From the IMG/VR virus record IMGVR_UViG_3300009079_000161, positions 1 through 20,033 of that record: DNA of 20,033 bases. One strand, written 5' to 3'. How positions within the stretch are numbered: the stretch's first letter is position 1; the number at the start of each line of letters is the position of its first letter. Shown here one piece after another: positions 1 through 20,033 of this stretch. The notes beneath the pieces were generated by a model. It did no database searches and was not told where the DNA came from. It was given only the letters and a program-made list of their open reading frames with translations. This DNA is from a virus. A program made the position numbers and the translations under genes.

Positions 1-327
1 ATGTAAAAATTGGTCAAACCCGATAACAGAAAAGAACGCAGGAAATCCATAATACTTTTCTTGTTTATAAAGTTTGCTTGTCCATCTGCTTGTCAGGTAA
101 TCAGTAATAAAATGGCAAATGAATGTTGTAATTGTAAATAATATTACGGGCATCGGCTTGAAGAAAAATAACCCGATAAAAAGCCAAGTCATACTATAAA
201 CAAATATGTGGGTAAGTAACCAGTAATTGTTTTTACTTTTATTCATTGCCATTTTCTGTGTCTGTAATAGAAAATCCGCAACCCAATGGATGAAGATTAT
301 TACTATAATTTGATATTCCGTTTTCAT
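1..327 (-). CDS. DUF3307 family membrane protein (partial, C-terminus outside window)
   Basis: This open frame starts at an ATG at 327 and runs off the left edge, giving at least 109 residues. The start MKTEYQIIVIIFIHWVADFL is followed by LQTQKMAMNKSKNNYW and LLTHIFVYSM. The pattern H-W-x-A-D-F-L-L-Q near the N-terminus, with a conserved HxxxY about 30 residues later and several hydrophobic segments, matches what I know of the DUF3307 family. This is a small polytopic membrane family of unknown function found in bacteria and phages. The ATG overlaps the stop of the upstream 68-residue gene in an ATGA arrangement, so the two are probably translationally coupled. A second conserved-looking block (HFITDYLTSRW) contains the family-style His/Asp pair. 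Function is unknown. Confidence 0.8.
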   Translation of the reverse strand, partial: MKTEYQIIVIIFIHWVADFLLQTQKMAMNKSKNNYWLLTHIFVYSMTWLFIGLFFFKPMPVILFTITTFICHFITDYLTSRWTSKLYKQEKYYGFPAFFSVIGFDQFLH

Positions 328-530
328 AATCCTTTTTCTTTTTTAAACATTTCTATCAATTCTTTTGGTGTAAATCTTTCGTTTAAATTGTCTGTTTGTT
401 TTAACATAAATTCATACCAATTAGCAAAGTTTATAGCAAAACTTTCTGTTATTTCAACAGATTTATCTCTTAAATCTTCACTTGATATTTTAGCAAATGC
501 TAATTCTAAAAACTTTTCTTTTAGTGTCAT
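324..530 (-). CDS. Hypothetical protein, 68 aa, coupled to the DUF3307 gene
   Basis: This small, mostly helical, charged protein (starts MTLKEKFLELAFAKISSEDL, ends MFKKEKGL) has no motif I recognise. Its stop overlaps the ATG of the DUF3307 gene by four bases, and its ATG lies about 33 bases after the outer core of the attC-like hairpin at 563-641. It may therefore be the first gene after the RNA-ligase cassette. It has no predicted membrane segment or signal peptide. It is called because of the coupling, the intact frame and the position in the same transcription direction. Confidence 0.6.
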   Translation of the reverse strand: MTLKEKFLELAFAKISSEDLRDKSVEITESFAINFANWYEFMLKQTDNLNERFTPKELIEMFKKEKGL

Positions 531-562
531 AATTACTTTTTGTTTTAATTACCCGCTACTTC

Positions 563-641
563 TTATAACAGGTGTTTGTAAATACCAGCCGAAATTATAG
601 GAGCGTGTAGGCTGGCATCTACAAGCACCAAAACGTTATGC
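563..641 (-). repeat. attC-like imperfect hairpin with inverse core and core sites
   Basis: Arms at 571-590 and 610-629 are inverted repeats matching at 17 of 20 positions, separated by a 19-base loop. They are framed by TTATAAC (563-569) and GTTATGC (635-641). Read on the minus strand this gives GCATAAC, stem, loop, stem, GTTATAA. That is the order of an integron attC site (RYYYAAC ... GTTRRRY), except that the fifth base of the core is T and its partner is A. It lies 3' of the RNA-ligase gene on the coding strand, the expected side for an attC. It does not look like an intrinsic terminator, because no T-tract follows the stem on either strand. Confidence 0.55.
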
Positions 642-661
642 ACAAGCACTAATTTTCGTTT

Positions 662-1372
662 TCAAAGGAAATTTACGTTATAAACTAAATCCTTTTCTTC
701 CTTGTTCATAATATATTTTCCTGCTTCAAAATCACTTCTTACCCATTTTGCAAGAAAATCTACTTTACCTCTTCTTTCAACTCTATAAACCATTCCTTCG
801 GGTTTTTCATCAGGCATAATTCCATAGGTTTTTTTGTTTAGTTCTGGCAATATATTTTCAACAATTTCTGGTTTTCCTCTGTGTAATAATCGTGGAAGTT
901 GTATTTCATATTTATTATAAAAACTATCCAAAACATCAAAAGGGCTTCTTTCATTATTTACTGTAAAATGGTCAAAGAAAACTATCGGTTGTAATCGGCT
1001 ATCAATATTATATTTTATTCCGTGTGCTTGTGCCAACCATTCTCCTGTAATCCTTTCTCCATTTTCTAACAAATCCATCCAAGTCATTATGTTTTTATAA
1101 ACCCAATCGCTAAATAAATGATGTTGCTTGTAAGGGCTTGTATTTGCAATATACCCACTTCTTGTAAGTGCAACTATTCTATTGTCAATTTTTCCAATTC
1201 CTACGTTAGAACCATCATATTTTTCAAAAACAAATATTTCATCGTTTTTATCTCTAACTTTTTCAGTTAATATTCTTTCTTGTCCTTTGTCAATAAAATG
1301 GTCGCCAGTTCCCAATTTTGAATTTGACAAGTGAGGAATTGAACCGTAATTTTTAATACCTAATGGTTTCAT
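662..1372 (-). CDS. RNA ligase family protein (nucleotidyltransferase fold)
   Basis: The 236-residue protein carries the covalent nucleotidyltransferase motifs. Motif I is EKYDGSNVG with the adenylated lysine at K51. GEWLAQAHG (110-118) fits motif III, VFFDHF (131-136) motif IIIa, EGMVYR (192-197) motif IV and FLAKWVR (206-212) motif V. The N-terminal YGSIPHL...GDH block is typical of a widespread bacterial and phage RNA_ligase family. The expected role is ATP-dependent sealing or repair of cut RNA, for example tRNA cleaved by a host defence nuclease; the substrate here is unknown. I chose ATG 1372. The frame stays open to 1492, but that extension (40 residues) crosses a terminator tail, a promoter-like element and an attC-like core, and it resembles no family start. 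The gene sits alone between attC-like cores at 1404-1410 and 563-641, as in a gene cassette. Confidence 0.85.
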   Translation of the reverse strand: MKPLGIKNYGSIPHLSNSKLGTGDHFIDKGQERILTEKVRDKNDEIFVFEKYDGSNVGIGKIDNRIVALTRSGYIANTSPYKQHHLFSDWVYKNIMTWMDLLENGERITGEWLAQAHGIKYNIDSRLQPIVFFDHFTVNNERSPFDVLDSFYNKYEIQLPRLLHRGKPEIVENILPELNKKTYGIMPDEKPEGMVYRVERRGKVDFLAKWVRSDFEAGKYIMNKEEKDLVYNVNFL

Positions 1373-1403
1373 ATGTTCGTTTAATTTAAAATCCCGTGCC
1401 AGC

Positions 1404-1410
1404 GTATAAC
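1404..1410 (-). repeat. attC-like core site upstream of the RNA ligase
   Basis: The minus strand reads GTTATAC followed by GC. It matches the integron core GTTRRRY at six of seven positions, and it is the same GTTAT type as the cores of the hairpin at 563-641. It lies 32 bases before the ligase ATG and would be the 5' junction of a one-gene cassette of about 840 bases. No paired stem is visible on its upstream side. Confidence 0.4.
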
Positions 1411-1449
1411 ACACAGTTGTAGTTATTGTTTTATTATTAATTTCTTTTA

Positions 1450-1457
1450 CAAAAATA
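1450..1457 (-). promoter_or_regulatory. Possible promoter -7 element upstream of the RNA ligase segment
   Basis: The minus strand reads TATTTTTG, a match to TAnnTTTG. The nearest upstream TTTG (1482-1485) is 24 bases away, longer than the 19-20 seen at the other sites, and overlaps the terminator behind the helicase gene. It would start transcription just before the cassette junction at 1410. This is a weak call. Confidence 0.25.
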
Positions 1458-1472
1458 TAACTTTTTTGGATA

Positions 1473-1513
1473 TAAAAAAAACAAACCCTCAAAAATTTTA
1501 CTTTAAGAAGGTT
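1473..1513 (-). terminator. Intrinsic terminator downstream of the helicase gene
   Basis: On the minus strand AACCTTC (1513-1507) can pair with GAGGGTT (1490-1484) in a 7-bp stem with one G-U pair, with a 16-base AT-rich loop that can pair further. A T-rich run (TGTTTTTTTTATA) follows at once. It begins about 24 bases after the helicase stop and would separate the replication unit from the RNA-ligase segment. Confidence 0.55.
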
Positions 1514-1536
1514 ATTTATATTAAATCTAAATAGTA

Positions 1537-2673
1537 TTAAAATGGCTCATCTTTTTTACTATCTTGAAAAGATACTCCAAAAGCGTCATTTAAACTTGCA
1601 GGTTCAATAGGTATTGGTTCAAAAACAGGTGTAGAGTTGAATATAGGTGTTGAGAATGAAGAAAGCTCTGTTTTTACTTCTACACTTTGCTTCATCTTTT
1701 CAAATTGTTCTGCTGTAAGTTCCATTTTCTTTATAAAAAGGTTTTTATACGGGTGGTCAGATTCACGAGTTTTAAGTACAAATTTGAACATATTACTTAA
1801 AGTATTGAAAGAAACTTTTCCATTTTTATCCTCATCTTGCATATCATCTTTTAACCACTCATATCGGTCAGGATTAACCTTCAAATAACTATTTACACCA
1901 AGTTTGAAAGGGTCAACTAAAACAACAATATAAGAACATAAAAATTCAAAATGCGAACTCCCATAAATCATAGCTGTTGTTGGTATCATAGAGTTATCTC
2001 TATCTTTAATATTTACTAAACTGCCACGATTCATCTGTGAAAGAAGTAAAAAATAAACATTTTTAAACTCTTTTCTCAATTGGTTAATATAACTTGTTAG
2101 AGCTTCCAAAGGGTCTTGAAAAGCATCATCTTTTTTAAGTAATAAACAATGGTCAATACAAATAACTAAAGCAGAAGATTCTTTGTTTAATTCACAAAAA
2201 GTTTTAGTCATTTCATAAAACTCTTTAACTGTTACAGACTCTTCACAAATATATCGTCTATCATCTTGTAAACTTTCATAATATTTCTTTACTACTTCTT
2301 TTTCTTCTTCTGTAAACTCATTAGTTAAAATTTCACTCTTTTTCTTAGAAGTAAGTTTATTTGTGTCACGTAAAATTCTATTTAGGAATTTCATCTCCAA
2401 CTGAAACTCTAATGTTTTTATATTTTTTGCATCAGGGTTTACTTTTTCATCTAATATTTGGTCAAGAGTGTCATAAAGCATTTTGGTTTTACCTACACCT
2501 GAATTAGCAGCATATAAGACACAGTCAGAAGGTAGTAAACCTGTTATATGACAGTCTATAGCCTCATCACCTGTGCGAAGTAATTGCTTGTCCCCCTGTT
2601 GTAGCTTATTTAAATATGAAAAAGCTTCTGTAGCTAATTGTCCTGCTCTTTTTATTCTACTGTCTAATTGCAT
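1537..2673 (-). CDS. DnaB-like replicative DNA helicase
   Basis: The 378-residue protein has a RecA-type ATPase core. Walker A is ANSGVGKT (56-63, K62/T63). Walker B is the hydrophobic strand ALVICIDH with D174. A DnaB-type sensor strand FLLLSQMNR ends at R216, with Q213 where DnaB family proteins carry the H4 glutamine. The segment before Walker A is short, so the DnaB N-terminal primase-interaction domain is absent or much reduced, as in many phage helicases. The C-terminal 50 residues are Pro/Ser-rich and acidic (ends KKDEPF) and are probably a flexible partner-binding tail. It is expected to unwind the phage fork 5'-3' as a hexamer. The ATG directly follows the stop of the zinc-ribbon nuclease gene (TAAATG), so both share one transcript that ends at the terminator at 1473-1513. 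No primase gene is in the window. Confidence 0.85.
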   Translation of the reverse strand: MQLDSRIKRAGQLATEAFSYLNKLQQGDKQLLRTGDEAIDCHITGLLPSDCVLYAANSGVGKTKMLYDTLDQILDEKVNPDAKNIKTLEFQLEMKFLNRILRDTNKLTSKKKSEILTNEFTEEEKEVVKKYYESLQDDRRYICEESVTVKEFYEMTKTFCELNKESSALVICIDHCLLLKKDDAFQDPLEALTSYINQLRKEFKNVYFLLLSQMNRGSLVNIKDRDNSMIPTTAMIYGSSHFEFLCSYIVVLVDPFKLGVNSYLKVNPDRYEWLKDDMQDEDKNGKVSFNTLSNMFKFVLKTRESDHPYKNLFIKKMELTAEQFEKMKQSVEVKTELSSFSTPIFNSTPVFEPIPIEPASLNDAFGVSFQDSKKDEPF

Positions 2674-3660
2674 TTATTTATATTTTGTATTAATCTCTTC
2701 AAAACAAGATAAGTCTAACTCTTTAAAACATTCATATCTACCTCCAAAAATATTTTTTGGGATATATTTATTATCTTTATTACAATTTTTTAATCCTTCC
2801 TCTAACTCACAAATAATTCTTGCATTTTCAAGAGGTATCTCTTTTACTATTTCATAATTATAAGGTAGAGATTTATTACTCTTAAAACGTTGTTTTGTTT
2901 TTAGATATGTTCTACCTATTTTATAAAACTCTTCGTTATCATCCCAGCATCTTATAACGTATACTTTAAAAGAGTCAAAATTTTTACTTTTTTCTCCTGC
3001 CTTTTGCCAAGCACTATACCCCCATCCTGAGGGGCATTCCTTCATCTTAATTAGTCTGCTATCGTTCCCACATCTTGGACAACCTTGTCCTTTTAGATGA
3101 TTAGGGACACTTTGAGTAAAAAGTCCATGCTTTTTGCACATAATTTGTATATCGGATGCCATACCTTTATAACTCCCCTCTTTGTATTCATAGGTATCTC
3201 CATGTATCTTAAAAATCTCCTTTTTAAAAATACTAAAACTTAATACCTTCTTTTCGCTTGTTTTTACTACCCCACAATCGTAGCACCCATGCCCTTGTAA
3301 GTGTGAGTTTGCCTCTTGTTCAAAATCTCCATGTATCGGACAAGTTATTGTAACTTTTTCAGAACTTATTGTGTAAACAGTTTTTGAATAGTCATAAAAA
3401 TTATTATGTACTTTTTTTGAAATTTCTATAAATTCTCCTTTTTCTCTTCTTATTTTATCCCCTATTAATTTATTCGCACAAGTTTTACAACCTGCCCCAC
3501 TTAGATGAGTATTAGCAATTTGTTCAAACTCACCATGTATTTTGCAAGTAATAGTTACACTTAAAGAAGATTTTTTATAATCAGTGTGTTTATAACTATA
3601 CTTTTCTCCGTGTATTTTTTCAGCTTTTTCAATAAATTCTTCTGTTGTTAATTTTTTCAT
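2674..3660 (-). CDS. Zinc-ribbon repeat (DUF723-like) protein with C-terminal GIY-YIG-like (T5orf172/MUG113) domain
   Basis: The 328-residue protein has three tandem repeats of about 68 residues. Each begins F-x-(6)-H-(G/N)-x-x-Y-x-Y, carries C-x2-HG-x-F, and ends H-L-x-G-x-GC-x2-C. The metal sets are C39/H42/C58/C61, C107/H110/C126/C129 and C175/H178/C194/C197. Residues 231-312 resemble a GIY-YIG-like T5orf172 or MUG113 domain: VYVI at 233-236, FYKIGRT at 245-251, an acidic E288/E289 pair and FGGRYECF at 305-312. Known relatives are phage and mobile-element proteins thought to be free-standing homing-type nucleases, the zinc units binding DNA. It lies directly before the helicase gene, a typical spot for such an insertion, and behind its own promoter and structured leader. 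Nuclease activity is inferred, not shown by a complete classical GIY...YIG signature. Confidence 0.75.
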   Translation of the reverse strand: MKKLTTEEFIEKAEKIHGEKYSYKHTDYKKSSLSVTITCKIHGEFEQIANTHLSGAGCKTCANKLIGDKIRREKGEFIEISKKVHNNFYDYSKTVYTISSEKVTITCPIHGDFEQEANSHLQGHGCYDCGVVKTSEKKVLSFSIFKKEIFKIHGDTYEYKEGSYKGMASDIQIMCKKHGLFTQSVPNHLKGQGCPRCGNDSRLIKMKECPSGWGYSAWQKAGEKSKNFDSFKVYVIRCWDDNEEFYKIGRTYLKTKQRFKSNKSLPYNYEIVKEIPLENARIICELEEGLKNCNKDNKYIPKNIFGGRYECFKELDLSCFEEINTKYK

Positions 3661-3662
3661 TT

Positions 3663-3776
3663 TGGCTTAAAAATAATAATGCCCAAAGATACTTTATAAC
3701 GGCTCTGACCTCGTTACTCCATATCAATGGGCTATTTCTTTTAGTTTCTAAATTGTCAGAGCGAAACTTTAAGCCA
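3663..3776 (-). ncRNA. Structured RNA leader with a possible pseudoknot, ahead of the zinc-ribbon nuclease gene
   Basis: On the minus strand several complementary segments interlock. P1: TGGCTTAAA (3776-3768) with TTTAAGCCA (3671-3663), 9 bp, no mismatch. P2: GCTCTGAC (3762-3755) with GTCAGAGC (3709-3702), 8 bp, no mismatch. P3 inside P2: TTTAG-AAA-CTAAA (3752-3740). A segment of the P2 loop, AATAGCCCA (3736-3728), pairs with TGGGCATT (3685-3678) outside P2 with one bulged A, which would make a pseudoknot. CCAT-TGAT-ATGG (3730-3719) is a competing small hairpin. P1 ends two bases before the ATG at 3660, so folding would occlude translation initiation. If transcription starts 3-5 bases after the -7 box, P1 loses its outermost pairs. 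I do not recognise an Rfam family. It could be a cis-regulatory leader or a separate small RNA. Confidence 0.6.
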
Positions 3777-3808
3777 CAAATATAGTAAATAAAAATGAGG
3801 TATGCAAA
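3777..3808 (-). promoter_or_regulatory. Bacteroidetes-type promoter for the leader and nuclease-helicase unit
   Basis: The minus strand has TTTG (3808-3805), a 20-base spacer and TATATTTG (3784-3777). This matches the Bacteroidetes sigma consensus TTTG / TAnnTTTG. It lies in the gap after the winged-helix gene (stop at 3825) and points into the structured leader. Confidence 0.7.
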
Positions 3809-3824
3809 TTAGTTAAATTATTTA

Positions 3825-4421
3825 TTATGTTTTTAACCTACTTTCGATATATTGTCTAACCTCTTTCTCGTGTTGTTCCCAAAACTGATATAAGGAGGAG
3901 TCTTCTATATTTGATTTAAAGTTTCCATACTTATTTTTATTTCTGTCCATGAAAATATTCTCTAATTTTTTTGTAAAAGTATGAACAGATAGAAAATAGT
4001 CGCATAAATAGTAAAATTCATGTAAAGAAAGTCCTAAATGATGCCTTAAAATACTAATGTAAATTGAGATTAACTTTTTATTACCTATAACTCTATCTGT
4101 ATCTTCATTGTTTAAATATATTTCACATAAATAATTACGCATCTTAACATCTCCATCTGTAACTTCGGGTGTTGTCAAATCATCAATCCACTCATTCCCC
4201 AAAGATGTCAACCTAACTGTATTATAGTCGTTTTGAGACTTGTTTTTAGGTTTTACAAAAGTTACTAAGCTTGTATCTCTAAACTTCTCTAAAACATCTT
4301 TAAAGTGGTATTCTATTGCTCCTGAATTATCTTCTGTTTTATTTCCTTTTACGGCAAGTAGAAAAGCAAAATCTAAAGGTGTTAGATTACGAGATGTTAA
4401 TAGTTTATAGTTTAAATACAT
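3825..4421 (-). CDS. Hypothetical protein, 198 aa, probable N-terminal winged helix
   Basis: I cannot assign a family. The first 80 residues (start MYLNYKLLTSRNLTPLDFAF, then a short helical stretch, then TVRLTSLGNEWIDDL around 68-82) have the rhythm of a winged-helix fold: helices, a variable wing, and a 'LT..G..W' strand-helix ending. The remaining 110 residues are helical and end in a charged segment (HEKEVRQYIESRLKT). DNA binding in replication or transcription would fit the neighbourhood, but no motif proves it. It follows the 91-residue gene by a few bases and is the last gene before the promoter and RNA leader at 3663-3808. Confidence 0.7.
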   Translation of the reverse strand: MYLNYKLLTSRNLTPLDFAFLLAVKGNKTEDNSGAIEYHFKDVLEKFRDTSLVTFVKPKNKSQNDYNTVRLTSLGNEWIDDLTTPEVTDGDVKMRNYLCEIYLNNEDTDRVIGNKKLISIYISILRHHLGLSLHEFYYLCDYFLSVHTFTKKLENIFMDRNKNKYGNFKSNIEDSSLYQFWEQHEKEVRQYIESRLKT

Positions 4422-4426
4422 AATTA

Positions 4427-4702
4427 TTATTTTTTACTTACGGGACTAACTCCAAGATATACATTCACTCTAATAGAATTTTTAGCTAACTTAGTAAGTC
4501 TTTTATTCTTTAAATGTTTTTCTATAATCTCATCCATAAGCTCTTGTTCTATGAAGTAGTTTTCAAATGGAATTATTTTCTGCCCTTCGTTGTTTCTTTC
4601 TGCTGAGTTTAAAAGCTCATCGAAATCAACTTTAGGTTCTGAATTTTCATAAAGTTCTTTATATATATTCCAAATTATTTTTTGTGCTTTAGTTTCTTTC
4701 AT
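4427..4702 (-). CDS. Hypothetical phage protein, 91 aa
   Basis: This small protein starts MKETKAQKIIWNIYKELYEN and ends VNVYLGVSPVSKK. The central FDELL...NERGQK-like stretch (here FDELLNSAERNNEGQK), then IPFENYFIEQ, and the terminal Y-L-G-x-S-P motif recall short conserved proteins of Bacteroidetes phages whose function I do not know. I prefer ATG 4702, which overlaps the stop of the 33-residue membrane ORF as ATGA; a start three codons earlier at 4711 is also possible. There is no membrane segment. Confidence 0.65.
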   Translation of the reverse strand: MKETKAQKIIWNIYKELYENSEPKVDFDELLNSAERNNEGQKIIPFENYFIEQELMDEIIEKHLKNKRLTKLAKNSIRVNVYLGVSPVSKK

Positions 4703-4800
4703 AATACCCATTTTAATAGTTTAACCATTAACCAAACTTCAGCAATAAAAACTAAAATATAAAAAATAACAGTTAAGAAAAAAGTTATTCTATTTTTCAT
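4699..4800 (-). CDS. Small membrane protein, 33 aa
   Basis: This short frame starts with ATG at 4800, which overlaps the stop of the MazG-like gene, and its TGA at 4699-4701 overlaps the next ATG at 4702. It encodes MKNRITFFLTVIFYILVFIA followed by EVWLMVKLLKWVL. That is one hydrophobic helix (about residues 5-25) with a positive N-terminus and an amphipathic tail. Coupling on both sides supports it as a real gene filling the gap. A single-helix protein of this kind could be a small holin-like or regulatory membrane peptide, but nothing specific shows this. Confidence 0.5.
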   Translation of the reverse strand: MKNRITFFLTVIFYILVFIAEVWLMVKLLKWVL

Positions 4801-5143
4801 CTTTCACAAAAACTCCGTCTACCATTTTTCCTGTGCGTTTAGAAATAACATTATAAGCTGATTCTAAACAGTCTGTAAGTTTTAATCCTTGAAGTTCTGC
4901 TCCGATAATAATAGTAACAAGAATATCTCCTAACGCATCTTTAATCTCCTCTTTAGTATTAACTCTTTTACCTTTACTATTTTCAAATTCTTCTAAACCT
5001 TCTTCTTGAACTTCAACAGCTTCTATTAATTCTTTAACTTCTTCAAATGTTTTTCCTGCTTGTGCTAATGGTGTAGCTTTATCTAAAATTCCTTTACTCT
5101 TTGCCCATTCAATTACTAATGGTTCTAATTCATTGTATTTCAT
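4790..5143 (-). CDS. MazG-like nucleotide pyrophosphohydrolase
   Basis: The 117-residue all-helical protein has the MazG/dUTPase-superfamily metal motifs: a first EExxE-type helix (FEEVKELIEAVE) and a second helix with E-x2-D-A-L-G-D (EEIKDALGDI), followed by a long hydrophobic helix. The family hydrolyses (d)NTPs to (d)NMP and pyrophosphate; phage versions are thought to adjust nucleotide or ppGpp pools. The length fits single-domain MazG proteins. I chose ATG 5143 (MKYNELEPLVIEWAKSKGIL) because it overlaps the upstream stop as ATGA; the longer frame to 5176 lies inside the preceding gene. It sits with thyX and nrdAB in a nucleotide-metabolism region. Confidence 0.8.
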   Translation of the reverse strand: MKYNELEPLVIEWAKSKGILDKATPLAQAGKTFEEVKELIEAVEVQEEGLEEFENSKGKRVNTKEEIKDALGDILVTIIIGAELQGLKLTDCLESAYNVISKRTGKMVDGVFVKDEK

Positions 5144-5352
5144 AAATATATTTTTTCTAATTCTTGTGTATTCCAATTAAATTTCTTAACGTCCTTTTTA
5201 ATTATATCTAAACTTTTTTTGTTTAAGTTTTCTGTTACTGTTGTATAAATATCTCCTTTTGTTCCGAATTTATGAAAAGTGGCTGTTTCACCATTGTCAA
5301 AATCAAAAGCTAAGTACTCTCCAATGTTATAAATTTTAATTACTTTAAGCAT
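5140..5352 (-). CDS. Hypothetical protein, 70 aa
   Basis: The protein starts MLKVIKIYNIGEYLAFDFDN and ends WNTQELEKIYL. It is alternating beta-like in the first half (KVIKIY, YLAFDF, ETATFHKFG) and helical in the second. I know no family for it. ATG 5352 is chosen because a longer frame to 5412 overlaps a separate mini-ORF in a better context. The gene is coupled to the MazG-like gene through an ATGA overlap and belongs to the unit started by the promoter at 5440-5471. Confidence 0.55.
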   Translation of the reverse strand: MLKVIKIYNIGEYLAFDFDNGETATFHKFGTKGDIYTTVTENLNKKSLDIIKKDVKKFNWNTQELEKIYL

Positions 5353-5416
5353 TTTTCTTAAATTTTTCTTCTGACAAGTATTTTGATTGCACTTCCAAAT
5401 CTTTAGTTTCACTCAT
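5345..5416 (-). CDS. Possible mini-ORF, 23 aa
   Basis: The first ATG after the promoter at 5440-5471 opens a 23-codon frame, MSETKDLEVQSKYLSEEKFK plus KNA, whose stop overlaps the next ATG (ATGCTTAA). It could be a real small protein or a leader ORF used for translational coupling. Support is only positional. Confidence 0.3.
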   Translation of the reverse strand: MSETKDLEVQSKYLSEEKFKKNA

Positions 5417-5439
5417 AATTTATTTTTTAATTTCTTTTG

Positions 5440-5471
5440 CAAATATATGATAAAATATTAACTCCTACAAG
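5440..5471 (-). promoter_or_regulatory. Bacteroidetes-type promoter for the mazG-region unit
   Basis: The minus strand has CTTG (5471-5468), a 20-base spacer and TATATTTG (5447-5440). The -7 box matches TAnnTTTG exactly and the upstream box keeps the TTG core. It lies just downstream of the 55-residue ORF (stop at 5478) and directs transcription toward 5416 and below. Confidence 0.6.
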
Positions 5472-5477
5472 AAAAAA

Positions 5478-5645
5478 CTAAAAAATCTTTTCTGTTGCTA
5501 TTAATCTTTTTGCTTTCAACTTATCTTCTAAACTAAGTAATCTGTATAAACCTAAGATATTTTCTACCTCTTTGTTTAAAAACTCTTCACTATCTTTCTC
5601 TCTAAAACTCTCGTCTAAGTAAAATTTTTGTACACTATCACTCAT
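5478..5645 (-). CDS. Hypothetical protein, 55 aa
   Basis: The frame from ATG 5645 to the TAG at 5478 encodes a charged, helical protein (MSDSVQKFYLDESFREKDSE..., ending KRLIATEKIF). It fills the space between thyX and the promoter at 5440-5471, has normal phage-like codon use, and ends just before that promoter, which suggests a genuine last gene of the thyX unit. No family is recognised. Confidence 0.5.
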   Translation of the reverse strand: MSDSVQKFYLDESFREKDSEEFLNKEVENILGLYRLLSLEDKLKAKRLIATEKIF

Positions 5646-5671
5646 AATATTATTTATTGTTTTTATTTTAC

Positions 5672-5688
5672 ACGGCGATTATTGCCGT
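5672..5688 (-). other. GC-rich hairpin in the thyX 3' region
   Basis: ACGGC (5688-5684 on the minus strand) pairs with GCCGT (5676-5672) around a 7-base loop, eight bases after the thyX stop. The minus strand is followed by A-rich rather than T-rich sequence, so it is not a standard terminator for this strand. It may be an mRNA-stabilising stem. It stands out in very AT-rich DNA. Confidence 0.35.
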
Positions 5689-5696
5689 TATTGTTG

Positions 5697-6374
5697 TTAG
5701 TAGTTAAACGCTTTTAATGTGTATTCAAATGGATTACCTTCAATGTTTTTTACAAGTTCTAACATTTGTTGAGCTAATTCTCGAACTTCTTTCTGACTAT
5801 GTTCGGAATTTCTCAACCCTTGAAAATGTACAAAAGAACGGAAGTTAAAAGAAATGTCCATTGTAATTTGAGAGTTAAAAGTTTTGAAAAACCTAGCTGA
5901 TTCTTTAGCTCTTTTACGCCCCAAAATAGGAGTTAACTCTTCTAAACACTTGTGATAAAGCTCATTTGATAGCCTTGAGTGTTTTTCTAAGATAGAATCC
6001 CACCCTAAAACAGCTCCTTGTTTATAACCTCCAATTATTTCAGCTCCGTCTTTGGTTGTGATACCCCAATCATTAGGAATATAAGTTCTATCCTCTTTTA
6101 ACTCCTTATACCGTGCCGACTCTCCGTTAATACTTACACCAATTCTGTGTTTTAAAAGATGAATATGTGTTGCTTGGTCAACTGTAACTAAAAAATGTAA
6201 TTGGCTTTTTTCAAAAGGGGTATGATGTCCTTCTGAAGCTAACATATTTAATAGTTTTGGAACTCTTTTTATCTTATCATTTGTTAAATCTCTTGATGTT
6301 GAAGTCCATGCGGATTGTGCATGTACTAAATCATTTCCATAATATCCTAATAATTCTACTTTGTTTTTACTCAT
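5697..6374 (-). CDS. thyX: Flavin-dependent thymidylate synthase ThyX
   Basis: The 225-residue protein carries the ThyX motif RHRxxSxNxxSxRY in the form KHRIGVSINGESARY (75-89), with a conservative K for the first R. The HHTPFE block (50-55) precedes it. The C-terminal FQGLRNSEHSQKEVRELA region holds the arginine (R188) and Q-K-E-V-R segment that bind dUMP and FAD in known enzymes. It makes dTMP from dUMP using FAD, NADPH and methylene-tetrahydrofolate, supplying phage DNA synthesis together with nrdAB and the MazG-like protein. I chose ATG 6374 (MSKNKVELLGYYG). The 12-residue longer frame would start with TTG and overlap the upstream membrane gene. The gene follows that membrane gene after 17 bases. 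Confidence 0.93.
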   Translation of the reverse strand: MSKNKVELLGYYGNDLVHAQSAWTSTSRDLTNDKIKRVPKLLNMLASEGHHTPFEKSQLHFLVTVDQATHIHLLKHRIGVSINGESARYKELKEDRTYIPNDWGITTKDGAEIIGGYKQGAVLGWDSILEKHSRLSNELYHKCLEELTPILGRKRAKESARFFKTFNSQITMDISFNFRSFVHFQGLRNSEHSQKEVRELAQQMLELVKNIEGNPFEYTLKAFNY

Positions 6375-6391
6375 TTTTATAGTACCAATTT

Positions 6392-6832
6392 TTAATTTTT
6401 TAACCTCCAAAATTTATCTATATAACTTTTATGGAACACTACTAGAAAATACACTAAAGCTGTTTCCATCCAAAAAAGCCCAAACCAACATGTTAGTAAA
6501 ACTACAGCTACATACCCATAAATCCATTTCCTCATAGTTTGTACTCCATAATAAATAGATAAAGCACAAGATATAAAAAATAAAGTTCCTAAGAAATTAT
6601 GCAGTAGGTGATATTGTTCTACATTAAAAGCAGTTAAAAGTATTAATATCCAACCTGTGATTTCCCAATATTTTAAATTTATAAAACAATACCCAGTTGT
6701 GATGTTTAATAATACAAACATAAAATTAAGATTTGTATTAACAAGTGTAGAGAAACTTTTTATAGAATCTCCGTACATAATTAAAGAACATATTGGTAAT
6801 AATATTGCTAGTAAAAAGGCTATATACTTCAT
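6392..6832 (-). CDS. Polytopic membrane protein, 146 aa, unknown function
   Basis: The protein is almost entirely hydrophobic, with about five membrane segments (roughly residues 3-20, 36-52, 58-72, 78-97, 105-135) and short polar turns. The start is MKYIAFLLAILLPICSLIMY and the end is a basic HKSYIDKFWRLKN, probably cytoplasmic. A conserved-looking HNFLGTLFFISC helix holds the His-Asn pair. I do not recognise the family. Being in line with a secreted protein and a membrane-bound transglycosylase, it may act at the envelope, for example in superinfection exclusion or lysis timing; that is inference. It starts one base after the upstream stop. Confidence 0.65.
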   Translation of the reverse strand: MKYIAFLLAILLPICSLIMYGDSIKSFSTLVNTNLNFMFVLLNITTGYCFINLKYWEITGWILILLTAFNVEQYHLLHNFLGTLFFISCALSIYYGVQTMRKWIYGYVAVVLLTCWFGLFWMETALVYFLVVFHKSYIDKFWRLKN

Positions 6833-6833
6833 A

Positions 6834-7217
6834 TTAAAATTGTTTTACATCTTCTATATAACATTTTAAAATACCCTCGTTTGTTGTAATATATAAAACA
6901 TTATCTGCCATATCAAATACAATATTTACTCTGTCTAAAAAGTTATCTAAATCCCTTAATTTTAAAACTAGTAAAATTTCACTTTTTATTCTATCTATTA
7001 TTTTGTAATAAGTATTATAATTATTTGTATTTAAAACTACAACATCGTTATACTTATCTACTATAACAGTTAACTTGGCTATGTCAGTACCTTCACAGTT
7101 ATTTTTAATATCTTGTAAGATGCATTGTTTTGTTGAGGTAAAAGATGTATAATTATTCTCCTGAGATTGTACTGTAACACTAATAAACAATACAATAAAT
7201 AACATTATTTTTTTCAT
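6834..7217 (-). CDS. Secreted hypothetical protein, 127 aa
   Basis: A clear signal peptide (MKKIMLFIVLFISVTVQSQ, cleavage expected near residue 19) has the hydrophobic core and QSQ ending common in flavobacterial exported proteins. The mature part is beta/alpha mixed, with two cysteines near its start (QCILQDIKNNC) that could form a disulfide and one near the end (LKCYIEDVKQF). No family is recognised. It sits between the transglycosylase and the polytopic membrane protein and is most likely periplasmic. Confidence 0.65.
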   Translation of the reverse strand: MKKIMLFIVLFISVTVQSQENNYTSFTSTKQCILQDIKNNCEGTDIAKLTVIVDKYNDVVVLNTNNYNTYYKIIDRIKSEILLVLKLRDLDNFLDRVNIVFDMADNVLYITTNEGILKCYIEDVKQF

Positions 7218-7225
7218 TTTATATT

Positions 7226-7843
7226 TTATTTAAATAAGAATAGTATAGGATATTGATAATCACCTCCGTGATAGTGATGCATTACTTTAGACCAATCTTT
7301 TTCTTTATTATAAAAATAATTTAGATATGTTAATAGAATATCTACTTGCTTTTCTTCATTAAATCTATTATTAGTATTTATACCTTTTAATTTACACATT
7401 GTATTCCAAGTACCATCTAAAAACTGATACATCCCCTTAGCAGTTGAACTTTCACTCCTGGCATCACTGTTAAATCTACTCTCTTTATAAGCTATCCACC
7501 ATACAAGTGTAGCAGGTACTTTAGCCTCTTCAATTTTATTTCTGTACTTTAGAGATAGGACTTCAAACTTTTTATACTGTTCTTTTGTCAACTTAAATCC
7601 TATGTTTTTGTATAAATCTTCTACATATGTTTCCTCTCTAAGGGGTTGATTTACAACTTTTATTCTTTGTTCTTTTTGTCTTATTATTTGCTCTTTATTG
7701 TGAACCTCTGTTTTTAACTTCATTGCTGAGATTAAAGTTGCCCCAAAAGAGATTAAAAGGATTGTTACAATCAATCTGTACTTTAACAACTTATTTGTTT
7801 TTTCAAAGACAAGTTTTTCAGTATTAAATTTAAATAGTGACAT
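7226..7843 (-). CDS. Membrane-anchored lytic transglycosylase (SLT-like lysozyme domain)
   Basis: The 205-residue protein has a cytoplasmic N-terminus, one membrane helix (about 22-41), a charged, probably coiled stretch (45-105) and a C-terminal goose-lysozyme/SLT-like domain. Catalytic E121 lies in AYKESRFN, followed by the G-M-Y-Q-F motif (137-141) and an HYHGGD motif (190-195) in place of the usual A-Y-N-G-G. Such enzymes cleave the MurNAc-GlcNAc bond of peptidoglycan. In a phage this may serve lysis or DNA entry, with the domain facing the periplasm. ATG 7843 (MSLFKFNTEKLVFEK) is chosen because the longer frame to 7879 overlaps the promoter at 7869-7899. The SLT domain ends soon after the HGG motif, so it is a minimal version. 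Confidence 0.8.
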   Translation of the reverse strand: MSLFKFNTEKLVFEKTNKLLKYRLIVTILLISFGATLISAMKLKTEVHNKEQIIRQKEQRIKVVNQPLREETYVEDLYKNIGFKLTKEQYKKFEVLSLKYRNKIEEAKVPATLVWWIAYKESRFNSDARSESSTAKGMYQFLDGTWNTMCKLKGINTNNRFNEEKQVDILLTYLNYFYNKEKDWSKVMHHYHGGDYQYPILFLFK

Positions 7844-7868
7844 AATTTTATTTTTAATTATTAGTTTA

Positions 7869-7899
7869 CAAATATACATAAATTTTTAATAAAAACAAA
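7869..7899 (-). promoter_or_regulatory. Bacteroidetes-type promoter for the transglycosylase unit
   Basis: The minus strand has TTTG (7899-7896), a 19-base spacer and TATATTTG (7876-7869), a full match to the consensus. It overlaps the 3' end of the preceding gene (stop at 7886) and lies about 25 bases before the preferred ATG at 7843. Confidence 0.65.
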
Positions 7900-8170
7900 T
7901 TAACCATATTAATAATAATATAAACACTAATATTATCGATATTATAATATTTCTTTTTGTTTTTTGTTTATACTCTTTTTCTTCTAAATTCTGCTTACAA
8001 TAAACGGCTGAAGATATTAAATCAAAAGGTATATCACCATTAATACCATCTAATCCATACAATGTGTAATATATACTAAAACCTAATATATAAAAAACTT
8101 CTTGTACTACATAATCCTCTCTGTTGTCTATTAATTGTACGATACTAAATCTTTTTTCTGATATTTTCAT
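7886..8170 (-). CDS. Hypothetical tail-anchored membrane protein, 94 aa
   Basis: The soluble N-terminal part (MKISEKRFSIVQLIDNREDY...) is followed by a Lys/Glu-rich linker (about 60-72) and a C-terminal membrane helix (about 74-92, IIISIILVFILLLIWLICF). Tail-anchored topology with the N-terminus in the cytoplasm is likely. No family is recognised. It begins three bases after the frame-disrupted small ORF at 8173-8258 and shares its promoter at 8277-8308. Confidence 0.6.
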   Translation of the reverse strand: MKISEKRFSIVQLIDNREDYVVQEVFYILGFSIYYTLYGLDGINGDIPFDLISSAVYCKQNLEEKEYKQKTKRNIIISIILVFILLLIWLICFY

Positions 8171-8172
8171 AA

Positions 8173-8258
8173 TTATTTCTTTTTAAATTTTTCAAACAAC
8201 TCGTGTAGTTTAGCCCCATCTATCATAATGCCATTGGTAATATGTGTATATTTTTCAT
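8173..8258 (-). pseudogene. Small ORF with a one-base frame disruption (about 28 aa if restored)
   Basis: ATG 8258 lies 19 bases after the -7 box at 8277-8284 and is the natural first start, but its frame stops after 11 codons. The adjacent frame is open from just after that ATG to TAA 8173-8175. One extra A in the run after the ATG (ATGAAAAAT), or a -1 slip there, joins them into MKKYTHITNGIMIDGAKL followed by HELFEKFKKK. The length 8173-8258 is 86 bases, one short of 29 codons. An internal ATG at 8226 could still give 17 residues. It may be a mutation, a sequencing error or slippage. Confidence 0.4.
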
Positions 8259-8276
8259 ATCTTTAAATTTATTTTA

Positions 8277-8308
8277 CAAAAATATAAAAAAATATTTAAC
8301 TGTGCAAG
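8277..8308 (-). promoter_or_regulatory. Bacteroidetes-type promoter downstream of the nrd operon
   Basis: The minus strand has CTTG (8308-8305), a 20-base spacer and TATTTTTG (8284-8277). It lies directly after the terminator of the nrdB-nrdA-thioredoxin operon and starts the unit containing 8173-8258 and 7886-8170. Confidence 0.6.
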
Positions 8309-8324
8309 AAAAAAGTGTTTTTTT

Positions 8325-8352
8325 AATAAAAAAGCTGACTATAAAGTCAGCT
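8325..8352 (-). terminator. Strong intrinsic terminator of the nrd operon
   Basis: On the minus strand AGCTGACT (8352-8345), loop TTAT and AGTCAGCT (8340-8333) form a perfect 8-bp stem, followed by TTTTTTATT. The TAG stop of the thioredoxin gene lies in the loop and the last coding codons form the left arm, so the terminator is partly built from coding sequence. Confidence 0.9.
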
Positions 8353-8572
8353 CTTCTATTTGTTGTTTGGTTTTAAAACCACTAAATCTATTAACCTCTA
8401 TTCCATTCTTTAAAACAACTACTGTGGGTGCTTTCCTTACATTATACTGTAGGGCTGTTTCAAAGTCTTCTGAGGCATCAATAAACTTTACATTATCAAA
8501 CTCCTCCATAATAGGTTTTAATTGAGCACAAGGGCTACAATTAGGCATCTTAAATACTAAATACTCTTTCAT
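8339..8572 (-). CDS. Thioredoxin/glutaredoxin-like redox protein
   Basis: The 77-residue protein has a thioredoxin-like fold signature. It starts MKEYLVFKMPNCSPCAQLKP with the redox pair C12-S-P-C15 at the end of the first strand and start of the helix. It has a K-A-P-T-V-V-V segment with the cis-proline at P49, and a closing G-F-K helix start. It is short, like glutaredoxins and NrdH-redoxins, but the C-x-P-C and A-P-T motifs are thioredoxin-like. It lies three bases after nrdA and is most likely the dithiol donor that re-reduces the C-terminal cysteine pair of NrdA. Its last codons overlap the operon terminator. Confidence 0.88.
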   Translation of the reverse strand: MKEYLVFKMPNCSPCAQLKPIMEEFDNVKFIDASEDFETALQYNVRKAPTVVVLKNGIEVNRFSGFKTKQQIEELTL

Positions 8573-8575
8573 ATA

Positions 8576-10300
8576 CTAACCTTCGCAACTCAAGCAACTT
8601 GAGTCAAACGCTTTTTTTGTTGTTTTATTAAAATAATGTTTTACGTCTTCTTGTGTTTGACCTTCTCTAAGGTTACTTAAACTTCTTTGATAGTATAAAG
8701 TTTTAACTCCGTATAAAGAGGCTGTTAAATATAACTCACTTCTTTGTTGTGCAGGAGTGTTAGGTAACACAAATAAATTCAAACTTTGACTTTGACAAAT
8801 ATAATCCTGTCTCAAACTTGCAGCTTTTATGATACCATACTGATTAATCTCATAAGCTGTTAAAAATACTTCTTTCTCTTCTTTTGATAAAAAATCTAAA
8901 TGTTGAACTGAACCAAAATTAATAACTATAGAATCCCAAACATCTGCTGTATCTTGCTCTTTATCCCTTAATAACTTCTCTAAAGTTGGGTTTTTCTTTA
9001 AAAAAGAACCTTTAGCTACTTTTCTTTGAAAAATGTTGGATACCCAAGGTTCTATTCCTGGGGAAACGTCTCCACTAATTAAAGCATTAGTTGTTGTAGG
9101 AGCAATAGCTAAAAGAGTTGTGTGTCTTTTGTGAATTTTAAAGTTTTTATTAACCTCGCAAGCTCCAAACATATCTGCTAATTCTGTAGAAGCTTCTTCA
9201 GCCTGTCTTTTTATTCTACTGTAAATACTTCTTCTATAATTATCTGCCATTAAAGAGACAAACGAAATTTTTCGTTCCTGTAAAAAAGAATGCTCCCCAA
9301 GTGTTCCTAAACCTAAAGCCCTATGTCTAATAGCAAACCTAACAGCATCTTCCATACCCTCTAATTTAGAAGCTTTTCTAATAAATTCAGACATAACTGC
9401 TTCTAAAATATAAATAGCTACCTTAACAGCATCTGTATTTTTCCACTCATCATAAGAAGCTAAATTCATAGAAGCTAAACAGCAAACAAATGATTCTGTT
9501 TCATTTGAAGGTAAACAAATTTCTGAGCATAAGTTGCTAGATTTAAGTATGTTAACTCCATTATAAGGTAAAGGTGTACTTGGGTGATTATTAACATTAT
9601 CCTTAAACATAATATAAGGGATACCTATATTATTACGCATTTCACAAATTTTAGCCCAAATAGTTAATGCTTTTACATCCCCTCTTATGATGTTCTCTAC
9701 ATCTTTTTTATCTACTACTACACCTGTTGTTATAGTTTGAATAGGATTCCCAATATCTCTAATTTCTAAGAAATCTAAAATGTCAGGGTGAGAAAAATCT
9801 AAGTACCCTGCTAACATACCTCTTCTAACACCCCCTTGACTAACTTCTTCAATAGTGGTATTAAGCATTTTTATAGGGGACATTACACCTTTAGACTTAG
9901 CTGTTGTGTTACTAATAGAAGCCCCTCTACCTCTAACATCCCCAAGATAAGCAGAAGTGCCTCCTCCATTTTGAGACATTATTGCTACTTCTAAATCTTT
10001 CTTCTTGAATGATAAAATAGAATCGGAAACGTGAGAATTAAAACAACTAATTGGTAAACCTCTTTGTCTTCCATAGTTTGACCAAATAGGTGAAGAAAGT
10101 CCAATATAACCTTCCCAAACATATTCAAAAACTTTATCTGCTAAACCATCCACACCAATTTCTAATTCAACTTTTCTTGCTATATTTTTAATAGCTTGTT
10201 TTGGAGTCTCTTCTCCTTGTAAATAATCAGCTTTCAATGTAACTAAAGCAGATTCACTCATATAATTTGGGTAATCTACACCCTTAATCCATCCTACCAT
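8576..10300 (-). CDS. nrdA: Class I ribonucleotide reductase large (alpha) subunit
   Basis: The 574-residue protein contains the class I active site. LSSPIWSNYG...LPISCFN holds C86, equivalent to E. coli C225. NLCSEI (256-261) holds the radical C258 and E260. C273 or C274 (FVCCLAS) supplies the second redox cysteine. The radical-transfer tyrosine pair is in KTLYYQRS (Y536, Y537), and a C-terminal redox pair C569-L-S-C572 (SCLSCEG end) is present. It reduces ribonucleotides to deoxyribonucleotides with the NrdB radical subunit. At 574 residues it is much shorter than the E. coli protein (about 760), and the N-terminal ATP-cone region is missing, so activity-site regulation by dATP is probably lost, as in several phage enzymes. 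The ATG overlaps the end of nrdB by 17 bases; the thioredoxin follows. Confidence 0.95.
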   Translation of the reverse strand: MVGWIKGVDYPNYMSESALVTLKADYLQGEETPKQAIKNIARKVELEIGVDGLADKVFEYVWEGYIGLSSPIWSNYGRQRGLPISCFNSHVSDSILSFKKKDLEVAIMSQNGGGTSAYLGDVRGRGASISNTTAKSKGVMSPIKMLNTTIEEVSQGGVRRGMLAGYLDFSHPDILDFLEIRDIGNPIQTITTGVVVDKKDVENIIRGDVKALTIWAKICEMRNNIGIPYIMFKDNVNNHPSTPLPYNGVNILKSSNLCSEICLPSNETESFVCCLASMNLASYDEWKNTDAVKVAIYILEAVMSEFIRKASKLEGMEDAVRFAIRHRALGLGTLGEHSFLQERKISFVSLMADNYRRSIYSRIKRQAEEASTELADMFGACEVNKNFKIHKRHTTLLAIAPTTTNALISGDVSPGIEPWVSNIFQRKVAKGSFLKKNPTLEKLLRDKEQDTADVWDSIVINFGSVQHLDFLSKEEKEVFLTAYEINQYGIIKAASLRQDYICQSQSLNLFVLPNTPAQQRSELYLTASLYGVKTLYYQRSLSNLREGQTQEDVKHYFNKTTKKAFDSSCLSCEG

Positions 10301-11345
10301 CTATAATATAATTTTTATCTAACTTATTTAAAAAATTCTCTGAAACTTTAACAGTACTTTCATCAAATACTACCATATTTTTAGTATAGTCTGTTGGTCT
10401 GCTTCCTGCTAAAAAGTCTGTAAACTGTGTGGCATTGCTTTCTAAATCAAACCATTTTGTGTCTTCTAATACTTTTTCATCAATATCAAAAATAGCTTTT
10501 AAACCTAATCTTTTTAGCGAATCATTAGCTCTATTTTTCATGTAGTTTATAACTTGGTCAGATGTTAAATTTGGTAAATTATTATCATCAAAAATATCTT
10601 TAATAAGTTTTGTCTCGATATCCATACCTGTTGTAAAAGCTACATAAATAGAAGATTTAAACTCATTTGTCCAAATCCAATTACATTCGTCTTTTATCTT
10701 ATTAAATATATAAATACCACCATCTCCGTGTAAAGATTCTTCTCGTTTTGACCAATCAATAACGTTTCCTACAGTTTTCATAAAATTTCTTCCATTTGAT
10801 GAGAAAGATTTTAAAATCATAAACTGTCCAAATAATGCTACTCTTTCAGTAAATGCAGAAAAAACAGCTAACCCAAAAGCAAATCGTTTTATATGTTCAG
10901 GATTTGTTTTATCAAAGTCAAAATTTAAACTTGAATTTATTAAATTTTCAAATTTATCTGATAAGATAGGGTCTTTAGAATAAGGTTCAAACTCTTTTAA
11001 ATTTAATACCTCATTAATTCTAAAATATGCCGAAGCGTGTCTTGACTCATTTTCTGCAAAGGCATAACCCATCTCACAAAACTCAGGTCTTGGTAAAAAT
11101 CTGCCTATTTTACTCCATAAATCATCTGCTACATGCACTTCTACCTCAGAAAAGGTTCTTAATATTCTTGATATAATTTGACGGTCTACTTCTGTCAAAT
11201 CTGTTTTGTAATTTTGAACATCTTTATCAAACTCCAACTCTCTGTGAACCCAATACCCATCTTGTACAGGTTCTGTAAAATTCTTCTCTACTTCTGGAAA
11301 ATCATACGGTTTGTACACCTCCCTACCATCAAAAATACTACTCAT
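10284..11345 (-). CDS. nrdB: Class I ribonucleotide reductase small (beta) subunit
   Basis: The 353-residue ferritin-like protein has the expected metal ligands. The FSEVEVHVADDLW helix probably supplies the first carboxylate as E69. E100-x2-H103 lies in ENESRHASAY, with Y107 exactly four residues after the histidine, as in the radical tyrosine of class Ia/Ib enzymes. E167 (AFTERVALF) and E203-x2-H206 (REESLH) complete the set. It generates the radical used by NrdA, and the tyrosine suggests a Y-radical type rather than the Mn/Fe class Ic. It is the first gene of nrdB-nrdA-thioredoxin. The nearest convincing promoter is at 11582-11612, with a structured leader and terminator between them, so expression may be controlled by attenuation. 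Confidence 0.94.
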   Translation of the reverse strand: MSSIFDGREVYKPYDFPEVEKNFTEPVQDGYWVHRELEFDKDVQNYKTDLTEVDRQIISRILRTFSEVEVHVADDLWSKIGRFLPRPEFCEMGYAFAENESRHASAYFRINEVLNLKEFEPYSKDPILSDKFENLINSSLNFDFDKTNPEHIKRFAFGLAVFSAFTERVALFGQFMILKSFSSNGRNFMKTVGNVIDWSKREESLHGDGGIYIFNKIKDECNWIWTNEFKSSIYVAFTTGMDIETKLIKDIFDDNNLPNLTSDQVINYMKNRANDSLKRLGLKAIFDIDEKVLEDTKWFDLESNATQFTDFLAGSRPTDYTKNMVVFDESTVKVSENFLNKLDKNYIIDGRMD

Positions 11346-11459
11346 TTTTTTTTTTATTTATTATAAAATTATTATATATATAAACCAAACAGGTTTCCAT
11401 AACACTTATTTTTTTATTCTTTTTAAATCTGATACATGAAATCTATATTTATTAAGGTC
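11346..11459 (-). other. AT-rich gap between leader terminator and nrdB, no gene seen
   Basis: About 110 bases of very AT-rich sequence with no TAnnTTTG element and only a low-complexity 20-codon frame near its end. The absence of a promoter here is part of the case that nrdB depends on the upstream promoter at 11582-11612. Confidence 0.4.
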
Positions 11460-11493
11460 AAAAAAGCCCTACCATTTTAAATTGCGATAGGGC
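11460..11493 (-). terminator. Intrinsic terminator or attenuator upstream of nrdB
   Basis: On the minus strand GCCCTA (11493-11488) pairs with TAGGGC (11471-11466), extended by a further C-G pair after one mismatch, and is followed by TTTTTT. It closes the leader that begins near 11578 and also lies downstream of the 11642-11947 gene, so it could end that transcript as well. It is about 115 bases before the nrdB ATG. Confidence 0.75.
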
Positions 11494-11578
11494 ATTATTG
11501 ATAATCTTATTACGTGCCAACCTCTTAAAAAAGACTGATTTCACGCTCACAGGCTCTACTGTGCTTTTGTAATTTATA
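11460..11578 (-). ncRNA. Structured nrdB leader or small RNA
   Basis: From the likely start just after the promoter, the minus strand can form hairpin 1, CACAG-TAGAGC-CTGTG (11563-11548). It can also form a longer interrupted hairpin 2, closed by CGTG (11545-11542) with CACG (11516-11513) and with TCTT-TTTT-AAGA at its tip. A small ATTA-TCAA-TAAT stem follows, then the terminator stem. This is the layout of either an independent sRNA or an attenuating leader. I see no clear antiterminator segment complementary to the terminator arm. A GTG-started 30-codon frame (11458-11550) runs through it and could be a leader peptide or chance. It fits no RNA family I recognise. Confidence 0.55.
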
Positions 11579-11581
11579 ATG

Positions 11582-11612
11582 CAAATATATAACTTAATTT
11601 TATAATATCAAA
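11582..11612 (-). promoter_or_regulatory. Consensus Bacteroidetes promoter upstream of the nrd leader
   Basis: The minus strand has TTTG (11612-11609), exactly 19 bases, then TATATTTG (11589-11582). This is the full Bacteroidetes consensus with standard spacing. It lies in a gene-free gap after the stop of the 11642-11947 gene and is the best promoter in the window. Confidence 0.78.
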
Positions 11613-11641
11613 ATACATTACAGTCAAAGTTATTACTTAAT

Positions 11642-11947
11642 TTAAAATTGTTTAAATTCTTTGTCTAACTTATTAATAATTTTTATTAAAACATCTGTTT
11701 TATTTATAACCTCTTCTAAGCTTTCTGAATTATTTTGAGTTACTGACACATACTTAACTAAAGCTTGTGCTACCCTAGGAAAATAATAATTATTTATAAA
11801 CTCAAAGTTTTCTTTTTCCCCTGTATCTTTTTTAACTTTCTTTCTAATTTCGTGGAAAGTTAAGACTACTCCATTAAAACCGTCAGGTGTTAGATACCAA
11901 TTAGAATCTAACTCTATTTTATCTGTCTTTGTGAATGCTTTATTCAT
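11642..11947 (-). CDS. Hypothetical phage protein, 101 aa
   Basis: The protein starts MNKAFTKTDKIELDSNWYLT. A central block (PDGFNGVVLTFHEIRKKVKK, then YYFPRVAQALVKYV) has the look of a small conserved protein seen beside phage recombination and replication genes, but I cannot name the family. The N-terminal half looks beta-rich with a conserved Trp/Asp/Gly, and the C-terminal 40 residues are helical. It starts ten bases after the PD-(D/E)XK nuclease gene and is the last gene before the nrd leader. Confidence 0.65.
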   Translation of the reverse strand: MNKAFTKTDKIELDSNWYLTPDGFNGVVLTFHEIRKKVKKDTGEKENFEFINNYYFPRVAQALVKYVSVTQNNSESLEEVINKTDVLIKIINKLDKEFKQF

Positions 11948-11957
11948 TTTTTTTATT

Positions 11958-12704
11958 TTACAAAGTTAATTTAAAATATTTATTATAAGTTTTATAATAA
12001 TCAGAAATGTCTATACAAGTTTTAGCAATATATTCTATAGCTTTAACCCCATTCTCTCTAATGTAAGGTTTATCAATGATAACCACTTCACCTGAAAGTC
12101 TTAAAACATTCTTATCCCCTTTTTTTGTGTTATTACCACTCCTACCTAATCCTGTAACATAAACCTTTCCAATAGTGTGTCCTAACTCTTCTAAACCATA
12201 TCCATAAACATTAGTCTGTTGGTACTCCTCTGATTTGTAGAAAGCGGTTTTATTTTTAATTGTTAATGTTTTATAATCAGTTATTTCTGTAGTTTTATCT
12301 TCCGTCAAATGTTGTCTATCTGTAAAACCTTGTAAAACAGTTTTTTCTAAACCAAACGGTTCAAGGTCAATTAATATCTCAAACTCAAACTCTGCATTCT
12401 CAGGATGTGTTTTTTTAATCTTGTCTAATATTTCAATATCAGCTTCAGATAACATATCATATTCACCTGTATCATAAGGGTTTAGATAGTCTCCACAGTT
12501 GCTTCCAAAATTAGCGAACATTCCGCCCTCATCTTCTTTCATACCTAAGATGTAGTCTCTAAGGTATCCCATTTTATAATCTTTAAAAGACGTATACTGA
12601 GAGTATGAAATTTTGTTCCAACCATCATATTTTTTATATAGGGGATTTGTTACACCCTCAGTGTACTCAAACTTCTTAGGTAAATTAATTTTAATTGTCT
12701 TCAA
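11958..12704 (-). CDS. PD-(D/E)XK superfamily nuclease (RecB/Cas4-like exonuclease)
   Basis: The 248-residue protein has the order of motifs of RecB-like nucleases. An N-terminal S-Y-S-Q-Y-T helix start (33-38) is followed by Q-G-F-T-D (125-129) with the first catalytic Asp D129, then I-T-D-Y-K-T (141-146) with D143 and K145 as D-x-K, then Q162/Q163...Y167 (YQQTNVYGY) as the Q-x3-Y-type motif. It is probably a DNA exonuclease for recombination, end processing or host DNA breakdown. The frame has no ATG before the conserved N-terminal motif (first internal Met is residue 46), so the start must be the TTG at 12704, inside the end of the exonuclease gene (14-base overlap). No Cas4-type iron-sulfur cysteine cluster is visible. 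Confidence 0.8.
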   Translation of the reverse strand: MKTIKINLPKKFEYTEGVTNPLYKKYDGWNKISYSQYTSFKDYKMGYLRDYILGMKEDEGGMFANFGSNCGDYLNPYDTGEYDMLSEADIEILDKIKKTHPENAEFEFEILIDLEPFGLEKTVLQGFTDRQHLTEDKTTEITDYKTLTIKNKTAFYKSEEYQQTNVYGYGLEELGHTIGKVYVTGLGRSGNNTKKGDKNVLRLSGEVVIIDKPYIRENGVKAIEYIAKTCIDISDYYKTYNKYFKLTL

Positions 12705-13665
12705 GTTCTTGTTTTAATTGGTTTATAAATAACTCTACTTCTTTCTCATTTTTAATAGCTCCGAAATTTATATCAATATCACTCATTGAAGCTTTTATTA
12801 AATTAAAAATAATATCTTTATCCTTAACTGTTAATTTTTTCTTTTTAAAGAATTTTTTTAACTCTTCTTTGTGAGTTTCACTCATCCCTTTTAGTAGGTT
12901 TAATTGTTGTAATAAAGGAACTTCTTCTACTTCAACTTTTCCTCCTATTACTTCAAACCCTTCTTCTAAGTCAGGTAAAAATGCTAATTTTCTATACACC
13001 TTTGCTGTAGTTTCTACATCCTTTAAGCAGTACTTTACAATTTCGTCTAATCTGCCTCCATAAAAAGCTTCGGAAACTTGACTTCCATCTAATGCATCTT
13101 TTGGGGAAGGTAATTCTAATGCTGTAGCTACTGCAACCAAGCTATCTGGGTAAAATGCATTTCCTTTCCAAATTTTAGAAAGGTCAAGATGAGATAGTTC
13201 CCACGGTTTTACATCTCCTTCTTCCAAAAGCTTTGCAGGTCTTACCCTGTTAATGATAGAACGCTTTTCTAAATATGGTGTATCAAAACCTACTCCATTA
13301 AAAGAGACAAACCTTGTTTTAGGGTTCATTTGGTAAACGGTTTCTAAGTCATTATTAAATTCTTGTAGTAACTCCTTTTCATCATAGGATGCATAGGATT
13401 TTAAAATTATCTTATTATTCTTAATCCTTCCTACAACAATTGCTACTACTCTTCCAAACGGAGCATAAAGAGGGGCTTTTTCATAGTAATATTCTTCCAA
13501 AGTATATTCCTGCCCTGTTTTTTTGTTAAGTTCATTTTGATACCTTGCCTTATACTTCCAAGCATCATATATTGGAGTACCTTCTTCTAAAATATTCACA
13601 GCTCTTGCTGTTTCTATATCGTAAAATACTAAATCATTTTCATTTAAATTCTCTAATTGTTTCAT
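12691..13665 (-). CDS. DEDDy-type 3'-5' exonuclease (PolB-like exonuclease family)
   Basis: The 324-residue protein has all three exonuclease motifs. ExoI is FYDIET with D16 and E18. ExoII is FNGVGFDTPYL with D128. ExoIII is Y212-C-L-K-D216, which makes it the tyrosine (DEDDy) type. Residues 1-235 form the nuclease fold; a PDSL...LPSPKDALDGSQV segment (173-197) is typical of predicted PolB-like exonucleases. The last 90 residues are lysine-rich and helical and may be an added partner- or DNA-binding tail. It is distinct from the proofreading domain already in the polymerase at 14907-16934. Its ATG overlaps the upstream stop (ATGA) and its end overlaps the PD-(D/E)XK nuclease, so the two nucleases are probably made together. 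Confidence 0.85.
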   Translation of the reverse strand: MKQLENLNENDLVFYDIETARAVNILEEGTPIYDAWKYKARYQNELNKKTGQEYTLEEYYYEKAPLYAPFGRVVAIVVGRIKNNKIILKSYASYDEKELLQEFNNDLETVYQMNPKTRFVSFNGVGFDTPYLEKRSIINRVRPAKLLEEGDVKPWELSHLDLSKIWKGNAFYPDSLVAVATALELPSPKDALDGSQVSEAFYGGRLDEIVKYCLKDVETTAKVYRKLAFLPDLEEGFEVIGGKVEVEEVPLLQQLNLLKGMSETHKEELKKFFKKKKLTVKDKDIIFNLIKASMSDIDINFGAIKNEKEVELFINQLKQELEDN

Positions 13666-13916
13666 AATTTTAAAAATTTTTCTAATTGTTCTTTTTCTTT
13701 TGACACTTCTTGTAATTTTATTTTCATTTTCTCTATAAAAATAACCTCTATATCACTAAATAATAATAAAGATTCTTCTGTTGTTAACTCTGTCCTTAAT
13801 AGTTTTAGTATACCGCTTCTTTTGTCATCAATCATTTCTTGATGCTCTTCTTTTTTAGCCTTTTCACGCCAAAACTTAAATTTTTCTTTATAACCACCTG
13901 TTTTATATATTTTCAT
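13662..13916 (-). CDS. Small helical protein, 84 aa, paralogue of the 19174-19404 gene
   Basis: This charged helical protein starts MKIYKTGGYKEKFKFWREKA. Its motif W-R-E-K-x-K-K-x-E, then I-x2-K-R-x2-I, then L-T-T-E-E-S-L-x-L, then D-I-x3-F-I-x-K-M, then E-K-x2-L-E-K-F-L lines up almost without gaps with the protein encoded at 19174-19404. The two are therefore likely diverged copies. It is probably a short coiled-coil protein. Its stop overlaps the ATG of the DEDDy exonuclease (ATGA), so it may be an accessory partner of that enzyme; that is inference. Confidence 0.65.
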   Translation of the reverse strand: MKIYKTGGYKEKFKFWREKAKKEEHQEMIDDKRSGILKLLRTELTTEESLLLFSDIEVIFIEKMKIKLQEVSKEKEQLEKFLKL

Positions 13917-13932
13917 CTTTAAATTATTTTAC

Positions 13933-14340
13933 TTACTTTATAATTAAATATCCGCTTAGTAGTAGACTCCCATATAATAAAAGCTTATTACCGAAATTTT
14001 TTTCTTTTTGTATTTTCAATTCTTTCTTATAAATACCAATCTGTTCTTGTTTAGAGTCTACTAAATCTTTGAATAAAGTCAATTCTTTTTTTTGAGTAAG
14101 TATGATAGTGTCTTGTATATTAGATTTTTGTTCTAGTTGTAGGATTAGTTTTTTACTAGTTTCTAAATCCACTTTAAAAAAATCACAATCTGTTTTAAAA
14201 TAATTAAGTTTTTTAACTAAATTAATATCTATTACAAACTCATCACTACTTATTTGATATGGGTAATTCTTTTGACCATTCTGAGAAAAACTTAAAGTGT
14301 TCATTATCAGAAAAAGCATCCATACGTTTAATGTTCTCAT
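13933..14340 (-). CDS. Exported coiled-coil protein with C-terminal membrane helix (spanin-like candidate)
   Basis: The 135-residue protein starts with a signal-like helix (MRTLNVWMLFLIMNTLSFSQ, with a flavobacterial FSQ ending). It continues with a periplasmic-type Gln/Lys/Leu-rich coiled coil (about 55-115) and ends with a hydrophobic helix (about 119-134). Its start lies 95 bases inside the preceding gene in another frame. Two overlapping genes for envelope coiled-coil proteins recall phage spanin pairs (Rz/Rz1-like), which fuse inner and outer membranes at lysis. Unlike an Rz1 lipoprotein it has no lipobox cysteine, so the role is tentative. Confidence 0.6.
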   Translation of the reverse strand: MRTLNVWMLFLIMNTLSFSQNGQKNYPYQISSDEFVIDINLVKKLNYFKTDCDFFKVDLETSKKLILQLEQKSNIQDTIILTQKKELTLFKDLVDSKQEQIGIYKKELKIQKEKNFGNKLLLYGSLLLSGYLIIK

Positions 14341-14593
14341 CTCTTTTTATTTTATTATTTACTGATTCTATTTTTAATCCGTCTATTTTTGTTTGTAGGC
14401 TATCCCTTTGTCTAAACAACATTGTTTTTGCTTTTTGTAAGTTGTTTATTTCCTGCTGTGTTAACTTCTCTCTGTTTTCTATTATTTTAAGTTTATCTTT
14501 TATCTCACTTTTTTTGTAACTTTGTACAAAAATAATGGTAATTAAAATAATAACTAAAATGTACAACCACCTTTTCTTAATAAATTCTAACAT
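14246..14593 (-). CDS. Inner-membrane anchored coiled-coil protein (i-spanin-like candidate)
   Basis: The 115-residue protein has a basic cytoplasmic tip (MLEFIKKRW), one membrane helix (about 9-24), then a long charged, heptad-like region (about 28-95) and a short C-terminal tail. This is the N-in, C-out topology of an Rz-type i-spanin. Its 3' third overlaps the start of the 13933-14340 gene in a different frame. Its ATG overlaps the stop of the preceding gene as TAATG. Lysis function is inferred from topology and overlap only. Confidence 0.6.
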   Translation of the reverse strand: MLEFIKKRWLYILVIILITIIFVQSYKKSEIKDKLKIIENREKLTQQEINNLQKAKTMLFRQRDSLQTKIDGLKIESVNNKIKRDENIKRMDAFSDNEHFKFFSEWSKELPISNK

Positions 14594-14805
14594 TATTCTT
14601 CAATTTTTTCAATTACTTTTTCTTTAATTTCGTCTATAAATTCCTCTAATAATTCGATTATATTAGTTTCAGAATCTAATACTACAACTGCATCAATTTC
14701 AAAATCTGATGCACTTCCTGGATAATCATAAGTTTTTGGCTCTCCTCTATAATATATACCATCTACTAATAAATAAACACCATTTAATTTAATTTGTACT
14801 TCCAT
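14593..14805 (-). CDS. Hypothetical acidic protein, 70 aa
   Basis: The protein starts MEVQIKLNGVYLLVDGIYYR. The first half is beta-like with a G-E-P-K-T-Y-D-Y-P-G-S-A-S-D-F-E segment. A strand VVVLDSETNIIELLEE follows, then an acidic helix ending IEKIEE. ATG 14805 is preferred over the longer frame to 14838, which would cross the -7 element at 14825-14832. No family is recognised. It is the first gene of the unit running to 11642. Confidence 0.6.
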   Translation of the reverse strand: MEVQIKLNGVYLLVDGIYYRGEPKTYDYPGSASDFEIDAVVVLDSETNIIELLEEFIDEIKEKVIEKIEE

Positions 14806-14824
14806 AATTATTAATTTTCTTATG

Positions 14825-14832
14825 CAAATATA
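14825..14832 (-). promoter_or_regulatory. Promoter -7 element for the 14805-11642 unit
   Basis: The minus strand reads TATATTTG, an exact TAnnTTTG, 20 bases before ATG 14805 and just after the probable polymerase terminator. No TTG lies at the usual distance upstream, where the sequence is a T-rich run, so the promoter is incomplete or needs an activator. Confidence 0.45.
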
Positions 14833-14850
14833 TAACAAAAAACCGAGACT

Positions 14851-14884
14851 AAAAAATAAAAACCTAATAAATTATTCATAGGCT
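14851..14884 (-). terminator. Probable terminator downstream of DNA polymerase
   Basis: On the minus strand CCTA (14882-14879) pairs with TAGG (14866-14863), extended by AAT/ATT pairs inside, and is followed by a T-rich run (TTTTTATTTTTT). The stem is AT-rich and short, so termination may be partial. Confidence 0.45.
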
Positions 14885-14906
14885 TACTATTTATAATGAT
14901 TTTAAA

Positions 14907-16934
14907 TTAATGTACACTTGCATAGGAAGAACCTATTTTATAATCTATTCCAATTGGAATTTTCAATTTTAATTGCTTATTAACTATTTCCATAGCTTTT
15001 TTTAGTTTTTTAATTATTACTTCTTTATCCTCTTCTTTGCAACAAGTTACAATTTCATCGTGAAAACCTGCATATAAAGTAACACCCATTTTCATTAAAT
15101 TATGTTGCCACAGTGTAAAAATATAATCTCCTGTACCTTGATTTATCGTTGAAAAAATATCTTTCTCTGAGCGTAAACTATAATAATAATTATTTAGTGG
15201 ATTTTTAACCCATAACTGCCCATTTTTAGTAGTCTTAAGTTCACAAGAACTTGTAAATATTTTTACACAATTATTTTTTATCCAATAAGCTTCAATAAGT
15301 TTCGCAGCCTCTTTTACTGTAATACCTAAATCTTCTGCTAATTTATTTTTACCAATTCCATACATTGAGCTATAGTTAGTAGTCTTACCTGAATGTCTTT
15401 TTTTATCTAATTTGTCATGAAATTCACTCCTTTCTTCATCTGTTACATATGAATCTAAAATAATTTGAAAATCTTCAGGAACATCACCTATTTCTTCTAA
15501 AGTAATATTAGGATTTTTTCTTGACTCCTTCCACCACTTATAAAAGAAAACTTCAGCAGAAGACATCATCCCTGCAATTTCACAAATCTCTAAATGTGGG
15601 TCATAAAAAGGATGTGATTGAGCTTCTACAAATTCTCTGTCAATGTCATAGACAAAATTATTCCTTGTCATACTTTCTAATGCACTCACATCTGCCCCTA
15701 TCATCACCATTCCTTTAGGAGGTTTTAATAAACTTCTTACATACTCCCCATAAGGAGCAGAGGGTTTAATTAAGTTTACTAAAGTCCTATGTCTTATACG
15801 AAGAGTGTTTGTAAAACCTCCTATATCAGCAACTATTTTATCTTCCCTTATCTTATCCCTTAAAAAACCTGTAAAGTATCCTCTACGGTGTTGTAGTAAG
15901 CTTAAATCAGTTAGTTCTTTTATCTCAGGTACTTCTTCTGATAATTTTATAATAGATTTACATAAATCTTTATTTTTATCTTTTAATTGAGGGACTTTTT
16001 TAACTTCTCCTTTTGTTGAAACACTATCATTAAAAATAATAGGTTTCCAAGCCAAAGAGAATAACCAATCTTTTACTTGAGATACGCTTTGAGGATTAGG
16101 GTCTTCATATTTTAAAACTTCTTCTATAACACCTTCATAATCTTCGGGTAAATTACATCCTTTTATTAAAGTCATCCACTTTTCACCTGCTACAGAAAGA
16201 GATAAATCCTTTTTAAACATGTTTTTAGGCTTTGTTCTTTTTACTTTTATAGGTATTTTAGGCATAACAGAAATAAGTTTGTCAACCCTTTCTTTTATCA
16301 TCTCATCAAAAAGTTCTAAATTTTTATTACATTGCTCTAAATCCAAAGTTAGGGGATTGTCTTGGTGCATCTTGTAGACTTTACCTTTTGTCATAAGAAA
16401 TTTTAACAAAGATTTAATTCTCTCATCATCATTTTCATATAACTCTCTTAACATGTTTAAATGTTTGAACCATGTATTTGTATTTATTTTACAATCTTCT
16501 TTTACACGATTTTCATATTCTTCATAAGACAATCCTTGCCAATCACTTATTTCAGGTTTAGGAACGCCAAACTCAGTTCCGAAATCTGACAATCCATATT
16601 TACCACCTTCTTTTATTCTATTAGTTTCTATATACCATGCAACTAATAAAGAGTCTATAATTGTAGCTTTTATATTTATATCTTTAAATATTTTCTCTAA
16701 AGATGGTATATCAAACATAAAAAAATTATGTCCAACAATTGTATTATTTGGGTTTTCAAAAACTTTTTTTACATCTTCTTCCCTATTAGTTGTTTTTATT
16801 TGCCATTTTTGATTTGAATCTAAATAAGCAATTCCTAAAACATGTAGGTCAGATTTTTCCCCTACTATATCTTCAAGAAAACCTTTACTTTCTATATCGC
16901 CAATTAGGACATTATTTAAATCAAAATTTTTCAT
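14907..16934 (-). CDS. Family A (T7-like) DNA polymerase with 3'-5' exonuclease domain
   Basis: The 675-residue protein has an N-terminal proofreading domain: ExoI IGDIES with D13/E15, ExoII VGHNFFMFDIPSL with D75, and ExoIII around RVKED with D147. The polymerase domain follows. Motif A is GADVSALES (D415, E420). Motif B/O-helix is R513-x3-K517-x3-Y521-x3-Y525 in RHSGKTTNYSSMYG. Motif C is FHDE (H625, D626, E627). Spacing matches E. coli Pol I R754/K758/F762/Y766, with Tyr at the F762 position as in T7 polymerase. It is the replicative polymerase of the phage. In ExoIII the residue four before D147 is R143 rather than Tyr, so the usual DEDDy tyrosine is not seen. A homing endonuclease gene lies ten bases upstream, a common place for such insertions. 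Confidence 0.95.
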   Translation of the reverse strand: MKNFDLNNVLIGDIESKGFLEDIVGEKSDLHVLGIAYLDSNQKWQIKTTNREEDVKKVFENPNNTIVGHNFFMFDIPSLEKIFKDINIKATIIDSLLVAWYIETNRIKEGGKYGLSDFGTEFGVPKPEISDWQGLSYEEYENRVKEDCKINTNTWFKHLNMLRELYENDDERIKSLLKFLMTKGKVYKMHQDNPLTLDLEQCNKNLELFDEMIKERVDKLISVMPKIPIKVKRTKPKNMFKKDLSLSVAGEKWMTLIKGCNLPEDYEGVIEEVLKYEDPNPQSVSQVKDWLFSLAWKPIIFNDSVSTKGEVKKVPQLKDKNKDLCKSIIKLSEEVPEIKELTDLSLLQHRRGYFTGFLRDKIREDKIVADIGGFTNTLRIRHRTLVNLIKPSAPYGEYVRSLLKPPKGMVMIGADVSALESMTRNNFVYDIDREFVEAQSHPFYDPHLEICEIAGMMSSAEVFFYKWWKESRKNPNITLEEIGDVPEDFQIILDSYVTDEERSEFHDKLDKKRHSGKTTNYSSMYGIGKNKLAEDLGITVKEAAKLIEAYWIKNNCVKIFTSSCELKTTKNGQLWVKNPLNNYYYSLRSEKDIFSTINQGTGDYIFTLWQHNLMKMGVTLYAGFHDEIVTCCKEEDKEVIIKKLKKAMEIVNKQLKLKIPIGIDYKIGSSYASVH

Positions 16935-16944
16935 ATTCTATCTA

Positions 16945-17697
16945 TTAAACGTACTCTAAACTTGTGTTATTTGGATTTTGCCCTTTCAGCATAGCACATA
17001 ATGTAGTCACTTTTATATTATATGTATTAGCAGCAGACTTTAGGGTGTAATAAAATATCCCTGTCTCTTTACAGAGAATTAACTTAGCCCTTGGATGATT
17101 TTCATCTTTATATTTTCCTATATGTGATAGACTTAAGTTCTTCTTATGTTCCTCAGAAAAAGTTACTCCTTTTTTTGCTTTACTAACACTAACTGATATC
17201 TTAGCTCTATGCTCTTCAGAATGTTGCTTACCATAGAAGTGGTTCTTTTCTCCTGACATCCTATCAGATATGGCTTTTCTTTCTTCTTGTGACAACACCC
17301 TTGTTGATAAATACTCTAAAAATATCTTAGTAGATTTTTCAGAAGGTTTTATGCCTATATGTGAGGAGGATAAGTTATCCCTTTTACTTTCGGAAATTTC
17401 CGATTTTAAACCTCCACAAGAAGTTAATTGACAATTTAAGCCCCCTTTGCCTAAAACTTTGTAAAAATCTTGCCAATACCTTTCCTTACAATTTAAATCT
17501 TCTTTTTTACATTCCTCTATTATCTCAAAGATGTGCTTTTCCCAACCATGCTTTACTATAGAGTTGTATAATCTAATTTGCAATTTACAATGTAGATTTT
17601 TGTAGTCTCTAAATCGCTTTCTAATGTTAACCCCTTGCCCTATGTAGATTCTTCCTGTTGGGCTTATAATCTTATAAATTCCACAAATCTTTTCCAT
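16945..17697 (-). CDS. GIY-YIG homing endonuclease with NUMOD DNA-binding motifs
   Basis: The 250-residue protein starts MEKICGIYKIISPTGRIYIG with the paired G-I-Y (6-8) and Y-I-G (18-20) motifs. A basic N-I-R-K-R-F-R segment with the conserved arginine follows, and the catalytic glutamate E72 is in KERYWQDFY. Residues about 115-200 hold NUMOD3-type repeats (SGEKNHFYGKQHSEEHR, and F-S-E-E-H-K). The C-terminus has a NUMOD1-like helix-turn-helix (TLKSAANTYNIKVTTLCAML). It resembles free-standing Seg-type endonucleases that cut near their own gene in relatives lacking it. Its position directly before the polymerase gene suggests that gene is the target. A possible own promoter is at 17715-17746. 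Confidence 0.92.
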   Translation of the reverse strand: MEKICGIYKIISPTGRIYIGQGVNIRKRFRDYKNLHCKLQIRLYNSIVKHGWEKHIFEIIEECKKEDLNCKERYWQDFYKVLGKGGLNCQLTSCGGLKSEISESKRDNLSSSHIGIKPSEKSTKIFLEYLSTRVLSQEERKAISDRMSGEKNHFYGKQHSEEHRAKISVSVSKAKKGVTFSEEHKKNLSLSHIGKYKDENHPRAKLILCKETGIFYYTLKSAANTYNIKVTTLCAMLKGQNPNNTSLEYV

Positions 17698-17714
17698 ACT
17701 GTTTTTTTTTTATG

Positions 17715-17746
17715 CAAAAGTGGACTATTTTAATTAATAAAACAAA
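17715..17746 (-). promoter_or_regulatory. Possible promoter for the GIY-YIG endonuclease
   Basis: The minus strand has TTTG (17746-17743), 20 bases, then CACTTTTG (17722-17715), which differs from TAnnTTTG at one base. It lies in the gap before ATG 17697. Confidence 0.35.
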
Positions 17747-17784
17747 TTCATTAAATTTTAGTTAATACATTGTTTAAATCCATC

Positions 17785-17958
17785 TTACTCTACAATTTTA
17801 AATTTTTCTTCCCACTCTTTTTCACTTCTAACATAACTCATATTTCCACCCACCTCTCGATAAATTATTGCATCTACCCACACATTATTTTCTTGAATCA
17901 TACAGTAGTTGGATATGTAATATTGTTTGTTGTTCTTGTAGTGTTTATATTTTATCAT
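17785..17958 (-). CDS. DUF1653-like small protein, 57 aa
   Basis: The frame from ATG 17958 to TAA 17785-17787 gives MIKYKHYKNNKQYYISNYCM... with Y-x-H-Y-K-x2-x-x-Y near the start, V-W-V-D-A-I-I-Y-R in the middle and S-Y-V-R-S-x3-W near the end. This is the pattern of DUF1653, a small beta-rich family of unknown function (Y-x-H-F/Y-K ... V-V-Y ... W-V-R-P). The central segment differs from the typical family, so the match is by eye. It fills most of the gap between the 61-residue gene and the homing endonuclease. A tiny 10-codon frame (17945-17977) overlaps its start and may only be a coupling leader. Confidence 0.6.
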   Translation of the reverse strand: MIKYKHYKNNKQYYISNYCMIQENNVWVDAIIYREVGGNMSYVRSEKEWEEKFKIVE

Positions 17959-17979
17959 CTGTTTTTATTTCCTCCATAA

Positions 17980-18165
17980 TTATTTCTTTAATAAACCCCC
18001 ATGTAGTAACATGTTACTAATTCTATTTTCCAAAGTTACAAAATCTTTTACTTCTATGCAATGTTTTAGTTGAAAAAGATGGAATTCAGCAGAATCATTT
18101 AAACAAGTTTCTCCCCAATAGTTTGTATCTAATAAGTATACCTCACCTTTAAAAGCTATTTCCAT
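17980..18165 (-). CDS. Hypothetical protein, 61 aa
   Basis: The protein starts MEIAFKGEVYLLDTNYWGET; the first part is beta-like and includes C-L-N-D-S-A-E-F, the rest helical (FVTLENRISNMLLHGGLLKK). ATG 18165 is preferred; the longer frame to 18192 would need GTG and adds an unlikely Cys-Leu-Phe stretch. No family is recognised. Confidence 0.5.
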   Translation of the reverse strand: MEIAFKGEVYLLDTNYWGETCLNDSAEFHLFQLKHCIEVKDFVTLENRISNMLLHGGLLKK

Positions 18166-18200
18166 TACCAAGTTATTAAATAGGCATCCCACAGAAAGTC

Positions 18201-18344
18201 TTACTCTATTGTATATCCTGCATCCTTAAGTTTATCTAAGGTTTTTTCATCTATATTAGAGTGGCAATATAGGTGATTTAAACTCACAACTTTATTTAGC
18301 TCTATTCTACTTAGTATTTGGTCAAATCTACTTTGTATTCCCAT
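18201..18344 (-). CDS. Hypothetical protein, 47 aa
   Basis: The frame from ATG 18344 to TAA 18201-18203 encodes MGIQSRFDQILSRIELNKVV followed by an N-H-L-Y-C-H-S segment and a final helix (DEKTLDKLKDAGYTIE). It fills the gap between two other small genes and is spaced like them, which supports it. The ending L-x-x-L-K-D-A-G-Y resembles many small regulatory or helical domains but is not diagnostic. Confidence 0.5.
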   Translation of the reverse strand: MGIQSRFDQILSRIELNKVVSLNHLYCHSNIDEKTLDKLKDAGYTIE

Positions 18345-18349
18345 ACTTT

Positions 18350-18541
18350 TTATTTTAAAAATTCTTTTGCCTCAGCTACTGTTATATTTCCTAAGTGACC
18401 TCTTGTTTCTATAGAATATATTTCCACCGTAATACTTGCCCCTGTCTCTCGATTAAGAATTTTTGAATATACTACGTCACCATTAATACAGAGAATATTT
18501 TTTCTCGTTACAAAAGGTTTAATTACTGTTTGTTTTTCCAT
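18350..18541 (-). CDS. Hypothetical protein, 63 aa
   Basis: A beta-rich small protein with strands around ILCINGDVVY, ASITVEIYSI and GHLGNITV, and a short C-terminal helix (AEAKEFLK). It starts inside the end of the upstream 152-residue gene and ends six bases before the next ATG. No family is recognised. Confidence 0.55.
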   Translation of the reverse strand: MEKQTVIKPFVTRKNILCINGDVVYSKILNRETGASITVEIYSIETRGHLGNITVAEAKEFLK

Positions 18542-18981
18542 ATTTTATATATTAAATCTACTTCTTCTTTTGTAATTTCCTTCCCGCACCTTCTAAAAAT
18601 ATTATTAGGTAGGACAGAAATACCACTCTCATTTAAAAAGGTATTGTAACTGTTATACTCAGTATCTACTAAACGCTCTATTCTGTCAAGACAAGCAGTG
18701 TAGAGTTTCTGTGACGTATCTTTTTTGTAATGTTTTAACTTGTCCAATTTCCCATAACCATAGAATATTTTCAAAGTTGTACCATCGGATTGTAAGCTTA
18801 TTTCAATATCTTCTGTTTTTACAACTTTTTCTCGCCCACCATTCTTAGAAATAACTTCTACTCTATTAATAGGTAGTTTTTTATAAGCCTCTACCCCATC
18901 TAAGAAAACCCTCTTTAACAGTTTCATATCCACTAAAGGTTCTCTAATTTGTTCCTTATACTCTTCCCACAACTTATTCAT
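18523..18981 (-). CDS. Hypothetical protein, 152 aa
   Basis: The protein starts MNKLWEEYKEQIREPLVDMK. A helical N-terminal part is followed by a beta segment with a basic turn (ISKNGGREKVV) and G-T-T-L-K-I-F-Y-G-Y-G, then helices, and a K-E-E-V-D-L-I-Y-K-I-W end. I prefer ATG 18981, which overlaps the upstream stop (ATGAATAA); the longer frame to 18990 would start with TTG. No family is recognised; it is the largest gene of this small-gene run. Confidence 0.6.
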   Translation of the reverse strand: MNKLWEEYKEQIREPLVDMKLLKRVFLDGVEAYKKLPINRVEVISKNGGREKVVKTEDIEISLQSDGTTLKIFYGYGKLDKLKHYKKDTSQKLYTACLDRIERLVDTEYNSYNTFLNESGISVLPNNIFRRCGKEITKEEVDLIYKIWKNKQ

Positions 18982-19192
18982 ATAATTCAAAAGTGTTAAT
19001 TTCTGTATATTTTAAAATTAAATCTTTCAGTTCTTTACCTAAATCTTCTGCCATTTTTGAACGTTCATCAACTGACAGACTATCTGTTTCTTGTACTTCC
19101 CACATTTTATCCATTATAATTGTAATAACTTCATCTTCATAAGCAGATAAAAACTGCCCCACTGAACTAACTTCTAATTTTTTCCAATCCAT
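18974..19192 (-). CDS. Hypothetical acidic protein, 72 aa
   Basis: A helical, acidic protein: start MDWKKLEVSSVGQFLSAYED, then a second helix with D-E-R-S-K-M-A-E-D-L-G-K-E-L-K-D-L-I, end NTFELYE. Its start overlaps the upstream paralogue gene by 19 bases and its end overlaps the next ATG. No family is recognised. Confidence 0.55.
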   Translation of the reverse strand: MDWKKLEVSSVGQFLSAYEDEVITIIMDKMWEVQETDSLSVDERSKMAEDLGKELKDLILKYTEINTFELYE

Positions 19193-19404
19193 TTTTCTAT
19201 TGCTGTTTTTTCTTCGTTAAGTCTTTTTAATCTCTTGTCCATTACATTTTCAAACAGTAAATCAATCTCTCCCTTAAGTTGTAAAGATTCTTCTGTTTCT
19301 AAAGTGAGAATTAAACACTCCATAATACTTTCCCTCTTGTGTATTAAGTCTCTAACTTTTTCATCTTTCTTATACTTCTCTTTCCAATTTTGATACCAAC
19401 TCAT
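19174..19404 (-). CDS. Small helical protein, 76 aa, paralogue of the 13662-13916 gene
   Basis: The protein starts MSWYQNWKEKYKKDEKVRDL and contains I-x-K-R-E-S-I-M, L-E-T-E-E-S-L-x-L, E-I-D-L-L-F and a final E-K-T-A-I-E-K-W-I. These match the protein at 13662-13916 in order and spacing (W-K/R-E-K-x-K-K-x-E; T-E-E-S-L-x-L; E-K-x2-I/L-E-K). It looks like a short antiparallel coiled coil. ATG 19404 overlaps the upstream stop as ATGA; a start five codons earlier at 19419 is possible. Function is unknown. Confidence 0.6.
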   Translation of the reverse strand: MSWYQNWKEKYKKDEKVRDLIHKRESIMECLILTLETEESLQLKGEIDLLFENVMDKRLKRLNEEKTAIEKWIGKN

Positions 19405-19622
19405 AATATTATTGCCCATTTTATTTGTTTAACTCCATACCCATCTAAATCCGTGTACTCTACTTTTTCTGTTTTAAATAATACTTCTTCTCCTATCTTA
19501 AAACTTTTTTTAGACTCTATAATAGATAGAGGAAAATCTTCAAAAAACACATCGTCTCCCTCTATGGAAGTTTTATATCTAATCCATAAAGAATTCTCTT
19601 TTTTAATGACCGTACCTTTCAT
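19401..19622 (-). CDS. Hypothetical beta-barrel-like protein, 73 aa
   Basis: The protein starts MKGTVIKKENSLWIRYKTSI. It has alternating strands, an acidic loop (EGDDVFFEDFPLS), a G-E-E-V-L-F-K strand and a hydrophobic end (KQIKWAIIL). The K-G-T-V-I-K start followed by L-W-I-R-Y and a later I-G-E-E-V-x-F is a layout I associate with small SH3/OB-like phage proteins of unknown role. It is coupled to the next gene by ATGA. Confidence 0.55.
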   Translation of the reverse strand: MKGTVIKKENSLWIRYKTSIEGDDVFFEDFPLSIIESKKSFKIGEEVLFKTEKVEYTDLDGYGVKQIKWAIIL

Positions 19623-19670
19623 ATTTTTATATTAAAAATTAATTACTAAATCTTTATCTATTTGTTTATA

Positions 19671-19901
19671 CTATTGTAAGTCTGAAATAACTTTATTATC
19701 TGTTACTAAACTCTTACTCTTTAACAAAGATAGGTGTTTTCTTTTTATAATCCAACAATTACTTGTATTATTATATAAAATTAATTTTGGAACACTGCTT
19801 ATGTTAAATAACTTTCTCTTTCTAAACGCTAACAACTCTCCTTCAAAATAAAAACTGTTAGAGTAAGTTATAAAATACTGATTGTTTGGTTTTTCTTTCA
19901 A
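19671..19901 (-). CDS. Hypothetical basic protein, 76 aa (non-ATG start)
   Basis: A beta-rich basic protein (KEKPNNQYFITYSNSFYF..., L-L-A-F-R-K-R-K-L-F, N-C-W-I-I-K-R-K-H) without any internal methionine. Its only usable start is TTG at 19901. The frame is consistent with neighbours in direction and spacing, but the lack of ATG lowers confidence. No family is recognised. Confidence 0.4.
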   Translation of the reverse strand: MKEKPNNQYFITYSNSFYFEGELLAFRKRKLFNISSVPKLILYNNTSNCWIIKRKHLSLLKSKSLVTDNKVISDLQ

Positions 19902-19944
19902 TGTTTATAGGGGTTAAGAGTGGTTAGTAGCGATTAGCCATTAG
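19902..19944. repeat. Short CTAA/TTAG-rich repeated stretch
   Basis: On the plus strand the motif TTAG recurs at short intervals (GGTTAGTAGCGATTAG, then CCATTAGTTAGCGG), partly overlapping the last codons of the upstream partial gene. It could be an operator or only local slippage. Confidence 0.25.
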
Positions 19945-20033
19945 TTAGCGGTAATTTTTACCAAACCGTTCACGAAGTCTAATCATTCTTTGATTTAACA
20001 TTACAAGTCTTTCATTTTGTTGCTTAATTGAAT
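19945..20033 (-). CDS. C-terminal end of a protein cut by the window edge
   Basis: The frame is open from the right edge to TAA 19945-19947 and reads SIKQQNERLVMLNQRMIRLR followed by ERFGKNYR. It is a basic helix, plausible as the end of a coiled-coil or DNA-binding protein. Only about 28 residues are in view, so no family can be given. The last codons contain a GGTAA-AAA-TTACC palindrome. Confidence 0.45.
   Translation of the reverse strand, partial: SIKQQNERLVMLNQRMIRLRERFGKNYR

Follow-up and report, generated by a model that had tools for sequence, protein, structure and literature searches.

A leader RNA in which two hairpins pair through their loops precedes the nuclease gene of the window, the whole 20,033-nucleotide stretch of viral DNA that was analysed, and almost certainly represents a real, conserved RNA class. 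The preliminary description had suggested a regulatory RNA leader at this place, and that suggestion is strongly supported by covariation in every helix, by its constant placement between the promoter and the start codon and by occurrence in many phages. We tentatively read the element, from its sequence, as a cis-acting leader in which hairpin 2 and the following U-tract would form an attenuator-like terminator modulated by the loop-loop (kissing) pair; we put the probability of this reading at roughly 0.45.

Fold of the leader RNA in the window

On the minus strand, positions 3768-3681 form two hairpins joined by an 8-bp pairing of their loops (GCUCUGAC/GUCAGAGC); a U-rich tract comes next, and then the ATG at 3660. 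The features of the locus, all on the minus strand, are as follows.

3805-3808, minus: -33 promoter element TTTG, read from the sequence
3777-3784, minus: -7 promoter element TATATTTG (TAnnTTTG), with a 20-nt spacer from TTTG
3743-3768, minus: hairpin 1, AGUUUC (3768-3763) with GAAACU (3748-3743), loop GCUCUGAC-AAUUUA; in the MFE structure
3755-3762, minus: kissing strand K, GCUCUGAC, in the hairpin 1 loop; exact complement of 3709-3702
3733-3742, minus: A-rich linker from hairpin 1 to hairpin 2
3681-3732, minus: hairpin 2, three stacked stems and an apical loop of AG plus K'; in the MFE structure
3702-3709, minus: kissing strand K', GUCAGAGC, in the hairpin 2 loop; pairs over 8 bp with 3762-3755
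3669-3680, minus: U-rich tract AUUAUUAUUUUU, terminator-like, abutting hairpin 2; most members have AUUUUUAUUUU
2674-3660, minus: nuclease-like gene, DUF723 zinc-ribbon repeats and a MUG113 (GIY-YIG-like) end
2674-3824, minus: unit of promoter, leader and nuclease, about 1.15 kb, missing from two related loci (L403 and L407)
1537-2673, minus: DnaB-like helicase gene (Pfam DnaB_C, 3.8e-13), downstream of the unit

The MFE of the 123-nt leader was -33.8 kcal/mol (z -3.85), and none of 200 dinucleotide shuffles was as stable. The loop-loop architecture score was matched by 1 of 3000 shuffles, and the K:K' duplex energy was -12.6 kcal/mol. The stems of hairpin 2 are GCCCA/UGGGC (outer), GAUAU/GUAUC (middle) and GUAACG/CGUUAU (inner), and the U-tract is interrupted by As.

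All of the pairings listed in the preliminary description were found in the sequence where it had placed them; the signal was real and the topology was wrong. The 8-bp stem of GCUCUGAC (3762-3755) with GUCAGAGC (3709-3702), described as stem P2, exists but is the kissing helix between the two hairpins. The pairing of GCCCA (3732-3728) with UGGGC (3685-3681) is likewise present; it had been called a pseudoknot and is instead the base of hairpin 2. A 5-bp hairpin, UUUAG/CUAAA, can form but competes with the conserved hairpin 1. The 9-bp helix P1, UGGCUUAAA (3776-3768) with UUUAAGCCA (3671-3663), does end two bases from the ATG at 3660, but it is not conserved: P1-like helices across the class were no longer than those in shuffled controls, and P1 lies outside the class. 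The idea that P1 occludes the ATG is unsupported, given this lack of conservation and a 5' arm that begins at the -7 box. The topology given here rests on the MFE fold and on homologues.

The consensus promoter noted directly upstream is real in form (TTTG, 20 nt, TATATTTG), and the two elements fit the Bacteroidota (Bacteroidetes) promoter consensus (PMC7366714). In the parsed members of the class, hairpin 1 is preceded by a TAnnTTT[G/A] box at a distance of 0-14 nt, mostly 2-9 nt. Transcription is predicted to begin at hairpin 1 or a few nucleotides before it.

Occurrence and covariation of the leader class

Another IMG/VR contig (L001) has the same nuclease-helicase order as the window and also has the leader; the kissing pair (GCUUCGAC/GUCGAAGC) and each of the three hairpin 2 stems differ there by compensatory changes. 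A blastn search with the L001 leader as query led to the Flavobacterium phages snusmum and hattifnatt (Moomin phages), in which hairpin 1 shows a compensatory change to AGUUAC/GUAACU. The snusmum locus (L076) also has compensatory changes in the outer, middle and inner stems of hairpin 2. In phage 11b, the architecture is identical and the letters are unrelated, with CGGGCAGG/CCUGCCCG as the kissing pair. Many further families were found by a descriptor search for two hairpins with complementary loops. Two or three copies can occur in one genome, each with a different kissing sequence and each heading a gene or small operon. The cultured hosts are Flavobacterium, and we infer from the promoter type that the metagenomic contigs are Bacteroidota phages.

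Two checks suggested in the preliminary description were run. Covariation among homologous leaders was confirmed, with compensatory changes in the hairpins and in the kissing helix. The Rfam search matched no known family: Rfam 15 gave no match in the window or in nine other member loci, and permissive scans returned weak, sub-threshold signals only. A group I intron remnant was rejected, the only match being at chance level and on the opposite strand. Twister-, HDV- and pistol-type ribozymes were also rejected; their topologies differ from this one, and Rfam gave no match.

We searched 2.9 million viral contigs with the pattern "TATATTTG-N76-104-GGCATTTTTATTTT", which specifies the -7 box, the spacing and the U-tract but not the fold, and obtained 75 matching stretches. 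Kissing hairpins, scored as a hairpin 1 whose loop complements a downstream segment, were present in 47 of 51 distinct matched sequences among the viral loci analysed (close variants being counted separately) and reached at least 7 bp in 41, compared with 22 of 1020 shuffles of the matched sequences (2.2%) at 7 bp or more. The four distinct matches in host genomes had no significant kissing pair: one had 7 bp (p 0.03) and three had nothing. A similar pattern found three matches in 397 Flavobacteriaceae and 395 Bacteroidota genomes, none of them with the fold. A scan that ignored the promoter gave 54 matches in the viral loci selected by the pattern; a -7 box stood at hairpin 1 in 48 of these. 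The control scans gave four matches in host loci (0.90 Mb), three in unrelated viral loci (0.56 Mb) and three in reversed sequence, and the box was present in none of these.

Because the sequence drifts so freely, ordinary sequence searches miss most members. A fixed-sequence viral search with TGGAGTAANGAGGTC yielded 68 matches, which were real only in the L001/L047 contig. The window leader had no match in plasmids, no match with a promoter was found in the Flavobacterium psychrophilum phages 6H and FPSV-F7, and inspection by eye revealed no such leader at two relatives of the nuclease (L002 and L003). Detection succeeded when the promoter, the paired loops and the U-tract were sought jointly.

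We parsed 61 distinct member sequences, which contain 33 distinct K/K' loop pairs, 42-43 hairpin 1 arms, 38 inner arms and 40 outer arms. MAFFT alignments (A1 and the N-padded A2) slip by one base in the loops; covariation was therefore counted on the parsed helices in Python. At each K position, three or four types of Watson-Crick pair occur. Arms pair in 100% of cases within a member, compared with 41-46% when arms are swapped between members; the 100% is built in, because helices were chosen by complementarity, and the fair control is the shuffle rate given above (22/1020 with at least 7 bp). The kissing and stem sequences drift freely, and pairing and spacing are kept.

Across the class, hairpin 1 has 4-9 bp and a loop consisting of K (6-9 nt) and 0-7 nt on its 3' side. 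The A-rich linker is 7-26 nt long (54% A). Hairpin 2 has an outer stem of 4-13 bp and carries K' in its apical loop, often after A, AA or AG, and the loop-loop pairing spans 6-9 bp. One subgroup has loops of exactly 7 nt in both hairpins, fully paired. In most members, the start codon lies 10-23 nt beyond the point where the U-tract starts; in a few it lies at 33-50 nt. Several scans had the U-tract in their search pattern, so selection by the search accounts for part of its conservation; members found without the exact pattern still carry tails such as GGGATTTTTTAATTT.

Several loci depart from the common layout. In L330 (5062-5164) and L354 (6217-6323, minus strand; the same element as that of L186), the hairpin types stand in swapped order with the loop-loop pairing kept, which, judged by sequence, makes them natural permutations of the motif. 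L338 (10803-10916) and L353 (1384-1490, minus strand) hold larger members, in which a short helix is added 5' of the kissing strand and the -7 box is 13-14 nt from hairpin 1; these possibly form a subclass. A snusmum stretch (L325 14241-14279, minus-strand numbering) has TTGTAGC/GCTACAA-type repeats and T-runs, no promoter box and a score barely above the cut-off.

Genes behind the leader

The preliminary description had presented the element as the leader of a zinc-ribbon nuclease. This holds in the window, but not for the class. The downstream genes are replication genes or endonucleases, so the leader is not nuclease-specific. Those scanned include genes for helicases (ResIII/Helicase_C among them), for DUF6291, Lin1244-type and DnaD-like replication proteins, for primases with DUF3987 or BT4734/PriCT, for an AAA_24 ATPase and a DNA methylase, and for NUMOD4/HNH endonucleases. 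HNH, NUMOD4 or GIY-YIG-type endonucleases make up about one-third, some of the HNH-like and GIY-YIG-like assignments being readings of N-terminal sequence only. The leader stands before SF2 helicases, primases, replication-initiation proteins and a DNA methyltransferase with no intervening nuclease, and the helicase gene lies directly behind the RNA in snusmum and hattifnatt, which rules out a nuclease-specific leader.

Snusmum has three copies: before the helicase gene gp033, before the endonuclease gene gp040, and before gp043, which is followed by helicase gp044 and virulence-associated protein E gp045. The annotated helicase start falls within leader hairpin 2 in both snusmum (L076 4096; record position 9791) and hattifnatt (L077 4070). 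The ATG at L076 4132, just 3' of the U-tract, is the more likely helicase start.

In the window, the nuclease gene matches the Pfam families DUF723 (1.5e-6), DUF4379 (1.5e-4) and MUG113 (0.0029, below its cut-off), and its relatives in phages carry endonuclease annotation; it looks like a free-standing, putative homing endonuclease gene. The L001 contig shares the promoter-leader-nuclease unit. The helicases of L403 and L407 share 77% and 80% identity, respectively, with that of the window, and both leader and nuclease are missing at the helicase locus. Because the helicase there lies only a few nucleotides behind a homologue of the 198-aa gene, the window carries a unit that those relatives lack, although loss in L403 and L407 may explain this instead of gain in the window.

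Elsewhere in the window, a second endonuclease-like gene (16945-17697; GIY-YIG and NUMOD3) adjoins a DNA polymerase A gene (14907-16934), and the scan found no kissing leader at it. A segment of about 0.8-0.9 kb (528-1411), which includes an RNA ligase gene, matches Flavobacterium psychrophilum phages 2A, 6H and others at about 94% identity, and no near match exists for the remainder of the window; the segment probably reflects a recent exchange between phages. The ORF at 5697-6410, which we take to resemble a flavin-dependent thymidylate synthase (RHR motif), shares its region with ribonucleotide reductase genes (8576-11345).

Candidate mechanisms and comparison with known systems

The RNA folds into two hairpins with loops paired over 6-9 bp, and hairpin 2 runs straight into the U-tract, after which a replication or endonuclease gene starts. 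Under the attenuation reading, hairpin 2 and the U-tract would act as an attenuator-like intrinsic terminator, and loop-loop contact with hairpin 1 would set polymerase read-through into the downstream genes. The kissing pair would perhaps be bound by RNA polymerase, a phage factor or a host factor. Homing-type endonuclease genes may have acquired the same promoter-leader unit; we propose that they would therefore be expressed on the schedule of the replication genes.

The members have a stable hairpin followed directly by a U-tract, 5' of the coding region, with a median hairpin 2 energy of -15.4 kcal/mol and a median T-tail score of 3.9. The 25 nt 5' of the ATG comprise 51% T and 28% A, compared with 33% T and 47% A at other genes of one such phage. 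We favour a terminator role over ordinary initiation because this U-rich stretch is unlike other starts in that phage. Against attenuation, the window U-tract is broken by As, and the terminator-like end lies 0-14 nt before the start codon, where it would be equally suited to translational control. We found no mutually exclusive antiterminator helix; the hairpins and the kissing helix can coexist.

Translational control is the main rival and a less probable, if serious, one. Here the pseudoknotted RNA and the U-rich stretch would bind a phage protein or block the ribosome until needed, so that replication and endonuclease genes would be translated at the right time. The 10-23 nt between U-tract start and start codon in most members, and the replication proteins and endonucleases encoded downstream, suit such a switch. 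T4 offers precedents: gp32 binds a pseudoknot and an A+U-rich unstructured region, and several T4 endonuclease genes have inhibitory RNA structure (PMC3014915). However, the conserved fold ends before the start codon and leaves it uncovered, and P1, the sole helix that reaches the ATG region, is unconserved. Simple autoregulation by the downstream product is unlikely, because the leader precedes many unrelated genes.

We consider it improbable that the element works like put RNA, with the nascent transcript binding RNA polymerase and making it resistant to pausing and termination along the operon. Two hairpins at the transcript start heading early or replication genes recall HK022 putL (PMC9378689), and a constant architecture with drifting sequence would also be in keeping with such action. 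The putRNAs are similar in sequence, and the account consulted mentions neither U-tract nor kissing; the sequence here is nearly free. Moreover, copies stand before single short endonuclease genes, for which long-range antitermination would be of little use.

Slightly more improbable still is an expression booster, a stable 5' structure that would slow mRNA decay or aid translation in non-Shine-Dalgarno hosts and that endonuclease genes would have taken up as an expression cassette. Hairpin 1 does start at the predicted 5' end, the promoter-leader-gene unit is missing from related loci, and Flavobacterium ribosomes do not recognise Shine-Dalgarno sequences (PMC9976891). A booster alone, however, explains neither the loop-loop pairing nor a U-tract abutting the stem, and the region before the ATG is U-rich, compared with A-rich at other genes of such a phage. 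Attenuation would be indistinguishable by its footprint from put-like action or from simple 5'-end protection.

A separate trans-acting small RNA that ends at the U-tract, with the downstream gene reached by leaky read-through, is very unlikely. Its own promoter and terminator-like end would yield one distinct RNA about 100 nt long, but the distance to the ATG is short and fixed in most members, and each copy has loop sequences of its own that pair within the same RNA. Chance inverted repeats in an AT-rich genome, or a DNA-level signal such as a replication origin near the frequent downstream replication genes, can practically be dismissed given the covariation, the fixed promoter adjacency, the several copies per genome and the shuffle and control scans.

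Returning to attenuation, if read-through is indeed set by loop-loop pairing, the leader would be a new regulatory design and a compact expression-control part for Bacteroidota. In its broadest form, as an undescribed, sequence-independent kissing-hairpin leader that acts on polymerase, heads replication operons across Bacteroidota phages and was captured by homing endonuclease genes as a portable expression unit, the proposal is possible but doubtful. Gene timing in Bacteroidota phages is little known, and the leader offers a concrete, testable RNA element that is present in the cultured Flavobacterium phages snusmum, hattifnatt and 11b, heading replication and endonuclease genes. It also suggests that selfish endonuclease genes travel with their own promoter and regulatory RNA.

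Among known systems, attenuators with an intrinsic terminator share the promoter-proximal leader, the terminator-like hairpin, the U-tract and the gene that follows; here, however, we found no alternative antiterminator helix, leader peptide or known ligand site, and an upstream element pairs with the terminator loop. RNAI and RNAII of ColE1 form 7-nt kissing loops between two RNAs. The leader subgroup with 7-nt, fully paired loops resembles them, but its pairing is within one RNA.

HK022 put RNA (PMC9378689) shares the two stem-loops, and putL lies immediately downstream of an early phage promoter. In our class, too, two stem-loops lie immediately downstream of a promoter, whose early nature is judged from the genes. 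The put sequences resemble each other and act alone on Escherichia coli RNA polymerase, whereas the present leaders lack sequence conservation even within the class, kiss through their loops over 6-9 bp, have a U-tract and also precede single endonuclease genes.

The T4 gene 32 operator likewise combines a pseudoknotted leader with an unstructured, A/U-rich stretch 5' of a replication gene's start codon, and our U-rich tract may, by analogy, be a protein-binding stretch of that kind (PMC3014915). In T4, the pseudoknot lies 67 nt 5' of the start codon and binds the product of the same gene, whereas here a kissing-hairpin fold close to the start codon is common to many unrelated genes, and no ssDNA-binding family was present among the downstream genes scanned. 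The start-site RNAs of T4-type homing endonucleases (I-TevI, mobE and segB) also place structured RNA before phage endonuclease genes. Those structures inhibit translation at the initiation region, whereas the fold described here stops short of the start codon and serves replication genes as well; no conserved helix covers the translation start in our class, P1 being no better than shuffled sequence. Within the open-access literature, we found no description of such a leader. As a structured cis-regulatory phage leader, the element is of a kind already known, and its design appears to be new.
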